From: Glycomyces tenuis DSM 44171
GTDB taxonomy: Bacteria > Actinomycetota > Actinomycetes > Mycobacteriales > Micromonosporaceae
Assembly: GCF_000427885.1 (NCBI RefSeq)
Contig: NZ_ATYW01000004.1
Coordinates: 215,939-279,938, forward strand
DNA: 64,000 nucleotides
Reading direction: 5' to 3'
Part shown: piece by piece, positions 1 to 64,000 of the stretch
How the letters are laid out: every line of letters starts with the position of its first letter
How positions within the stretch are numbered: position 1 is the stretch's first letter
Position numbers and translations under genes: made by a program
The notes under the pieces: model-generated
Seen by the model: the letters and a program-made list of their open reading frames with translations, nothing else
What the model was told of the DNA's origin: nothing
Database searches by the model: none

Positions 1-268
1 AGCCGGGACGCCACGCGCGGACCGCAAGCCGGGAATTCGCCGCCTTCAGGCGGGTGGAGGAAGTCAAATGGCAGACCAATCACGTCAGGGGGCAACCGTC
101 TGTTGATATCGTGCCAGACAGGCCGGTTTCGCATGAGAGGTGACACAGCCCCCCACCGCTGTGGCGACACCCGGCGGCCATGGCACTACTCTTCGGCCGC
201 GAGCACCGGTCCGGAACAGGACGTGCCCATGCACGGCTCGCAAGCTTCGCCATGGTCGGGAGGACCAC
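1..268. other. Left-edge stretch, no supported gene
   Basis: No reading frame here shows a recognisable protein. One plus-strand frame is open from the window edge to a TGA at 141-143 and could be the last codons of a gene entering from the left, but the residues match nothing I know. The 3' part must hold the promoter of the citrate synthase gene; a TTGATA hexamer lies near 113-118, but I see no convincing partner -10 box. Confidence 0.4.
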
Positions 269-1408
269 ATGACCGAATTCATCGAAGTTCCCCGAGGCCT
301 TGACCGCGTCATCGTCGCCGACACCGAGATCGGCGACGTCCGAGGCGAAGAGGGCTTCTACCACTACCGCCAGTACAACGCCGTCGAGCTCGCCGAGCAC
401 TGCTCCTTCGAGCAGGTCTGGCACCTCATGATCCACGGCGAGCTGCCCGACGACGGGCAGCTCGCCGACTTCAAGGCCACCGTGGCCCCCTACCGCAGGC
501 TCACCCCGCAGCTGGCCGAGCTCCTGCCGCACCTCAAAGGCGCCTCACCGCTCGACGGGCTCCGCACCGCCCTGTCGGCCGCCTGCGCCGCGCGCCCCAT
601 GCGCCCGCTGCTCGACATCGACGACGAGGCCCGCCGCGACGACGCCCTCTACGCCTCCGCGGTGACCCCCGCGATCCTCACCGCCATGTGGAGGATCGGC
701 CAGGGGGCCGAGCCGCTCCAGCCGCGCGAGGACCTCGGCTACGCCGCCAACTACCTGTACATGATGACCGGCGAAGTGCCCACCGAGGAGAACGCCCGCG
801 CCATCGAGCACTACCTGATCCTCACCATCGACCACGGCTTCAACGCCTCCACCTTCACCAGCCGCGTCATCGCCTCCACCGGGGCCGACCTCGGCGCGGC
901 GCTGGTCGGCGGCGTCGGCGCGCTCTCCGGCCCGCTCCACGGCGGCGCCCCGTCCCGCGCCCTCGACGCGCTCGACGCCATCGGCTCGGTCGACAACATC
1001 GACAACTGGATCCGCACCGAACTCGAGTCCGGGCGCCGCATCATGGGCTTCGGCCACAACGTCTACAAGACCGAGGACCCGCGCTCGAACCACCTGAGGG
1101 ACGTCGCCACCGGACTCGACGGCGACATCGTCGACTTCGCCAAGACCGTCGAGCGCCGCGTCGTCGAGATCCTCGCCGAGGTCAAGCCCGGCCGCAGCCT
1201 CTACACGAACGTGGAGTTCTACGCCGGCGTCGTCATGGAGCTCGCCGGGGTCCCCCGCGAGATGTTCACGCCGACCTTCACCACCAGCCGCGTCGTCGGC
1301 TGGAGCGCCAACATCCTTGAGCAGGCCCACGATTCGAAGATCATCCGGCCCCGCGCCCGCTACGTCGGCCCACCGCCGCCGCAGCCCGTCCCGGTCGTCC
1401 ACCCGTAG
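269..1408 (+). CDS. citA: Citrate synthase (CitA / citrate synthase 2 type)
   Basis: Condenses oxaloacetate with acetyl-CoA to citrate; relatives can also use propionyl-CoA. The 379-residue protein carries the active-site signatures of the family: LHGGAPSRALDAL around the first catalytic His, GFGHNVYKTEDPR with the second His, and YTNVEFYAGVVMELAG near the C terminus. The acidic residue in NVEFY is Glu where classical citrate synthases have Asp; as I recall this is normal for the Bacillus CitA branch, so it is not a defect. The ATG at 269 is chosen because GGGAGGACC lies just upstream and the protein then begins at the usual family N terminus; the frame stays open to 140 without homology. It sits upstream of pta-ackA and shares the acetyl-CoA theme. 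A methylcitrate synthase role cannot be excluded. Confidence 0.9.
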   Translation: MTEFIEVPRGLDRVIVADTEIGDVRGEEGFYHYRQYNAVELAEHCSFEQVWHLMIHGELPDDGQLADFKATVAPYRRLTPQLAELLPHLKGASPLDGLRTALSAACAARPMRPLLDIDDEARRDDALYASAVTPAILTAMWRIGQGAEPLQPREDLGYAANYLYMMTGEVPTEENARAIEHYLILTIDHGFNASTFTSRVIASTGADLGAALVGGVGALSGPLHGGAPSRALDALDAIGSVDNIDNWIRTELESGRRIMGFGHNVYKTEDPRSNHLRDVATGLDGDIVDFAKTVERRVVEILAEVKPGRSLYTNVEFYAGVVMELAGVPREMFTPTFTTSRVVGWSANILEQAHDSKIIRPRARYVGPPPPQPVPVVHP

Positions 1409-1487
1409 GCGCCACCGCGTCTCGGTCCCAGGCAAGGTCACAGGTGAGCCGCCGCGCAGATCGCCTGCGCGGCGCCCACCGGATGGA

Positions 1488-1493
1488 TAGCGT
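1488..1493 (+). promoter_or_regulatory. Candidate -10 box for leaderless pta transcript
   Basis: The hexamer TAGCGT ends 7 nt before a GTG at 1501. A TANNNT box at this distance places the transcription start on or next to the start codon, the usual layout of leaderless actinobacterial mRNAs. No Shine-Dalgarno sequence precedes 1501, which fits. Inferred from geometry only. Confidence 0.45.
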
Positions 1494-1500
1494 TGAATCC

Positions 1501-3642
1501 GTGGCTCAAAGTCTCTATCTCGCAAGCCTTGACACCAACAGCGGCAAGTCCGGCGTCGCCTTCGGCGTCATGGACCTGCTCACCAAGCGGGCGGGCTCCG
1601 TGGCCGTCTTCCGGCCGATCGTCCGCGACGAGCACGCCCGCCCGCCGACCCCCGCCGTCCCGAACGGCCTCGAGGCCCCGCCGGCCGTCGGCGACCCCGT
1701 CATCACCCTTCTCCGCGGGCACTACCGGCTCGCCCAGACCTACGAGAGCGCCGTCGGCGTCACCTACTCCGACGTCCGCGCCGACGCCGAGGAGGCCCTC
1801 TCCCGCATCGTCGACCGCTACCACGCGCTGGCCGACGCCCACGAGGTCGTGCTCGTGGTCGGCAGCGACTACTCCGATGTGGGCGCCTCGGTCGAGTTCA
1901 CCTTCAACACGCGCGTCGCGGTCAACCTCGCCGCGCCCATGCTCCTGGTCATCACCGGCTACCGGCAGAGCCCGGCCGACATCGACGCCGCGCTGCGCTT
2001 CGGCGTCGCCCAGGCCGAGGCCGACCACGCCACCGTCCTGGGCACCGTCGTCAACCGTGTCGACCCCGCCGACGTCGAGGAGGTCCGCGCCGCCCACCCC
2101 GGCACCGGTGTCATCGCCGAGGACCCGGCCCTGGGCGCCCCCACCGTCGCCGAACTCGTCGAGGCGGCCGGAGCGACGCTCATCTCCGGCGACCCCGAGG
2201 TCCTCACCAGGACCGTCGGCGACGTGGTCGTCGCCGCCATGACCCTCCCCAACCTCCTGCTGCGCCTGGCCGACGACAAGGCCGTCATCCTCCCCGGCGA
2301 CCGCTCCGAGGTCCTGCTCGGCCTGCTCGCCGCCCACCAGGCCGAGGGCGCCCCGAGCCTGTCGGCCGTCTTCCTCACCGGCGGCATCCGCCCCGCCCCG
2401 CAGGTCCTCGACATCGTCGCCGGGCTCGACTCGCGCCTGCCGATCGCCCTCGTCCAGCACGACACCTTCGACATGGCCAACCTCGTCGGCGACGTCACCG
2501 GCTCGCTGGCCTCCGGCGGCGAGCGCAAGGCCGCGCTGGCCCTGGAGGCCTTCGCCGCGGGCGTCGACGGCGACGAACTGCTCGACCGCCTGCGCCTGTC
2601 GAAGTCGACCGTGGTCACCCCGATCATGTTCGAGCACTCCATGCTCGGGCGCGCCAAGCGCCTCGACAAGCACATCGTGCTCCCAGAAGGGACCGAGCCG
2701 CGCATCATCAAGGCCGCCGAGATCCTCGCGCGACGCGACGTCGCCCGCCTCACCCTGCTCGGCGAGGAATCCGAAATCCGTTCGCAAGCGGCGCAATTGG
2801 GCGTCGACATCAGCGCCGTGAAGGTGCTCAACCCCGGCGACCACGAGATCCGCGAGCGCTTCGCCGAGGAGTACGCGCGCCTGCGCGCCCACAAGGGCGT
2901 CACCGTCGACGCCGCCTACGACACCGTCGCCGACGTGTCCTATTTCGGCACCATGATGGTCCACACCGGCATGGCCGACGGCATGGTCTCCGGCGCCGTC
3001 CACACCACCGCGCACACCATCCGGCCCTCCTTCGAGATCATCAAGACCAAGCCTGGCGTCGCCGTGGTCTCCTCGGTCTTCTTCATGTGCCTGGAGGACC
3101 GCGTCCTCGTCTACGGCGACTGCGCGGTCAACCCCGAGCCCGACGCCGCCCAGCTCGCCGACATCGCGCTGTCCTCGGCCGCCACCGCCGCCGAGTTCGG
3201 CGTGGAGCCGCGCGTGGCGATGCTGTCGTACTCCACCGGCAGCTCGGGCAGCGGCGAAGCGGTCGAGAAGGTCCGCGAGGCCACCGAGATCGTCCGCTCC
3301 CGCCGCCCCGGCCTGCCGGTCGACGGCCCGATCCAGTACGACGCCGCCGCCGACGCGGGCGTCGCGGGCACCAAGGCCCCCGACTCCGAGGTGGCCGGGA
3401 AGGCCACGGTCTTCATCGTCCCCGACCTCAACACCGGCAACAACCTCTACAAGGCCGTGCAGCGCTCGGCCGGCGCGATCGCCGTCGGCCCGGTCCTCCA
3501 AGGGCTGCGCAGACCCGTCAACGACCTCTCGCGAGGCGCCACCGTCCCCGACATCGTCAACACCGTCGCGCTCACCGCCATCCAAGCGGACAGCCGGGCC
3601 GACGCCCCCCAACCCTCGCCACAAGCGGAAGGACAGCAATGA
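1501..3642 (+). CDS. pta: Phosphate acetyltransferase
   Basis: Interconverts acetyl-CoA and acetyl phosphate in the cytoplasm; with AckA it forms the acetate activation/overflow route. At 713 residues it is the long form: an N-terminal P-loop-like domain that opens with SLYLASLDTNSGKSGVAFG, a middle DRTGG-type region, and a C-terminal PTA_PTB catalytic domain starting near residue 381 (MLGRAKRLDKHIVLPEG) with SGAVHTTAHTIRP and VFIVPDLNTGNNLYK further on. The GTG at 1501 fits the family N terminus and a leaderless promoter; alternatives are ATG 1483 and GTG 1444, the latter with an AAGG at 1434-1437. Its stop overlaps the ackA start (ATGA), so the two are translationally coupled. Confidence 0.93.
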   Translation: MAQSLYLASLDTNSGKSGVAFGVMDLLTKRAGSVAVFRPIVRDEHARPPTPAVPNGLEAPPAVGDPVITLLRGHYRLAQTYESAVGVTYSDVRADAEEALSRIVDRYHALADAHEVVLVVGSDYSDVGASVEFTFNTRVAVNLAAPMLLVITGYRQSPADIDAALRFGVAQAEADHATVLGTVVNRVDPADVEEVRAAHPGTGVIAEDPALGAPTVAELVEAAGATLISGDPEVLTRTVGDVVVAAMTLPNLLLRLADDKAVILPGDRSEVLLGLLAAHQAEGAPSLSAVFLTGGIRPAPQVLDIVAGLDSRLPIALVQHDTFDMANLVGDVTGSLASGGERKAALALEAFAAGVDGDELLDRLRLSKSTVVTPIMFEHSMLGRAKRLDKHIVLPEGTEPRIIKAAEILARRDVARLTLLGEESEIRSQAAQLGVDISAVKVLNPGDHEIRERFAEEYARLRAHKGVTVDAAYDTVADVSYFGTMMVHTGMADGMVSGAVHTTAHTIRPSFEIIKTKPGVAVVSSVFFMCLEDRVLVYGDCAVNPEPDAAQLADIALSSAATAAEFGVEPRVAMLSYSTGSSGSGEAVEKVREATEIVRSRRPGLPVDGPIQYDAAADAGVAGTKAPDSEVAGKATVFIVPDLNTGNNLYKAVQRSAGAIAVGPVLQGLRRPVNDLSRGATVPDIVNTVALTAIQADSRADAPQPSPQAEGQQ

Positions 3643-4823
3643 GCGCACCGGTCCTGGTGATCAACTGCGGCTCGTCGTCGATCAAGTACCAGCTGGTCGA
3701 CGGCGACACCGAGGAAGCGTCGACCTCCGGCGTCATCGAGCGGATCGGACAGTCCGAATCGGTCGTCACGCACACGACCGACGACGGCAAGCGGGTCTGG
3801 AACGAGCACGTGGCCGACCACGCCGCCGGACTCGAGGCGATGGTGCGCGCCTGCGAGGAGTTCGGGACGCCGCTGTCGGACGCCGGGCTCATCGCCGTCG
3901 CCCACCGCGTCGTCCACGGCGGCGAGCGCTTCGTGCAGCCGGTCGTGATCGACGACGAGGTCGTGGACGCGATCGAGGAGCTCGCCGTGCTCGCGCCGCT
4001 GCACAACCCCGGCAACCTCGAAGGCATCCGGGTGGCGCGGCGGCTGTTCCCCGAGCTGCCGCAGGTCGCGGTGTTCGACACCGCCTTCCACACGACCATG
4101 CCCGAACGCGCCCACGTGTACGCCGTCCCCGAGGAGTGGCGCAAGCGGCACGGGGTGCGCCGGTACGGCTTCCACGGCACCTCGCACGCCTACGTCTCCC
4201 GCAAGGCCGCCGAGATGCTCGGCAAGGACCCCAAGCAGGTCAACGTGATCGTCGCGCACCTCGGCAACGGGGCGTCGATCACCGCCGTCGAGCGGGGCCG
4301 CTCGATCGACACCTCGATGGGCCTCACCCCGCTCGAAGGGCTGGTCATGGGCACGCGCTCGGGCGACATCGACCCGGCGATCGTCTTCCACATGCACCGG
4401 AGCACCGGCGCGTCCTTCGACGAGCTCGACGAGGCCCTGAACAAGCGCTCGGGGATGCTCGCGATGACCGGCGTGATCGACATGCGGGGGATCGACCGGG
4501 CCGCCCGCTCCGGGGACCGGGCCGCGGAGCTCGCGCTCGAGATCTACTGCTACCGGCTCAGGAAGTACATCGGCTCCTACATCGCCGCGCTCGGAGGCGC
4601 CGACGCCATCGCGTTCACCGCCGGGGTGGGGGAGAACAGCGCCGAGGTCCGGGCGAGGGCGCTGGAGCCGCTGACGGCCCTCGGCGTGAAGCTCGACGAG
4701 AGCGCCAACCAGGCCGGCGGGCCGATCATCTCGACCTCGGACTCGCTCATCACGGCCATGGTCGTCCCGACCGACGAGGAGGGCGAGATCGCCGCCCAGA
4801 CCGCGTCCCTGCTGCGATCCTAG
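3639..4823 (+). CDS. ackA: Acetate kinase
   Basis: Phosphorylates acetate with ATP, or makes ATP from acetyl phosphate. The 394-residue protein has the normal family length and signatures: VINCGSSSIKYQL at the N terminus, HRVVHGGERF, FDTAFHTTMP, GFHGTSHAYVS, VAHLGNGASITAV and TAGVGENSAEVR. It begins on the ATG that overlaps the pta stop codon. Its stop (4821-4823) overlaps the as-read stop of the opposing SsgA-like gene, which would leave no room for a terminator. If the SsgA-like frame is corrected (see that entry), a GC hairpin at 4866-4889 lies in the gap and could terminate this operon. Confidence 0.95.
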   Translation: MSAPVLVINCGSSSIKYQLVDGDTEEASTSGVIERIGQSESVVTHTTDDGKRVWNEHVADHAAGLEAMVRACEEFGTPLSDAGLIAVAHRVVHGGERFVQPVVIDDEVVDAIEELAVLAPLHNPGNLEGIRVARRLFPELPQVAVFDTAFHTTMPERAHVYAVPEEWRKRHGVRRYGFHGTSHAYVSRKAAEMLGKDPKQVNVIVAHLGNGASITAVERGRSIDTSMGLTPLEGLVMGTRSGDIDPAIVFHMHRSTGASFDELDEALNKRSGMLAMTGVIDMRGIDRAARSGDRAAELALEIYCYRLRKYIGSYIAALGGADAIAFTAGVGENSAEVRARALEPLTALGVKLDESANQAGGPIISTSDSLITAMVVPTDEEGEIAAQTASLLRS

Positions 4824-5443
4824 AGCGGGGTCCGGCCGGAAGGAGGCGGCGTCCTCGCGAGGCGAGGCCCGGTGCGGCCGCGCCGGGCCGGACACCGCTC
4901 CGCGGGAGCGAACGCCGCCCGACCGAGCGGTGCCGCCCCGCGCCGCCCGGACATGCGAAGGGGCGGCCGGTTCCCCGGTCCGCCCCCTTCAATCCGTCCT
5001 CGCCGCGTTAACACCCCTCCGGCGAGCAGCTTCGTCAACGTGGAGTCCAGGTCCACATGCGCCGATTCGCGGCCCCGCGGCACCAGGCTGTACGCCCGTC
5101 TGAGGAACCGCTGCACGACCGCCCGGTTGATCTCGAACAGGGCGTTCCCGTCCGGGGAGGAGAGCGCCAGCGCGATCGACTCGCCCCTCGGCGTCGTCCA
5201 CGGCCAGACCCGCACGTCCCCGATGCCGGTGGGCTCCTCCAGCCCTTTCGCGAGGAGCTCCCGCGAGAAGGACCACGCCACCTGGTCGGCGTCGGAGCCG
5301 TCGGGGTGGAACATGACGCAGACGGCGTACGGGTCGTCCGGGTCGTAGCGCAGGCTCGCGCGCACGCTGACGGTCGCGAAGTCGGGTGCGACGAGTCGCA
5401 TGGTCGTGCCGATGTCGACCGTCGCCGATCGTGCCATGCTCAT
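4820..5443 (-). CDS. SsgA-family sporulation/cell division regulator, tail likely from a frameshift
   Basis: SsgA-like proteins are specific to morphologically complex actinomycetes and help position septa and control sporulation. Residues 1-143 match the whole family, with LRYDPDDPYAVCVMFHPDG, EEPTGIGDVRVWP and ALALSSPDGNALFE, ending at DLDSTLTKLLAGG, where SsgA proteins normally stop. As read, the frame runs on for 64 Arg/Gly/Pro/Ala-rich residues to 4820, overlapping the ackA stop. If the CCCC run at 5014-5017 had one base fewer, a TAA at 5010-5008 would give a 144-residue protein of standard length. I therefore suspect a single-base error or a recent frameshift. The ATG at 5443 is preceded by GGGGGG at about 7 nt. 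Which SsgA-like paralogue it is cannot be told. Confidence 0.85.
   Translation of the reverse strand: MSMARSATVDIGTTMRLVAPDFATVSVRASLRYDPDDPYAVCVMFHPDGSDADQVAWSFSRELLAKGLEEPTGIGDVRVWPWTTPRGESIALALSSPDGNALFEINRAVVQRFLRRAYSLVPRGRESAHVDLDSTLTKLLAGGVLTRRGRIEGGGPGNRPPLRMSGRRGAAPLGRAAFAPAERCPARRGRTGPRLARTPPPSGRTPL
4866..4889. terminator. GC hairpin after ackA
   Basis: GGCCCGG at 4866-4872 pairs with CCGGGCC at 4883-4889, with one further G-T pair. There is no T-tract. It would be an intergenic terminator only if the SsgA-like gene ends near 5008. Confidence 0.35.
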
Positions 5444-5726
5444 AGCGATACCCCCCAGTGTGCGGCGGACTCCCCGAAGTCGCCGGCATTCCTGCTCCCG
5501 CCCGCCGATGCCGATCAGGATCCACGGCGGTGAACATGTCGTGGTTCAGGTCTATCATTCAAGCCGTTGCGCCGTACGGCGATCGGCAAGACCGACCCCG
5601 GCGCGTTCTGGTGATACGGGGGCAAAAACCTACAAAAGACTATTGTTGGTTTTCCGTCCATCCGGTAATTACAACGCCGTTGTTCACGCTTTAGGGGTAC
5701 CATTTCCCGCCGCCGCCGAAACCTGC

Positions 5727-5755
5727 CCGCGTTCGGCGGGGCCCGCCGAACGCGG
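5727..5755. repeat. 29-bp inverted repeat
   Basis: Arms 5727-5740 and 5742-5755 are perfectly complementary around a single central base. The core is TTCGGCGG-N3-CCGCCGAA (5732-5750). A further CCGCCGAA half site lies at 5713-5720. It is either an operator or an extragenic palindrome that would fold into a strong hairpin. Confidence 0.7.
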
Positions 5756-5775
5756 TGTCCGCACCGGAGGTCGCG

Positions 5776-5805
5776 GCGCTTCGGCGGCGGCCGCCGCCGA
5801 AGCGC
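5776..5805. repeat. 30-bp perfect palindrome
   Basis: Every base from 5776 to 5790 pairs with 5791-5805. It contains TTCGGCGG-N6-CCGCCGAA (5780-5801), the same octamer pair as the repeat 20 bp upstream, and ends 6 bp before the TAGCGT hexamer at 5812-5817. Confidence 0.75.
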
Positions 5806-5855
5806 GGGTGATAGCGTTTCCCGATAACGACCGGAACTTCGCGGAAGGGGCACCC

Positions 5856-6545
5856 ATGGGCCAAGCGCAGTGGACCGAGGTCGACGCGTTCCTCGACTCG
5901 CTCCTCATCGGAGAGGACGACGCCCTCACCGGAGCGGTCGCCTCGAGCGACCGGGCGGGCCTGCCGCCGATCCAGGTCTCGGCCGCCCAAGGCAAGCTGC
6001 TGTACCTGCTGGCGAAGGTCCAAGGCGCCCGGCGCGTGCTCGAGATCGGGACGCTCGGCGGCTACAGCGCCATCTGGATGGCCAGGGCCCTGCCCGAGGG
6101 CGGCCACCTCATCAGTCTCGAGGCCAGTCCCAGGCACGCCGAGGTCGCCAGCGGCAACGTCGCCCGCGCCGGACTGGTCGGCACCGTCGAGATCCGGGTG
6201 GGCCTCGCCGCCGAGAGCCTGCCGAAGCTCGCCGAGGAGCGGCCCGAGCCGTTCGACATGGTGTTCATCGACGCCGACAAGGCCGGCTACCCGCTCTACC
6301 TGGACTGGGCCCTCAGGCTGACGCGGCCGGGAAGCCTCATCGTCGCCGACAACGTGGTGCGCGGCGGAGCGGTGGCCGACGGGCTCAGCCGGGATGCCAA
6401 CGTGCAGGGCGTGCGCGCCTACCTCGAGGCGGTGGCCGCGGATCCGCGCCTGGAGGGCACCGTCATGCAGACCGTCGGCGTCAAGGGCTACGACGGCCTG
6501 TCGATCGCCCGCGTGCGCGACGAGAGGGCGCCCGCCGACGGTTGA
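5856..6545 (+). CDS. SAM-dependent O-methyltransferase (class I, CCoAOMT-like)
   Basis: A 229-residue soluble methyltransferase of the catechol/caffeoyl-CoA O-methyltransferase family. The SAM-binding motif VLEIGTLGGYSAIWMA lies near residue 60, an acidic motif at HLISLEASPRHAEVA follows, and the metal/catalytic region is MVFIDADKAGYPLYLDWAL near 136 with IVADNVVRGGAVAD after it. The ATG at 5856 has GGAAGGGG 5 nt upstream. The substrate cannot be read from sequence; relatives in actinomycetes modify small phenolics or unknown metabolites. It stands alone between the SsgA-like gene and the glycan locus, with no shared operon. Confidence 0.88.
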   Translation: MGQAQWTEVDAFLDSLLIGEDDALTGAVASSDRAGLPPIQVSAAQGKLLYLLAKVQGARRVLEIGTLGGYSAIWMARALPEGGHLISLEASPRHAEVASGNVARAGLVGTVEIRVGLAAESLPKLAEERPEPFDMVFIDADKAGYPLYLDWALRLTRPGSLIVADNVVRGGAVADGLSRDANVQGVRAYLEAVAADPRLEGTVMQTVGVKGYDGLSIARVRDERAPADG

Positions 6546-6696
6546 CGGCGCCGCGTTCTGGGTACAGCGGCCTCATGCGAAGCTCCAGCCGTCCCAGGAC
6601 GCCGATCGGCGGTGAGCGCCCCGGTATCTCCACTGTAGAGAACGCCGCGGCGCTCGGCCGCGCCCGCGGCCGTCCCTTCGACCGCGGCGGCGCGCC

Positions 6697-7671
6697 GTGA
6701 GCGCCGAGCGGCTCCGCGTGCTGTCCTGGCACGTCCACGGCTCCTGGCAGCACTCCTTCGTCCAGGGCGGCCACGAGTACCTCCTGCCGACGCTCCCCGA
6801 CCGCGGCCCGTGGGGCCTGGGCCGGGCCGGCAGGCCCTGGCCGCCGAACGCCGTCGAGGTCCCCGCCGCCGAACTGCGCGAGACCGAGGTCGACGTCGTG
6901 GTGCTCCAGCGCCCCGAGGAGATCGAGCTGGCCGAGCGCTGGCTGGGCCGCATCCCCGGCGTCGACGTGCCCGCGGTGTACGTCCAGCACAACACGCCGC
7001 ACCGCGGCGCGGCCACCACCGAGCACGTCCTGGCCGACCGCGGCGACATCACCGTCGTCCACGTCACCGAGTTCAATCGGCTCATGTGGGACTGCGGCGA
7101 AGCGCCGACCACCGTCATCGCCCACGGCGTCGTCGACCCCGGCCCGCTCTACCAAGGAGAGCTCGACCGGGCCGTCGCCGTCATCAACGAGCCGGTGCGC
7201 CGCGGCCGCGTCGCCGGGGCCGACCTGCTGCCCCGCTTCCGCACCGCCGCCCCGATCGACGTCTTCGGGATCAGAGCCGAGCAGATGCGGATCGACGCCC
7301 AAGAGGGCCGGTTCGAACTGCTCGGCGGTCCCGACCTCCCCCTCGGCGAGCTGCATCGGGAGATGGCCCGGCGCCGCGTCTACGTGCACCCGGCCCGCTG
7401 GACCTCCCTCGGGTTGTCGCTGCTGGAGGCGATGCACCTGGCCATGCCCGTGGCCGTCGTCGCCGCCACCGGGGCCGCCTCGTTCCCGCAGGACGTCGGC
7501 GTCGTCTCCTGCGACACGGCGACGCTGGTGGCCGGGGTGCGCGAGCTGATGAGAGACCGCGAGCAGGCCGTCGCGGCGGGCAAGGCGGCGCGCGAGTACG
7601 CGCTGGCCAACTTCGGCCTCGGCGACTTCCTGCGGCGGTGGGACGCGCTGCTGGCGGAGCTCGCCGCGTGA
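6697..7671 (+). CDS. Glycosyltransferase (GT4-like), heptose locus
   Basis: A 324-residue glycosyltransferase with a GT-B-type C-terminal half: HPARWTSLGLSLLEAM followed by MPVAVVAATG has the acidic residues of the E-x7-E nucleotide-sugar site. The N-terminal half has WHVHGSWQHSFVQGGHEYL and VYVQHNTPHRG, typical of a subgroup I associate with actinomycete heptose/carbamoyltransferase loci. No signal peptide or membrane segment. The GTG start has no clear Shine-Dalgarno. It is followed by another GT4 gene after 17 bp, so the two are probably co-transcribed. Donor and acceptor are unknown. Confidence 0.8.
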   Translation: MSAERLRVLSWHVHGSWQHSFVQGGHEYLLPTLPDRGPWGLGRAGRPWPPNAVEVPAAELRETEVDVVVLQRPEEIELAERWLGRIPGVDVPAVYVQHNTPHRGAATTEHVLADRGDITVVHVTEFNRLMWDCGEAPTTVIAHGVVDPGPLYQGELDRAVAVINEPVRRGRVAGADLLPRFRTAAPIDVFGIRAEQMRIDAQEGRFELLGGPDLPLGELHREMARRRVYVHPARWTSLGLSLLEAMHLAMPVAVVAATGAASFPQDVGVVSCDTATLVAGVRELMRDREQAVAAGKAAREYALANFGLGDFLRRWDALLAELAA

Positions 7672-7688
7672 GCAACCGAGGAGGCGAC

Positions 7689-8870
7689 ATGAAGATCGCA
7701 ATGGTGTCCGAGCACGCCAGCCCCCTCGCCGCCATGGGCGGGGAGGACGCGGGCGGCCAGAACGTCCACGTCGCCCAGTTGGCCGCCGCGCTGACGCGGC
7801 AGGGCCACGCGGTCTCGGTGTACACGCGGCGCGATCGGCCCGAGCCCCCCGAGCGCGCCGAGGCGCCCGACGGCTACGAGGTCGTCCACGTCGAGGCCGG
7901 CCCGCCCGAGCGCGTCCCCAAGGACCGCCTGCTGCCGCACATGGGCGGGTTCGCCCAGCGGCTGCGGGATGCGTGGGCCGCCGAGCCGCCCGACATCGTG
8001 CACGCGCACTTCTGGATGTCCGGGCTGGCCGCGCTGTGGGCCGCCGACGCCGCCGAGCTGCCGGTCGTGCAGACCTACCACGCGCTCGGCACGGTCAAGC
8101 GCCGCCACCAGGGCGAGGCGGACACCAGCCCGCCCGCCCGCGTCCGGCTCGAACGCGACATCGGCGCGCGGTGCGCGGGCGTCATCGCCACCTGCCGCGA
8201 CGAGCTCGCCGAACTCGCCGACATGGACGTCCCCGAGGACAAGGTCGCCGTCATCCCGTGCGGAGTGGACCTCGAGCACTTCACGCCGGTCGGCCCGGCC
8301 GCCGGGCGCGAGGGGCGCCACCGCGTCCTCGCCGCCGGCAGGCTCGTCCCCCGCAAGGGCCTCGACACGACGATCAAGGCGCTCCGGGACCTGCCGGGCA
8401 CCGAACTGCTCGTCGCCGGGGGACCGGCCGAAGGCCCGGTGGAGGGCGACCCGGAGGCGCGGCGGCTGCGCCGCGTCGCCGAGGAGACCGGCGTCTCGGA
8501 CCGGGTGCGCATGCCCGGCCGCATCCCGCACGAGGAGATGCCCGCGCAGTTCCGCTCGGCCGACGCGGTGGTCTGCACGCCCTGGTACGAGCCGTTCGGG
8601 ATCGTGCCGCTCGAGGCGATGGCGTGCGGCGTGCCCGTCGTGGCCGGCGCGGTCGGCGGCATGAAGGACTCCGTCGACGACGGCGTCACCGGCGCACTCG
8701 TCCCCGACGCCACCCCGCAGGCGGTCGCCGCGGCCGTCCGGCCCTATCTGGAGGATCCGGAGCTGCTGCGCCGCACCGGCCGGGCGGGGCGGATGCGGGC
8801 GTGCGCGCTCTACTCCTGGGACGCGATCGCCGCCGAGACGATCAAGGCGTACGAGCTCGCCGCCGCCTGA
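7689..8870 (+). CDS. Glycosyltransferase family 4
   Basis: A 393-residue GT4 enzyme of the MshA/SqdX/sucrose-phosphate-synthase type. GGEDAGGQNVHVAQLAAAL near the N terminus is the acceptor/donor glycine-rich loop, HAHFWMSGLAAL the interdomain region, AAGRLVPRKGLDTTIKAL the start of the donor domain, and TPWYEPFGIVPLEAMACG the E-x7-E site. GAGGAGG precedes the ATG. It lies 17 bp behind the previous glycosyltransferase and runs toward an opposing GT2 gene, 10 bp away. MshA itself is possible on motif alone, but the setting among heptose-sugar genes points to a glycan role. Confidence 0.85.
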   Translation: MKIAMVSEHASPLAAMGGEDAGGQNVHVAQLAAALTRQGHAVSVYTRRDRPEPPERAEAPDGYEVVHVEAGPPERVPKDRLLPHMGGFAQRLRDAWAAEPPDIVHAHFWMSGLAALWAADAAELPVVQTYHALGTVKRRHQGEADTSPPARVRLERDIGARCAGVIATCRDELAELADMDVPEDKVAVIPCGVDLEHFTPVGPAAGREGRHRVLAAGRLVPRKGLDTTIKALRDLPGTELLVAGGPAEGPVEGDPEARRLRRVAEETGVSDRVRMPGRIPHEEMPAQFRSADAVVCTPWYEPFGIVPLEAMACGVPVVAGAVGGMKDSVDDGVTGALVPDATPQAVAAAVRPYLEDPELLRRTGRAGRMRACALYSWDAIAAETIKAYELAAA

Positions 8871-8879
8871 CCCTCGCCC

Positions 8880-9770
8880 TCACCGCGGCGCCGCCTCCGC
8901 CGTCTCCAGCCGCTCGATCGCGGCCTCGAGCTCCGCCGGGAGGCGCCGGCGCCTGGCCAGCACCGCCGGAAGCCGGGCGAGCAGCTCGGCCAGCGCGGTG
9001 GCGGCGCTCCGGTCCCGCAGTGCCGCCGCCGCCAGGGACCTGGTGTCGCGCAGGCACACCCCGAGCGGCCTGCGGTGCCAGGAGGTGAGGGCGGCGTTGC
9101 GCATCTCGCGGGCGCGGCGCCACGCGGTGTCGGGGCGCTCCGCAGAAGGCTGGTGGCGGGCGATGACGTCCTCGGCGTAGCACAGCCGCCAACCGAGGGC
9201 GGCCAGATCGTAGGCGAGCAGCTGCTCCTCGCCGTAGGAATGCAGCGCGTCGCTGAAGCCGCCCGCCTCGACGTACGCCGAGCGGCGGACGACGGCGGCG
9301 CAGGCGAGGAAGCCGAGCACGGCCGGACCGGGCATCCCCTCAGGAGTGCCGAGCGCGCCGCGCGCCAGAGCCTCGTTGAACGGGTCGGGGCGGGCCTCGT
9401 CGCCGACGAGGGCGCGGGCGGCCACCAGGCCGAGCCGCGGATGGGCGTCGAGGAGGTCGGCGGCCCGCGTCAGCGCGCCGCGCTCCCACCACGAGTCGTC
9501 GTCCGCGAAGGCGACGTACGGGGTCGTGACGGCGCGGACGCCCACGTTCCTGGCCGCGGCGCCCTCGTTGCCGCGCAGGCGACGGTAGTGCACGTGCGGG
9601 CAGCCGGCGGCCAGAGCGCGCATCTGCGGCGCGGTGTCGTCGGTCGAGGCGTTGTCGACCACGAACACCTGCGGCGTCGGATCCAAGGACAACAGCTCCA
9701 CAATGCTGCGCTTGAGTTCGGTCGCTCGATTCCTGGTGGCGATCACGACACTGGTCCGTTCGTCGAACAT
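8880..9770 (-). CDS. Glycosyltransferase family 2
   Basis: A 296-residue GT-A enzyme. SVVIATRNRATELKRSI and FVVDNASTDDTAPQM are the nucleotide-binding strand and first acidic motif; YVAFADDDSWWERGAL holds the metal-binding DDD; GEEQLLAYDLAALGWRL holds the catalytic acidic region. The last 60 residues are Arg/Ala/Leu-rich helix without a clear membrane segment. It is transcribed against the flanking glycosyltransferases and divergently from the carbamoyltransferase, sharing a 153-bp intergenic region with it. It likely adds one sugar to the same product. Confidence 0.85.
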   Translation of the reverse strand: MFDERTSVVIATRNRATELKRSIVELLSLDPTPQVFVVDNASTDDTAPQMRALAAGCPHVHYRRLRGNEGAAARNVGVRAVTTPYVAFADDDSWWERGALTRAADLLDAHPRLGLVAARALVGDEARPDPFNEALARGALGTPEGMPGPAVLGFLACAAVVRRSAYVEAGGFSDALHSYGEEQLLAYDLAALGWRLCYAEDVIARHQPSAERPDTAWRRAREMRNAALTSWHRRPLGVCLRDTRSLAAAALRDRSAATALAELLARLPAVLARRRRLPAELEAAIERLETAEAAPR

Positions 9771-9923
9771 GAGAAGCGGATACCCCGATCGCGGCCCCGC
9801 ACACCTGCGCGATCGCCGTAACGGCTCTCAACTGGCCGATGTTTACGAGCGAAGGCACAGGGTAGCTACCGCCTACCGAAGCGACGCGCGATCTTGCGAG
9901 TCCGGTGAACTCGGGGGGCTGAA

Positions 9924-11561
9924 GTGAAGGTTCTGGGTGTCAACGCGGTCTTCCACGACTCATCGGCGGCCCTGGTCGTCGACGGGATGATCGTCGCCGC
10001 GGCCGAGGAGGAGCGGTTCAGCCGCCGCAAGCACGGCAAACGGCCCGTCCCGTTCGCCGCCTGGGAACTGCCCGACCAGGCCATGGCCTGGTGCCTGGCC
10101 GAAGGCGGCGTGGACGTCGGCGAGCTCGACGCGGTGGCCTACGCCTACGACCCCGACGCGGTCGACCACGAAGGCCAGGGCCTCGACCCGCAGTGGGAGC
10201 CGCTGCGCACCACCTACGCCAGGCGGGCGCCGCTGTTCCTGAGCACCGCCCTGCCCGGCCTCGACGCGTCCAAAGTGGTGTTCGTGCGGCACCACGTGGC
10301 GCACGCCGCCTCGGCGGCGCTGGCCGCCCCGTTCGCGGCCGCCGCCTCCGACTGCGCCGTCATCGTCGCCGACGGCCGTGGCGAATGCGCCTCCCACCTC
10401 ACCGGGCAGTACATCGACGGCAAGCTCGTCGAACTGGCCTCCCAAGGGCTCCCGCACTCCCTCGGCCTGCTCTACGAGGACGTCACCGCGCACCTTGGAT
10501 TCGCCCGATCCAGCGACGAATACAAGGTCATGGCCCTCGCCTCCTACGGGACGCCGCGCTTCGAGCCCGAGCTGTCCGAGGCCGTCCACGCCACCGGCGA
10601 CGGCGGATTCCGCACCGAGCCGATCGACTGGGACCGCTTCGCGCCGCGCCGCGAGCCCGACGCCGAACCGACCGCCGCCCACGCCGACCTCGCCGCGAGC
10701 GTGCAGCGCCGCGTCGAGGAGGTCCTGCTCGACCTGGCCCGCTGGACGCACCGGCGCACCGGCGCCTCCAATCTCGCCCTCGCAGGCGGCGTCGCCCTCA
10801 ACTGCGTCGCCAACACCCGCCTGCACGACGAGGGCCCCTTCGAACGCATCTGGGTCCAGCCCGCCGCCGGCGACGCCGGCACCGCCCTGGGCGCCGCCCT
10901 CCACATCGCCGCCGAACTGGGCGACGATCCCGAGCCGATGCGCACCGCCGCGCTCGGACGCGGCTGGAGCGACGAGGCGATCGAGGCCGAGCTCACCCGC
11001 GCCGGCTTGCTCTACGAACGCCCCGACGACCTCGCCGACGTCGTCGCCGCCGCCCTGGCGGCCGACGAGATCGTCGGCTGGTTCCAAGGCCGCGCCGAAT
11101 ACGGGCCCCGCGCCCTCGGCCAGCGATCCCTGCTCGCCCACCCCGGCCGCGAGGAGAACCTCGAACGGCTCAACGCCGTCAAAGGCCGCGAGTCGTTCCG
11201 CCCGATCGCCCCGATGGTGCTCGCCGAGCGGGCGCCGGAGGTCTTCGCGCGCGGCCCGATCCCCTCGCCGTACATGCTGTTCGTCCACGACGTCGACCCG
11301 GCCTGGCAAGGCCGCCTGCCCGCGGTCACCCACGTCGACGGGACCGCCCGCATCCAGACCGTCGACCGCGCCGACCACCCGCTGCTGGCCGCGATGCTCG
11401 CCGGCTTCGAACGCCGCACCGGCCTGCCCGCCGTGGTCAACACCAGCTTCAACACCGCCGGCCGGCCCATGGTCGACCACCCGAGGGACGCCCTCGAATG
11501 CCTCGGCTCGGCGCCGATCGACCTGCTCGCCATCGGCCCGTTCACCGTGAGGCGCCGATGA
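9924..11561 (+). CDS. Carbamoyltransferase, NodU/TobZ family
   Basis: Transfers a carbamoyl group from carbamoyl phosphate through carbamoyl-adenylate to a sugar hydroxyl; relatives act on Nod factors, tobramycin and other glycosides. The 545-residue protein has both family domains: a Kae1-like N-terminal ATP domain (GVNAVFHDSSAALVVDG, EEERFSRRKHG, RHHVAHAASAAL) and a C-terminal YrdC-like part (RAEYGPRALGQRSLLAHP, NTSFNTAGRPMVDHPRDAL). The GTG start is preceded by GGGGGG. The stop overlaps the next ATG, opening a seven-gene run of overlapping or closely spaced genes to 17688. The context suggests it carbamoylates a heptose-containing glycan or precursor. Confidence 0.92.
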   Translation: MKVLGVNAVFHDSSAALVVDGMIVAAAEEERFSRRKHGKRPVPFAAWELPDQAMAWCLAEGGVDVGELDAVAYAYDPDAVDHEGQGLDPQWEPLRTTYARRAPLFLSTALPGLDASKVVFVRHHVAHAASAALAAPFAAAASDCAVIVADGRGECASHLTGQYIDGKLVELASQGLPHSLGLLYEDVTAHLGFARSSDEYKVMALASYGTPRFEPELSEAVHATGDGGFRTEPIDWDRFAPRREPDAEPTAAHADLAASVQRRVEEVLLDLARWTHRRTGASNLALAGGVALNCVANTRLHDEGPFERIWVQPAAGDAGTALGAALHIAAELGDDPEPMRTAALGRGWSDEAIEAELTRAGLLYERPDDLADVVAAALAADEIVGWFQGRAEYGPRALGQRSLLAHPGREENLERLNAVKGRESFRPIAPMVLAERAPEVFARGPIPSPYMLFVHDVDPAWQGRLPAVTHVDGTARIQTVDRADHPLLAAMLAGFERRTGLPAVVNTSFNTAGRPMVDHPRDALECLGSAPIDLLAIGPFTVRRR

Positions 11562-13036
11562 GCACCGTCACCGTCGTCGTGCCCACGGTCGTGAGGCCGA
11601 GCCTGCGCACGCTGCTGCTCGCCCTGGCCGCCGCCGAGGGCCCCGCACCCCGGCGGGTGATCGTCGTCGACGACCGGCCCCGGCCAGCGCCGCTCGACCT
11701 GCCGGACCTCCCCTTCCCCTGCGAGGTCATGCGATCCCACGGCCGCGGCCCGGCCGCGGCCCGCAACGTCGGCTGGCGGGCCGCCGACACCGAATGGGCG
11801 GCCTTCCTCGACGACGACGTCATCCCCTCCTCCACCTGGCTCGCCGACCTCGAAGCCGACCTCGCGCCGCTCGGCGACGACGACGCCGCCTCCCAGGGCC
11901 GCATCGAGGTGCCCCTTCCCGGCGACAGAAGGGCCACCGACGCCGAACGCGGCACCGCCGCGCTCGCCGAGTCCCGCTGGATCACCGCCGACATGGCCTA
12001 CCGGCGGGAGGTCCTCCAGGCCGTCTCCGGTTTCGACGAGCGCTTCACCCGCGCCTTCCGCGAGGACTCCGACCTGGCGCTGCGGGTCGTGGACGCCGGC
12101 TGGCGCCTCGGCCTCGGCGCGCGCCTCTCCCGCCACCCGGCGCGAGACCGAGGCTTCCTCGCGAGCGTCCGCGACCAGATCGGCAACGCCGACAACGCCC
12201 TCATGCGGGCCAAGCACGGCTACACCTGGCGCCAGCGCGCCGGCGAGAGGCCCGCCAGATTCCTCAGCCACCTCGCGACCACCGCGCTCGGCACCGCCGC
12301 GGCCCTCGGGGCGCTGCGAGGCCGCCGATGGGCCCCGGCCGCCGCCGCGGCATGGGGCGTCCAGACCGCCCGCTTCGCCGCGAACCGCATGGCCCCCGGC
12401 CCGCGCACCCCCGCCGAGCTCGCCGACATGGCGCTCTCCAGCGCCCTCATCCCGCCCGTGGCGACCTTCTGGAGCGCGGTCGGCGCCCTGCGGCACCGGC
12501 CCGCGCCGCGGCCCGACGCGGTCCTGTTCGACCGCGACGACACGCTCATCGCCGACGGCCCCTACCTCTCCGACGCCGAGAAGGTCCGGCCCATGCCCGG
12601 CGCCGAGATCGCCATGCGGCGCCTGCGGGCCGCCCAGGTCCTCGTCGGCGTCGTCACCAACCAGTCCGGCATCGCCAAAGGCCTCATCACCCACGCCGAG
12701 CTGAGCGAGGTCAACCGCCGCGTCGACGAACTCCTCGGGCCCTTCGGCGTGTGGAAGGTCTGCCCGCACACCGCCGAGGACGGCTGCCGGTGCCGCAAGC
12801 CCGCGCCCGGCATGATCGCCGCCGCCGCCGCGAAGCTCGGCGCCCGCCCCGAACAGTGCGTCATGATCGGCGACACCGGCGCCGACGTCACCGCCGCCCT
12901 CGCCGCCGGCGCGCGGGCGATCCTGGTGCCCACCGACGCCACACGGCCGAGCGAGACCGCCATGGCCCGCCGCCGCGCCACCGTCGCCGCCGACCTGTGC
13001 GAGGCGGTCAACCTGGCGTTGGGGGACATCGCATGA
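11558..13036 (+). CDS. Fusion: family 2 glycosyltransferase + D-glycero-D-manno-heptose bisphosphate phosphatase (GmhB-like)
   Basis: Residues 1 to about 290 are a GT2 enzyme (VTVVVPTVVRPSLRTL, RGPAAARNVGWRAADTEW, AAFLDDDVIPSSTWL, FREDSDLALRVVDAGW). A membrane-associated or amphipathic stretch follows (about 240-310). Residues about 320-492 are a HAD phosphatase of the GmhB type: VLFDRDDTLIADGPYL (nucleophile Asp), VVTNQSGIAKGL, the zinc-site cluster CPHTAEDGCRCRKPAPGM, and VMIGDTGADVTAAL. GmhB removes the 7-phosphate of heptose 1,7-bisphosphate between the two HldE steps. The join is in one open frame with no sign of a frameshift. Start and stop both overlap neighbours by 4 nt. Confidence 0.9.
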   Translation: MSTVTVVVPTVVRPSLRTLLLALAAAEGPAPRRVIVVDDRPRPAPLDLPDLPFPCEVMRSHGRGPAAARNVGWRAADTEWAAFLDDDVIPSSTWLADLEADLAPLGDDDAASQGRIEVPLPGDRRATDAERGTAALAESRWITADMAYRREVLQAVSGFDERFTRAFREDSDLALRVVDAGWRLGLGARLSRHPARDRGFLASVRDQIGNADNALMRAKHGYTWRQRAGERPARFLSHLATTALGTAAALGALRGRRWAPAAAAAWGVQTARFAANRMAPGPRTPAELADMALSSALIPPVATFWSAVGALRHRPAPRPDAVLFDRDDTLIADGPYLSDAEKVRPMPGAEIAMRRLRAAQVLVGVVTNQSGIAKGLITHAELSEVNRRVDELLGPFGVWKVCPHTAEDGCRCRKPAPGMIAAAAAKLGARPEQCVMIGDTGADVTAALAAGARAILVPTDATRPSETAMARRRATVAADLCEAVNLALGDIA

Positions 13037-14055
13037 GCGGCCGCGTCCTCATCGTCAGGCAGGACAGCATCGGCGACGTCCTGCTCGCCGGTCCGTGCGT
13101 GCGGGCCGTCGCCGCCTCCGGCGCCTCGGTCACCGTCCTCGCCGGACCGCGGGGGGCCGCCGCCGCGGCGCTCCTGCCGGGCACCGAGGACACCCTCACC
13201 TGGTGCGCGCCGTGGATCGACCCCGAACCGCCGCCGGTCACCGGCGACGACATCGACGCGATCCGCGGCGACATCGCGCGCCGCCGCTTCGACGCCGCGC
13301 TCATCCTCACCTCCTTCCACCAGTCGCCGCTGCCGACGGCGATGCTGCTGCGCCTCGCGGGCCTCCCGTGGATCGGCGCGATCAGCGAGGACTACCCCGG
13401 CGCCCTGCTCGACCTGCGCCACCGCGTCCCCGGCGCCCTCCCCGAAGCCGAACGCGCGCTCAGCCTCGCGGGCGCGGCCGGGTACCGCCTGCCCGAAGGC
13501 GACGACGGCCGCCTGGCCCTCACCGAGCCGCTGCCCGACACCGGCCACCTCGGCCTGCCCGAGCGCTACATCGTCGTCCACCCCGGCGCCTCGGCCCCCG
13601 CGCGGCGCATGTCCGTGCCGCGCCTGGCCGCCGCCGTCGACGCGCTCTGCGACGCCGGGCACCCGGTCGTCGTCACCGGATCGGGCCCCGAGCGGCCCCT
13701 CACCGCCGCCGTCGCGCACGGCCGCGCCACCGACCTCGGCGGACTGACCACACTGGATGTCCTTGCCGCCGTCATCGCCCGCGCCGACGCCGTCGTCGCC
13801 CCCAACACCGGCGCCGCCCACCTCGCGGCCGCCGTCGCCACCCCCGTGGTCAGCCTCTTCGCGCCCGTCGTCCCGGCGGAGCAGTGGCGGCCCTACCGGG
13901 TGCCGCACGTGCTCCTCGGCGACCAGCACGCCCCGTGCCGCGGCACCCGGGCCCGGCACTGCCCCGTCACCCGGCACCCGTGCCTCGAGACGGTGGCGCC
14001 CCAGACCGTCCTCGCGGCCGCCGAATCGCTCATGGCCGCCCCGGTCGAAACCTGA
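13033..14055 (+). CDS. Glycosyltransferase family 9 (heptosyltransferase-like)
   Basis: A 340-residue GT-B enzyme of the WaaC/WaaF/WaaQ family, which uses ADP-heptose. RQDSIGDVLLAGPCVRAV is the typical N-terminal motif (R-x-D-x-x-G-D). IVVHPGASAPARRMSV starts the donor domain, and VVAPNTGAAHLAAAVATPVV is the ADP-heptose-binding D/N-T-G-x-x-H motif, with Asn where many members have Asp. A short Cys/His cluster (CRGTRARHCPVTRHPC) near the end is common in GT9 proteins. The gene overlaps the GT2-GmhB stop by 4 nt. It is likely to transfer the heptose made by this operon. Confidence 0.9.
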   Translation: MSGRVLIVRQDSIGDVLLAGPCVRAVAASGASVTVLAGPRGAAAAALLPGTEDTLTWCAPWIDPEPPPVTGDDIDAIRGDIARRRFDAALILTSFHQSPLPTAMLLRLAGLPWIGAISEDYPGALLDLRHRVPGALPEAERALSLAGAAGYRLPEGDDGRLALTEPLPDTGHLGLPERYIVVHPGASAPARRMSVPRLAAAVDALCDAGHPVVVTGSGPERPLTAAVAHGRATDLGGLTTLDVLAAVIARADAVVAPNTGAAHLAAAVATPVVSLFAPVVPAEQWRPYRVPHVLLGDQHAPCRGTRARHCPVTRHPCLETVAPQTVLAAAESLMAAPVET

Positions 14056-14089
14056 GCACCGCCCGACGACGAAGAGAGGAAGGGACAAC

Positions 14090-14680
14090 ATGACCGACAC
14101 GTGCAACGCCGAGCAGCACTGGCGCCGACTCGGCGCCGCCATGGAGCAGCTCCAGGCCGAAGCGCCGCGCGTCCGGCGCTGGGGCCGGCACCTCGCGCGG
14201 ACCCTCTCCGACGGCGGGCGGCTCCTCGCCTGCGGCAACGGCGGCTCCGCCGCCGAAGCACAGCACCTGACCGGCGAACTGGTCGGCCGCTTCCACGCCG
14301 ACCGGCCGCCGTTCTCGGCGATCGCGCTGCACGCCGACACCTCGGCGGCCACCGCGATCCTCAACGACTACGGCGAACACGAGTACTTCGCCAGGCAGGT
14401 CCGCGCGCACGGGCGGCCCGGCGACATCCTCATCGCCCTGTCCACCAGCGGCACCAGCCACAACGTCATCACCGCCGCCAAGGCCGCCCTCCAAGAGGGG
14501 CTGATGGTCTGGGGGATGACCGGGCCCGCCCCGAACCCGCTGGCCACCCTCGCCGACGAGGCCATCGCCGTCGACGCCGCGACCACCGCCACCGTCCAGG
14601 AGGCGCACCTGGCGATCGTCCACGCCCTGTGCGCCGCCTTCGACGACGCGATCGGCGCCGGCTCGGGAGGCGCGACATGA
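14090..14680 (+). CDS. gmhA: Phosphoheptose isomerase (sedoheptulose 7-phosphate isomerase)
   Basis: Converts sedoheptulose 7-phosphate to D-glycero-D-manno-heptopyranose 7-phosphate, the first committed step of heptose supply. The 196-residue SIS-domain protein has LLACGNGGSAAEAQHLTGEL (phosphosugar site), ALSTSGTSHNVITAAKAAL (second Ser/Thr loop) and the C-terminal VQEAHLAIVHALC with the Glu and His expected for catalysis. GAGAGGAAGGG lies before the ATG. It follows the GT9 gene by 34 bp and overlaps hldE by 4 nt. Confidence 0.93.
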   Translation: MTDTCNAEQHWRRLGAAMEQLQAEAPRVRRWGRHLARTLSDGGRLLACGNGGSAAEAQHLTGELVGRFHADRPPFSAIALHADTSAATAILNDYGEHEYFARQVRAHGRPGDILIALSTSGTSHNVITAAKAALQEGLMVWGMTGPAPNPLATLADEAIAVDAATTATVQEAHLAIVHALCAAFDDAIGAGSGGAT

Positions 14681-16053
14681 AGCGGCTCGTGATCGTCGGC
14701 GACGCCTTCCTCGACATCGACGTCCACGGGCGCTCCGAGCGGCTCTGCCCCGAAGCGCCCGTGCCCGTCGTGGACGCCGCCGAAGAGGTCCGCCGCCCCG
14801 GCGCCGCCGGACTGGCCGCCCTGCTCGCCGCCCGCGACTCCCCGCGCACCAGCCTCGTCACCGCGCTCGCCGACGACCGGGCCGGACGGCGGCTGCGCGA
14901 ACTGCTCGAGCCGCACGTCGACCTCGTCGCCATGCCGCTCCAGGGCGCCACCGTCCGCAAGATCCGCATCCGCGTCGGCAACCAGCTCATCACCCGCGTC
15001 GACCACGGCGACGGCCGCGCCCCCACCGGCGAGCTCGACGACGCCGCCGCCATGACGCTCGCCCGCGCCGACGCCGTCCTCGTCGCCGACTACGGCCGCG
15101 GCGTCGCCGAACACACCGGCCTGCGCCGCCTCCTGGCCGAACTGGCGCCCGCCGTCCCGATCGTGTGGGACCCCCACCCCGCGGGGCCGCCGCCCGTGCG
15201 CGGTCTGCGGCTCGTGACGCCCAACCAGGCCGAGGCCGAACGGCTCGCGCCCGGCACCGCCGACCACCGCCGGCTCGCCGAGCACCTGCGGAGCGTCTTC
15301 GCCAGCGACGCCGTCGCCGTCACCCGCGGCGCCCAGGGCGCCACCCTGGCGACCGCGACGCAGACCACCCGGATCCCCCCGCCCGACGACGCCGCCGTCG
15401 CCGCCGAGCGGTGGATCGACACCTGCGGCGCCGGCGACCAGTTCAGCGCCGCCGCCGCGAACGCCCTGCTGACCGGCGGCGACACCCACCGCGCCGTCAC
15501 CGCCGCCGTCGAAGCCGCCTCGCGCTTCGTCGCCGCCGGCGGCGTGGCCGCCCTCCACGGCGACGGCACCGAGACCGGACCCGGCACGGGCGCCGTCGCC
15601 GCCGACGCCTTCGAACTGGCCGCCCGCATCCGGTGCGACGGCGGTACCCTCGTCGCCACCGGCGGCTGCTTCGACCTGCTGCACCCCGGCCACGTCAGCC
15701 TCCTCCGACGCGCCCGCGCCATGGGCGACGCCCTGGTCGTGTGCCTGAACTCCGACGACTCCGTCAGAGACCTCAAGGGCCCCGGCAGGCCCCTCCACAC
15801 CGCCGCCGACCGGGCCAGGCTCCTCGCCGAACTCGCCGTCGTCGACGCCGTCGCCGTCTTCGACGAGCCGACCCCCGCCCGGCTCCTCGAACGGCTGCGG
15901 CCCCACATCTGGGTCAAGGGCGCCGACTACGCCGACCGGCCGATCCCCGAATCGCACACCGTGCACCGGCACGGCGGCGAAGTCGTCGTCGTCCCCACCC
16001 TCGACGGCCACTCCACGACCAAGCTCATCGCGACCATGAACGCTCGCGCCTGA
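14677..16053 (+). CDS. hldE: Bifunctional heptose 7-phosphate kinase / heptose 1-phosphate adenylyltransferase
   Basis: Phosphorylates heptose 7-phosphate at C1 and, after GmhB action, attaches AMP to give ADP-heptose. Residues 1 to about 310 are a PfkB/ribokinase domain with the catalytic motif DTCGAGDQFSAAAANALL. Residues about 325-458 are a cytidylyltransferase-fold domain with VATGGCFDLLHPGHVSLL, VCLNSDDSVRDLKGPGRP and WVKGADYADRPIPE. Order and total length (458) match Escherichia coli HldE. Odd point: the first PfkB signature, GGAAN in typical HldE, reads PGAAG here (VRRPGAAGLAALLAAR), losing the substrate-contacting Asn. No HldD epimerase is seen nearby, so the product should be the D-glycero form. 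Confidence 0.92.
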   Translation: MKRLVIVGDAFLDIDVHGRSERLCPEAPVPVVDAAEEVRRPGAAGLAALLAARDSPRTSLVTALADDRAGRRLRELLEPHVDLVAMPLQGATVRKIRIRVGNQLITRVDHGDGRAPTGELDDAAAMTLARADAVLVADYGRGVAEHTGLRRLLAELAPAVPIVWDPHPAGPPPVRGLRLVTPNQAEAERLAPGTADHRRLAEHLRSVFASDAVAVTRGAQGATLATATQTTRIPPPDDAAVAAERWIDTCGAGDQFSAAAANALLTGGDTHRAVTAAVEAASRFVAAGGVAALHGDGTETGPGTGAVAADAFELAARIRCDGGTLVATGGCFDLLHPGHVSLLRRARAMGDALVVCLNSDDSVRDLKGPGRPLHTAADRARLLAELAVVDAVAVFDEPTPARLLERLRPHIWVKGADYADRPIPESHTVHRHGGEVVVVPTLDGHSTTKLIATMNARA

Positions 16054-16069
16054 ACAGAACGGAGACCGA

Positions 16070-16753
16070 ATGATGCCGGGCAACGTCCTCGTCACCGGCG
16101 GCGCCTCGGGACTCGGCGCCGCCACCGCCGCCGAGATCCTCGCCGCCGGAGGCACACCGCTGATCCTCGACCGCAAGGCGCCCGACGAGAAGGTCCCCTA
16201 CCGCAAGGCCGACCTCGCCGACACCGCGGCCACCGCCGAAGCCGTCCACGAGCTCGCGACCGAGGCCGGGCGCCTCGACGCGGTCTTCACCGCCGCCGGC
16301 ATCGACGCCTGCGGCGCGCTCGCCGACGTCCCCGCCGACGACTGGGAACAGGTCGTCAAGGTCAACCTGCTCGGCACCGCCGCCACCGTCCGCGCCGCCC
16401 TGCCGCACCTCGCCGAAACCCGCGGCAAGGTCGTCACCTGCGCCTCCACGCTCGGCGTCAAGGCCGTCTCCGACGCCACCGCCTACTGCGCCTCCAAATT
16501 CGGCGTCGTCGGCTTCACCAGGGCACTGGCCGCCGAGACCGCCGGCCGCATCGGCGTCACCCTCCTCGTCCCCGGCGGGATGCGCACCGGCTTCTTCGAC
16601 GGCAGACCCGAGCAGTACAGGCCCGCGCCGGACGCGAAGCTCAACGACCCGCGCGACGTCGCCCGCGCCGTCCTCTTCGCCCTCGGGCAGCCGCCCGGCT
16701 CCGAGCTGCGGGAGATGGTCGTCTGCTGCTCCGAGGAGACCTCCTGGCCATGA
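16070..16753 (+). CDS. Short-chain dehydrogenase/reductase in heptose operon
   Basis: A 227-residue classical SDR. VLVTGGASGLGAATAAEIL is the NAD(P)-binding loop; the active site is present as TCASTLGVK (Ser) and AYCASKFGVVG (Tyr-x3-Lys). Asp in LILDRKAP after strand 2 suggests preference for NAD(H). It is too short and of the wrong SDR type to be HldD, which is an extended SDR of over 300 residues. It may oxidise or epimerise a sugar of the glycan. Tandem ATG codons at 16070 and 16073 leave the exact start open by one codon. The stop overlaps the next gene by 4 nt. Confidence 0.85.
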   Translation: MMPGNVLVTGGASGLGAATAAEILAAGGTPLILDRKAPDEKVPYRKADLADTAATAEAVHELATEAGRLDAVFTAAGIDACGALADVPADDWEQVVKVNLLGTAATVRAALPHLAETRGKVVTCASTLGVKAVSDATAYCASKFGVVGFTRALAAETAGRIGVTLLVPGGMRTGFFDGRPEQYRPAPDAKLNDPRDVARAVLFALGQPPGSELREMVVCCSEETSWP

Positions 16754-17688
16754 GCGGCACCGTCCTGGTCCTGCGGGCCCTCGGCGTCGGCGACCTCCTC
16801 ACCGCCGTCCCCGCGCTGCGCGCGCTGCGCAAGGAGTTCGACGGCCGACGGATCGTCCTCGCCGCGCCCGAGCCGCTGCGCGGCCTCGTCGACCTCGTCG
16901 AGGCCGTCGACCGGCTCCACCCGACGCCCGGCCTCGGCGGGCTCGAATGGCGCGCCGCGCCGCCGTCGGTGGCGGTCAACCTGCACGGCGAGGGACCCGA
17001 AAGCCTGCGCGAGCTGCTCGGCGCCGGACCATCGGCCCTCATCTCGCACCGCAACCCCGCCGTGCCGAACGTGCCCGGGGCCCCCTGGAGACCCGAACTG
17101 CACGAAGTCGACCGCTGGTGCCGCCTGCTCGAGGAGTACGGCATCCCCGCCGACCCCACCGACCTCGCGCTTCCTCCGCCGCCCGGCCCGGTGCCGCACC
17201 GCGGCGCCGTCGTCGTCCATCCCGGGGCCGCCGCGCCCGCCCGCCGCTGGCCCGCCGAGCGCTTCGCCCTGGTCGCCCGGCACCTGCGGGACGACGGCCA
17301 CGACGTCGTCATCACCGGCGGTCCCGCCGAGACCGGACTCGCCCGCTCCGTGGCCGAGGCCGCCGGCGTCGAACCGGAACGGGTCCTCGCCGGCCGGACC
17401 GGACTCGGCGAACTCGCCGCCACGGTCGCCGCCGCGCGCCTGCTCCTCAGCGGCGACACCGGTGTCGCCCACCTCGCCACCGCCTTCGGCACCCCCTCGG
17501 CGGTGCTGTTCGGGCCCACCCCGCCCGCGCTGTGGGGCCCGCCGCCGGGGAGACCGCACCACGTCGCGATGTGGGCCGGACGCACCGGCGACCCGCTCGG
17601 CGACCGGCCCGACCCCGGACTGCTCGAACTCGAATCGGAAGCCGTGCTCGAACGGTGCCGCGAGCTGATCCGCCGCCACGGCCCCTGA
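16750..17688 (+). CDS. Second glycosyltransferase family 9
   Basis: A 312-residue GT9 protein, distinct from the one at 13033-14055. Motifs are RALGVGDLLTAVPALRAL at the N terminus, VVVHPGAAAPARRWPAERFA at the start of the donor domain, and LLSGDTGVAHLATAFGTPSAV, here with the canonical Asp of the D-T-G-x-x-H motif. It ends the operon begun at 9924. Two GT9 enzymes suggest two heptose transfers, or one heptose and one other ADP-sugar. Confidence 0.88.
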   Translation: MSGTVLVLRALGVGDLLTAVPALRALRKEFDGRRIVLAAPEPLRGLVDLVEAVDRLHPTPGLGGLEWRAAPPSVAVNLHGEGPESLRELLGAGPSALISHRNPAVPNVPGAPWRPELHEVDRWCRLLEEYGIPADPTDLALPPPPGPVPHRGAVVVHPGAAAPARRWPAERFALVARHLRDDGHDVVITGGPAETGLARSVAEAAGVEPERVLAGRTGLGELAATVAAARLLLSGDTGVAHLATAFGTPSAVLFGPTPPALWGPPPGRPHHVAMWAGRTGDPLGDRPDPGLLELESEAVLERCRELIRRHGP

Positions 17689-17742
17689 ACGCCGAAACGG
17701 CTCGGAGCGTTCGCGCCGCCGCTTACGCCCGGTGCGTCCGGG

Positions 17743-17748
17743 TACGCT
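17743..17748 (+). promoter_or_regulatory. Candidate -10 box for leaderless kinase transcript
   Basis: TACGCT ends 7 nt before the ATG at 17756, the same geometry as at pta. Two other possible starts (17750, 17753) lie too close to the box to be in an mRNA started from it. Confidence 0.4.
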
Positions 17749-17755
17749 GATGGTG

Positions 17756-19048
17756 ATGTCCCTGCCGACCAACCCGATAACGCGACGGATCGCCCTCCTG
17801 GGCTGGTCGATCCGACGGTTCAGCCTCACGGTCGCCGCCGCCGCGCTGCTGGTCTTCGCGCTCCTCACCGGCACGCTCGTCGTCTTCTGGGTCGGCATCC
17901 CCCTCACCGTCGCCGTCATCCTCACCATCCGCGGCTGGGCCAACCTCCAGCGCCGCACCATCGGCGCGCAGCTCGGCATCGACATCCCCGAGCCGTACAA
18001 ACCCCTGCCCAAGACCAGGCTCGACCAGCGGGCGCTCGCGCTCATCCGCGAGAGCGCCACCTGGAGGGACGTCTCCTGGCTCGCCATCGACGCCACCCTC
18101 GGCCTCATGGTCCACCTCGTCTACCTCGGCACCTTCGGCCTCGCCGTCTACTACCTCGTGCAGCCGCCGCTGCTGGCGACCGTCCTCGACTCCTCCCACC
18201 CGGCCGTCAACGACCTGCGCTTCTACGACTTCGACACCCCCGCCAAGACGCTGCTGCTCGTGCCGCTCGCGCTCGGCTTCGGCGCGGCCTGGTGGCGCTG
18301 GGGCGAGCTGTTCCTGCGCTGGTACGCCCACCTGGGCGCCAAACTCCTCGGCCCCACCGCGAACGCGCTGCTCACCGCCCGCGTCTCCGCGCTGCGCGAA
18401 TCGCGCGACCAGACCGTCGACCACGCCGCCGCCGAACTGCGCCGCATCGAACGCGACCTCCACGACGGCGCCCAGGCCCGCATCGTCGCGCTCAGCCTGA
18501 CCCTCGGCATGGCCGAGGAGATGCTCAGCGAGTCCCGGCCCGCCGAGGCCGCCAAACTCGTCGGCGAGGCCCGCGAGGCCTGCTCCGAAGCGCTCAACGA
18601 CATCCGCCACCTCGCGCGCGGCATCCACCCGCCCGTCCTGGCCGACCGGGGCTTCTCGGGCGCGCTCCACGCGATGTCGCTCGACCACCCGCTGCCGGTC
18701 ACCGTCGTCGACCGGCTCCGCGAGCAGCTCCCCGCCCCCGTCGAGGCGGCCGCCTACTTCGCCGCCAACGAGGTCCTCACCAACATCACCAAGCACGCCG
18801 CGGCCACGAAGGTCCGCGTCCTCGTGGGACACGTCGACGGCGAGCTGATCGTCGAGATCTACGATGACGGCCGGGGCGGTGCCACGGCCGCCCCCGGCGG
18901 AGGCCTCGACGGCGTGCGCCGGCGCCTCGCCGCCTTCGACGGCACGCTCGCCGTGGTCAGCCCCATCGGCGGACCCACGGTCGTGACGATGAAGATCCCG
19001 TGCGCGCCCAGCCCCGTCGCGGCCGGCCCGGCCGGCGCCGCCGATTGA
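17756..19048 (+). CDS. Sensor histidine kinase (NarL-partner type, membrane sensor domain)
   Basis: A membrane kinase of 430 residues. The N-terminal half has four to five hydrophobic segments (for example FSLTVAAAALLVFALLTG) and resembles the actinobacterial Sensor domain family. The HisKA_3 phospho-acceptor helix is RIERDLHDGAQARIVALSL with the His in LHDGAQ; the ATPase part has AYFAANEVLTNITKHA (N box) and VEIYDDGRGGATA (G box). The cognate regulator follows 26 bp downstream. The start at 17756 is chosen for the leaderless promoter geometry; ATG 17750 is the main alternative. The signal sensed is unknown. Confidence 0.85.
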   Translation: MSLPTNPITRRIALLGWSIRRFSLTVAAAALLVFALLTGTLVVFWVGIPLTVAVILTIRGWANLQRRTIGAQLGIDIPEPYKPLPKTRLDQRALALIRESATWRDVSWLAIDATLGLMVHLVYLGTFGLAVYYLVQPPLLATVLDSSHPAVNDLRFYDFDTPAKTLLLVPLALGFGAAWWRWGELFLRWYAHLGAKLLGPTANALLTARVSALRESRDQTVDHAAAELRRIERDLHDGAQARIVALSLTLGMAEEMLSESRPAEAAKLVGEAREACSEALNDIRHLARGIHPPVLADRGFSGALHAMSLDHPLPVTVVDRLREQLPAPVEAAAYFAANEVLTNITKHAAATKVRVLVGHVDGELIVEIYDDGRGGATAAPGGGLDGVRRRLAAFDGTLAVVSPIGGPTVVTMKIPCAPSPVAAGPAGAAD

Positions 19049-19074
19049 CCACGAAACCACCATAAGGGACCACC

Positions 19075-19716
19075 ATGGACGTCGTCCTCGCCGAAGACCA
19101 CTCGCTGCTGCGCGACGGACTCACCCGGATGCTCGAAGCCCACGACTGCACCGTCGTCGAGGCCGTCGACAACGGGCCCGCGCTCACCGCCGCGCTGCTG
19201 CGTCACCGGCCCGACGTCGCCGTCGTCGACATCCGGCTCCCGCCCACCTTCACCGACGAGGGCCTGCGCGCCGCCATCGAGGCCCGCCGCACCATCCCCG
19301 CCCTGCCGATCCTGGTGCTCTCCCAGTACGTCGAACAGCTGTACGCGCGCGAACTCCTCGGCGACCGCCGCGGCGGCGTCGGATACCTGCTCAAAGACCG
19401 CGTCTCGAACGTCGGCGAGTTCATCGAGGCGCTGCGGCGCGTCGCCGCCGGGGGCACCGCCATGGACCCCGAGGTGGTCGCCCGCCTGCTCGGCAAGCAG
19501 CAGAACCGGCTCGACGCGCTCACCGCCCGCGAGCAGGAGGTCTTGGGCCTCATGGCCGAGGGCCGCACCAACGCCGCGATCGCCTCGCAGCTGTACATCA
19601 GCGAGAAGGCCGTCGGCAAGCACTCCGCCAACGTCTTCCGCAAGCTCGGCCTCGGCCAGTCCGAGGACGACAACCGCCGCGTCCTGGCCGTCCTCGCCTA
19701 CCTGGAGGACAACTAG
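19075..19716 (+). CDS. Response regulator, NarL/LuxR type
   Basis: A 213-residue regulator. The receiver domain begins DVVLAEDHSLLRDGL with paired acidic residues, the phospho-acceptor Asp is in VAVVDIRLPP near residue 54, and Lys is in YLLKDRVS. The C-terminal LuxR helix-turn-helix is LTAREQEVLGLMAEGRTNAA with AVGKHSANVFRKLGL. It pairs with the kinase just upstream. The acyl-CoA desaturase gene 125 bp downstream is a possible target, which would make this a DesK/DesR-like lipid system, but I see no clear operator between them. Confidence 0.9.
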   Translation: MDVVLAEDHSLLRDGLTRMLEAHDCTVVEAVDNGPALTAALLRHRPDVAVVDIRLPPTFTDEGLRAAIEARRTIPALPILVLSQYVEQLYARELLGDRRGGVGYLLKDRVSNVGEFIEALRRVAAGGTAMDPEVVARLLGKQQNRLDALTAREQEVLGLMAEGRTNAAIASQLYISEKAVGKHSANVFRKLGLGQSEDDNRRVLAVLAYLEDN

Positions 19717-19841
19717 GTAGGCATAAGCCCACTGCAGCAGGGGGACATAGCCGTCCGGAAAGCGGCGTTTCGACCCACTGCGCGCCGGTCCTTTCCGGAC
19801 GAAGATTGAGGCATCGATCCACTCGAGGGCGGGGGCGCGCC

Positions 19842-20792
19842 ATGGCGGTACTGACCGATACGGGGACCAAGACGGCGACGGGCCCCAAACCCGTCAAAGG
19901 CGAACCGCGCGACGCCGGGCGGCAGTCGCTGGTCTACCTCTTCCTGATCGTGCCGATGGTCGCCCTGGCGGCCGCGGTGCCGTTCGCGTGGACCACCGGC
20001 CTGCTCAGCTGGACCGACGTGATCCTCGCGGTCGTGTTCTTCGAACTGACCGGCCACGGCGTCACCATCGGCTACCACCGGCTGTTCACGCACGGCTCGT
20101 TCAAGGCGAACCGCCCGCTCAAGATCACGCTCGCGATCCTGGGCAGCATGGCCGTGCAGGGCCCGATCATCAACTGGGTGGCCGACCACCGGCGCCACCA
20201 CGCGTTCTCCGACAAGGAGGGCGACCCGCACTCGCCGTGGCTGTTCGGCACCTCGGCCTGGGCGCTCACCAAGGGCTTCTGGCACGCGCACATGGGTTGG
20301 ATGTTCCAGCGCGACAACACCAGCAACCAGGAGCGCTTCGCTCCCGACCTGCTCAGGGACAAGGACATCCTGGCGGTCGACAAGCTGTTCTGGCTGTGGA
20401 CCATCCTGACCTTCCTCATGCCCGCCGTCCTCGGCGGCCTGATCACCATGTCCTGGACGGGCGCGCTCACCGCGTTCTTCTGGGCCGGCCTGGTCCGCGT
20501 CTCGGTGCTGCACCACACCACGTGGTCGACGAACTCGATCTGCCACATGATCGGCGAGCGGCCGTTCAAGAGCCGCGACAAGGCCGCGAACTTCTGGCCG
20601 CTGGCGCTGCTGTCCTTCGGCGAGTCCTGGCACAACTCCCACCACGCCGACCCCTCGTGCGCGCGGCACGGTGTGAAGCGCGGCCAGATCGACACCTCGG
20701 CCCGATGCATCCGCCTGTTCGAGAAGGCCGGCTGGGTCACGAACGTCAAATGGCCCACCGCCGAGCGATTGGCGAAACTCGCCAACGAATAA
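19842..20792 (+). CDS. Acyl-CoA desaturase (delta-9 type)
   Basis: Introduces a double bond into saturated acyl chains in the membrane. The 316-residue protein has the three histidine boxes of the family: HRLFTH, HRRHH and HNSHH, with the usual context GYHRLFTHGSFKANRPLK, WVADHRRHHAFSD and ESWHNSHHADPSCARHG. Hydrophobic segments flank the first box (VYLFLIVPMVALAAAVPFAW, ITLAILGSMAVQG) and lie between the second and third. The ATG at 19842 has a GAGGGCGGGGG stretch upstream. It probably responds to membrane fluidity or carbon source; the two-component pair just upstream is the natural candidate regulator. Confidence 0.92.
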   Translation: MAVLTDTGTKTATGPKPVKGEPRDAGRQSLVYLFLIVPMVALAAAVPFAWTTGLLSWTDVILAVVFFELTGHGVTIGYHRLFTHGSFKANRPLKITLAILGSMAVQGPIINWVADHRRHHAFSDKEGDPHSPWLFGTSAWALTKGFWHAHMGWMFQRDNTSNQERFAPDLLRDKDILAVDKLFWLWTILTFLMPAVLGGLITMSWTGALTAFFWAGLVRVSVLHHTTWSTNSICHMIGERPFKSRDKAANFWPLALLSFGESWHNSHHADPSCARHGVKRGQIDTSARCIRLFEKAGWVTNVKWPTAERLAKLANE

Positions 20793-20974
20793 AGACCGCC
20801 GATCAACCACACGCCGAGCTCCTGCGTACTCGCCGCACGCCCGCGCAGACCACCGATCCGCCCCGCCGCCGCGGCCAACTCGCCGCCGCGGCGCGCGAAC
20901 GGGTCGGTGACCGCCGGAGGCCGCGCCCGTCGCCGGGGACGCACCACGGCAGCTCCCGCTCTCGCGCTTCGCGG

Positions 20975-22108
20975 TCAGAACGGCTGCGGCGGCTTCGACG
21001 ACGCGGGGCCGCCGGGGACGGCGAGCAGGATCCTCGACCCTGGCGTCCAGCTGCGGAAGCCCTTCGTGAAGGTCAGTATGAACACGGCGACCCCCGGCAC
21101 GCCGACCATGCCCAGCAGGATCCCCATAAGGACCACCCAGCCGCCGCCGTCTTCGGGATCGAAGATCATGGCGAACATGAAGAGCGTCCCGAATGCCGCC
21201 GGCGGTACGATCCAGATCCGGATGAGTACTCGGACCCACGACCTGCCGCGTCGCAGTCCGTTCACGGAGACGACGGCCAGGATGAGGAACGCCGCGAGCA
21301 GGACGGCCATGAGGTACATCAACGGCAGGTACTGGTCGACGAGGTGTTCTGCCACCGTGAGCTCTTCATAGTGCGACCACTCCCTCTCCTTGCGAATCTC
21401 CTGGATGATCAGGGGGACGAGTGACAGCGGGAAGAGCGCGACGATCAGCATGGCGACCTGCGTGAAGGCCACCGCCCTCGGTTTCGTGGCCGGTCGGGGC
21501 CTTTCCACCTCGACGACCGTCCCCGGCGGTACGCCGAGTGTCGAAGCCGGAACAGGCTCGGCGTACGCGGTGCCGAATCGGACGCGGTGGACGAGGATCC
21601 ACCGGCGGGCCGAGCCGGAGCACAGCAGGCCGAACAGCGGTCCGTAGAGCGCGGCCAGCACGGCACCGATCGCCAGCGTGCCGAGCGAGGACTCGGCATC
21701 GATCAACGCGATGAAGATCAGGGTCAGTGATATGAGCAGGCCGATGATCGAGCTGACCAGCGACCAGATCCAGGCCCAGCGCTTGCCGCGCGCGATGTGG
21801 ATGGGGGCCAGGATCGATTGGATCGTGGTGTAGACGGCGAAGACGAGCGCGAAGATCGTCGCCGGATTCGCGGCGTCGACGACGTTGACCACTGAGTAGA
21901 GGTCGCCGAGCGCGGCGATCGCTCCGAGCGTCCACAGGATCACCTGGATGCCGGTGACCGTGCGGGGCTTGGACATCGTGGTCTCCGGCGGCGGCCCCTG
22001 CCCGGGAACCGGTTGGCCCGCAGGCGCGGCGACCGGCCCGTAGGCCCCGCCGGGCCCTGATGGCGGCCCGCCGGGTCGTGGTGTGTGCTGGAAGGGTGGG
22101 ACTGTCAC
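20975..22108 (-). CDS. Multi-pass membrane protein with Pro/Gly-rich N terminus, unknown function
   Basis: I do not recognise the family. The 377-residue protein starts with a disordered Pro/Gly/Ala-rich cytoplasmic segment (about residues 1-45), then has about seven or eight hydrophobic segments, for example VTGIQVILWTLGAIAALGDL, SLVSSIIGLLISLTLIFIAL and YLMAVLLAAFLILAVVSVNG. Two similar halves seem present, each with a Trp/Arg-rich loop (GKRWAWIWSL; GRSWVRVLIR), separated by a hydrophilic segment around residues 175-215. GTG 22108 is preferred over GTG 22144 because GAGGA precedes it by 6 nt. Codon bias is weaker than in neighbours. No operon partner. Confidence 0.75.
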   Translation of the reverse strand: MTVPPFQHTPRPGGPPSGPGGAYGPVAAPAGQPVPGQGPPPETTMSKPRTVTGIQVILWTLGAIAALGDLYSVVNVVDAANPATIFALVFAVYTTIQSILAPIHIARGKRWAWIWSLVSSIIGLLISLTLIFIALIDAESSLGTLAIGAVLAALYGPLFGLLCSGSARRWILVHRVRFGTAYAEPVPASTLGVPPGTVVEVERPRPATKPRAVAFTQVAMLIVALFPLSLVPLIIQEIRKEREWSHYEELTVAEHLVDQYLPLMYLMAVLLAAFLILAVVSVNGLRRGRSWVRVLIRIWIVPPAAFGTLFMFAMIFDPEDGGGWVVLMGILLGMVGVPGVAVFILTFTKGFRSWTPGSRILLAVPGGPASSKPPQPF

Positions 22109-22695
22109 GATACGTCCTCGTCGTTGAGTGCTCGTATCGCGCACAGGCTACTCGACACCGGCAACAAGCGGGGTGCAGGGCTTCTCCATCCGCATCTGAG
22201 TTCGATGCCGGCGAGGTCGAGCAGTTCGAGCGGGCGGGTGCAGGGGCCGGCGGCGACGTGGTTCATCGCTTCGGGCGGGGTTTTGAGCCCCGTCCGGCCC
22301 GGCGGGCGATGGGACGACCCACCACGGCCACCGCCTCACGGCCGCCGCTGCTTCCCAAGCTCGACCAGTACGGCCGGACGGCCACTGCCCATCCCGTCGC
22401 CATCGATCCCTCATCGTCGCCGCCACGATTGGAGATCGGTCCCCGGATCGCCGCGGGAACGTCCGTGCGCGAACAAGAAGCGTCCCTTTCACCAGACGTA
22501 CGCCCACCTATTGCGCTAATCCTGGAAGGACGATGCATCAGGACGCTGCGACTGCCTGCGAGGCCGTTCCTTGTGTGCGTCCGCCATCTGTCGGATCTTG
22601 TACAGTCAGCGGTAATTCCGGCCGATCACGGTTTTCGGGGGCCACATCAGATCCGCATCGCGATAATCTGAAATGCCCTCGGCGGTTGGAGACCC
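22109..22695. other. Long non-coding spacer
   Basis: A 587-bp gap between diverging genes. Open frames exist on both strands, but their residues are low-complexity and match no family. On the minus strand a TAGCCT hexamer at 22150-22145 could be the -10 box for the membrane-protein gene. The part from 22500 to 22690 is relatively A/T-rich and should carry the promoter of the toxin-like gene. A decayed gene cannot be excluded. Confidence 0.45.
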
Positions 22696-23298
22696 ATGGC
22701 CTCGATCGATGAGCTCATCACCGCGATGGGCGCTGCGAAAGAACGGGTCGACCAGGTCGGCACCGGCATCGCGATAGCGCTGTCGCTCGCGGACGAATTG
22801 CGAGACGAATTCGCGAGTCTGGGCGCGACCGACAAGACCGCCGCCATCGAATCGGCCAGGCGGAAACTCGAAGACGGGCAGAGCGTCGTCGCCGTCATCG
22901 CCGAGCGGACCGAGCAACTGCTGCTGCGGGCGGCGGCGCTCCGAGCCGGCACCGGCACCTCGGTACGGGGCGGTTCCGTCCCGGCTCCCTCCACTCGGTC
23001 GACACCGCGGAGAGGCGACCGCCGCCCGCGCGGTGTCCCGCCGACGTGGACGGATTCGCCTGCCAGGAACGGCAAAGGCCGCGTGTGGCAGCGCCCGGGG
23101 GCAGAGGGCAACGCCGACATGCTCAGGCTCATGGACCCCGACGAGGACTACCCGTACGGTTACGTACGGTTCTACAATGAGCACAATCAACCCATAAGGC
23201 TCGACGGCAAACCCGGTTCACAATCCGAAACCCATATACCGGTCCGGAAAGACGGGACCTACGACGTACCGCAGGGATGGCACGATGACACAGGTTGA
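22696..23298 (+). CDS. Candidate small polymorphic toxin: helical N terminus plus toxin-like C-terminal domain
   Basis: A 200-residue protein in three parts. Residues 1-85 are alpha-helical and Ala/Glu-rich (MASIDELITAMGAAKERVDQ), resembling short actinobacterial helical domains often joined to effectors and, in shape only, WXG100/LXG export heads. Residues 86-130 are a Pro/Arg/Ser linker. Residues 131-200 (GRVWQRPGAEGNADMLRLM, YPYGYVRFYNEHNQPI, GKPGSQSETHIPV) look like the compact C-terminal domains at the ends of RHS and other polymorphic toxins; I recognise the pattern but cannot name its activity. The next gene overlaps by 14 nt and looks like an immunity protein. No signal peptide, so export, if any, would be by a type VII-like route. 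The GGAG before ATG 22696 supports the start. Confidence 0.65.
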   Translation: MASIDELITAMGAAKERVDQVGTGIAIALSLADELRDEFASLGATDKTAAIESARRKLEDGQSVVAVIAERTEQLLLRAAALRAGTGTSVRGGSVPAPSTRSTPRRGDRRPRGVPPTWTDSPARNGKGRVWQRPGAEGNADMLRLMDPDEDYPYGYVRFYNEHNQPIRLDGKPGSQSETHIPVRKDGTYDVPQGWHDDTG

Positions 23299-23668
23299 GT
23301 TGGACGGTCAGATCATCGCTCGGGTATCGGAGCAGTTTCCGCTCATCCTGTACACCAGCGAGAAATGGTCCATCACCGTGGAATCGGCATTGACGTTCAC
23401 CGATGCGGGCGACGACACCCGCCGATTCAAAGGGGATGCGCCCGAGGACGTCACCGCATTGGGGCCGCTGCTGCAAGGTCTGACCTTTCGGGAGGCCACC
23501 GTCGAAGACGGTTCGCTCCGACTCGCCTTCACCAACGGCGCGGAATTGATCGCCCCGCCCGATCCGCACTATGAATCGTGGGGCGTCACCGGCCCCGCCG
23601 GGCAGCGCATCATCAGCATGCCCGGCGGGGAACTGGCGATATGGGCCGCCGAGGAACCCGACCGGTGA
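23285..23668 (+). CDS. Candidate immunity protein (DUF6188-like)
   Basis: A 127-residue acidic beta-rich protein. The layout VELDGQIIARVSEQFPLILY, then LGPLLQGLTFREATVEDGSL, then LAFTNGAELIAPPDPHYESW, ending in SMPGGELAIWAAEE, fits my recollection of the DUF6188 family: short cytoplasmic proteins often found behind toxin-like genes. It overlaps the toxin-like gene by 14 nt, so the two are translated together, as expected of an effector/immunity pair. It ends 6 bp before the stop of the opposing hydrolase. Immunity function is an inference from context. Confidence 0.65.
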   Translation: MTQVELDGQIIARVSEQFPLILYTSEKWSITVESALTFTDAGDDTRRFKGDAPEDVTALGPLLQGLTFREATVEDGSLRLAFTNGAELIAPPDPHYESWGVTGPAGQRIISMPGGELAIWAAEEPDR

Positions 23669-23674
23669 TCCCGC

Positions 23675-24517
23675 TCACGCCATCGAGGCGAGGATCGCGG
23701 CCAGCCCTGCGGGCCGGATCAGCGGCTCCACGTGGGCGGCCTCGAGCGTGTGGACGTCGAAGCGGTTGTCCGGCGTGAGCGCGTCGGCCTCCTTGATGAA
23801 CAGGTCCTGGAGCTCCACCGGCATGGACGTGTCCCGTGCCAAGCGGATGTAGGTGCGCGGGATCCGGCCCCATGTCTCGGCCTCCGCCCGGTCCTCGGGC
23901 CCTCCGGCGTCGAGGTTCTCGTCGGGTTGGAGCGAGTTCAGGAACGTCAGGAACTCGTCGTCGGTGCCGTCGGCCAGCATCGACTTCTTCAGCGCCGCGA
24001 GGTGCACCGGGTCCGCGGTGCGCCAGTTCATGCGGATGGCGCCCAGCTCGGCCGGGTTCGCCGCGAGCACGCCCATCGTCTCCCCGAGCACGCTCGGGGC
24101 GTACTCGGGCAGCTCCATGTACTCGCCGGGCGTGCGGTCCACACAGCACCACGCCGACAGGTAGACCATCCGGTCGATCAGGTCCGGGTGCGCATTGCCG
24201 AGCGCGGTGAGCGTGGTGCCGCCGCGGCTGTGCGCGAGCACGACCGCCGGCCCGTGCTCGCGGACCCGGCGGAGGAGGGCGGCCACGTGCTCGACGTTGT
24301 CGGCCAGAGTGACCCCCGCGATGCCCGACGGCGCGGCCGCGAAGGCGGCCGCGTCCTGCGGGGCCTGGTAGGCCGCCGGGACGGTCGCCTCGAAGCCGTG
24401 CCCCGGCAGGTCGACCGCGAGCGAGCGGTGCCCCAGCAGTGCGAGCTCACGTTGCAGGGGAGCCCAGGCGAAGGAGTTGCTGTTGGAGCCGTGGATGAGG
24501 ACGAACGTCGGTGCCAT
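23675..24517 (-). CDS. Alpha/beta hydrolase
   Basis: A 280-residue soluble hydrolase. FVLIHGSNSNSFAWAPL gives the oxyanion-hole HG motif, VVLAHSRGGTTLTAL holds the nucleophile Ser in A-H-S-R-G-G (the usual G-x-S-x-G with Ala at the first position), and the His is probably in HTLEAAHVEPLIRP near the C terminus. The family includes salicylate/methyl-ester and related esterases; the MaoC/haloperoxidase-like layout with a helical cap of about 110 residues is typical. The substrate is unknown. It is the last gene in a leftward pair with the SDR gene upstream (65-bp gap). Confidence 0.85.
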   Translation of the reverse strand: MAPTFVLIHGSNSNSFAWAPLQRELALLGHRSLAVDLPGHGFEATVPAAYQAPQDAAAFAAAPSGIAGVTLADNVEHVAALLRRVREHGPAVVLAHSRGGTTLTALGNAHPDLIDRMVYLSAWCCVDRTPGEYMELPEYAPSVLGETMGVLAANPAELGAIRMNWRTADPVHLAALKKSMLADGTDDEFLTFLNSLQPDENLDAGGPEDRAEAETWGRIPRTYIRLARDTSMPVELQDLFIKEADALTPDNRFDVHTLEAAHVEPLIRPAGLAAILASMA

Positions 24518-24581
24518 GGCGTCATTGTCACATCCGCCCCACTCGTCTCGGACGGCTCCTCGGCCGTCATGTGAGGACCGC

Positions 24582-25583
24582 TCAGCATCTGCTCTCGTTC
24601 CGGGTGAGGCGGTCCCGCCGGAGCTTCCCGAACAGCAGCGCCCCGGCGAGTCCGGCGGCGGCCGCCATGGCGATCCCGCGCTGCGCGGTGCGCCGCCGGC
24701 CTCCCCAGCCGCCCGTGGCCGAGGCGTCCTCGGCGGACGGCTCGTAGAGGTTGCCGTCGGTGTCCTCCGCCGACCGCTTGCGCGACAGGTGCCGCCGGTC
24801 GACCTTCCCGGCCATGAGCCGCTCGGTCAGACCGGGGGCCCGCTTGCGCATCATCGCGAGCTGCCGCGCGCCCGTTCCGGCGAGGACCTCCCTGCGCGGC
24901 GACTTCGCCGTCTTGACGATCGCGCGCGCCACCCGCTGCGGGCTGCTCACCGGCGGCATCGGTCGCACGGCGCGCCCGGTGCGGTTGGCGGCGTGGTCGA
25001 AGATCGGCGTGTCGACGGTGGCGGGCAGCACCGTGCAGACGTGGACGCCGGGTTCGCCTTCGAGCATCAGCTCGCCGCGGAGGCTCGCGGACAGCGATCG
25101 GATCGCCGCCTTCGACATGTCGTACGCCGAGGTGTAGGGCCGGGGCGCCTCGGTGGCGATCGAGGAGACGTTGATCAGCACGCCCGAGCCCTGCTCGCGC
25201 ATCCAGGGCAGGGCCGCCCGCGCGCCGTTGACGTAGCCGAACACGTTGACGTCGACGAGCCGCCGCAGGTCCTCGGGCGGCATCTCAAGGAACGGCGAGA
25301 ACATCGTCACCGCCGCGTTGTTGACCCACACGTCGAGGCTGCCGAAGCGGCGCACCGCGGCGTCGGCCAGGCCGTCCACCGCGTCCGCGTCGGTCACGTC
25401 GACCTCCACCGCCGTCGCCGGGGCGTCCAGCGCCTCGCACGCGGCCACGGTGTCCTCCAGCGCCGTCTTCCGGCGGGCGGCCAGCATCAGCGAGGCCCCC
25501 TCCTTGGCGAAGGCCAGCGCCGTCGCCTTCCCGATTCCGCTGCTCGCTCCGGTGATGACCACCACGGCCCCACGTATCCGCAT
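24582..25583 (-). CDS. Short-chain dehydrogenase with C-terminal membrane anchor
   Basis: A 333-residue SDR, about 80 longer than the classical core. The core has VVITGASSGIGKATALAFA, NNAAV (DVWVNNAAVTMF), SVSS as LINVSSIATEA and the active-site YDMSK (SAYDMSKAAIRSL). After residue 250 there is a basic stretch (RKRAPGLTERLMAGKVDRR), an acidic linker, and a hydrophobic segment GIAMAAAAGLAGALLFGKL followed by Arg/Lys residues, so the C terminus is probably inserted in the membrane. This architecture is common in actinobacterial lipid-modifying SDRs. The substrate is unknown. Confidence 0.85.
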   Translation of the reverse strand: MRIRGAVVVITGASSGIGKATALAFAKEGASLMLAARRKTALEDTVAACEALDAPATAVEVDVTDADAVDGLADAAVRRFGSLDVWVNNAAVTMFSPFLEMPPEDLRRLVDVNVFGYVNGARAALPWMREQGSGVLINVSSIATEAPRPYTSAYDMSKAAIRSLSASLRGELMLEGEPGVHVCTVLPATVDTPIFDHAANRTGRAVRPMPPVSSPQRVARAIVKTAKSPRREVLAGTGARQLAMMRKRAPGLTERLMAGKVDRRHLSRKRSAEDTDGNLYEPSAEDASATGGWGGRRRTAQRGIAMAAAAGLAGALLFGKLRRDRLTRNESRC

Positions 25584-25680
25584 GTGCTTCCCCTCCCTGA
25601 GTGCTCGGCCCGGCCGGGCCGGGGAGGTATTACCCGACTCCGGCGCCGATTACACCGCGTGCCGGATGGATTCGGCTCGG

Positions 25681-27204
25681 TCACCGGCGCGAATGCCGCT
25701 CGAGGAAGCGGTAGACCTCGGTCTCGTCGACGCCCGGGAAGGACCCCAGCGGCATGGCGGCGAACTGCGTGGAGGCCGCCCGCGCCGTCGGCCAGACCTG
25801 CCCCGCCCAGGTCTCGGCCAGCTCGCGCGGCGGGTTGCGGCAGCAGTCGGGCTCGGGGCAGCGCGAGACCGACCTGGCGGTCGTCTCCTTGCCGCGGAAC
25901 CACTTCGCCGCCTCGTACGGCACGCCGATGCTCAGCGAGAACTCCCCGTCCGGCCCGCGCTCGGTCCGGGCGGTGCACCAGTACGTGCCAGTGGCCGTGT
26001 CGGTGTACTGGTTGAACGCGTTGAACTTGTCGGGCACGTCGAACACCTGCCGGCTCGTCCAGTACCGGCACACCGGCTGGCCCTCGATCGCCCCGGTCGG
26101 GTCGGTCGGGAAGGCCACGTCGTCGTTCTCGTAGGCCTTGAAGACGACCCCGGACTTGTGGACCTTCTGGAAGTGGGTGCGGACGCCGAGGTGGTGCGTG
26201 GCCAGGTTCGTGAAGCGGTGCGCGGCCGACTCGTAGGACACCGCGAAGTTGTCGCGCAGGTCCTCGACGGCGATCTCCTTCTCCCGCATGGCCTCCCGCA
26301 GCAGCCGCACCGCGCTGGCCTCGGGGATCAGCAGCGCGGCGGCCAGGTAGTTCGTCGCCACGCGCTGGCCCAGGAACTCCAGGTAGGTCTGCGGCACCTC
26401 GTGCTCCAGGACGTGGCTCGCGATCGCCTGGAGCAGCACCGTCCTCGGGTCGTGCGAGGAGTCCTTGTTCGGCGTCAGGTAGATCCGCCGGTTGCGCAGG
26501 TCGGTCACCGAGCGCGTCGAGTGCGGCAGGTCGTCGACGTGGTGGAGGGTGAACCTGAGATACGCGGCCAGGCCGGAGATCTGGTGCTGCGACAGCGGCC
26601 CGCCCGCGTAGTCCACGTGGCTCAGCAGCGCTCGGGCCTCGGCCTCGATGTCGCCGAAGTAGTTGTCCTTCTCCCGCATGCGGCGGCGCAGCTCGGTGTT
26701 CGCCCTCCTGGCCTCCTCCGGTGTGGCCGCGTGCAGGTTCACCTGGCGGTCCACCTCGCGGTGCAGGCCGACGAGGGCCTCCAGCACCTCGGTCGGGATG
26801 CGCGAGGACGGCTTCACGCTGGGCAGGCTCAGCGCCCGGTACTGCTCGCTGCGCTGGGCGCGTTCGAGCTCGATCTCCAGTGCCACGCGGCGGTTCGGCG
26901 GCTCGGCCCCCAGCAGCTCGTCCGAGCTGACCCCCAGCGCCCGCGCCAGGGCCCGCAGCATCGACAGCTTCGGCTCCTTCTTGCCGTTCTCGATGAGCGA
27001 CAGCTGCGATGGCGCCGTGCCCACGGCCTCGCCGAGGCCGTCGAGGCTCATCCCGCGCCGCTTGCGCAGGTGCCGGATCTGCTTGCCGAGGCTGATGAGG
27101 TCGACGGCCGTGTCCTCGTCGGCCGACAGCGCCGCCGCCTCGGCCGCGCCCCACGGCCGGTGCTCCGCCGGCGGCTCCGCGCCCGCCGGAAAATTCTTTG
27201 CCAT
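25681..27204 (-). CDS. RamB/ScfR-family transcriptional regulator of the glyoxylate shunt
   Basis: A 507-residue cytoplasmic regulator with an N-terminal XRE helix-turn-helix (LGKQIRHLRKRRGMSLDGL, GTAPSQLSLIENGKKEPKL, residues about 40-95), a long middle part of the ImmA/IrrE-like type (SHVLEHEVPQTYLEFLGQRV, a degenerate zinc site) and the C-terminal short-chain fatty acyl-CoA regulator domain with CPEPDCCRNPP. Family members RamB (Corynebacterium) and Rv0465c (Mycobacterium) control isocitrate lyase and acetate genes. Here the gene is divergent from aceA-aceB, 138 bp away, which supports the same target. The ATG at 27204 is chosen because AATAAT lies exactly 6 nt upstream, fitting a leaderless mRNA; the open frame to 27357 would run into the aceA start region. 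Confidence 0.88.
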   Translation of the reverse strand: MAKNFPAGAEPPAEHRPWGAAEAAALSADEDTAVDLISLGKQIRHLRKRRGMSLDGLGEAVGTAPSQLSLIENGKKEPKLSMLRALARALGVSSDELLGAEPPNRRVALEIELERAQRSEQYRALSLPSVKPSSRIPTEVLEALVGLHREVDRQVNLHAATPEEARRANTELRRRMREKDNYFGDIEAEARALLSHVDYAGGPLSQHQISGLAAYLRFTLHHVDDLPHSTRSVTDLRNRRIYLTPNKDSSHDPRTVLLQAIASHVLEHEVPQTYLEFLGQRVATNYLAAALLIPEASAVRLLREAMREKEIAVEDLRDNFAVSYESAAHRFTNLATHHLGVRTHFQKVHKSGVVFKAYENDDVAFPTDPTGAIEGQPVCRYWTSRQVFDVPDKFNAFNQYTDTATGTYWCTARTERGPDGEFSLSIGVPYEAAKWFRGKETTARSVSRCPEPDCCRNPPRELAETWAGQVWPTARAASTQFAAMPLGSFPGVDETEVYRFLERHSRR

Positions 27205-27341
27205 TTCTTCATTATTAGCGAAGAACCGCCGATCTTTCCACAGAGAACGGCTTTCTCGCGCGGTCAGGGCGGGAAAAAATGCTGTTACCTGCAAGTAGTG
27301 ACCGCCTCGGGGCGGGTCACCAGGGACCTTGGGAGAAGACG
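27205..27341. promoter_or_regulatory. Divergent promoter region, regulator gene / aceA
   Basis: This spacer is unusually A/T-rich in its left half. On the minus strand AATAAT (27216-27211) lies 6 nt before the regulator ATG. On the plus strand, an imperfect hairpin, GTGACCGCC (27298-27306) with GGCGGGTCAC (27311-27320), sits in the aceA leader and ends 11 nt before GGGAGAAG, its ribosome site. The stretch AAATTCTTTGCCA near 27191-27203 partly resembles the RamB site described in Corynebacterium (core TTTGCAAA), but it overlaps the start codon and is weak evidence. Confidence 0.5.
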
Positions 27342-28643
<1,302 letters not shown>

Positions 28644-28680
28644 CCACCACCGGCACTCGCACCACGCAAGGAGAACACCG

Positions 28681-30297
28681 ATGAACACCATCACCGAGAC
28701 CCGCCCCGCCGAGGCGGTGACCGTCGCCGGCCCCGCCGTCGAACGCCAAGACGAGATGCTGACGCCGAAGGCGCTGGACTTCCTCGCCGAACTGCACCGC
28801 GCGTTCGTCGGCCGCCGCCAAGAGCTCCTGCAACGCCGCCAGGAGCGCCGCACCAAGATCGCGAACGGGATCGACCCGCACTTCCTGCCCGAGACCGCCG
28901 CGATCCGCGACGACCTCACCTGGTCGGTCGCGCCGCTCGCGCCCGGCCTGGAGGACCGGCGCGTCGAGATCACCGGCCCGTGCGACCGCAAGATGACGAT
29001 CAACGCGCTCAACTCGGGCGCGAAATGCTGGCTGGCCGACCTGGAGGACTCCTCGACGCCCAGCTGGGCCAACGTGATCGGCTCCCAGCTCAACCTCATC
29101 GACGCGATCGAGCGGCGCATCGACTTCACCACCGACGAGGGCAAGAGCTACCGCCTGAGCGGCCGGGGGCTGACCGACCTGCCCACCGTCATCGTCCGGC
29201 CGAGGGGCTGGCACCTGGCCGAACGGCACCTGAGGATCGACGGCGTCCCGATCAGCGGCAGCCTGGTCGACTTCGGACTGTACTTCTTCCACAACGCCGA
29301 GCGCCTCGTCGAACTCGGCCGCGGCCCCTACTTCTACCTGCCGAAACTCGAGTCGCACCTCGAGGCGCGGCTGTGGAACGACGTGTTCGTCCTCGCCCAG
29401 GACCTGCTCGGCATCCCGCAGGGGACCGTCCGCGCGACCGTCCTCATCGAGACGATCACCGCCGCCTTCGAGATGGAGGAGATCCTCTACGAGCTGCGCC
29501 GCCACTCCTCGGGCCTGAACGCCGGCCGCTGGGACTACATCTTCTCGGTCATCAAGAACTTCCGGGAGCGCGGCGCCCGCTTCGTCCTGCCCGACCGGGA
29601 CCGGGTGACCATGACCCAGCCGTTCATGCGCGCCTACACCGAGCTGCTGGTCCGCACCTGCCACCGGCGCAGCGCCTCCGCCATCGGCGGCATGGCCGCG
29701 TTCATCCCGAACCGGCGCGACCCCGAGGCGAACGCCGCGGCGCTGGAGAAGGTCAGGGCCGACAAGACCCGCGAGGCCGACGACGGCTTCGACGGCTCCT
29801 GGGTGGCCCACCCGGACCTCGTCCCGGTCGCCATGGACGTCTTCGACGAGCACCTCGGCGGCCTGCCCAACCAGATCGACCGGCTGCGCGAGGACGTCGT
29901 CCCCGACGCCCGTGCCCTGCTCGACGTCGCCGCGACCGAAGGGGACGTCACCGAGCGGGGGATCAGGGCGAACATCGAGGTCGGGATCCGCTACGTCGAG
30001 TCCTGGCTGCGGGGCGACGGCGCCGCCGCCATCAACGGCCTGATGGAGGACGCGGCCACCGCCGAGATCTCCCGCTCCCAGATCTGGCAGTGGATCCACT
30101 GCGAGGCGTGCACCGACACGAAGCGCGTCGTCACCCGCGAATGGGTCGCCGAACTCGTCCGGGAGGAGTTCGCCTCGCTCGAGCGCTTCGACGGCGACCG
30201 CTTCGACGACGCGCTGGCGGTCTTCACCGAATGCGCGCTCGGCGAGGACTACCCGACGTTCCTGACCCTGCCGGCCTACGCGCGCTACCTCGGCTAG
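28681..30297 (+). CDS. aceB: Malate synthase A
   Basis: Condenses glyoxylate with acetyl-CoA to malate. The 538-residue protein is of the A isoform length. Recognisable segments are [19 protein letters not shown], the Arg/Trp-rich [15 protein letters not shown] with the catalytic Arg, [39 protein letters not shown] with catalytic and metal-binding acidic residues, and the C-terminal [28 protein letters not shown] precedes the ATG. It is co-transcribed with aceA, giving a two-gene shunt cassette. Confidence 0.96.
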
Positions 30298-30383
30298 CCG
30301 CGTCCCAGCCGCCGCGCACCGGTCGGCCCCGCCCGGACAGCTGGCGCCCGGGACCCGAGCGGCCGCCGTGCGACACGGCGCAC

Positions 30384-30415
30384 CGGCGCCGGGCGACGCG
30401 AGTCGCCCGGCGCCG
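30384..30415. terminator. 14-bp GNRA-loop hairpin between convergent operons
   Basis: Arm 30384-30397 pairs perfectly with 30402-30415 around a GCGA tetraloop. It lies 87 bp after the aceB stop and only 6 bp from the end of the opposing Hsp70-like gene. There is no T-tract, as is common in high-GC actinomycetes. It probably ends transcription from both sides. Confidence 0.75.
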
Positions 30416-30420
30416 TTCGG

Positions 30421-32915
<2,495 letters not shown>

Positions 32916-32919
<4 letters not shown>

Positions 32920-33266
32920 TCGTCCTGCTCCTTGTCGGCCGGGGGGTCGGGCTCGGTCTCGGGGATGCCGACGATGACCTCCCCGAGGCGGATCGGCTCG
33001 CCCCGGACGAAGACCGCGGGGCTGACGGTCTCCAGGACCCGCTCGCCGTCGAGGCCGGGGGTCGGCTGGAACGCGAGGACGCGCAACCGCATCCCCGAGT
33101 CGTAGGCGACGCCGTCGTAGCCGCGGGCCTCGACCCCGGCGGCGGCGAGCGCGTCGCTGACGCCGAGGACGTACCGGTGGAGCGGCCCGTCGGGAACCTT
33201 GTTCCCCAGCCGCCACACCGCGGTGGCGACCTCGGCGAGCGACCGCTCATCGATCGGGACCGGCAT
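32916..33266 (-). CDS. Small GrpE-head-like protein (putative nucleotide exchange factor)
   Basis: A 116-residue protein. GrpE proteins have a long coiled coil and a C-terminal beta head; here only something like the head seems present. Aligned by eye, VSDALAAAGVEARGYDGVAYD, GERVLETVSP and EPIRLGEVIVGIPE follow the order of the GrpE head (D-L-L..GVE....G..FDP, G-VLEVLQ-GY, DRVLRPA-V-V). The coiled coil is missing. The setting, overlapping an Hsp70-like gene by 4 nt, makes a nucleotide-exchange role plausible. AAGGAGG lies 7 nt before the ATG at 33266. The tail is acidic (EPDPPADKEQDE). Homology is inferred, not proven. Confidence 0.6.
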
Positions 33267-33289
33267 GGTGGAACCTCCTTGGTGGATGG

Positions 33290-35245
33290 TCATCGGACGA
33301 TCAGCCAGCCGCCGGCCAGCATGACGTTCACCTCGGGGTCCTCCGCGAGGCGCGAGCGCCGCGACTGGCGGTGCTCCTGGACGAACTGGATCAGCAGGAT
33401 CGCGACGCCCATGCCGAACATCCACCACGAGACGTCCGACAGCGCCAGCGAGGACATGAACATCACGAGCGCGAGCAGCGTGAACGCGGCTGTGAAGAGC
33501 AGCCCCTTCACGATCCGCAGGAGGGTCACGCCGAGGCGCTTGCGCAGGCACCGGTGGCAGCACGGCACGGCGAGCTGGTGCACGTCGGGCCGGGGCGCGC
33601 CCGGCACGAGCCTGGCCATCAGGACCTCCCTGGTGTGGCGGGCGACGGCGCCGCACAGCACGCAGTGCGGGGACCGCGGCACCGACTGTCCATAAGGGTC
33701 TTGACCGAATCGGTCCGCCAGGCCCAGCTCCTCGAGCAGGCGTCCGTGCTCGGTGCCGCGCAGGTGCGCGAACGGGTCGGCGCTGTGGCGCGGGAACGGC
33801 TCCGGGGCCGGCCGCGAGACGGCCTCGATGTCGCGGATCGCCTTCGTGATCTGGTCGCGCAGCTGCCGGTCGTTCGCGAGTTCGAGCGCCCCGCGCAGCG
33901 CCGGGAGCACCGTCGAGGCGTCCGCCCCGGACCTGATCCGCCCGTTGGCGAAGTCGACCAGGATCACCAGCGACGTGCCGGCGACCTCGTCGCACAACCG
34001 AGCGTGCGCGTCGGCCTCCAGGCGCCTGAGGCGCTTCAGCGGCTCCCGGGTCTCCTCGATGAGCCGCCGCTGCGCGGCCGGGTCGTGGTAGTGGGCCCGC
34101 GCGGGCTTGCGCAGCGCGGCGTTGCAGCAGGCGATCACGAGGTTGTAGGTGATCGTGGCCGTGTCCGCGTCGATCCGATCGGTCGCGACCCCGCCGCCGA
34201 GCTTCGCGGCGCGTTCGAGCCAGTCGATCGCCCGCCGCAGGTCGTCGCGCCGCTCGGTGGACTCGTCCGAGCCGAGGCGGTTGACGGCGGCGACCACGCA
34301 GTGGCGGATCCCGGTGGCGAGCTTGTCGGCCACGCCGGAGACGGTCGGATGGTCGTCGCCGAGGACGGCCCGCAGCGTCGTCAGGCCGGTCTTCGCGCCG
34401 TCGAGCACGGGGCCGCAGACCTCCCAGTAGTCCTCGCGGACCCCGGCCGCCTCGGTCGCCTGCTCGGCGAGCGACCTGAGGCGCGCGATCTCGGGCTGGA
34501 CGGCCGCGGTCAGAGCGCGGTCGATCGCGTCGTCACCGAGCCGGGACTTGCGCGCCGCGGCGACGAGCTTGCCGGTGCGGGCCGTGCTCCCCGACGAGAC
34601 GGCCAGCTGCGCGTGGGCGCCGAGCAGCGCGTCGGGCAGGCCCGCGCGGATCGCGGCGACGGCCCCGGCCTTGAGCTGCGGGTCGCCGGTCGCCTCGACG
34701 CGCCGCGCCAGCCAGTTCCAGCACTCCTCTTCGGCCAGCACCCGCCGCCAGCGCTTGTAGGCGGTCTGCCAGCGTGCGGCGATGTGCTCGGTCCCGTACC
34801 GGCCCTCGACGGCGCGGAGATGATCGGCGATCGCCAGGTTGTGGGCGCCGACGGCGGCGTCGAGCGCGTCGTCGCCCCCGAGCATCCGGTGCCACAGGTT
34901 CCTGGCGCCGGTCAGGGTCGCGGGCCGCTCCCGGTCGGGTTCGGGCCACAGCCAGAAGAACTCGTCGAGGATGCGGACCGTCGGGTCGCGCAGCCGCCGC
35001 AGGGCCGCGAGGACCTCGGCGGCGGACGGCTTGGGCGAGGCCCGCATCAGCATGTCCTCGATCCGCGGGGGCTCGCCGCCGAGGCGCTCGGCGGCCTCGA
35101 TCTCGTTCGCGCGGCGGCGGATCTGCCGAGGCGCGGCGTCCACCGGCAGGCCGCTGAGCCGGAAGGCGTTGCGCCGGTAGAGGTCGACGCTCGCGATCGA
35201 GGTCAGGTCGATTCCAGTGTGGTCAAGGCGCCGACTCTCCTGCAT
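33290..35245 (-). CDS. J-domain-like membrane protein with zinc ribbon, first gene of chaperone operon
   Basis: A 651-residue protein. Residues about 20-100 (DLYRRNAFRLSGLPVDAAPR, ALRRLRDPTVRILDEFFWLW) have the helix layout and N-x-F-R-x-L-G-L-P-V start of degenerate J domains, but no HPD tripeptide. A long helical, TPR-like middle of about 400 residues follows. Residues about 515-570 hold two Cys pairs (CVLCGA; CCHRCLRK) that could bind zinc. Two hydrophobic segments (LLFTAAFTLLALVMFMSSLA; WWMFGMGVAILLIQFV) anchor the C terminus. It precedes the GrpE-like and Hsp70-like genes with a 23-bp gap, so it likely recruits the Hsp70 to the membrane. GGAG precedes the ATG by 6 nt. Confidence 0.75.
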   Translation of the reverse strand: MQESRRLDHTGIDLTSIASVDLYRRNAFRLSGLPVDAAPRQIRRRANEIEAAERLGGEPPRIEDMLMRASPKPSAAEVLAALRRLRDPTVRILDEFFWLWPEPDRERPATLTGARNLWHRMLGGDDALDAAVGAHNLAIADHLRAVEGRYGTEHIAARWQTAYKRWRRVLAEEECWNWLARRVEATGDPQLKAGAVAAIRAGLPDALLGAHAQLAVSSGSTARTGKLVAAARKSRLGDDAIDRALTAAVQPEIARLRSLAEQATEAAGVREDYWEVCGPVLDGAKTGLTTLRAVLGDDHPTVSGVADKLATGIRHCVVAAVNRLGSDESTERRDDLRRAIDWLERAAKLGGGVATDRIDADTATITYNLVIACCNAALRKPARAHYHDPAAQRRLIEETREPLKRLRRLEADAHARLCDEVAGTSLVILVDFANGRIRSGADASTVLPALRGALELANDRQLRDQITKAIRDIEAVSRPAPEPFPRHSADPFAHLRGTEHGRLLEELGLADRFGQDPYGQSVPRSPHCVLCGAVARHTREVLMARLVPGAPRPDVHQLAVPCCHRCLRKRLGVTLLRIVKGLLFTAAFTLLALVMFMSSLALSDVSWWMFGMGVAILLIQFVQEHRQSRRSRLAEDPEVNVMLAGGWLIVR

Positions 35246-35280
35246 GCCCGGCTCCGCTCTGCTGCGACGGTAACGGCGGC

Positions 35281-35334
35281 GAGTCTCGAGACTCCCACGG
35301 CCACTGCGGGACCGGTCCCGAGGCGTTCAGGATA
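35281..35334 (-). promoter_or_regulatory. Candidate promoter and twin palindromic operators of chaperone operon
   Basis: On the minus strand TATCCT (35334-35329) could be a -10 box, placing the start near 35322. Directly downstream are two perfect 14-bp palindromes: CGGGACCGGTCCCG at 35307-35320 and GAGTCTCGAGACTC at 35281-35294. Neither matches the CIRCE (HrcA) or HAIR (HspR) consensus. Their position between promoter and start codon is where a repressor would act. Confidence 0.5.
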
Positions 35335-35436
35335 GGAATCGTGCGCCAGTCCTCAGTGGCGGAGCGGTGCGGGGCCGTGCCCCGGCGAGGGCGTCCTGGC
35401 CGTCACCTCGGCGCCGTTCGTGAGCGACGCGCAGGG

Positions 35437-35922
35437 CTATTCGTCGACCCAGTAGTTGTCGTGGTACTCGAAGAACGCCTTCCGCTCCTCCTCGCTGAGC
35501 TCGCCGAGGGTGGCGAGCCCTTCGAAGTAGCCCTCGCGGGGCGCGCCCGGCGCGAACAGCAGCAGCATCGAGGCCGGCTCGCCCGAGACGTTCCGGAAGC
35601 CGTGGACGCCGCCCTCGGGCACGTACAGGAAGTCGCCGGGGGTCGCGTCGATCCACGTCTCGCCGTTGTACAGGCTCACCGTGCCCGACAGGATGTAGAA
35701 CGACTCCGAGATCGTCTTGTGGAAGTGCGGGTCGGGTCCGGACCGGCCCGGGCCCATGTTCCACTGGTACAGGCCGAACTTGCCGCCGGTGGAGGCCCCG
35801 GTGGCGAGGTAGTCGGCTGATCCGCCGTTGCGGAACAGCAGCTCCGCGGGGTGGTCGGCGGCCCGCATGACCGCGCTGACCTCCCCGGTCTCGCCGAAGT
35901 ACTTCGGCTCCGGATACGACAT
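35437..35922 (-). CDS. Cupin-domain protein
   Basis: A 161-residue single-domain cupin. The two metal-site motifs are GPDPHFHKTISESFYILSG (His-x-His, Glu) and VPEGGVHGFRNVSGEPASML (His). It may be a small dioxygenase, isomerase or sugar-binding regulator; sequence alone does not tell. The C-terminal extension EERKAFFEYHDNYWVDE is helical and acidic. It lies 3 bp behind the gene at 35926-36912 and is surely co-transcribed with it. Confidence 0.85.
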   Translation of the reverse strand: MSYPEPKYFGETGEVSAVMRAADHPAELLFRNGGSADYLATGASTGGKFGLYQWNMGPGRSGPDPHFHKTISESFYILSGTVSLYNGETWIDATPGDFLYVPEGGVHGFRNVSGEPASMLLLFAPGAPREGYFEGLATLGELSEEERKAFFEYHDNYWVDE

Positions 35923-35925
35923 CGA

Positions 35926-36912
35926 TCAGCTCCGTTCGCTCGCCCTCAGCGCCGCCTCGTGCAGGCGCCGCATAGAGCGTATCGCCGAGCGGATCTCCTG
36001 GAGATAGCCGCTGGAGGTGTACTCCCGTCGGAAGTGCGCCTCGGGAAGAGACCCCGTGTCGACGCCGACAGTGTCGACGGCGGCGCCGTAGGGCAGTCCC
36101 AGGTGCGCGACCGCGTCGCAGTGCTGGAAGGGCACGAACAGCGCCGAGGTGACGACCAGGACGCTGTCGCCGGGGGCGAGCTCGGCGACGTGGTCGGCCC
36201 AGAACCGGCAGGTGTCGACGGTGTCGGCCCGGCGGCGGTCGGGGTCGGAGGACGGGGCGGCGACGGCCTGGACCGCGAGCGGGCCGGCGGTGTAGGCGGC
36301 GACCTTCCAGGCGCGGCCGGGGTCTGCGGCCGGATCGCCCTCCCGCTCGACCGCGGGCGCGCCGGTGAGGCCGAAGGCGCGCCGGAGGCCCTCCTCCATC
36401 GCGTCGACCTCGTACTCGCCGCCGGTGTACCCGGCGAGCTCGGCGAGGCGGGCGTCGGCCGCGCCGAGCGGCCGGAAGCCGCCGACGCCGGTGACGCGCT
36501 CTGCCGCAGTGCCCTCTGCGAGCAGCTCGGCCGCGAACCTGGTGCGGAACAGGCAGGAGCTGACCAGGCCGCCGAGGACGAGCAGGTGCGTGTAGCGCCC
36601 GCGGGGCGGCACCGTGACGCCGCCGAGGCCCAGGGCGGTCGCCGCTTCGACGACGGTGCGCTCCTTGACCGGGTCGAGGCGCTCGGCGTCGGTCTCGTAC
36701 CGTTCGCGTCCGGCCCGGAAGTCCCAGTGCCGCGCGGAGAAGGCGTCGAGGTAGTCGAGCCTCGCCGCGACGCCGTCGGGCGCCTCGCCGCCGAACTCGT
36801 CGAGGAGTTCGCGCATGGGCTTCGAGGCGGTCCATGTCTCGATGCCCGCGATGACCGACGTCGGGTCGGCGCCGTCGTAGTGCGGCAGCGGCACCGGGTC
36901 GTGGTTGGGCAT
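35926..36912 (-). CDS. Conserved hypothetical protein
   Basis: I do not recognise the family with confidence. The 328-residue soluble protein has an alternating alpha/beta pattern. THLLVLGGLVSSCLFRTRFA near residue 95 and SVLVVTSALFVPFQHCDAV near 255 look like two strand-loop-helix units of a Rossmann-like fold, somewhat like DUF218/YdcF proteins that also place V-L-G-G and T-S-x-F at these positions. The ATG at 36912 gives a natural start (MPNHDPVPLPHY); the frame is open further upstream but without protein-like content, and it would overlap the gluconokinase gene. It precedes the cupin gene by 3 bp. Confidence 0.7.
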   Translation of the reverse strand: MPNHDPVPLPHYDGADPTSVIAGIETWTASKPMRELLDEFGGEAPDGVAARLDYLDAFSARHWDFRAGRERYETDAERLDPVKERTVVEAATALGLGGVTVPPRGRYTHLLVLGGLVSSCLFRTRFAAELLAEGTAAERVTGVGGFRPLGAADARLAELAGYTGGEYEVDAMEEGLRRAFGLTGAPAVEREGDPAADPGRAWKVAAYTAGPLAVQAVAAPSSDPDRRRADTVDTCRFWADHVAELAPGDSVLVVTSALFVPFQHCDAVAHLGLPYGAAVDTVGVDTGSLPEAHFRREYTSSGYLQEIRSAIRSMRRLHEAALRASERS

Positions 36913-37090
36913 GGCGGTCCGATCCGGTCGGGTGGCGGGCACGTCGCCGGACAGCGTAACGTGGCCCGGCGAGCCGCCGGGGACCCGCCTCGGCCGCGTC
37001 CGGCCCCGCGCCGGCCGCCACCGGTTCGACGGCGCCGTGCCGGGCGATTGGTGATACCTTTTCGCGCTAGAGGGTGACAAGGAGGGGCGT

Positions 37091-37612
37091 ATGACGACGA
37101 CCTGCCTGGTGGTGATGGGCGTGTCCGGTGTCGGCAAGAGCACCATCGCGAAGCGGCTCGCCGACCGGCTCGGCTGGGCCATGGCCGAGGGCGACGAGTA
37201 CCACTCGGAGGAGAACATCGCGAAGATGGAGGCGGGGACGCCGCTCACCGATCAGGACCGGATGCCGTGGCTGCGGAACATCCGCGACTGGATCGGCGAG
37301 CAGGACGCGGCGGGCCGGAACACCGTCGTCACCTGCTCGGCGCTCAAGCGCTCCTATCGCGACATGCTCCGCCGGACCTCCGCGCGCGTCCTCTTCGTCC
37401 ACCTCAGCGCCTCCGCCGAGGTCATCGCCTCCCGTCTCAGCGAGCGCACGGGGCACTTCATGCCTCCGCGGCTGCTCGACTCCCAGTTCGGCGACCTCGA
37501 GCCGCTCGCCGAGGACGAACCGGGGATCACCGTCGACGTCGCCGACTCGCCCGAGCACATCACCGACGAGGTCCTCAAGGAGCTGCGGCTCGCCCCCGAA
37601 GGGACCGCCTGA
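37091..37612 (+). CDS. gntK: Gluconokinase
   Basis: Phosphorylates D-gluconate to 6-phosphogluconate, feeding the pentose phosphate route. The 173-residue P-loop kinase has VVMGVSGVGKSTIAKRLADR (Walker A), EGDEYHSEENIAKMEAGTPL (substrate loop typical of GntK), DRMPWLRNIRDW, and the lid VTCSALKRSYRDMLR. Length is standard. AAGGAGG lies 6 nt before the ATG. No gluconate permease or repressor gene is adjacent. Confidence 0.93.
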   Translation: MTTTCLVVMGVSGVGKSTIAKRLADRLGWAMAEGDEYHSEENIAKMEAGTPLTDQDRMPWLRNIRDWIGEQDAAGRNTVVTCSALKRSYRDMLRRTSARVLFVHLSASAEVIASRLSERTGHFMPPRLLDSQFGDLEPLAEDEPGITVDVADSPEHITDEVLKELRLAPEGTA

Positions 37613-37632
37613 GCCGTGCTCCGGCGGGCCGC

Positions 37633-37668
37633 CCGGGCGCCCCGCCGCGACAGCAGGGGGACGCCCGG
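37633..37668. terminator. Imperfect GC hairpin between convergent genes
   Basis: CCGGGCG (37633-37639) plus CCCC pairs with GGGG and CGCCCGG (37662-37668), with a one-base bulge, around a 12-nt loop. It lies between the ends of the gluconokinase and GH43 genes and may terminate both. Confidence 0.5.
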
Positions 37669-37679
37669 AGCGGCGCCGC

Positions 37680-39161
37680 TCAACTCCAGGCGCTCTGGAC
37701 CGCCTGGTACTCCTCGTAGGTCAGCGGCAGGACGCTGCCGTGCCGCGGCCGTCCGGGCAGGCTGTAGCCCGAGACGGGCGTCCACTGCCCGCTCGAGAGA
37801 TCGGTGGTCTCGAAGGGGATGTAGCCGCGGCCGCCGTACTCGTCGATGAACATGTACCAGCGGTCCTCGGTGTTGGACTTGAAGATCAGCGGGCCCTCGC
37901 CGTGGCTGATCGCGCCCGAGCCGATGCACTCGGTCTGGAAGGACCAGTCCGTGTTCGTCAGGGACGTCGAGGTCTCCGAGAGGATGAACTTGCCGCACGA
38001 GGTGCCGCTGCGCTCGTCCTTGGTGTAGCGGTAGTACGTCCCCTCGTGCTCGGCGACGGTCGAGTCGATGGTGGAGTAGCCCTTGTCCACCCACACGCTC
38101 GCCTCGCTGAAGTCCCGGAAGTCGGTGGTGGTCGCGTACATCATCCGGTGATGGGTGTCGTCCGAGTGGTCCGAGGTGCTGTAGAGCTTCGAGGCCCAGT
38201 AGACGACGAAGGCGTTCCGCGTCGGGTCCCAGTAGGCCTCGGGCGCCCAGGTGTTGCCCGCCGACGACGGCGAGACCCGCTCCAGGCGGGCCGAGCTCCA
38301 GTTCACCAGGTCGGTCGACTCCCACACCACCAGTGACAGGCTCCCGTGGCGCTGCGCGCGGTCCCAGTCGCCGTTGCCGTGGATCTTCAGGTCCGTGGCG
38401 ATCATGTAGTACTTGCCGTCCTGCGGCGAGCGGACGATGAACGGGTCCCTCGCCCCCTGTTCGCCCACATCGGAGGTCATGACCGGCTGCCCGCCGTTGA
38501 GCGCGTCGTAGGCGAGGGGGTCGTTCCCGCGGCTGAGCGCGAAGTAGACCTGCTCGCCGTTCGCGCCGCCCTCGCCGTTCATGTAGGCGAAGAGGTAGCC
38601 GTACGGGTCCTCGGCGCTGCCGGAGCCGTCGTCGACCGGCACGAGCCGCCACTGCTGGTTGGCCGCGCCGGTGGGCGTGTACTGGGAGACGCGGGCCCCG
38701 GCCGAGGCCGACTGCTGCCACACGTCGAGGGCCTTGCCGGAGAAGCGGTTGACGAAGGTGGCGTAGCCGTCGGCGTTCTCGGTGACGCGCCACTGCTGGT
38801 TGGTGTTGTTCAGGTCGTTCCACTGGACGACCTCGGCGCCGTTCGCGGTGTCCCAGTCGTAGACGTCGAGCACGTGGCCCGAGTGCCCGGCCTGGATGCG
38901 GTAGTAGCCGCCGCCGGCGTCGATGAAGCGGAACTGCTGGTTGGCCGCGCCGGTGCGGTTCCATTGGATGAGTCCGGCGCCGGGCTCGGTGGAGGCGCCG
39001 TCGATGTCGAGCGCCAGACCGGAGCTGCGGGACTCCAGGACGTACCAGGTGCCGGTGTCGACGGCGGCGCCGGCGGGCGGGCTGATGAGGAAGACCGAGG
39101 CCAGTGCCAGCGCCAGCGCGGCGGCGAGGCGGTGCGGTCGTGGTCGGGTTCGCGGTCGCAT
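37680..39161 (-). CDS. Secreted family 43 glycoside hydrolase with N-terminal ricin-type lectin domain
   Basis: A 493-residue exported enzyme. Residues 1-33 are a Sec signal peptide (Arg-rich start, LAAALALALASVFLI, cleavage after PAGAA). Residues 34 to about 175 form a CBM13/ricin B lectin domain with QxW-type repeats (GAANQQFRFIDAGGGYYRI, NNTNQQWRV, GAANQQWRLVPV). From about 185 is a five-blade GH43 catalytic domain: GARDPFIVRSPQDGKYYMI (catalytic base Asp), NTWAPEAYWDP (pKa-modulating region) and HGEGPLIFKSNTEDRWYMFI (acid Glu). Members are arabinofuranosidases or xylosidases acting on plant arabinoxylan. GGAG precedes the ATG. It is a lone transcription unit. Confidence 0.9.
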   Translation of the reverse strand: MRPRTRPRPHRLAAALALALASVFLISPPAGAAVDTGTWYVLESRSSGLALDIDGASTEPGAGLIQWNRTGAANQQFRFIDAGGGYYRIQAGHSGHVLDVYDWDTANGAEVVQWNDLNNTNQQWRVTENADGYATFVNRFSGKALDVWQQSASAGARVSQYTPTGAANQQWRLVPVDDGSGSAEDPYGYLFAYMNGEGGANGEQVYFALSRGNDPLAYDALNGGQPVMTSDVGEQGARDPFIVRSPQDGKYYMIATDLKIHGNGDWDRAQRHGSLSLVVWESTDLVNWSSARLERVSPSSAGNTWAPEAYWDPTRNAFVVYWASKLYSTSDHSDDTHHRMMYATTTDFRDFSEASVWVDKGYSTIDSTVAEHEGTYYRYTKDERSGTSCGKFILSETSTSLTNTDWSFQTECIGSGAISHGEGPLIFKSNTEDRWYMFIDEYGGRGYIPFETTDLSSGQWTPVSGYSLPGRPRHGSVLPLTYEEYQAVQSAWS

Positions 39162-39263
39162 GTTCGCTCCCAGGCGTGCGTTCGGGTGGGGACAATGAGG
39201 TCGGTGCCCGGGCGGGCACCGGCGGCGCTCGCGCGGGCGTGCCGGGTGGTGCCCTCGATCGCC

Positions 39264-39291
39264 GTTATATCAATACACATAGAAATATCAA
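39264..39291 (-). promoter_or_regulatory. Promoter of the GH43 gene
   Basis: On the minus strand TTGATA (39291-39286) and TATAAC (39269-39264) are separated by 16 bp, a good vegetative promoter in a conspicuously A/T-rich patch. ATATCAAT occurs twice on the plus strand in this patch. The transcript would have a leader of about 95 nt. Confidence 0.6.
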
Positions 39292-39471
39292 TGCTTATGC
39301 TAAGGGTTCAGAGGTTTCCTGGCGGCTCCCGGGGTTCCAGTCCTGGGAGGACCTGAGGTGATCGCCTCGCTCGCGGTCCTGCGGAGCGGGACTGCGAACG
39401 GGTAGTGATGGCGATCATATTCATTGGTCGGCTTCTGTGCGCTGCTCGTGTCGTACCTGGTCGTTACTGTT

Positions 39472-40655
39472 GTGGTCGTGGGCAAGCAGGTGGTGGCCGT
39501 GAAGCTGCTGCCGTCGCCGGAGCAGGCGGCGGCGCTGGAGCGGACCCTGCGTGCGGCCAACGAGGCGGCGAGTTGGGTCTCGACTGTGGCCTTTGCGCGT
39601 GGCCTGCCACGGGAGTACGCGCTGCGCCAGCACACCTACAGCGAGTTGAAGGAGCGCGGGCTCGGCTCGCAGATCGCGCAACTGGTCATCAAGAAAACCT
39701 GCCACGCCTACGCGACCATCGCCGGTTTGATCAAGGCTGGTCGGCTGCAAGGCAAGCGGGCCGTGAAAGCGACGGCGAAACCGGTGGTATTCCGGCCCGA
39801 GGCGGCGCAGGCGTTCGACGACCGGTGCCTCTCCTGGCAGATGGACGCCCGCGCCGGGAGCGCGGAATTCGCTTCGCCGGTCACCCCGACCAGCTCAAGA
39901 CCCTGGAGCGGTACCGCAAGGGCGAGTCGGACCTGGTTTTCCGCGGCGGCAAGTGGTACCTGATCGCCACGGTCGAGGTCCCCGATGCCGAGATGAACAC
40001 GGACCCGGCCGACTTCCTCGGTGTCGACATGGGCATCGTCAACATCGCCACGGCATCCGACGGCGACAACTACGAAGGGGCCGGGCTGCGCCGCTACCGC
40101 CAGCGCATGGCGAAGGTCCGATCCGAGTTGCAGGTCAAGGCCACCAAGTCGGCCAAGAAGAAACTCAAGGCCCGCGCCCGCCGGGAGGCTCGCGCGGTCA
40201 AAGACGTCAACCATCGAATATCGAAGCAGCTCGTCGCACAGGCTGAACGCACCGGACGCGGCATCGGCATGGAAGACCTTGCCGGTATCCGTGACCGGGT
40301 ACGGCTCCCAGCCGCCCAGCGAGGCGAGCTCAACGCGTGGTCCTTCTATCAGCTCCAGGCGTTCATTCGTTACAAGGCGAGACGCGCCGGGGTGCCGGTC
40401 GTGGTCGTCGATGCGGCGAACACTTCGCGGCGGTGCCCGCGGTGCGGGCACACCGCCAAGGCCAACCGGCCGATCCGTGATGATTTCGCCTGTCGGCGGT
40501 GTGGGCTCGCTGGAGCCGCCGACCAGGTAGCCGCGGTCAACGTCAGAGACCGCGCACGTATGACCTGGGCTGTTGTCAACCAGCCTATTGTCGCCGACAC
40601 GCCGCGGCCAGCGGCGGACACGAGCGACAAACCCCGGATCTTCAGACCGGAGTAG
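39472..40655 (+). pseudogene. tnpB: tnpB-type RNA-guided nuclease gene (IS200/IS605-like), broken by internal deletion
   Basis: Two frames together make one TnpB. From GTG 39472 or 39478 to about 39855 the first frame reads QVVAVKLLPSPEQAAALERT through FRPEAAQAFDDRCLSWQMDA. From about 39858 the next frame reads ERGIRFAGHPDQLKTLERYR to the stop at 40655. In intact relatives about a dozen residues lie between these parts, so a deletion of some 35 nt that shifts the frame is the likely cause. The C-terminal part still has the RuvC-like acidic residues (FLGVDMGIVNIA, GIGMEDLAGI, GAADQVAAVNV) and the zinc ribbon (CPRCGH, CRRCG). No tnpA is present. The product is probably inactive. Confidence 0.85.
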
Positions 40656-40740
40656 TCGACTGTAAGCCTCCGACGAGGCCGTGCATAGTCTCCGGGCGTT
40701 CTGGGAGGGCGTCCAGAACGGCGCTCTTGTGCGCCGTCGG
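40656..40740 (+). ncRNA. Possible omega-RNA/right-end structure of the tnpB element
   Basis: Guide RNAs of TnpB arise from the 3' end of the gene and the element right end. Here CGTTCTGG (40697-40704) pairs with CCAGAACG (40713-40720), and ACGGCGC (40718-40724) pairs with GCGCCGT (40731-40737); the two stems overlap at 40718-40720 and so compete. The exact element ends are not visible to me. Confidence 0.4.
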
Positions 40741-40750
40741 GGCTCAGGAC

Positions 40751-40779
40751 TTGATATTGATGTCTCTCTATGTTAGAGT
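40751..40779 (+). promoter_or_regulatory. Promoter upstream of DoxX-like gene
   Basis: TTGATA at 40751-40756 and TAGAGT at 40774-40779 are separated by exactly 17 bp. This is the cleanest -35/-10 pair in the window. The leader to the DoxX-like ATG would be about 105 nt. Confidence 0.7.
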
Positions 40780-40792
40780 GGGAGCGCTTCTA
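40779..40792. promoter_or_regulatory. CebR/LacI-type operator-like site
   Basis: TGGGAGCGCTTCTA matches 12 of 14 positions of the TGGGAGCGCTCCCA operator of CebR-type LacI repressors of sugar genes. It starts on the last base of the -10 box, where such a repressor would block transcription. No LacI gene is in the window. Confidence 0.45.
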
Positions 40793-40891
40793 CGGCATGT
40801 TCCGACGACGGCCAACCCTAGGCGTCGGCACCACAGGGGGTGCCCGCCGCCGTGATCCCCGCTGTCGTCCCGCACCCCGAGGGGATTTCAT

Positions 40892-41437
40892 ATGGCTTCA
40901 ACCGCTTCAACATCAACTCCCACCGCCGCGCTGCGCGAGCCGGACGCTCCCGCGCCCGCCCTCCCCCCGCGCTCGCTCGCGGTCGTCAGGATCGTCCTCG
41001 GCTGGGTCTTCCTGTGGTCCTTCCTGGACAAGACCTTCGGCCTCGGATACTCCACACCCGACGGGCAGGCCTGGATCGACGGCGCCAGCCCCACGGCCGG
41101 CTTCCTCGCCAGCCGCGACGGCTCCTTCGGCGAGCTGTTCCGCAACATGTCCGATCAGGCCTGGTCCGAGTGGCTCTTCATGGGCGGCATGGCCGGGCTC
41201 GGCATCGCCCTCACGCTCGGCATCGGCCTGCGCCTGGCCGCCATCGGCGGCACGGTGCTCATGGCGAGCATGTGGATGTCGATGCTGCCGCTCAAGGACA
41301 ATCCGATCGTCGACGTCCACGTCTTCTACATGGTCGCGATGATCGCGCTGGCGATCACGAGCGCCGGGGACCGGTGGGGCCTCGGACGCTGGTGGAAGGA
41401 CCTCGGGCTGGTCCGCCGCCTCCCGATCCTGCGCTGA
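40892..41437 (+). CDS. DoxX-like membrane protein
   Basis: A 181-residue protein with four hydrophobic segments: VVRIVLGWVFLWSFLDKTFG, FMGGMAGLGIALTLGIGLRL, IGGTVLMASMWMSMLPL and VFYMVAMIALAITSAGDRWG. The first segment with W-F-L-W-S-F-x-D-K-x-F-G is typical of the DoxX family; some members associate with sulfur or redox metabolism, but the function is unsettled. The first 30 residues are Thr/Ser/Ala/Pro-rich. GAGGGG precedes the ATG. It has no operon partner. Confidence 0.8.
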   Translation: MASTASTSTPTAALREPDAPAPALPPRSLAVVRIVLGWVFLWSFLDKTFGLGYSTPDGQAWIDGASPTAGFLASRDGSFGELFRNMSDQAWSEWLFMGGMAGLGIALTLGIGLRLAAIGGTVLMASMWMSMLPLKDNPIVDVHVFYMVAMIALAITSAGDRWGLGRWWKDLGLVRRLPILR

Positions 41438-41449
41438 CGCGACGCGAGA

Positions 41450-41481
41450 CGACGCCCCGCGCCTCCCGGCGCGGGGCGTCG
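41450..41481. terminator. 14-bp hairpin between convergent genes
   Basis: Arm 41450-41463 pairs perfectly with 41468-41481 around a TCCC loop. It lies between the DoxX-like stop and the end of the opposing carboxylesterase gene. There is no T-tract. Confidence 0.75.
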
Positions 41482-41494
41482 CCGTGTCAGGCGG

Positions 41495-43063
41495 TCACCA
41501 CCACAGGCGCGGGATCCAGAACCCGCAGTGGTGCCCTTCGGCGATGCTGATCGATTCGATCGCCTCGGTGGAGAACGACATCGCGTTCCCTCGGTGGTAC
41601 TGCTCCCACCCGCCGCCCGGGTCGCCGGTGCGGGCGAACTCGCCCCAGTGGTCGGTCAGCGTGTCGGCCAGTTCCAGCCGCTCGCCGGTCAGCGGGTTCG
41701 GAGCGAAGCGGTTGCCGAAGAAGTACCTGTCGTCGGCGCCGTGCCTGGCCCCCAGCGGGAAGTCTCCCGCGACCTCGCCGGTCGGCTCGGCGAACTCGTA
41801 GGAGTACACGGGGGCGTGCCACGAGGCCGCCTCCAGCGCCGGCACCTGCGAGCAGGTGCCCGCCAGGCCGCCGTAGTCGGTCAGCAGCGTCGCCAGCGCC
41901 AGGCTCGGCGTCTCGTGATCGCCCAGCGGGTACAGGTTCAGGATGGTCCGCGCGTCCCTGCGCCCGAACAGGTCCTCGACGATGCCGGGGTACTGCTCGG
42001 CGGTCACCGGCGTGCCCGGCCACTCGTAGGTCTTGGCGACGGCGATGCGCGCCTCGTCCTTGGTGGAGCCGTGGATGAGCGGTATGTCGGCGGCCTCGCC
42101 GCGGCTCAGCGCCACGATCGGCTGCCTCGGCAGCGCCTCGGTGCCGGCCACCGGGAACCACGGGTAGTCCGAGCGGTGCCGCGTGACGTGGGCGATCTCG
42201 TCGGCGCGCCACAGCACCAGCTCGGCCGGGTCGGTCTCGGCCAGGCACGCCATGGCGTCCTCGGCGTCGCCGCAGCCGACCGCCTCGGCCAGGTCCTCGC
42301 CCCTCGCCCCGGCCTCGTCCTCGGTCAGCACCTGGTTGGCGCAGCTGGCGCTCTGCACGATCGCCTTGTCGAACAGGCCCTCCGCTCCCGGGGCGGCGAG
42401 CTGGGCGCACACGGCGTAGCCGCCGCCGGACTGGCCCCACAGCGTGACGTTGCCGGGGTCGCCGCCGAAGGCCGCGATGTTCTCCTCGACCCAGCGCAGC
42501 GCCTCCTGCTGGTCGGCGAGCGCGAAGTTCCCCGCGTAGGGGTCGTCCATGTCGGGGTGCGACAGGAAGCCGTACGCGCCGAGCCGGTAGTTGGGCGTCA
42601 CGACGATGACGTCGGAGCGCTCGACGATGCGGGCCGGGTCGTACAGCACTCCCTGGCCGCTGTTGAGGCCGCCGCCGTGCAGGAACACCATGACCGGCAG
42701 CGGCCCGTCGGCGTCGAGCGGCGCGTCCACGTTGAGGTACAGGCAGTCCTCGCTGCCGCCGACGGGCTCGCCTTCCTCCCAGCCTTCCTGGAGGCACGGC
42801 GATCCCGGCCGGGTCGCGTCGCGCACCCCGGTCCACGGCTCGACCGCTTCGGTGGCGCGCCAGCGCAGATCGCCGACCGGCGGGGCCGCGTAGGGGATCC
42901 CGAGGAAGGTGCGGTGGCCCTCCTCGACGGTGCCCTGGAGCAGTCCGCTCGGGGTCTCGACGAGCGACGGGTCGTCCGCGTAGGAGGGGGCACCGGCTAC
43001 CGTGATCGTTGCGATTGCGGCCGCGAGGACCGCCAGGACTTTGAACGGTGTTGATCTCTTCAT
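41495..43063 (-). CDS. Secreted type-B carboxylesterase
   Basis: A 522-residue exported esterase. The signal peptide is KRSTPFKVLAVLAAAIATIT with cleavage near SYA-DD. The type-B core has FLGIPYAAPPVGDLRWR, EDCLYLNVDAP, VMVFLHGGGLNSG (oxyanion hole), the nucleophile motif VTLWGQSGGGYAVCAQL (G-x-S-x-G), an acidic residue around STKDEARIAV and a catalytic His region near ARHGADDRYFFG. Relatives hydrolyse esters such as p-nitrobenzyl or plant-wall esters. The start is uncertain: at ATG 43063 a GGAGGG lies only 1-2 nt upstream, while GTG 43072 has no ribosome site. Confidence 0.88.
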   Translation of the reverse strand: MKRSTPFKVLAVLAAAIATITVAGAPSYADDPSLVETPSGLLQGTVEEGHRTFLGIPYAAPPVGDLRWRATEAVEPWTGVRDATRPGSPCLQEGWEEGEPVGGSEDCLYLNVDAPLDADGPLPVMVFLHGGGLNSGQGVLYDPARIVERSDVIVVTPNYRLGAYGFLSHPDMDDPYAGNFALADQQEALRWVEENIAAFGGDPGNVTLWGQSGGGYAVCAQLAAPGAEGLFDKAIVQSASCANQVLTEDEAGARGEDLAEAVGCGDAEDAMACLAETDPAELVLWRADEIAHVTRHRSDYPWFPVAGTEALPRQPIVALSRGEAADIPLIHGSTKDEARIAVAKTYEWPGTPVTAEQYPGIVEDLFGRRDARTILNLYPLGDHETPSLALATLLTDYGGLAGTCSQVPALEAASWHAPVYSYEFAEPTGEVAGDFPLGARHGADDRYFFGNRFAPNPLTGERLELADTLTDHWGEFARTGDPGGGWEQYHRGNAMSFSTEAIESISIAEGHHCGFWIPRLWW

Positions 43064-43158
43064 GCCCTCCACGGTTGCGGCCGAAGGCCGCTCGCGGCGT
43101 CAGCGGGCGCGCGTATCCGCGCTACGCCGCTGTGCGTAGGCGCCGCTCCGCCGCGGCC

Positions 43159-43761
43159 TCAGATCCAGCCCTCCTCCCAGGCGCGGTGCGCGGCCGCGTG
43201 CCTGGAGGAGACGCCGAGCTTGGTCATCGCCGACGACAGGTAGTTGCGGACGGTGCCCGGCGCCAGGTGCACCCGCGCGGCGATCTCGCCGACCGAGGCG
43301 CCGGTCCTGGTCTCCCGCAGCACCTCCAGCTCCCGCTCGGAGAGCGGGCAGTCGTCCTCGCTCAGCGCCGACGCGGCGATGTCGGGGTCCACATAGCGCT
43401 TCCCGGCGGCGATGTCGCGGATGATCTCGGCCAGGCGCGAGGCGGGCGTCGTCTTCGGCACGAATCCGCTGACGCCCGCGGCCAGGGCGCGGCGCAGCAC
43501 CCCCGGCCGGGCGTGCCTGGTGACCAGGACGATCCGGGTGGGGAGCGCGGCGCGGATCTCCTCGGCGGCGCGGAGCCCGTCGGCCGGCGGCATCTCCAGG
43601 TCCAGCACCGCGATGTCGGGCCGGTGCTGTTCGGCCAGGCGCACCGCGTCGGTCGAGGTGGAGGCCTCGGCGACGACGTCGAGGTCCGCCTCGAGGGCCA
43701 GGAGCGAGGCCAGGGCGCCCCTGAGCAGGTCCTCGTCGTCGGCCAGCAGGATCCGTATCAC
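43159..43761 (-). CDS. Response regulator, DesR/NarL type
   Basis: A 200-residue regulator. The receiver begins IRILLADDEDLLRGALASLL; the phospho-acceptor Asp is in IAVLDLEMPPADGL, and GFVPKTTPASRLAEI holds the conserved Lys. The C-terminal LuxR helix-turn-helix is LSERELEVLRETRTGASVGE with LAPGTVRNYLSSAMTKLG. The GTG start overlaps the kinase stop by 4 nt and has GGAGG 5 nt upstream. Members of this group usually control a divergent membrane-protein or ABC-transporter operon, which fits the two genes at 45175-46193. Confidence 0.92.
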   Translation of the reverse strand: MIRILLADDEDLLRGALASLLALEADLDVVAEASTSTDAVRLAEQHRPDIAVLDLEMPPADGLRAAEEIRAALPTRIVLVTRHARPGVLRRALAAGVSGFVPKTTPASRLAEIIRDIAAGKRYVDPDIAASALSEDDCPLSERELEVLRETRTGASVGEIAARVHLAPGTVRNYLSSAMTKLGVSSRHAAAHRAWEEGWI

Positions 43762-44996
43762 CTTGCCTCCATTGCATCGTCCGCTGTGTTGCCGGGAGTC
43801 CTGCCGAGCGGGAGCGAAGCGGTGACGGCGAAGCGGCCGCCCTCGTGCTCCCACGTCAGCTCGCCGCCCGCGGCCGCCAGGCGTTCGGCCAGGGCCCGCA
43901 GGCCGGTGCCCGAGCCGTCGCCGTCCGCCTCGCCCGCGCCGTCGTTCGCGATCCGCAGCCGGGCGGCGCCGTCCTCGATCCGGTAGTCGACCTCGGCGTG
44001 CGCGGCGCGGCTGTGCCGCAGCACGTTCGTGGTGGCCTCCCGCATGACCAGGCCCAGCAGGTGCCGGGCGGTGGGCGGGAGCCGGTCGATGCCCGCTGCG
44101 GCCGCGGGCTCGAGGTGCATCTCGGCGTCGATGTCGGCGGCGGCCAGGACCTTGGTGGCGTTGGCGAACTCGTCGTCGAGGGCGGTGCGCCGGTAGCCGC
44201 GCACGACCGCCCTGGTGTCCTCGAGCGCGTCGACGGCCAGTCGCTGGACCTCCTTCATCTCGGCGGCGGCACGGTCGGCGTCGGCCTCCGCCAAGCGGGC
44301 CGCCAGCTCGCTCTTGAGCGCGATGACCTGGAGGTGGTGGCCCTGGATGTCGTGCAGATCGGCCGCGAAGCGCAGCCGCTCGTTCTTGACGGCGAGCTCG
44401 GCGGCCAGCTGCTGCGTCTCGTTCAGCCGCCTGGCGATGTCCCAGGCCCACAGCGGGCCGAGCACCATGACGGCGATGAACAGGAGCAGCCCCAGGGGCA
44501 TCAGCGCCGCGTGGACCACTCCGTCGTCGCCGGAGCCCACGCTGATGATCCAGCCGGGGAGCGGGGCGACGACGGCCGCCGCGGCGAGCAGGACCAGCCG
44601 CGGCCGGGGGCGCAGGAACGTCGCGGTGATGGCCACGGTCGTCGCGGGCACGACCGCCCAGATGCCGTAGTCGCGCAGGGCCAGCGAGACCACGCCGATG
44701 ACCGCCGATCCGGCGTTCGCGGTGACCAGCCACCACATGGTCGAGCGGTCGAGCGGCGGCCTCGGCCTGAGCGCCATGCGCCGGTTGAGCAGGACCACGC
44801 TCGCCCAGGTGGCCGCGGCGAGGGCCGCCACGCGGACGGCCCGGAGCCAGACCGGCACGCTCTCGTCCATGACCCAGCCCGCGCCGAAGAACACCAGGAA
44901 GAACGCGGTGGTGCCGGGGACCATCCACCACGTGTAGCGGCGGAGGCCCGTCAGCTCCGTCGCCCGGTCGCTCGCGGTGTCCTGCACGCGAGTCAT
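43758..44996 (-). CDS. Sensor histidine kinase, DesK type
   Basis: A 412-residue membrane kinase with five or six hydrophobic segments in residues about 20-185 (VPGTTAFFLVFFGAGWVM, AVVPATTVAITATFL, ALMPLGLLLFIAVMVLGPLW). The HisKA_3 helix RLRFAADLHDIQGHHLQVIA holds the phospho-acceptor His in L-H-D-I-Q-G-H-H. The ATPase part is shown by VMREATTNVLRHSRA (N box) and LRIANDGAGEADGDGSGTGL (G box). It overlaps the regulator gene by 4 nt. The signal is probably membrane-related, as for DesK; this is inferred from the family. Confidence 0.92.
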   Translation of the reverse strand: MTRVQDTASDRATELTGLRRYTWWMVPGTTAFFLVFFGAGWVMDESVPVWLRAVRVAALAAATWASVVLLNRRMALRPRPPLDRSTMWWLVTANAGSAVIGVVSLALRDYGIWAVVPATTVAITATFLRPRPRLVLLAAAAVVAPLPGWIISVGSGDDGVVHAALMPLGLLLFIAVMVLGPLWAWDIARRLNETQQLAAELAVKNERLRFAADLHDIQGHHLQVIALKSELAARLAEADADRAAAEMKEVQRLAVDALEDTRAVVRGYRRTALDDEFANATKVLAAADIDAEMHLEPAAAAGIDRLPPTARHLLGLVMREATTNVLRHSRAAHAEVDYRIEDGAARLRIANDGAGEADGDGSGTGLRALAERLAAAGGELTWEHEGGRFAVTASLPLGRTPGNTADDAMEAR

Positions 44997-45042
44997 TGTC
45001 GCAGCTCACCGCCGGAGGCGACAGGCCGATCCCGACGCGGGC

Positions 45043-45056
45043 ATGACAGATGTCAT
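45043..45056. promoter_or_regulatory. Perfect 14-bp operator-like palindrome
   Basis: ATGACA-GA-TGTCAT (45043-45048 and 45051-45056) is a perfect inverted repeat between the kinase gene and the divergent membrane-protein genes, 46 bp from the kinase start. It has the size and symmetry of a NarL/DesR-type response-regulator site and is the likely target of the adjacent regulator. Confidence 0.6.
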
Positions 45057-45174
45057 CCGGCGCCGTGACCGGCCCACGCCGAGTCGTCGGCTTTCGGCAC
45101 TACTGGCGGCGCCGCGCGGCTGCGACCGTGGATGCAACGGGCGGATACCCCGCCCCCGTACGAAGGAGTTTCCC

Positions 45175-45618
45175 ATGCAGACCACTGAGCGCCGCCCGGC
45201 GCACCACACGCACCACCATGGAGCCCAAGGCAAACGGCGCTTCCTGATACACTACGTCGAGATGGTCGTCGCGATGCTCGCCGGGATGTTCGTCCTCGGC
45301 GGCCTCGTCCGCGGCGTCGTGGCCCTGGCCGGCGTCGAGTACGGCATGGCCACCCACCCCGAGCTGACCATCCTGGAGATGGCCCTGGACATGTCGATCG
45401 GCATGGTCGTCTGGATGCGCGTCCGCGGCCACGGCTGGGCCGGCACGCTGGAGATGGCCGCGGTGATGATCGCCCCGGCGCTCGTCCTCGTCCCGTTCGT
45501 GCGGCTCGGCGCCCTCGGCGCGGACACCGCGATGCTCCTGGAGCACCTCGCGATGTTCCCGCTCATGTTCCTGGCCATGCTGCGCCGCCGCGGCGAGTAC
45601 GGCGGGCGGCCGTCATGA
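45175..45618 (+). CDS. Small His-rich-headed membrane protein
   Basis: A 147-residue membrane protein. The N terminus is His-rich (RRPAHHTHHHGAQGKRR), which could bind metal. Four hydrophobic segments follow: HYVEMVVAMLAGMFVLGGLV, LTILEMALDMSIGMVVW, MAAVMIAPALVLVPFV and LLEHLAMFPLMFLAML. Similar actinomycete proteins are often mislabelled as flagellar FliP; there is no real flagellar link here. AAGGAG lies 7 nt before the ATG. It overlaps the next gene by 4 nt and is divergent from the DesK/DesR-like pair. Confidence 0.75.
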   Translation: MQTTERRPAHHTHHHGAQGKRRFLIHYVEMVVAMLAGMFVLGGLVRGVVALAGVEYGMATHPELTILEMALDMSIGMVVWMRVRGHGWAGTLEMAAVMIAPALVLVPFVRLGALGADTAMLLEHLAMFPLMFLAMLRRRGEYGGRPS

Positions 45619-46193
45619 GCACCACTGCGACGCAAAGCGAACGCGCCGGCCGGGGCCGCTGGCTCCTGCGGCGCTGGCCCACCGCGATCGCCCTCGCGTT
45701 CGGCGCGCTGATCTTCGGCTCCGGCGCGATCGACGCCGAGATGGTGACGGCCTTCGGCGAGCTCATCCCGCTCCTGGCCCTCGAGTACCTGCTCATCGCG
45801 AAGTTCGGCCTGCGCCGGTGGTCGTGGCCGGTGGTCGTGGCGCTCTCGGCCGTCATGACCGCGATCCAGTTCATCGGCCTGGTCCGGCCCTCGCTGGTCT
45901 TCGGCGCCCTCGCCGCGGTCGTGCTGGTCTGGGGCGCGGTCGACGGGCGGCTGTTCAAGGACGGCATGGTCCGCCTCCAGGCCGTCGGCATGGTCGCGTT
46001 CGGCGCGCTCACGCTGCTCGCCCTGGCGCTCGACTCGGAGGCGGCCCGGTACGTCGTCGCCGCGGCGTGGCTGGCCCATGGTGTCTGGGACTTCGTCCAC
46101 CACCGGCTCGACAAGGTCGTCTCGCGCTCCTACGCCGAGGCGTGCGCCGTCATCGACGTCATCGTCGCGGCCGGGCTCGTGTTCCTGGCGTAG
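45615..46193 (+). CDS. Membrane protein of unknown function
   Basis: A 192-residue protein with about six hydrophobic segments, beginning WPTAIALAFGALIFGSG and LIPLLALEYLLIAKFGL, then VVVALSAVMTAIQFIGLV, LVFGALAAVVLVWGAV, AVGMVAFGALTLLALAL and VIDVIVAAGLVFLA. I know no function. A conserved-looking loop AHGVWDFVHHRLDKVVSRSY lies before the last segment and may face the cytoplasm. It starts on the ATGA that ends the previous gene, so both make one transcript. Confidence 0.75.
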   Translation: MSTTATQSERAGRGRWLLRRWPTAIALAFGALIFGSGAIDAEMVTAFGELIPLLALEYLLIAKFGLRRWSWPVVVALSAVMTAIQFIGLVRPSLVFGALAAVVLVWGAVDGRLFKDGMVRLQAVGMVAFGALTLLALALDSEAARYVVAAAWLAHGVWDFVHHRLDKVVSRSYAEACAVIDVIVAAGLVFLA

Positions 46194-46231
46194 CCGTGCG
46201 ACCCGCCGCCGTTCCGCCCGCGGGTCGGCGA

Positions 46232-46262
46232 CCCGGACGGCTCCGCAGCGGAGCCGTCCGGG
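46232..46262. terminator. 14-bp hairpin between convergent genes
   Basis: Arm 46232-46245 pairs perfectly with 46249-46262 around a three-base loop. It separates the membrane-protein operon from the opposing RhuM-like gene and should terminate both. Confidence 0.75.
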
Positions 46263-46279
46263 CCGCGCCCGGGGAGCCG

Positions 46280-47128
46280 CTAGGCGGTGGCCCTCAGGAT
46301 CCGGGGGCGGAACAGGGCGACGGCGTTGTAGACGACGCCGAGCATCTGGTCGACCGTGGCGCCGCGCGGGTACTTGATGTTCAACTGGGCGTTGATGGTC
46401 ACCGTCACGTTGTCGAGCAGCTCCAGCTCGTTCTCCGTGAGGTAGTTCTTCGCGATCCGCGCCGAGGCGGCCGTGAACGAGCCGTCGCGTTTGCGGTCGC
46501 CGTCCCGCTGGACGCGGCTCTCCCGGATGACGGCCGCCGTCATCCCGAACAGCCCGGCGTAGAGCGTGTTCTGGATCAGGCGGTAGTCCTCCGAGACGGC
46601 GCCGCCCAGCTTCAGCGAGTGCAGGACGCCCCGGTAGTCGGCCCGCTCCTGGAACCGCGTGAACCGCGCCGTCTCCAGGCGGCGGTCGACGGCGGCCGAC
46701 TCCTCGGCCGACAGCAGGAACCGCCGCACCTGAGCGGCCACGGGGGAGTCGGGCAGCAGCTGGCCGGCGGCGAGCACGGCCCCGCGGGACCACACCGTCA
46801 GCTGCGAGGACCGGAGGTCGTGCTCGGACAGGCGGCCCGCGTGCCGCCCCTTGAACGCCCGCAGGCGCTCGCCGCGGAGAGCGGTGAGCCCGGCGGCCTG
46901 GAGCTCCCTGCGGTGCTGCCGGATGAGGCCCCGGACGTCCTCGACCGGCACCTCGTAGAACCGCGCCACCCGCTCAGTGGTGACGTGGACGTCGTCGGAC
47001 AGGAACACCAGCGCGCCGACCTTGTCGGCGGCGTCGGCGTGATCGGCCGGGAGGGCGCTCTCCGCCTCGGCGGACGCGCGTGCGCGGACCGGCTCGGGCA
47101 CCGGCGCGCGAGAATCGATCTGAACCAT
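46280..47128 (-). CDS. RhuM-like / phage-antirepressor-type protein
   Basis: A 282-residue soluble protein. The N-terminal 100 residues resemble phage regulatory heads: FLSDDVHVTTERVARFYEVP followed by VRGLIRQHRRELQAAGLTAL is a helix-turn-helix-like unit, and QLTVWSRGAVLAAGQLL follows as in antirepressors. The C-terminal part (RLIQNTLYAGLFGMTAAVI, ASARIAKNYLTENELELLDN) matches the end of RhuM proteins, where VAIAKNYL is conserved. RhuM genes are scattered through pathogenicity and mobile islands with unknown function. Here it is divergent from an AfsR-like regulator across 132 bp. GAGGAG lies 10 nt before ATG 47128. Confidence 0.7.
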   Translation of the reverse strand: MVQIDSRAPVPEPVRARASAEAESALPADHADAADKVGALVFLSDDVHVTTERVARFYEVPVEDVRGLIRQHRRELQAAGLTALRGERLRAFKGRHAGRLSEHDLRSSQLTVWSRGAVLAAGQLLPDSPVAAQVRRFLLSAEESAAVDRRLETARFTRFQERADYRGVLHSLKLGGAVSEDYRLIQNTLYAGLFGMTAAVIRESRVQRDGDRKRDGSFTAASARIAKNYLTENELELLDNVTVTINAQLNIKYPRGATVDQMLGVVYNAVALFRPRILRATA

Positions 47129-47260
47129 GTGCAGGCAACTCCTCTTCCCCTCGAGTACACCCTTATCCCCAATTTTAGTTCCTATGTACGACAAATTGCC
47201 AGCTTGCGACGCATATCCGCCCCCTTTTTCGCCGCCGGAGCGGGCTCGTAGCCTGGGATC
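47129..47260. promoter_or_regulatory. Divergent promoter region, RhuM-like / AfsR-like
   Basis: This 132-bp region is much more A/T-rich than its surroundings (47155-47205). On the plus strand TAGCCT (47249-47254) ends 6 nt before the GTG of the AfsR-like gene, fitting a leaderless mRNA. On the minus strand TAAAAT near 47180-47175 is a possible -10 box for the RhuM-like gene. Confidence 0.45.
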
Positions 47261-50200
47261 GTGCAATTCGGAATTCTCGGGCCGCTGACCGTGTGGAACG
47301 ACCGCGGCGAACCGGTCGCGATCCCCGGCCGCAAGGTCCGGGCGCTCCTGGCCGACCTGCTCCTCCACGAGGGCCGCCCCGTCTCGGCCGACCGCCTCGT
47401 CGAGGACCTGTGGGGCGAGGCCGCGCCCGCCGACCCGGCCGCGGCGCTCCACGTCCGCGTCTCGCAGCTGCGTCGCGCCCTGGCCGGGGCCGAGGCCGGA
47501 GGCCGCGAACTCGTCGTCTCCCAGGCCCCCGGCTACGCACTGCGCACCGCCCCCGAGGCGGTGGACGCCCTGCGCTTCGCCGCCCTGACCGACCGGGCCC
47601 GGCGGGCCGCCGAGCCGAAGACGCGCGCCGCGCTGCTCGGCGAGGCCCTCGGCCTGTGGCGCGGCCCCGCCCTCGCCGACTTCGCCGACGAGGCCTTCGC
47701 CCGCACGACCGTCGCCAGATGGGAGGAGCAGCGGCTCTCCGCCCTCGAATCCTCCGCCGAAGCCCGGCTCGAACTGGGCGAGCACCGCGAACTGACCGGC
47801 GAGCTCGCCGAGGCCGTGGCGGCGCACCCCTACCGGGAGCGGCTGCGCGCCGCCCACATGCGGGCCCTCCACCGCTCGGGGCGGACCGGTGAGGCCCTGG
47901 ACGGCTACGCGGAACTGCGCCGCCTCCTCGCCGATGAACTGGGCCTGGACCCCGGCCCCGAGCTGGCGGCCCTGCACCGGGCCGTCCTCGCCGCGGATCC
48001 CGCCGAGGACCCGCCCGCGCCCCCGCCGCGCGCCGTCGGCCCCGCCGCGAACGTGCCCGCCCCGGTCACCGAGCTGATCGGCAGGGACCACGCCCTCAGG
48101 CGCATCAGGGAACTGCTCGCTGCCGGCCGGCTGGTCACCCTCACCGGGCCGGGCGGCGTCGGCAAGACCAGCGCCGCCGTCGCCGCCGCCAGAGCCCAGA
48201 TCGAGGCCTGCCCCGAGGGCGTGTGGATGGTCGACCTGACCGCGTGGGACGGGGCGGGCGAGGCGGCCGGGCCGGTCCTGTCCGCACTGTCCATCCCAGA
48301 CGCGCCGGGCAGCGCCGAGACGGAGCGCGAACGGCTCGCCGCGGCCCTGCGGCACCGGCGGACCCTGCTGGTGCTCGACAACTGCGAGCACGTCGCCGAG
48401 CCCGTCGCGGACCTGGTCGCCGAACTGCTCGCCGCCGCTCCCGGACTGCGCGTGCTCGCCACCAGCCGGGAACCGCTCCGGCTGCGCGGCGAGGCCCGCT
48501 TCGAGCTGCCGCCGCTCGAACTCCCCGACACCGACGACCCCGAGCGCCTCGCGAACGCGCCGGCCGTGCGGCTCTTCCTCGCCCGCGCCGGACTCGGGGC
48601 CGAGCCGCGGACCGTCGCCGCCGCGGCCGAGGTCTGCCGCCGCCTCGACGGCATCCCCCTCGCGCTCGAACTGGCCGCCACCCGCGCCCCGGCGCTCGGC
48701 GTCGACGAGCTGGCCGCCCGCCTGCGCGTGCCGCAGGACCGCTTCGGCCTGCTCGGCACCGGACCGCGCGACGCGCCCGACCGGCAGCGCACCCTCGCCG
48801 CCGTCATCGACTGGAGCTGGCACCTGCTCACCGACGCCGAACGCGCCGTGCTGCGCCGCCTGTCCGTCCACGTCGGCGGGTGCGTCCTCGCCGCCGCCGA
48901 GGCGGTGTGCGCCGGGGAGGGCGTCGCCGAGGCCGAGGTGCTCGACCTCGTCGCGGGACTGGTGGACCGCTCCCTGGTGGCCCGCGGCGACGATGGCCGC
49001 CTCCGGCTGCTGGAATCGGTCGGCGCCTACTGCCAGGGACGCCTCCGCGAGGCCGGAGAGGAGGCCGCGCTGCGGCGCCGCCACGCCGAGCACTACCTGG
49101 CCCTCGCCGAGCGCGCCGACCCGCTCCTGCGCGGACCCGAGCAGCGACAGTGGCTCCACCGCCTCGACGCCGAGGCCGCGAACCTGCGCGCCGCCCTGGA
49201 GACCTTCCGCCGCGAGGGCGCCGCCGAGCACGCCCTGCGGCTCGCCGTGGCCCTGGTCTGGCACTGGCACCTGCGCGGCCGCCTCACCGAGGCGCGCCGG
49301 GCCCTGGAGACCGCGCTCGCCGTCGAAGGCAAGGCGCCCGAACCGCTCCGCGCCATCGCCGGGGCCTGGCACACCGCCTTCGCGGCCCTCCAGGGACGGG
49401 CTGAGGCCGCGCTCGCGGTGGCGGCGGCGCGCGAGCTCGACGGCTCGGAGGACCCGGACGGGCACACCCGCCTCGCGTGGTTCCTGGCGAACGCCGTCAT
49501 CGACTTCGGCGACGAGGCCGTCACGATGGAGCTGCTGGAGCCGGCGCTGCGCATGTCGCGGTCCCGAGGCGACCGCTGGGGCGAGGCCGCGGCGCTGAGC
49601 ACCCGCGCCATGCTCGGGCACTTCCACGGCGACCTGGCCGCCCTGGAACGCGACGCCCGCCGCAGCGCCGAACTCTTCGGCGAGCTCGGCGACGACTGGG
49701 GCGCTCTCCAGGCCGGCGACTGGCTGATCGGCCTGGCCGATCTGACCGGCGACTACGCCGGGGGCGTGCGGATCGCCCGCCAGGGCCTCGACCTCGCCCA
49801 GGACCTCGGCCTGTGGTCCGATGTGGCCGGGCAGCTCTCCTGGCTGGCATGGCTCTCGTTCCAGGTCGGCGACCTCCATGCCGCCGCCGAGCACGCCGAG
49901 CAGGCGAAGCGGCTGACGGCCGAGCAGGGGCCGCTGGCCGTGGAGGTCTTCGCCACCATCACCCTTGCCTTCGCCGCCCGGCGCGACGGCAGGCTCGACC
50001 TGGCGGAGGAGCATCTGCGGTGGCTGCTCGAGCGCGCCGACGAGCAGCGGACCGACGGCGGCCACCCGATGTACCTGACGATCGTCCTGGTCGAACTGGG
50101 GCACCTCGCCGCGCGGCGAGGCGATCCGGACGCGGCCCTGGCATGGCACGGCCGGAGCTGGGACGTGGCCCGCGGGCAGGGCTCGGGCCGCGAGGCGGCG

Positions 50201-50452
50201 CTGGTGCTGACGGGCATGGCCGAGGCGCTCGCGCTGGGCGGCCGCTCCGAGGCGGCCGCGCGGCTGCTGGGCGCCGCCGAGGCCATGCGGAGCGCCTCCG
50301 AGGTGCCGCTGTCCGACATGGACCGGGCCGAGGTCGAGCGGATCACCGCCGCCGTCCGCGCCGCCGAGCCGCGCTTCGACGAGCTGTTCGCGAGCGGCAC
50401 CGGGCTCGGAGCCGACGAGGCCCGGTCCCTCGCGGAGGGGGACCGGGCCTGA
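47261..50452 (+). CDS. AfsR/SARP-type large transcriptional regulator
   Basis: A 1063-residue STAND-class regulator. Residues 1-95 are an OmpR-like winged helix (QFGILGPLTVWNDRGEPVAI, VSQLRRALAGAEAGGREL), 96-245 a bacterial activation domain, and about 275-560 an NB-ARC-like ATPase with Walker A TLTGPGGVGKTSAAVAAARA, Walker B RTLLVLDNCEHVAEP and VLATSREPLRLRGE. From about 640 to the end are TPR-like helical repeats (LAEEHLRWLLERADEQ, GSGREAALVLTGMAEALALG). Such proteins act as activators of secondary metabolism or stress genes. No biosynthetic cluster touches it here, so its target may be elsewhere. The GTG at 47261 is the natural N terminus. Confidence 0.92.
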   Translation: MQFGILGPLTVWNDRGEPVAIPGRKVRALLADLLLHEGRPVSADRLVEDLWGEAAPADPAAALHVRVSQLRRALAGAEAGGRELVVSQAPGYALRTAPEAVDALRFAALTDRARRAAEPKTRAALLGEALGLWRGPALADFADEAFARTTVARWEEQRLSALESSAEARLELGEHRELTGELAEAVAAHPYRERLRAAHMRALHRSGRTGEALDGYAELRRLLADELGLDPGPELAALHRAVLAADPAEDPPAPPPRAVGPAANVPAPVTELIGRDHALRRIRELLAAGRLVTLTGPGGVGKTSAAVAAARAQIEACPEGVWMVDLTAWDGAGEAAGPVLSALSIPDAPGSAETERERLAAALRHRRTLLVLDNCEHVAEPVADLVAELLAAAPGLRVLATSREPLRLRGEARFELPPLELPDTDDPERLANAPAVRLFLARAGLGAEPRTVAAAAEVCRRLDGIPLALELAATRAPALGVDELAARLRVPQDRFGLLGTGPRDAPDRQRTLAAVIDWSWHLLTDAERAVLRRLSVHVGGCVLAAAEAVCAGEGVAEAEVLDLVAGLVDRSLVARGDDGRLRLLESVGAYCQGRLREAGEEAALRRRHAEHYLALAERADPLLRGPEQRQWLHRLDAEAANLRAALETFRREGAAEHALRLAVALVWHWHLRGRLTEARRALETALAVEGKAPEPLRAIAGAWHTAFAALQGRAEAALAVAAARELDGSEDPDGHTRLAWFLANAVIDFGDEAVTMELLEPALRMSRSRGDRWGEAAALSTRAMLGHFHGDLAALERDARRSAELFGELGDDWGALQAGDWLIGLADLTGDYAGGVRIARQGLDLAQDLGLWSDVAGQLSWLAWLSFQVGDLHAAAEHAEQAKRLTAEQGPLAVEVFATITLAFAARRDGRLDLAEEHLRWLLERADEQRTDGGHPMYLTIVLVELGHLAARRGDPDAALAWHGRSWDVARGQGSGREAALVLTGMAEALALGGRSEAAARLLGAAEAMRSASEVPLSDMDRAEVERITAAVRAAEPRFDELFASGTGLGADEARSLAEGDRA

Positions 50453-50470
50453 GTCTCGTGCGGCGGAGGT

Positions 50471-51040
50471 CTACTTGGGAACGTAGACGTGCACGGCGAT
50501 GCCGGAGTCGAAGCGCTCGATGTCGGCCAGCTTGAGGTGGGTGGTGTCGAAGCCGGCGCCTTCGAACAGGTGCCTGCCGGCGCCGACGACGACCGGGAAG
50601 TACCAGAAGTGGAACTCGTCGATCAGGCCGTGCTCGACGAGCGCGCGGTCCAGCTCGCCGGTGCCCCACTTGAGGATGTCCTTGCCCGGCTGCTCCTTGA
50701 GCTCCGCGACCGCCTCGGCCACGTCGCCTTGGAGGACGGTGGCCTCGTTCCAGTCGATCTCGGTGATGGTCCGCGAGGCGATGTACTTCGGCGTGTTGTT
50801 GAAGACCTCCGCCTCGGGTCCCTCCCTGGTGGACCAGGCCTCGGCGAACGCCTCGCCGGTGACCCGGCCCAGCAGGAAGGCGCCGGCCGAGCCCAGCAGC
50901 TTCCCGGCGTAGTTGTTGTGGTCCTCGTCCCAGTACGGCTGGCCCCAGTGCTGCGGTTCGGCCCGGGAGGCCGTGGAGGGGTCGGTGTCGCTGATGACGC
51001 CGTCCAGTGACACGAACGTGGATTCGATGAGCTTGCGCAT
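50471..51040 (-). CDS. RibD C-terminal/dihydrofolate reductase-like protein
   Basis: A 189-residue protein of the DHFR-like fold, of the YyaP/RibD_C subfamily that is common and mostly uncharacterised in actinomycetes. It begins RKLIESTFVSLDGVISD, then AGAFLLGRVTGEAFAEAW and KYIASRTI (nucleotide-binding loop), DILKWGTGELDRALVEHGLI and FWYFPVVVGAGRHLFEG. True DHFR catalytic residues are not obvious, so it is likely a reductase of another substrate. AAGGGGA lies 7 nt before ATG 51040. The gene ends 18 bp from the AfsR-like stop. Confidence 0.88.
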   Translation of the reverse strand: MRKLIESTFVSLDGVISDTDPSTASRAEPQHWGQPYWDEDHNNYAGKLLGSAGAFLLGRVTGEAFAEAWSTREGPEAEVFNNTPKYIASRTITEIDWNEATVLQGDVAEAVAELKEQPGKDILKWGTGELDRALVEHGLIDEFHFWYFPVVVGAGRHLFEGAGFDTTHLKLADIERFDSGIAVHVYVPK

Positions 51041-51123
51041 GGCGGTTCCCCTTGCGTTCCCGTCGGCGGCCCGGTGCCGTCGACCTGATGAGACCATCGT
51101 GCCGCCCGGCCCTTACGGTTTTC

Positions 51124-51897
51124 TTACGATCGCCTGACTGCCGCCACCAGGCGGGGGAGGACCTCGCCGATCGGCTCGCGCAGCACCGCGTGCGCGTAGC
51201 GGTCGTACGGGGTGGGCTCGGCGTTCACGATGACCAGCCGGGCCCCGACCTCGAGCGCGCAGTCGCACAGCCCGGCCGCGGGGTGGACGGTCAGCGAGGT
51301 GCCGATCGCGATGAACAGCTCGCATTCGGTGGCGGCCTTGACGGCCGAGGCGATCACGTCCTGGTCCAGCCGCTGGCCGAAGGAGATCGTGGCCGATTTG
51401 AGGATCCCGCCGCACCGCAGGCAGGACGGGTCGTCCTCGCCCGCCTCGATCCTGGGGAGCACCTCGGGCATGGGGGCGCGGTCGCCGCAGTCGAGGCATG
51501 CCGCCCATCGGGCGGTGCCGTGGAGCTCGACGACCCGCTCGGCCGCCGAGCCGGCCCGCTGGTGCAGGCCGTCGATGTTCTGGGTGAGGATCGCCGTCAG
51601 GCGCCCGTCCGCCTCGAGCTCGACGAGGGCCCGGTGGGCGGCGTTGGGCTCGGCCTCCCAGACGGGGCTGGCCAGCCGGGCCCGCCACGCCTGGCGCCGC
51701 ACCTCGGGGTCGGCCAGGTAGTTCTCGATGGTGAACAGGGACTGCGCGGCCGGGTTCTTCGTCCACACGCCCTGGGGGCCGCGGAAGTCGGGGATGCCGG
51801 AGTCGGTGGAGATCCCGGCGCCGGTCAGCACGGCGACGGCGGCGGCCTTCTCGAGCCAGCGGGCGGCCTCCGCCTCGGGGGTCATGGGGGCGGTCAC
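51124..51897 (-). CDS. Sir2-family NAD-dependent protein deacylase
   Basis: Removes acyl groups from lysine using NAD; actinobacterial members often control acetyl-CoA synthetases. The 257-residue protein has VAVLTGAGISTDSGIPDFRG, the catalytic AILTQNIDGLHQRAG and ERVVELHGTARWA (His), a zinc site with CLDCGD and CLRCGG, then LFIAIGTSLTVHPAAGL and VIVNAEPTPYD. It lacks the Y-x-x-R of the SirT5-type desuccinylases, as far as I can see. The GTG at 51897 is chosen because TACCTT lies 6 nt upstream, the leaderless layout; ATG 51885 is possible. It may link to the acyl-CoA metabolism on both sides. Confidence 0.92.
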   Translation of the reverse strand: MTAPMTPEAEAARWLEKAAAVAVLTGAGISTDSGIPDFRGPQGVWTKNPAAQSLFTIENYLADPEVRRQAWRARLASPVWEAEPNAAHRALVELEADGRLTAILTQNIDGLHQRAGSAAERVVELHGTARWAACLDCGDRAPMPEVLPRIEAGEDDPSCLRCGGILKSATISFGQRLDQDVIASAVKAATECELFIAIGTSLTVHPAAGLCDCALEVGARLVIVNAEPTPYDRYAHAVLREPIGEVLPRLVAAVRRS

Positions 51898-51903
51898 TCC
51901 ACG

Positions 51904-51909
51904 AAGGTA
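51904..51909 (-). promoter_or_regulatory. Candidate -10 box for leaderless sirtuin transcript
   Basis: On the minus strand TACCTT is followed by 6 nt and then the GTG at 51897. The GGAG near that GTG overlaps the start codon, so it cannot act as a ribosome site there. Confidence 0.4.
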
Positions 51910-51971
51910 CCGCTTCGGCCCGGCGGGCCGGGCGGCCCCTCGGGCGCGGGGCACGTGATAAGGTCATCTAC

Positions 51972-51989
51972 AAACCGACCAGACGGTAC
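51972..51989. promoter_or_regulatory. TetR-type operator site 1
   Basis: AAACCGACCAGACGGTAC is an imperfect palindrome (ACCG-N6-CGGT) 11 bp before the SDR ATG at 52000. It matches the reverse complement of site 2 (55142-55159) at 15 of 18 positions. It is the likely binding site of the TetR-family regulator encoded at 52744-53340, which would make the SDR-TetR operon autoregulated. Confidence 0.65.
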
Positions 51990-51999
51990 GGAGTTGTGC

Positions 52000-52740
52000 A
52001 TGGATCGATTCGCGGGCAGAGTCGCCCTGATCACCGGAGCGAGCCGGGGCATCGGCCTCGCCGTCGCCCGGCGCCTGGTGTCCGAAGGGGCCTCGGTGGT
52101 CGTCACCGGACGCGACGAGGACGCCCTGAAGGAGGCGGTCGCCGGCCTCGGCGAAGCGCGCGCCTCCGGCGTCGCCGGACGGGCCGACGACGCCGCGCAC
52201 CGCGCCGCCGCCATCGCCCACGCCGTCGAGCGCTTCGGTGGACTCGACCACCTGGTCAACAACGCGGGTGTCAACCCCGCCTGGGGGCCGCTCGCGGAGC
52301 TCGACGCGAACGTCGCCCGCAAGATCTTCGAGGTCAACGTCCTCGCGGCACTGGAGTGGACGCGCGAGGCCCTCGCCGCCGGGAACCTCAGGTCCGTATT
52401 GAACACGGCCTCGATCGCGGGCACCGCCGCCAGCGACAACATCGGCTTCTACGGCGTCTCCAAGGCCGGGCTGATCAACCTGACCGCCCAGCTCGCCGAG
52501 GAGCTCGCGCCCGCCGTCCGCGTCAACGCCCTCGCGCCCGCCGTCGTGAAGACCAAGCTCTCCAGGGCCCTCTACGAGGGCCGCGAGGAGCGGGTCGCCC
52601 GAGCCTACCCGCTGGGCCGCCTCGGCGTGCCCGAGGACGTGGCCGGGCCCGCCGCGTTCCTCCTGTCCGACGACGCCGCGTGGGTCACCGGCCAGACCCT
52701 GAAGGTCGACGGCGGCGCGAGCATCAGGCCGGTGGGGTGA
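52000..52740 (+). CDS. Short-chain dehydrogenase/reductase (FabG-like), catabolic locus
   Basis: A 246-residue classical SDR. ALITGASRGIGLAVARRL binds the cofactor, HLVNNAGVNPAWG is the N-A-G motif, the active-site Ser is in LNTASIAGT and the Tyr/Lys in GFYGVSKAGLINLTA. The C-terminal LKVDGGASIRPVG is typical of FabG-like 3-oxoacyl/hydroxyacyl dehydrogenases. The Arg in VVTGRDEDAL suggests NADP use. It opens an operon with the TetR regulator (3-bp gap) and the oxidoreductase. GGAG lies 7 nt before the ATG. Confidence 0.88.
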   Translation: MDRFAGRVALITGASRGIGLAVARRLVSEGASVVVTGRDEDALKEAVAGLGEARASGVAGRADDAAHRAAAIAHAVERFGGLDHLVNNAGVNPAWGPLAELDANVARKIFEVNVLAALEWTREALAAGNLRSVLNTASIAGTAASDNIGFYGVSKAGLINLTAQLAEELAPAVRVNALAPAVVKTKLSRALYEGREERVARAYPLGRLGVPEDVAGPAAFLLSDDAAWVTGQTLKVDGGASIRPVG

Positions 52741-52743
52741 AGG

Positions 52744-53340
52744 ATGGGAACCATGAAGACCACGAACGTCGCCGACGACGTGCTCCGCGCCGCCCTCGAA
52801 CTGTTCGCCGCCCAGGGGTACGCCAATACCAGCGTGCAGCAGATCGTGAAGGCCGCGGGCGTCACCAAGGGCGCCATGTACCACTACTTCACGTCCAAGG
52901 ACGACCTGCTCTTCGCGATCTACGAGCGGATGCTCTCGCTCCAGAAGCGACGGCTCGACGAGATCATCGAGCAGGGCGGCGACACCGCCGTGGACGTGCT
53001 GCGGGCCGTGTGCGAGGACGTCGTCGTCACCTCCATCGACTTCCTGCCCGAGGGCACCGTCTTCTTCCGCAGCCAGCACATGCTCACCCCCGAGCGGCAG
53101 CGCGAGGTCAAGCGCCGCAGGCGCGAGTACCACGACGAGTTCGCCGAGCTCATCGCCCGCGGCCAGGCCGAGGGCGCCCTCCGCGACGACGTCCCGGTCT
53201 CGGTGCTCATCGCGCACTTCTTCTCCGACGTCCACTACCTATCGCACTGGTACTCGCCCGAGGGCCCCGAGGACAAGACCGAGGTCGCCCAGCAGCTCAC
53301 CGAGCTGTTCCTGCGCGGCATCAGGAGGACCGATGGCTGA
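52744..53340 (+). CDS. TetR-family transcriptional regulator
   Basis: A 198-residue repressor. The N-terminal helix-turn-helix reads VLRAALELFAAQGYANTSVQ with VTKGAMYHYFTSKDDLLFAI, the classic TetR recognition region. The C-terminal ligand domain has RRREYHDEFAELIARGQAEG and VLIAHFFSDVHYLSHWY, similar to acyl-CoA-sensing regulators of lipid breakdown such as KstR2 or FadR types. Two near-identical 18-bp palindromes before its own operon and before the ABC-transporter operon are its probable sites. ATG 52744 or 52753 may be the start. It overlaps the next gene by 8 nt. Confidence 0.9.
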   Translation: MGTMKTTNVADDVLRAALELFAAQGYANTSVQQIVKAAGVTKGAMYHYFTSKDDLLFAIYERMLSLQKRRLDEIIEQGGDTAVDVLRAVCEDVVVTSIDFLPEGTVFFRSQHMLTPERQREVKRRRREYHDEFAELIARGQAEGALRDDVPVSVLIAHFFSDVHYLSHWYSPEGPEDKTEVAQQLTELFLRGIRRTDG

Positions 53341-54316
53341 GACGATGCGGGCCTGGCACGTCACCGCGCACGGCGAGCCCGAGCGGGTGATGGCGCTCCG
53401 GGAGGTCGAGGCGCCGAGGCCCGGTCCGGGGGAGGTCCTCGTCCGGGTCCGCGCCGTGGCCGTGAACTTCCCCGACGTGCTCTTGGCCCGCGGCCGGTAC
53501 CAGGAGCGCCCCGAACTGCCGTTCACCCCCGGCATCGAGCTGTGCGGCGAGGTCGCCGCGCTCGGCGAGGGCGTCACCGGCCTGGCGGAAGGGCAGCGCG
53601 TCGTCGGATCGAAGATCGGCGTGATGGCCGAGTACGCGACGGTGCCCGCCCGGGCGGTCCGCCCCGCCCCCGCCTCGCTCGACGACGCGGCCGCCGCCGC
53701 GCTGACCATCGCCTACCAGACGGCCTGGTTCGGCCTGCACCGCCGCGCCGCGATCCGCCGCGGCGAGACCCTCCTCGTGCACGCCGCCGCCGGAGGCGTC
53801 GGCACGGCGGCCTGCGCGCTCGGCGCCGCGGCGGGCGCCGAGGTGGTCGGCGTGGTCGGCGACGAGGCCAAGGCCGAGGTCGCCCGGGCCGCGGGCGCCG
53901 GGAAGGTCCTGCTGCGCGAGGACGACTGGGCGGCCGCGGTCAAACGCGACCACGGGGGCGCCGACGTCGTCTTCGATCCCGTGGGCGGCGCGGCGTTCGA
54001 GGGCTCGACGCGCTGCGTCGCCTTCGAGGGCCGCATCGTCGTGGTCGGCTTCGCGAGCGGCGAGATGCCGACGGTCCCCGCGGGCCACGCCCTGGTGAAG
54101 AACTACAGCGTGCTCGGCCTGCACTGGGCCCTGTACCAGCAGCGGCGCCCCGAGCTCGTCGACCGGGCGCACGAGGAGTTCACGCATCTGGCCGAGGAGG
54201 GCGTCGTCCGCCCGGCGGTGAGCGAGGTCGTGCCGTTCGAAGCGGCGGCGTCGGCGGTCCAGCGGCTCGCGGGCGGGACGACGACCGGGCGGCTCGTGGT
54301 GCGGGTCGCGTCATGA
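53333..54316 (+). CDS. NADPH:quinone oxidoreductase-like MDR protein
   Basis: A 327-residue medium-chain dehydrogenase without the zinc ligands of alcohol dehydrogenases. VNFPDVLLARGRYQERPELP and FTPGIELCGEVAALGEGVTG match the QOR branch, TLLVHAAAGGVGTAACALG is the Rossmann glycine motif, and VVFDPVGGAAFEGSTRC follows. Such enzymes reduce quinones or the double bonds of enoyl compounds; in this locus an enoyl-CoA or enone reductase role is possible. It overlaps the TetR gene by 8 nt. Confidence 0.88.
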   Translation: MAETMRAWHVTAHGEPERVMALREVEAPRPGPGEVLVRVRAVAVNFPDVLLARGRYQERPELPFTPGIELCGEVAALGEGVTGLAEGQRVVGSKIGVMAEYATVPARAVRPAPASLDDAAAAALTIAYQTAWFGLHRRAAIRRGETLLVHAAAGGVGTAACALGAAAGAEVVGVVGDEAKAEVARAAGAGKVLLREDDWAAAVKRDHGGADVVFDPVGGAAFEGSTRCVAFEGRIVVVGFASGEMPTVPAGHALVKNYSVLGLHWALYQQRRPELVDRAHEEFTHLAEEGVVRPAVSEVVPFEAAASAVQRLAGGTTTGRLVVRVAS

Positions 54317-54367
54317 GTATGTCAACTGTGGATATATGCGCGTCGACGGTGCGGTGAAGGAGCGGCA

Positions 54368-55102
54368 GTGGCGGACATGAGCGGGCGCGTCGCGGTCGTG
54401 ACCGGCGGATCGCGCGGCATCGGCGAGACTTACGTTCGGGCCCTGCACGAGGCCGGGGCGCGCGTCGTCATAGCCGACGTCCTCGCCGCCGAGGGCAAGG
54501 CGCTGGCCGCCGAGCTGGGGGAGGGCGCCCGCTTCGCCGAACTCGACGTGACCGACGAGGACGCCTGGGCCCGCGTCGTCGCGGAGACCGTCGAGTCCTT
54601 CGGCGCCGTCGACGCGCTGGTGAACAACGCCGGGATCGCCAACGCCGCGCCGATCGAGCACTTCTCGCTGGAGAAGTGGCACGCCGTGATCGGGGTGAAC
54701 CTCACCGGCACCTTCCTCGGCTGCCGGGCCGTCGTGCCCGCGATGAAGGCCGCCGGGCGCGGCTCGATCGTCAACGTCTCCTCAGTGGAGGGGCTGCGCG
54801 GCAGTGCCCGCCTGCACGGGTACACGGCCTCGAAGTTCGCGGTGCGCGGGCTGACCAAGTCCCTCGCCGTCGAGCTCGGGCCCTCGGGCATCAGGGTGAA
54901 CTCGATCCACCCCGGCTTCATCGCCACGGACATGACGACGCGGATCGACCCCGAAGCGCTGGTCATCCCGCTGTCCCGCCCGGGCGTCCCCGCCGACCTG
55001 GCCGGGGCGGTCCTGTTCCTCGCGAGCGAGGCCTCGGCGTACCTCACCGGCACCGAGCTCGTGGTCGACGGCGGCATGACCGCGGGCGTCCCGCACCGCT
55101 GA
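54368..55102 (+). CDS. Short-chain dehydrogenase/reductase, second of the locus
   Basis: A 244-residue classical SDR with VAVVTGGSRGIGETYVRALH, ALVNNAGIANAAPIEHF, the Ser in IVNVSSVEGLRG and YTASKFAVRGLTKSLA. The Asp in VVIADVLAAEG suggests NAD use, so this may be the oxidising partner of the NADP-type SDR at 52000. The pattern G-x-I-A-T-D-M-T is typical of 3-alpha/20-beta-hydroxysteroid and related hydroxyacyl dehydrogenases. AAGGAG precedes the GTG. A 51-bp gap to the previous gene contains an A/T-rich patch. Confidence 0.87.
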   Translation: MADMSGRVAVVTGGSRGIGETYVRALHEAGARVVIADVLAAEGKALAAELGEGARFAELDVTDEDAWARVVAETVESFGAVDALVNNAGIANAAPIEHFSLEKWHAVIGVNLTGTFLGCRAVVPAMKAAGRGSIVNVSSVEGLRGSARLHGYTASKFAVRGLTKSLAVELGPSGIRVNSIHPGFIATDMTTRIDPEALVIPLSRPGVPADLAGAVLFLASEASAYLTGTELVVDGGMTAGVPHR

Positions 55103-55141
55103 GTTGTCGGCGCGGCGAGGTGAATTCCCTGCGCCAGTGAC

Positions 55142-55159
55142 ATACCGTCCGGTCGGTAT
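55142..55159. promoter_or_regulatory. TetR-type operator site 2
   Basis: ATACCGTCCGGTCGGTAT is a near-perfect 18-bp palindrome (16 of 18 bases symmetric). It lies 6 bp upstream of TAGAGT (55166-55171), a probable -10 box, covering the -35/spacer zone of the promoter for the ABC-transporter operon. It matches site 1 at 15 of 18 positions in one orientation. Confidence 0.75.
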
Positions 55160-55214
55160 TTCATGTAGAGTGACAGACATTACCCCCCGACACGAAGAGG
55201 TGCCGAACCCGACG

Positions 55215-55964
55215 ATGACGACCACGACCCCTCCCCGCAGCGCGGTGCCCCGACTCGAGGTCACCGGCCTCGAAGTGGCCTTCGGCGGCCTGACGGCCCT
55301 CGACGGCGTCTCCTTCGCCGTCGGCGACGGCGAGACCGTCGCCCTCATCGGACCGAACGGCGCGGGCAAGACCACCGTCTTCAACGCCGTGTGCGCCCTG
55401 GTGCGCCCCCGGGCCGGGAGCGTGCGGATCGCGGGCCGCTCGGCGCCGCCGCGGCCCACCCGCCTCCTCGCCGCGGGCGTCGCCCGCACCCTCCAGGGGC
55501 TCGGCCTCTTCGAGCGGATGACCGTCCTCGAGAACGTCCTCGTCCCGCTGTCGAGCCTGGGCGGCCCCGCCGCCCGCCGGACAGAGCGGGCCCTTGCCGC
55601 CCTCGCCGAGCTCGGTCTCGCCGAGGCCGCCGACCGCCCCGCCGGGACGCTCCCGTACCCCGAGCGCAAACGCCTCGCGCTCGCGCGCGCCCTCGTCACC
55701 GAACCCAGCCTCCTCCTGCTCGACGAGCCCGCCGGCGGCCTCGGCGAGGCCGACATCGCCGCCCTCGCCGCGACCGTCCGCGCCGTGGCGGGCGCCGGAT
55801 GCGCCGTCCTGCTCGTGGAGCACCACGTCGACTTCGTCATGGACGTCGCCGACCGCGTGGTCGTCCTCGACTTCGGGAAGGTCATCGCCTCCGGCGAACC
55901 GGACGAGGTCCGATCGGACCCCGCCGTCGAAGAGGCCTACCTCGGCCTGGAGGCCGCCCCATGA
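55215..55964 (+). CDS. LIV-type ABC importer ATPase (LivG-like)
   Basis: A 249-residue ATPase of the branched-chain amino acid/hydrophobic-acid importer family. VALIGPNGAGKTTVFNAVCA is Walker A, ARTLQGLGLFERMTVLENVL the Q-loop region, LPYPERKRLALARALVTEPS the signature with SLLLLDEPAGGL Walker B, and VEHHVDFVMDVADRVVVLDF the typical LivG end. First gene of a five-gene importer cassette. The ATG at 55215 is preceded by GAAGAGG at 14 nt; an in-frame GTG at 55200 is an alternative start. In this setting the cargo is probably an organic acid rather than an amino acid. Confidence 0.9.
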   Translation: MTTTTPPRSAVPRLEVTGLEVAFGGLTALDGVSFAVGDGETVALIGPNGAGKTTVFNAVCALVRPRAGSVRIAGRSAPPRPTRLLAAGVARTLQGLGLFERMTVLENVLVPLSSLGGPAARRTERALAALAELGLAEAADRPAGTLPYPERKRLALARALVTEPSLLLLDEPAGGLGEADIAALAATVRAVAGAGCAVLLVEHHVDFVMDVADRVVVLDFGKVIASGEPDEVRSDPAVEEAYLGLEAAP

Positions 55965-56677
55965 GCACCTTCGCCTTCCACGAGCTGACCGTCGGCTACG
56001 GCGACGGCGCCCCGGTCATCGCCGGTTTGAGCCTCGAGATCCCCGACGGCGCCGTCGTCGCCCTGCTGGGCGCGAACGGCGCCGGGAAGACCACCCTCCT
56101 GCGCGCCGCCTGCGGCCTCGTGCCCGCCCGCGGCGGCCGGGTCCTGCTCGACGGGGAAGACCTGAGCGGACTGTCCACCGAGGACCGGGTGCGGCGCGGC
56201 CTCGCGCTCGTCCCCGAAGGACGCAGCGTCGTCGCCGAGCTCACCGTCGAGGAGAACCTCCGCCTCGGCGCCCTGTGGCGCCACCGCGGCCCCGCCCGCA
56301 CCCGCGCCGTCGAGGCCGCCTACGAGCTGTTCGAACCGCTCGCCCGCCGCCGCGGCGCGGCCGGGCACACCCTCTCCGGCGGCGAGCGCCAGATGCTCGC
56401 CCTGGCCCGCGCGCTCGTCGCCGACCCCACCGTGCTCCTGCTCGACGAGCCCTCGCTCGGGCTCGCCCCGCTCGTGGTCTCCCAGCTCCTCGGGGTCCTG
56501 CGCGACACCGCCGAACGCACCGGCCTGACCGTGCTCCTCGCCGAGCAGAACGTCACCGGCGCCCTGTCCGTCGCCGACCGCGGCGTGGTCCTGTCCCTCG
56601 GCGAGGCGGTGGCCGACCGGCCCGCCGCCTCCCTCGCCGCCGACCCCGCCCTCCGGCACGCCTACCTCGGATTCTGA
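55961..56677 (+). CDS. LIV-type ABC importer ATPase (LivF-like)
   Basis: A 238-residue second ATPase of the importer. VALLGANGAGKTTLLRAACG is Walker A, LALVPEGRSVVAELTVEENL is the LivF-type Q-loop region, HTLSGGERQMLALARALVAD the signature and VLLLDEPSLGLAPLV Walker B. It overlaps the LivG-like stop by 4 nt. Confidence 0.93.
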   Translation: MSTFAFHELTVGYGDGAPVIAGLSLEIPDGAVVALLGANGAGKTTLLRAACGLVPARGGRVLLDGEDLSGLSTEDRVRRGLALVPEGRSVVAELTVEENLRLGALWRHRGPARTRAVEAAYELFEPLARRRGAAGHTLSGGERQMLALARALVADPTVLLLDEPSLGLAPLVVSQLLGVLRDTAERTGLTVLLAEQNVTGALSVADRGVVLSLGEAVADRPAASLAADPALRHAYLGF

Positions 56678-56687
56678 AAGGAGCCCA

Positions 56688-57566
56688 GTGGACCGCTTCG
56701 TCTTCCTCCTCTCGACCGGACTGGCGCGCGGCGCCGTCCTGGCGCTCTTCGCCCTGTCCCTGGTCATCGTGTGGCGCGCGGCCAGGGTGGTGAACTTCGC
56801 GCAGGCCGCCATGGCGGTGGTCGCCGTGTACGCCGCCTTCGCCCTGACCGCCGCCTCCGGCTCGTACTGGCTCGGGCTCGCGGGCGGGCTCGCCATCGGC
56901 GCGCTCCTCGGCGCGGCCGTCGAACGCGGCCTCATGCGGCGACTGCCGCACCTGACGCCGCTGCCCGGCATGATCGTCGCGATCGGACTGGTGATGGTGC
57001 TCCAGTCCGGGCTCGCGATCGCCTTCGGGCCCGAGCACCGGCCGATGCGCCCGCCGTTCTCCGAGCGCCCCTTCGTCATCGGCGGCGTCCCCGTGCTCTC
57101 CCCCTACGAGCTGTTCGTCCTCGTCACCGCCGCGGCCGTCATGGGCGCGCTCGCGCTGCTGTTCACCCGGACCTCGCTGGGCCTGCGGCTGCGGGCCGCG
57201 GCCTTCGCCCCCGAGACCTCCCGGCTCCTGGGGGTGCGCGTGCCGCGGATGGTCACCCTCGGCTGGACGCTCTCGGTGGCGACGGCCGCCCTGGCCGCAC
57301 TCCTGCTGGTGCCCACCGAACTCGGGCTCAACCCGCACGCCGCCGACCTGCTCTTCGTCAACGCCTTCGCCGTGGCCGTGGTCGGCGGGCTCGACTCGCC
57401 GCTCGGGGCGCTCGCGGCCGGGATCGGCGTCGGCGTGCTCTCCGGCCTCGTCACCGGGTACGTCTCGGCCTCGGCCGCCCCGCTGGCCGTGCTCGCGCTG
57501 CTGATGGTCGTGCTCCTGCTGCGGCCCGGCGGCCTCTTCGCGCCGAAGGAGGCCAGGCGGGCATGA
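56688..57566 (+). CDS. LIV-type ABC importer permease (LivH-like)
   Basis: A 292-residue permease with about eight hydrophobic segments. The start GLARGAVLALFALSLVIVWR and NFAQAAMAVVAVYAAF, the IAIGLVMVLQSG region and LFVNAFAVAVVGGLDSPLGA match LivH permeases. The GTG at 56688 follows GAAAGGAG. It overlaps the LivM-like gene by 4 nt. Confidence 0.9.
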   Translation: MDRFVFLLSTGLARGAVLALFALSLVIVWRAARVVNFAQAAMAVVAVYAAFALTAASGSYWLGLAGGLAIGALLGAAVERGLMRRLPHLTPLPGMIVAIGLVMVLQSGLAIAFGPEHRPMRPPFSERPFVIGGVPVLSPYELFVLVTAAAVMGALALLFTRTSLGLRLRAAAFAPETSRLLGVRVPRMVTLGWTLSVATAALAALLLVPTELGLNPHAADLLFVNAFAVAVVGGLDSPLGALAAGIGVGVLSGLVTGYVSASAAPLAVLALLMVVLLLRPGGLFAPKEARRA

Positions 57567-58603
57567 GACTCACCCTGCGCGCCGCGCTCATCACCCTCGC
57601 CGCGATCGCCGCGACCTTCGGACTCGACCCCTTCCGCAACTACCAGCTCGCCACCGCCGCGGGCGTCTTCGCCGCCGTCGCCGGCCTGACCGTCCTGGTC
57701 GGACTCACCGGCCAGCTCTCCCTCGGCCACGCGGTCCTCATGGCCGCGGGCGGCTACGGCTACGCCGCGGCGGCCACCGCCGTCGAGGAGACCGCCCCCT
57801 GGCCGCTCGTCCTCCTCACCGGGCTCGGCGGCGCCGCGGCCGCCTCCGGCGTCCTGGGACTCCTGCTCGGCTTGGCCGCGGCGCGCCTCCGCGGCCCCTA
57901 TCTCGCCGGGCTCACCCTCGCCCTGGTCATCGCCCTGCCCTCGGCGGCGAACGTCCTGCCGCTCGGCGGCGAGCAGGGCCGCCCCGCGCCGTTCTTCCCG
58001 GTGCCGGAGGCGCTCTCGGCCCTCATCGCGGTCGAGCAGTGGCACGCCTGGCTCGCGATCGCCGTCAGCGCGGCGGCCGTGACCCCGCTCGTCGCCCTCC
58101 GAAGCGGGCGGGCGGGCCTGCGCATGCGGGCCGTGCTCGGCGACGAGACCGCCGCCCGGCTCTCCGGAGTGGACCCGGCGCTGGTCAAGACGGGCGCGTT
58201 CCTCGCGAGCGCGATCCCCGCCGGACTCGGCGGCGCGGTGCTGGCGATCGCCACCCAGCAGGTCGCGCCCGGCGGCTACGGACTCGCCTTCTCCCTGCTG
58301 CTCGTGGTCGCCGCCGTCATCGGCGGGCTCGGCAGCATCGGCGGCGCCGCGATCGGCTCCGTCCTCGTCGTCGCACTGCCGTGGCTGGTCGACACCGCCG
58401 CCGAGGCCGTCCCCGCCGACCTCGGGCAGCGGCTCACCGGGAACCTCGCCGTCCTCCTCTTCGGCGCGGTCGTCATCGCGGTGACCCTCGCCCGGCCCGG
58501 CGGCATCGCGAGCCTCCTCACCGGCCGGACCCGAACCGGAAAACCCATCAAGGACCGAATCCCTTCCGAAGACGCAGCGCTTTCCACGAACACAGAGAGG
58601 TGA
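57563..58603 (+). CDS. LIV-type ABC importer permease (LivM-like)
   Basis: A 346-residue permease with about nine hydrophobic segments. VGLTGQLSLGHAVLMAAGGY is the family hallmark near residue 50, and VVAAVIGGLGSIGGAAIGSV the second conserved region near residue 260. The last 35 residues are hydrophilic and cytoplasmic. The substrate-binding protein gene follows after 5 bp. Confidence 0.92.
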   Translation: MRLTLRAALITLAAIAATFGLDPFRNYQLATAAGVFAAVAGLTVLVGLTGQLSLGHAVLMAAGGYGYAAAATAVEETAPWPLVLLTGLGGAAAASGVLGLLLGLAAARLRGPYLAGLTLALVIALPSAANVLPLGGEQGRPAPFFPVPEALSALIAVEQWHAWLAIAVSAAAVTPLVALRSGRAGLRMRAVLGDETAARLSGVDPALVKTGAFLASAIPAGLGGAVLAIATQQVAPGGYGLAFSLLLVVAAVIGGLGSIGGAAIGSVLVVALPWLVDTAAEAVPADLGQRLTGNLAVLLFGAVVIAVTLARPGGIASLLTGRTRTGKPIKDRIPSEDAALSTNTER

Positions 58604-58608
58604 TCGGA

Positions 58609-59884
58609 ATGCACACCCCCGAGAGCAGGGCGGCCCTCGCGGCCCTGGCGACCGCGGCGCTCCTCGGCGCCGCCGCATGCAGCACCCCCGACGAGGACGA
58701 GACCCCCGGCGTCACCGACGACACGGTGACCATCGGCACCCACCAGCCCCTCACCGGCCCGGCCGCGGCCGGATACTCCACGATCTCGGCGGCCACCGAG
58801 GCCTACTTCGCCTACGTCAACGACAACGGCGGCATCCACGGCCGCGACATCGAGTACATCGTCAAGGACGACGCCTACGACCCCGCGAACACCCAGGATG
58901 TCGTGCGCGAGCTCGTCACCGAGGACGAGGTCCTCGCCATCGTCAACGGCCTCGGCACCCCCACCCACACCACCGTGCTCGACTACCTCGACGAGCAGGG
59001 CGTGCCCGACCTGTTCGTCTCCTCCGGCTCCCTCAACTGGAACCAGCCCGGCGTCTACCCGAACACCTTCGCCTTCAACGCCGACTACGTCACCGAGGGC
59101 GCCGCCCTCGCCCAGTACGCGATGGAGCAGCACCCCGACGCGGCGATCTGCGTGCTCGGCCAGGACGACGACTACGGCGAGGGCATCCTCGAAGGCGTCG
59201 AGGCCGTCGTCGGCGGCAACCAGATCGCCGAGATCCAGACCTACTCCACCTCCAACGAGGACGTCTCCGCGCAGATCGGCGCCATGATGGAGGCCGGCTG
59301 CGAGGTCAACGTGCTCGGCACCATCAACGGCTTCACCGCGCTCGCCGTCGGCACCGCCGCCGAGCTCGACTGGTTCCCGCAGTGGTACGTCTCCTCCTCC
59401 GGCGGCGACTACCCCACGCTCGTCGGCTACCTCGGCGACGACCTCGCACCCCAGCTCCTCCAGGGCATGGTCAGCGTCAACTACCTGCCCTTCAGCGCCG
59501 ACGACCCGTGGGTCGAGCTGTTCCGGCAGATCAACGACGAGTACAACGACGGCGCGCCGTTCACCGGCAACACCGTCTTCGGCATGAGCGTGGGCTACCT
59601 GTTCGCCGAGGCGCTCGCCGCCGCCGGGGAGGACCCCACGCGCGAGTCCCTCGTCGCCGCCGTCGAGTCCGGCGAGCTGCTCGGCAACGGCATCGTGCCG
59701 CTCTCCTACGGCGAGGACGACCACGCCGCGTACCGCAGCGTCGGCATCACGGCCGTGAACGAGGGCGTGCAGGACTACGTGGACGCCGTCTACAGCGTCG
59801 ACGCGGGCCGGGTGACGCCCGTCGAAGCCGAACCGGTGCCGCTCGAGAACGAGGGCGTCCCCGCCGGAGGACTCCGGCGAGTGA
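58609..59884 (+). CDS. Substrate-binding lipoprotein of LIV-type importer, frameshifted near its end
   Basis: Extracellular solute receptor, periplasmic-binding-protein fold type I. The lipoprotein signal is LATAALLGAAACS with the Cys at the lipobox; the mature part starts VTDDTVTIGTHQPLTGPAAA and has IEYIVKDDAYDPANTQDVVR and ICVLGQDDDYGEGIL. As read, the frame has no stop and continues in frame into the acyl-CoA dehydrogenase, through the whole kinase gene. If the CCCC at 59859-59862 had one base fewer, the protein would end ENEGVPPEDSGE at TGA 59882-59884 (424 residues), just before a strong hairpin. I take that as the true end. AGAGAGG lies 8 nt before the ATG. Confidence 0.85.
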
Positions 59885-59887
59885 CCC

Positions 59888-59912
59888 GCGCCCCGGCGCA
59901 GCGCCGGGGCGC
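59888..59912 (+). terminator. 10-bp hairpin after the binding-protein gene
   Basis: GCGCCCCGGC (59888-59897) pairs perfectly with GCCGGGGCGC (59903-59912). It starts 3 nt after the proposed TGA. Without a T-tract it may be an attenuator or a 3' stabiliser that raises binding-protein mRNA over the downstream genes, as in other import operons. Confidence 0.6.
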
Positions 59913-59932
59913 ACGACTGGAAAGGAAACCGC

Positions 59933-60994
59933 ATGGCGAAGTCGACCGCGGCGCCCGGGCTCGACGTGGACGGCCTGGGCCGGTGGCTGACTCGGGAGCA
60001 CCCGGAACTGGCCCGCGGCCGCCCGCTGACGGCCGCGCTCATCGGCGGCGGACGCAGCAACCTCACCTACCGGGTGGACGGCGCGGCCGTGCCGCTCGTG
60101 CTGCGCCGCCCGCCGCTGGGCCACGTCCTGTCGACGGCGCACGACATGCGCCGCGAGCACCGGGTCATCTCGGCGCTGCGGGGCGTCGTCCCCGTGCCGT
60201 CCACCGTCGACCTCGTCGACGACGCCGAGGCGGGCGAGGTGACCGGCACGGACTTCTTCGTCATGGAGCACGTTGCCGGCCGGGTGCTGTCCGATCCCGC
60301 GCAGAACCGGGAGTGGACGGCCTCCGGCCTGCGGCGGCTCGGCCTCGAACTGGCCGAGGTGCTGGCCGAGCTCCACGCCGCCGACCCCGAGGCGGTCGGC
60401 TTGGGCGACTTCGGCCGCCCCAGCGGCTACCTCGACCGGCAGATGGCGACCTGGCGGCGGCAGTACGACGCCTCCCGCTCGCGCGAACTGCCCGCCCTCG
60501 ACGCGCTCCAGGACCGCCTCGCGCGCTCGGTGCCCGAGAGCGGGAGGCGCTCGGGCGTCGTCCACGGCGACTACCGGCTCGACAACCTCATCGTCGCCGG
60601 GGAGCCGGACGCGCCGCGCGTCGCCGCCGTCCTCGACTGGGAGATGGCCACGCTCGGCGACCCGCTGGTGGACCTCGGCATGCTCGGCATGTACTGGCAC
60701 ATCCGCGAACTGCCCGGCGGCCCGGTCGCCTCGAGCGCGATCGCGCCCGGCGCGGGCTACCCCGAGTTCGACGAGGTCGTGGACGCCTACGCCGCCCGTT
60801 CCGGGACGGCCGTCCCCGATCTGTCCTGGTACCGCGCCTTCGCCTGCTACAAGCTCGCGGTGATCCTCGAGGGCATCCACTACCGCTACACCGGCGGCCA
60901 GACCGTCGGCGAGGGCTTCGACAGGATCGGCGCGCTCGTCGCGCCGCTGGCCGAGGAGGGGCTGGCGCGCGCGTCGGCCGGAAAGGACGCCTGA
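59933..60994 (+). CDS. APH-family small-molecule kinase, ACAD10/11- and LvaA-like
   Basis: A 353-residue phosphotransferase of the aminoglycoside-phosphotransferase fold, but of the branch fused or linked to acyl-CoA dehydrogenases. IGGGRSNLTYRVDGAAVPLV is the ATP-binding loop, VLRRPPLGHVLSTAHDMRRE is typical of the ACAD-linked branch, GVVHGDYRLDNLIVAG holds the catalytic Asp, and AVLDWEMATLGDPLVDLGML the metal-binding motif. In LvaA and ACAD10/11 this kinase phosphorylates a 4-hydroxyacyl-CoA. Here the dehydrogenase gene starts on the last base of its stop (TGATG). GGAAA precedes the ATG. Confidence 0.9.
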   Translation: MAKSTAAPGLDVDGLGRWLTREHPELARGRPLTAALIGGGRSNLTYRVDGAAVPLVLRRPPLGHVLSTAHDMRREHRVISALRGVVPVPSTVDLVDDAEAGEVTGTDFFVMEHVAGRVLSDPAQNREWTASGLRRLGLELAEVLAELHAADPEAVGLGDFGRPSGYLDRQMATWRRQYDASRSRELPALDALQDRLARSVPESGRRSGVVHGDYRLDNLIVAGEPDAPRVAAVLDWEMATLGDPLVDLGMLGMYWHIRELPGGPVASSAIAPGAGYPEFDEVVDAYAARSGTAVPDLSWYRAFACYKLAVILEGIHYRYTGGQTVGEGFDRIGALVAPLAEEGLARASAGKDA

Positions 60995-62202
60995 TGGACT
61001 TCGCCCCCGACGCGCGCACCGCCGAGTTGACCGAGCGGACGCGCGCCTTCGTCGACGAGCTCGTGCTCCCCGCCGAGCCGGTGTTCGAGGCCGAAGTGGA
61101 GGCCGCCGCGGACGACTGGTCGACTCGCCCCGCCGTCCGCTCCCTCCGGCGAGAGGCCCGCGAACGCGGGCTGTGGAACCTGTTCCTGCCCGGGGAGCAC
61201 GGCGCCGGGCTCACGAACCTCCAGTACGCGCCCGTCGCCGAGCTGTCCGGGCGCAGCCCCAGGCTCGCCCCGGCCGCGATGAACTGCGCCGCACCGGACA
61301 CGGGGAACATGGAGCTGCTGGCCCACTTCGGCACGCCCGAGCAGCGGTCCGAATGGCTCGAGCCCCTGCTGGACGCGCGGATCCGCTCGGCGTTCTGCAT
61401 GACCGAACCCGCCGTGGCCTCCTCGGACGCCTCGCGGATCGCCACCCGCATCCGCCGCGACGGCGATGCGTTCGTCATCGACGGCCGCAAGTGGTTCGCC
61501 ACCGGCGCCATGAACCCCGACTGCGCCCTGCTCATCGTCATGGGCAAGACCGACCCGGCGGGGCCGCGGCACCGGCAGCAGTCGATGGTCCTGGTCCCGC
61601 GCGGGACGCCGGGCGTGACCGTGGTGCGGCCCTTGACCGTCTTCGGCTACGACGACCGCGACCACGGCGGCCACGCCGAGATCGCCTTCGACGGCGTCCG
61701 CGTGCCCGCGTCGAACCTCCTCGGCGAGGAGGGCGGCGGCTTCGCGATCGCGCAGGCGCGCCTGGGCCCCGGGCGCGTCCACCACTGCATGCGGGCGCTC
61801 GGCATGGCCGAACGCGCCCTGGACCTCGTCCGCGCCCGCGCGGCCGAGCGCGTCGCCTTCGGTGGGCCGCTCGCCGACAAGGGCGCCGTCCGCGCCTGGG
61901 CCGCCGAGGCCCGCATCGAGATCGAGGCCCTGCGCCTCCTCGTGCTCAAGACCGCCTGGCTCATGGACACCGTCGGCAACCAGCGCGCCATGACAGAGAT
62001 CCAGGCCATCAAGATCGCCGTCCCCCGCGCCGTGCAGCGCATCCTCGACCGGGCGATCCAGCTGTTCGGCGCCGCCGGGCTGTCCGGCGACCGGCCCCTG
62101 GCCGCGATGTTCGCCGCCGCGCGCGCCATGCGCCTCGCCGACGGCCCCGACGAGGTCCACCTGGCCGCGCTCGGCAGGGCCGAGCTGCGGCGGCAATCCT
62201 GA
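60994..62202 (+). CDS. Acyl-CoA dehydrogenase, ACAD10/11 type
   Basis: A 402-residue FAD enzyme. AFCMTEPAVASSDASRIATR and FVIDGRKWFATGAMNPDCAL are the flavin/substrate loops; the middle VFGYDDRDHGGHAEIAFDGV and LGPGRVHHCMRALGMAERAL, and the end RLADGPDEVHLAAL, follow animal ACAD10/11 almost motif for motif. In that family the enzyme turns a 4-phosphoacyl-CoA into an isomer that enters beta-oxidation. Coupled translation with the upstream kinase supports a shared two-step reaction. The frame is also continuous with the disturbed binding-protein frame; ATG 60994 is the true start. Confidence 0.92.
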   Translation: MDFAPDARTAELTERTRAFVDELVLPAEPVFEAEVEAAADDWSTRPAVRSLRREARERGLWNLFLPGEHGAGLTNLQYAPVAELSGRSPRLAPAAMNCAAPDTGNMELLAHFGTPEQRSEWLEPLLDARIRSAFCMTEPAVASSDASRIATRIRRDGDAFVIDGRKWFATGAMNPDCALLIVMGKTDPAGPRHRQQSMVLVPRGTPGVTVVRPLTVFGYDDRDHGGHAEIAFDGVRVPASNLLGEEGGGFAIAQARLGPGRVHHCMRALGMAERALDLVRARAAERVAFGGPLADKGAVRAWAAEARIEIEALRLLVLKTAWLMDTVGNQRAMTEIQAIKIAVPRAVQRILDRAIQLFGAAGLSGDRPLAAMFAAARAMRLADGPDEVHLAALGRAELRRQS

Positions 62203-62225
62203 AAGACTCCCTTTTGGAGGAAAGC

Positions 62226-63812
62226 ATGACGCACCGAACCGACACCGCCGTCGACGGCCCCGGCTACGGCACCCTCTCGATCGCGAGCATCCTCGCCGAG
62301 ACCGCCCGCCGCGCCCCCGAGAGGCCCGCCCTGCACTTCATGGGCCGCACCATCCCCTACGGCGCCCTGTGGGACCAGACCCGCGCCTACGCGGGCGCGC
62401 TCGCCGCGCGGGGGATCGGCCCCGGCTCGCGCGTGGCGATGATCGTCCCGAACGTGCCCGACTTCCCGCGCGTCTACTACGCCGCCCTGTCCCTCGGCGC
62501 CGTCGTGGTCCCGATCCACCTGCTGTTCAAGGCCGATGAGATCGCGTTCGTCCTCGCCGACGCCGAGGCCGACCTCGTCGTGGCCGCGGCGCCCATGCTC
62601 GCCGAGGCCGCCCCCGCCGCCGCGCGGGCGGGCGTCCCGCTGGCGACGGTCCTGGCCCCTGACGGGCTCGAGCTCGGCGGCGCGCCCGTCGCGCGCCTGG
62701 AGGCCGAGGCGGAGGCGGCGACCCCGATCGTCCGCCACACCCCGATGAACCCGCTCGCCGCCGCGACGATCCTGTACACCTCGGGCACCACCGGCACGCC
62801 GAAAGGCGCCGTCGGCTCGCACCTGGCGATGATCGAGCAGGTGCACTGCTCCCTCATCGACTCCTTCGACATGCGAGCCGACGACATCGTCTACGGCGGC
62901 CTGCCGTTCTTCCACTCCTTCGGGCAGATGGCCGTGCTCAACATCGCCTTCCGCGTCGGCGCCTCGATCATCCTGCTGCCGAAGTTCGATCCCGACGAGG
63001 CGCTGGAGCTCCTGGTGCGGCACGGGGCGACCGCGTTCACGGCCGTCCCGACGAACTTCGCCGGCATGGTCGCCGCCGCCGCGCGCAACCCCGAGCGCCC
63101 GCCGCTGCGGTACGCCGTCTCCGGCGGCGCGGCGCTGCCCCCGGCGCTGCTGGAGGCGTTCCAGGAGGCCTACGGCGCCGAGGTCCACGAGGGCTACGGT
63201 CTGACCGAGACCTCGCCCTCGTGCACCTTCAACACCGTCTTCGAGCCGATCCGGCCCGGCACCGTGGGCCGTCCCATGTGGGGCGTGGACGTCGCCGTCG
63301 CCGAGGCGAAGACCGAAGGGCGGATCGAGCTGATCGCCGAGCCGGACACGCTCGGCGAGATCGTCGTGCGCGGGCACAACCTCATGAAGGGCTACCTCGG
63401 CCGCCCCGACGCCTCCGAGGCCGCCGTCGTGGACGGCTGGTTCCGCACCGGCGACCTCGGCACCGTCGACGCCGACGGCATCGTCACGATCGTCGACCGC
63501 AAGAAGGACATGATCATCCGCAACGGCTACAACGTGTACCCCTCCGAAGTGGAGGCCGTGCTCGCCGCGTACCCCGGCGTGGCGCTCGCCGCGGTGTTCG
63601 GGCTGCCGCACGAGACGCACGGGCAGGAGGTGCACGCCGCCGTCGTCCCCGCCGAAGGGGCGTCCGTGGACCCGGCGGCGGTGGTGGCCCACATGAAGGA
63701 GAAGGTCGCGGCCTACAAGTACCCGCGGGTGGTGCACGTCGTGGACGAGCTCCCGCTGGGTCCGAGCGGCAAGGTTCTCAAGCGGGAGCTCGTCGCCCGG
63801 TTCACTTCCTAG
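62226..63812 (+). CDS. AMP-dependent acyl-CoA synthetase
   Basis: Activates a carboxylic acid to its CoA ester with ATP. The 528-residue protein has the P-loop-like ILYTSGTTGTPKGAVGSHLA, the motif EVHEGYGLTETSPSCTF, the hinge GWFRTGDLGTVDADGIVTIV with DRKKDMIIRNGYNVYPSEVE, and the catalytic Lys in PLGPSGKVLKREL. Chain-length class is unclear; the subgroup resembles FadD/4-coumarate ligases. GGAGG lies 6 nt before the ATG. It is the activating enzyme of the locus, filling the LvaE position. Confidence 0.92.
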   Translation: MTHRTDTAVDGPGYGTLSIASILAETARRAPERPALHFMGRTIPYGALWDQTRAYAGALAARGIGPGSRVAMIVPNVPDFPRVYYAALSLGAVVVPIHLLFKADEIAFVLADAEADLVVAAAPMLAEAAPAAARAGVPLATVLAPDGLELGGAPVARLEAEAEAATPIVRHTPMNPLAAATILYTSGTTGTPKGAVGSHLAMIEQVHCSLIDSFDMRADDIVYGGLPFFHSFGQMAVLNIAFRVGASIILLPKFDPDEALELLVRHGATAFTAVPTNFAGMVAAAARNPERPPLRYAVSGGAALPPALLEAFQEAYGAEVHEGYGLTETSPSCTFNTVFEPIRPGTVGRPMWGVDVAVAEAKTEGRIELIAEPDTLGEIVVRGHNLMKGYLGRPDASEAAVVDGWFRTGDLGTVDADGIVTIVDRKKDMIIRNGYNVYPSEVEAVLAAYPGVALAAVFGLPHETHGQEVHAAVVPAEGASVDPAAVVAHMKEKVAAYKYPRVVHVVDELPLGPSGKVLKRELVARFTS

Positions 63813-64000
63813 CGTGGACCTCGAGCCGCTCGGTCACCGCCGAGCGGATCGGCTCGGGGACCGGGACCGGGCGGCGGTCCTCTCGGCCCACGAACACGTG
63901 CGTGAACGTGCCGCGGGCCAGCGCCCCGCTCCGGTCCGGCGCGCCGCGGCGCAGGATCGCCAGGTCCCAGGTGATCGAGGTGCCCCCGAGCCGGGCGACG
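63802..64000 (-). CDS. Acyl-CoA thioesterase (hotdog fold), C-terminal part
   Basis: The gene enters from beyond the right edge; the last 65 codons are visible. LGGTSITWDLAILRRG followed by ARGTFTHVFVGREDRRPVPV reads like the second half of a 4-hydroxybenzoyl-CoA thioesterase-type hotdog domain. The TGA at 63804-63802 overlaps the 3' end of the acyl-CoA synthetase gene by 11 nt. Its position suggests release of CoA from intermediates of the same pathway. Confidence 0.7.
   Translation of the reverse strand, partial: VARLGGTSITWDLAILRRGAPDRSGALARGTFTHVFVGREDRRPVPVPEPIRSAVTERLEVHARK

Follow-up and report, generated by a model that had tools for sequence, protein, structure and literature searches.

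A gene cluster at positions 6697-17688 of the window (the whole 64,000-nucleotide stretch of Glycomyces tenuis DNA analyzed here) is, judged by gene-for-gene sequence correspondence, the counterpart of the cwg ('cell wall glycan') operon of Streptomyces coelicolor, so that this type of locus is already known. Because protein families and solved relatives are available for every step, and the motifs are intact, we consider it probable that this cwg counterpart directs the cytosolic assembly of a carbamoylated envelope oligosaccharide containing D,D-heptose. This ties the Glycomyces locus to an operon already known to be targeted by the envelope-stress response of Streptomyces.

Correspondence with the cwg operon

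In the published accounts, cwg is a sigma-E-controlled operon of 12 genes (sco6179-6190) with a cell wall glycan as its predicted product (PMC6767563, PMC5839063), and its induction by vancomycin is partly sigma-E dependent (PMC6767563). We located a reference operon through the published cwg promoter, which is present with zero mismatches in one of the 392 genomes from a Streptomyces-type genus, a start codon lying at the distance of 147 bases given in the literature. The 12 genes following this promoter match window genes, gene by gene, at 49-66% identity; the carbamoyltransferase, GT2, HAD, GT9, GT4, GT4, GmhA, HldE, GT9, and GT2 genes have counterparts (Table 1), and the published gene labels fit in order (PMC5839063).

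Table 1. Genes and gene parts of the Glycomyces locus, with predicted functions and best supporting matches ("reference" is the Streptomyces reference operon)
Feature	Position	Strand	Evidence
GT4a, GT4-type glycosyltransferase, cwgF-like	6697..7671	+	PF00534 E 1.6e-08; 53% identity to gene at cwgF place of reference
GT4b, GT4 glycosyltransferase, cwgG-like, kin of MshA and PDB 6kih	7689..8870	+	PF00534 E 1.4e-38; 58% identity to reference
GT2 glycosyltransferase, divergent from carbamoyltransferase gene	8880..9770	-	PF00535 E 1.8e-24; 54% and 48% to the two last genes of reference
Predicted carbamoyltransferase, TobZ/NodU family, cwgB-like	9924..11561	+	PF16861 E 2.1e-63; PF02543 E 6.8e-52; 66% identity to reference
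GT2 part of GT2-HAD fusion, cwgC-like	11558..12508	+	PF00535 E 1.8e-10; 54% identity to separate GT2 gene of reference
GmhB-like HAD phosphatase part of GT2-HAD fusion, cwgD-like	12509..13036	+	GmhB model NF006506 E 1e-32, below its cut-off; PDB 4pnh E 2.4e-18
GT9a, GT9 protein with invariant Asn, cwgE-like	13033..14055	+	PF01075 E 5e-20; WaaF 1psw E 1.8e-06
GmhA, predicted sedoheptulose 7-phosphate isomerase, cwgH-like	14090..14680	+	TIGR00441 E 7e-47, below its cut-off; PDB 5i01 E 3.6e-39
HldE, predicted heptose 7-phosphate kinase and heptose 1-phosphate adenylyltransferase, cwgI-like	14677..16053	+	PRK11316 E 9.1e-78 and rfaE domain II E 1.1e-51, both below cut-off; heptose kinase 4e84 E 2.3e-18
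Short-chain dehydrogenase (SDR)	16070..16753	+	PF00106 E 2e-36
GT9b, canonical-looking predicted heptosyltransferase, cwgJ-like	16750..17688	+	PF01075 E 1.2e-26; PDB 3tov E 6.9e-18; WaaF E 4.2e-15

The two loci also differ. In the window the GT2 and HAD genes are fused (11558-13036, the HAD domain being GmhB-like), the two GT4 genes are shifted upstream, and there is a single separate GT2 gene on the other strand where the reference operon has two. The SDR gene is an addition without a counterpart in the reference operon; it was also missing from the gene list of an earlier note on this DNA. The decarboxylase-like first gene, cwgA, is lacking: no cwgA-type (decarboxylase/epimerase) gene is seen at the window locus, no Glycomyces locus appears among the family matches listed, and a relative is present elsewhere in the genome. 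This absence counts against the envelope reading, but because the gene is held by 66 of 85 loci and not by the others, we treat it as variation in gene content.

The rest of the gene list in the earlier note (GmhA, HldE, a GmhB domain, a GT9 pair, and a carbamoyltransferase) is borne out, as are its six glycosyltransferases, one of them fused: two GT4, two GT9, the divergent GT2, and the fused GT2. The seven genes from 9924 that it described as overlapping or tightly spaced have 4-base overlaps at four junctions and gaps of 34 and 16 bases at the other two. Its mention of comparable loci in Streptomyces genomes that lack an assigned product agrees with what we find for the cwg operon, for which we found no solved product or product chemistry in the literature searched, a point that also counts against the envelope reading. 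Its suggestion of a compound class undescribed for this group does not stand, given the gene-by-gene match to a published operon (PMC6767563, PMC5839063) and a report of ADP-heptose in Streptomyces (PMC10221265).

A further difference, and a further point against the envelope reading, concerns the promoter. No sigma-E-type promoter (AAC-N16/17-CGTC) was found within 400 bases upstream of the carbamoyltransferase, GT4a, or GT2 genes in the window or in loci L033, L034, and L036, or upstream of the carbamoyltransferase and GT4a genes in L035. Sigma-E regulation belongs to the S. coelicolor operon, and Glycomyces may have other promoter forms. In S. coelicolor the promoter lies upstream of the decarboxylase-like first gene; a cross-locus scan with a looser motif, covering other genes of the set, gave small excesses upstream of GT4a (5/80, shuffle mean 1.7) and GT2 (6/72, mean 2.1). 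Larger excesses upstream of GT9b (16/88, shuffle mean 2.2) and SDR (16/79, mean 1.9) were set aside because the preceding genes abut or overlap, and most of the 300 bases are coding.

Predicted heptose activation and sugar transfer

All four domains of the ADP-heptose pathway (GmhA, the HldE kinase, GmhB, and the HldE adenylyltransferase) are present with intact motifs. Across relatives covering at least 85% (one duplicate dropped), the GAGD and HxGH motifs of the two-domain HldE are kept in 101 of 101 rows, and the DxDxT and C-x-H...C-x-C motifs of the HAD domain in 79 of 79. HldE, GmhA, and GmhB score below the NCBIfam equivalog cut-offs and are therefore divergent members of their families, which counts against the proposed reading. 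The epimerase of the L,D-heptose pathway of LPS inner cores, HldD, is not found over its cut-off in the organism's own genome (best match 100.9 bits, cut-off 274.6), which points to D,D-heptose as the sugar, and the activated form is likely to be ADP-D-glycero-D-manno-heptose. The 'complete ADP-heptose pathway' of the earlier note thus stands for ADP-D,D-heptose, with the three divergent scores just given, and does not extend beyond it.

Both GT9 proteins exceed the PF01075 cut-off. GT9b has an Asp (Asp236 in 88/88 relatives) at the place where WaaF and WaaC carry their conserved Asp, whereas GT9a has Asn258 at the aligned position in 89/89 relatives; the lack of the Asp in GT9a is a further point against the proposed reading. 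GT4b scores 244.5 bits against the MshA model (cut-off 462.5) and matches PDB 6kih (E 2.8e-66), which we take to be Tll1590, a sucrose-phosphate synthase. The carbamoyltransferase has both Carbam_trans domains, matches PDB 9s2t (E 5.6e-87) and also TobZ, and keeps HHxxH and GD(A/S)G, presumably the metal site, in 79/79 rows. The SDR keeps YxxxK in 79/79 rows, and its gene is found in 66 of 80 named loci but is absent in L143.

In the scheme that we infer from these families, GmhA would convert sedoheptulose 7-phosphate to heptose 7-phosphate, the HldE kinase domain would form the 1,7-bisphosphate, and the GmhB-like domain would remove the 7-phosphate. Heptose would be transferred by one or both GT9 proteins and other sugars by the GT4 and GT2 proteins, with a carbamoyl group placed on a hydroxyl, perhaps of heptose, as proposed for WapO of Pseudomonas LPS. 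Assembly would take place in the cytosol, after which an unlinked carrier or exporter would deliver the completed oligosaccharide to the cell envelope.

The nature of the product

The Pseudomonas LPS inner core offers a parallel, having two heptoses, a carbamoyl group on heptose, and a putative carbamoyltransferase, WapO (PMC8005017). Heptose drawn from ADP-heptose, GT9 transferases, and a carbamoyl group on heptose would be common to both systems, WapO being likened by description. The Pseudomonas heptose, however, has the L-glycero-D-manno form and is carried by lipid A and Kdo, whereas no HldD was found over its cut-off here.

The earlier note left a choice between a surface glycan and a secreted glycoside. 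A carbamoylated, heptose-containing product remains the best reading of the genes, and these data do not decide which of the two it is. A small secreted specialized metabolite, a carbamoylated heptose glycoside comparable to septacidin or hygromycin B, seems unlikely. ADP-heptose is indeed reported as a precursor of these two antibiotics in Streptomyces, an actinomycete (PMC10221265), the solved structures closest to the carbamoyltransferase are antibiotic tailoring enzymes, and distribution is patchy within genera. With the clusters compared by description, however, the profiled neighbors in the window are not scaffold genes but housekeeping or regulatory ones (citrate synthase, phosphate acetyltransferase, acetate kinase, SsgA-like, O-methyltransferase, sensor kinase, and desaturase), the set with its six glycosyltransferases is conserved across many families and genera, and in S. 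coelicolor the operon is part of the envelope-stress regulon (PMC6767563).

A soluble cytosolic oligosaccharide acting as a stress protectant is, in our view, quite improbable. It would fit the finding that no operon protein has a clear membrane segment by hydropathy and that the families listed include no exporter recurring in the neighborhood; the same holds for polymerases and ligases, and this lack counts against the envelope reading as well. The likeness of GT4b to MshA and 6kih, enzymes using small phosphorylated acceptors, points the same way, as does the rise of cwgA with salt in S. coelicolor (PMC13011467). Six glycosyltransferases and a carbamoyltransferase are nevertheless many for a small solute, and vancomycin induction of cwg points to the envelope (PMC6767563). 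That the GmhA and HldE relatives use another sugar phosphate, so that ADP-heptose is not made, would suit the low equivalog scores and the invariant Asn of GT9a but is very improbable, as the trio of GmhA, HldE, and GmhB-like domain is found together with its order conserved, matches the ADP-heptose pathway as a whole, and has intact motifs.

Distribution and origin

Gene neighborhoods bear out the linkage of the set: it recurs together in 18 of 20 regions around HldE of relatives (the remaining two being a different heptose cluster) and, at high frequency, in most of 80 named loci across many families and genera, including mycobacteria, which is more than chance would give. The order of GmhA, HldE, and the GmhB-like domain is conserved; the last is fused in 58, separate in 21, and fused to GT9a in 7 of 86 loci. 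GT9b relatives occur in 85 of 296 genomes sampled from the class. In other genera, a UDP-glucuronate decarboxylase-like neighbor (66/85 loci) and one of UDP-glucose dehydrogenase type (36/85) recur, so xylose or glucuronate is predicted, from gene content, as perhaps a further building block beside D,D-heptose and carbamoyl.

More tentatively, the capacity to make ADP-D,D-heptose and to build it into a carbamoylated heptose glycan may be encoded in a sizeable minority of Actinomycetes genomes, among them nocardiae and many members of a Mycobacterium-type genus; in many of these hosts the glycan would probably contain xylose or glucuronate as well. This would be an undescribed class of envelope glycan that follows the logic of the LPS inner core although its makers have no LPS. 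If they do make ADP-heptose, these Gram-positives would contain a compound that the ALPK1 immune receptor of mammals could recognize.

Within Glycomyces the cluster is patchy, an observation that counts against the envelope reading. A close HldE is present in 5 of 22 genomes, and because most lack it, the locus is not essential. The adjoining sensor kinase was rejected as a cwg-specific control, being present in 21 of the 22 genomes whether or not they hold the cluster. Descent from Micromonosporaceae copies was unsupported by a quick tree. Arrival in this strain alone is disfavored, as the cluster lies beside the same kinase in three other Glycomyces genomes and leftover genes lie there in two more.

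Gene content and the match to the Streptomyces cwg operon

The ten genes within 6697-17688 (listed below) form a further member of the known cwg-type operons, described as cell wall glycan genes in Streptomyces coelicolor. Family searches recovered every gene that the earlier note had named and added one missing from its list, a short-chain dehydrogenase (SDR); its reading that seven genes from 9924 onward are overlapping or tightly spaced is borne out by the coordinates. Agreement with solved structures supports the family assignments of the carbamoyltransferase, HldE, GmhA, the HAD phosphatase and both GT9 proteins. The expected conserved motifs are undamaged across relatives, and HldE, GmhA and GmhB score under the NCBIfam equivalog cut-offs, which limits the certainty of their assignment.

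Genes of the locus and one upstream gene, with positions in the window
Gene	Position	Strand	Family	Solved relatives
SsgA-family	4820-5443	minus	SsgA (sporulation, cell division)	
GT4a	6697-7671		GT4	
GT4b	7689-8870		GT4	
GT2	8880-9770	minus	GT2	
Carbamoyltransferase	9924-11561		Carbamoyltransferase	Novobiocin carbamoyltransferase and TobZ (closest)
GT2-HAD	11558-13036		GT2 fused to GmhB-like HAD phosphatase	D,D-heptose bisphosphate phosphatase (HAD part)
GT9a	13033-14055		GT9	WaaF
GmhA	14090-14680		GmhA	Phosphoheptose isomerases
HldE	14677-16053		Two-domain HldE	Heptose 7-phosphate kinase (domain 1); putative cytidylyltransferase (domain 2)
SDR	16070-16753		Short-chain dehydrogenase	
GT9b	16750-17688		GT9	A GT9 protein, WaaF, WaaC

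Of 392 genomes of one genus, a single one (G582, Streptomyces-type) has the published cwg promoter without mismatch, and 10 have it when up to three mismatches are allowed; in G582 the promoter is followed, at the published distance of 147 bases, by an in-frame start codon. This promoter match argues for placing G582 in the S. coelicolor group. Its twelve-gene operon, used here as the reference, runs decarboxylase/epimerase type, carbamoyltransferase, GT2, HAD, GT9, GT4, GT4, GmhA, HldE, GT9, GT2, GT2, and the published cwg labels agree with this order: SCO6180-SCO6188 carry the names cwgB-cwgJ in a table that omits SCO6184, with cwgH as phosphoheptose isomerase and cwgI as bifunctional synthase/transferase (PMC5839063), and cwgE is named a putative heptosyl transferase (PMC5882110). 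The proteins of this locus are 49-66% identical to their reference counterparts; only the SDR lacks one in that operon. Two Glycomyces loci (L033 and L034, from G015 and G020) have two adjacent GT2 genes in place of the window's single minus-strand GT2, resembling the end of the reference operon, which also has two.

Streptomyces is already known to use ADP-heptose for septacidin and hygromycin B (PMC10221265). The open-licence literature searched yielded no chemical structure of a cwg product. The present analysis adds the link between Glycomyces and cwg, the breadth of distribution, an asparagine in GT9a, the fusion patterns and the predicted sugars.

Distribution among actinomycetes and history within Glycomyces

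A scan that used 15 aligned HldE proteins gave at least 509 confirmed loci, of which the best 80 were kept, so that the sample leans towards close relatives; 61 of these exceed 20 kb and the others are shorter. Counting a gene as present at ≥38% identity, the best 80 loci contain GmhA (78), GT9a (71), GT9b (69), GT4b, carbamoyltransferase and SDR (66 each), HAD (65), GT2 and GT4a (63 each) and the divergent-type GT2 (49). Their hosts include Nocardia, Amycolatopsis, Prauserella, Mycobacterium, Actinomadura, Streptosporangiaceae, Streptomyces, Micromonospora and Blastococcus. Of 86 loci, 58 have the HAD domain fused to GT2 and seven have it joined to GT9a, while in 21 it is separate. Counting GT9b alone, an even sample of 296 genomes across the class has relatives (E ≤0.001) in 85, covering 41 of 106 genera; 79 of the 85 hold at E ≤1e-25, and the remaining six may be other GT9 proteins. 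Of 148 genomes in genus g23, 35 contain HldE relatives (at 1e-80), and so do 45 of the 150 in genus g56 (at 1e-60); we take these two genera for Mycobacterium and Streptomyces, respectively, because the loci of G043 (g23) and of G173 and G582 (g56) group with those genera's loci in the tree. In one Streptomyces-type genome (G468), two full-length relatives of HldE are separated by about 1.8 Mb.

Within Glycomyces, a close HldE is present in the strain's own genome and in four of the 21 others. The cluster of the own genome, like those of G015 and G018, is bordered by an O-methyltransferase gene on one side and a sensor-kinase gene on the other; in G020 the cluster adjoins the sensor kinase and the other flank is missing at a contig end, and neither flank is visible in the fetched cluster region of G006. 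The sensor kinase was rejected as a cluster member, being found in 21 of 22 Glycomyces genomes. At this site the cluster is absent from all 14 relatives inspected there (of 21). Twelve of these sites, including that of G006, hold no cluster gene, only weak SDR matches (28-31%); two have leftovers, GT4b in G003 and GT4b with GT9b in G009, with no close HldE in either genome. G012 likewise has a GT4b relative and lacks a close HldE. This pattern is probably better explained by an ancestor that had the cluster, with later loss, than by recent acquisition. The SsgA-family gene directly upstream of the O-methyltransferase is, like the latter, at this site in 14 of 14 Glycomyces regions.

For a quick tree, four proteins were concatenated in the 76 rows having all four genes (L051, L052 and L055, a duplicate of L036, left out). 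In this tree the five Glycomyces rows share a branch with rows from Mycobacteriaceae, Nocardia and Pseudonocardiaceae (SH-aLRT 97), apart from the Micromonosporaceae rows. L051 and L052 (G035 and G029, same family) represent a second, divergent kind of heptose cluster, with HldE 35-36% identical to the window's; in L051 an MFS transporter, a GT2 and a GT9 (PF01075) adjoin it.

Predicted sugars and transferase donors

Because HldD, the 6-epimerase, has no match above cut-off in the own genome, the D,D form of heptose is to be expected. Discussing Tang et al. 2024, a commentary (PMC11461863) ties the use of CTP and UTP to an arginine within the motif (F/L)xxGxSTT. The window's HldE, an inexact fit to the printed motif, has His at that position, and 101 rows have Tyr (48), Arg (40) or His (13). 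GT9a and its relatives have an invariant Asn (89/89 rows) where GT9b has an invariant Asp, and WaaF has Asp there in the printed alignment; the two GT9 proteins may thus differ in donor or role, and the Asn may mark a GT9 subfamily using another donor.

Neighbouring genes were surveyed in 85 loci, the named ones together with the reference operon and five from Glycomyces, with one member profiled per recurrent family. Beside the core, 66 loci have an extended epimerase/dehydratase and 36 have a UDP-glucose dehydrogenase type; 23 have a protein that matches polysaccharide pyruvyl transferases over a short stretch. The epimerase/dehydratase member matches UDP-glucuronate decarboxylase at E 2.7e-94, against 9e-38 for the next solved enzyme; it shares 65% identity with the reference operon's first gene. 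These decarboxylase-like and dehydrogenase-type neighbours make xylose or glucuronate a likely further sugar in the hosts that have them. In Glycomyces (22 of 22 genomes searched), a relative of the decarboxylase-like gene (55-57% identity) sits elsewhere in the genome. Xylose is listed among whole-cell sugars in a table of six taxa, which draws no tie to the operon (PMC8289206).

Proposed assembly, location and expression

ADP-D,D-heptose would be made in the cytosol and used there by GT9b, and perhaps GT9a; the remaining transferases would lengthen the chain, and a carbamoyl group would be attached. To our knowledge, the nearest chemical precedent is the carbamoylated heptose of Pseudomonas. 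It belongs to the LPS core, and a putative transferase, WapO, places the carbamoyl group (PMC8005017). In a hydropathy window the operon proteins have only weakly hydrophobic stretches (highest mean 1.89, versus 2.56 in the neighbouring sensor kinase), and no exporter was found among the recurrent neighbour families profiled in the 85 loci. By analogy, we infer that the glycan would be located in the envelope, because the S. coelicolor copy responds to stress. In one study cwgA is up under salt (PMC13011467). Another study counts one cwg gene with those whose transcription is most stable (PMC4630627), and several are up in an argR mutant (PMC5839063).
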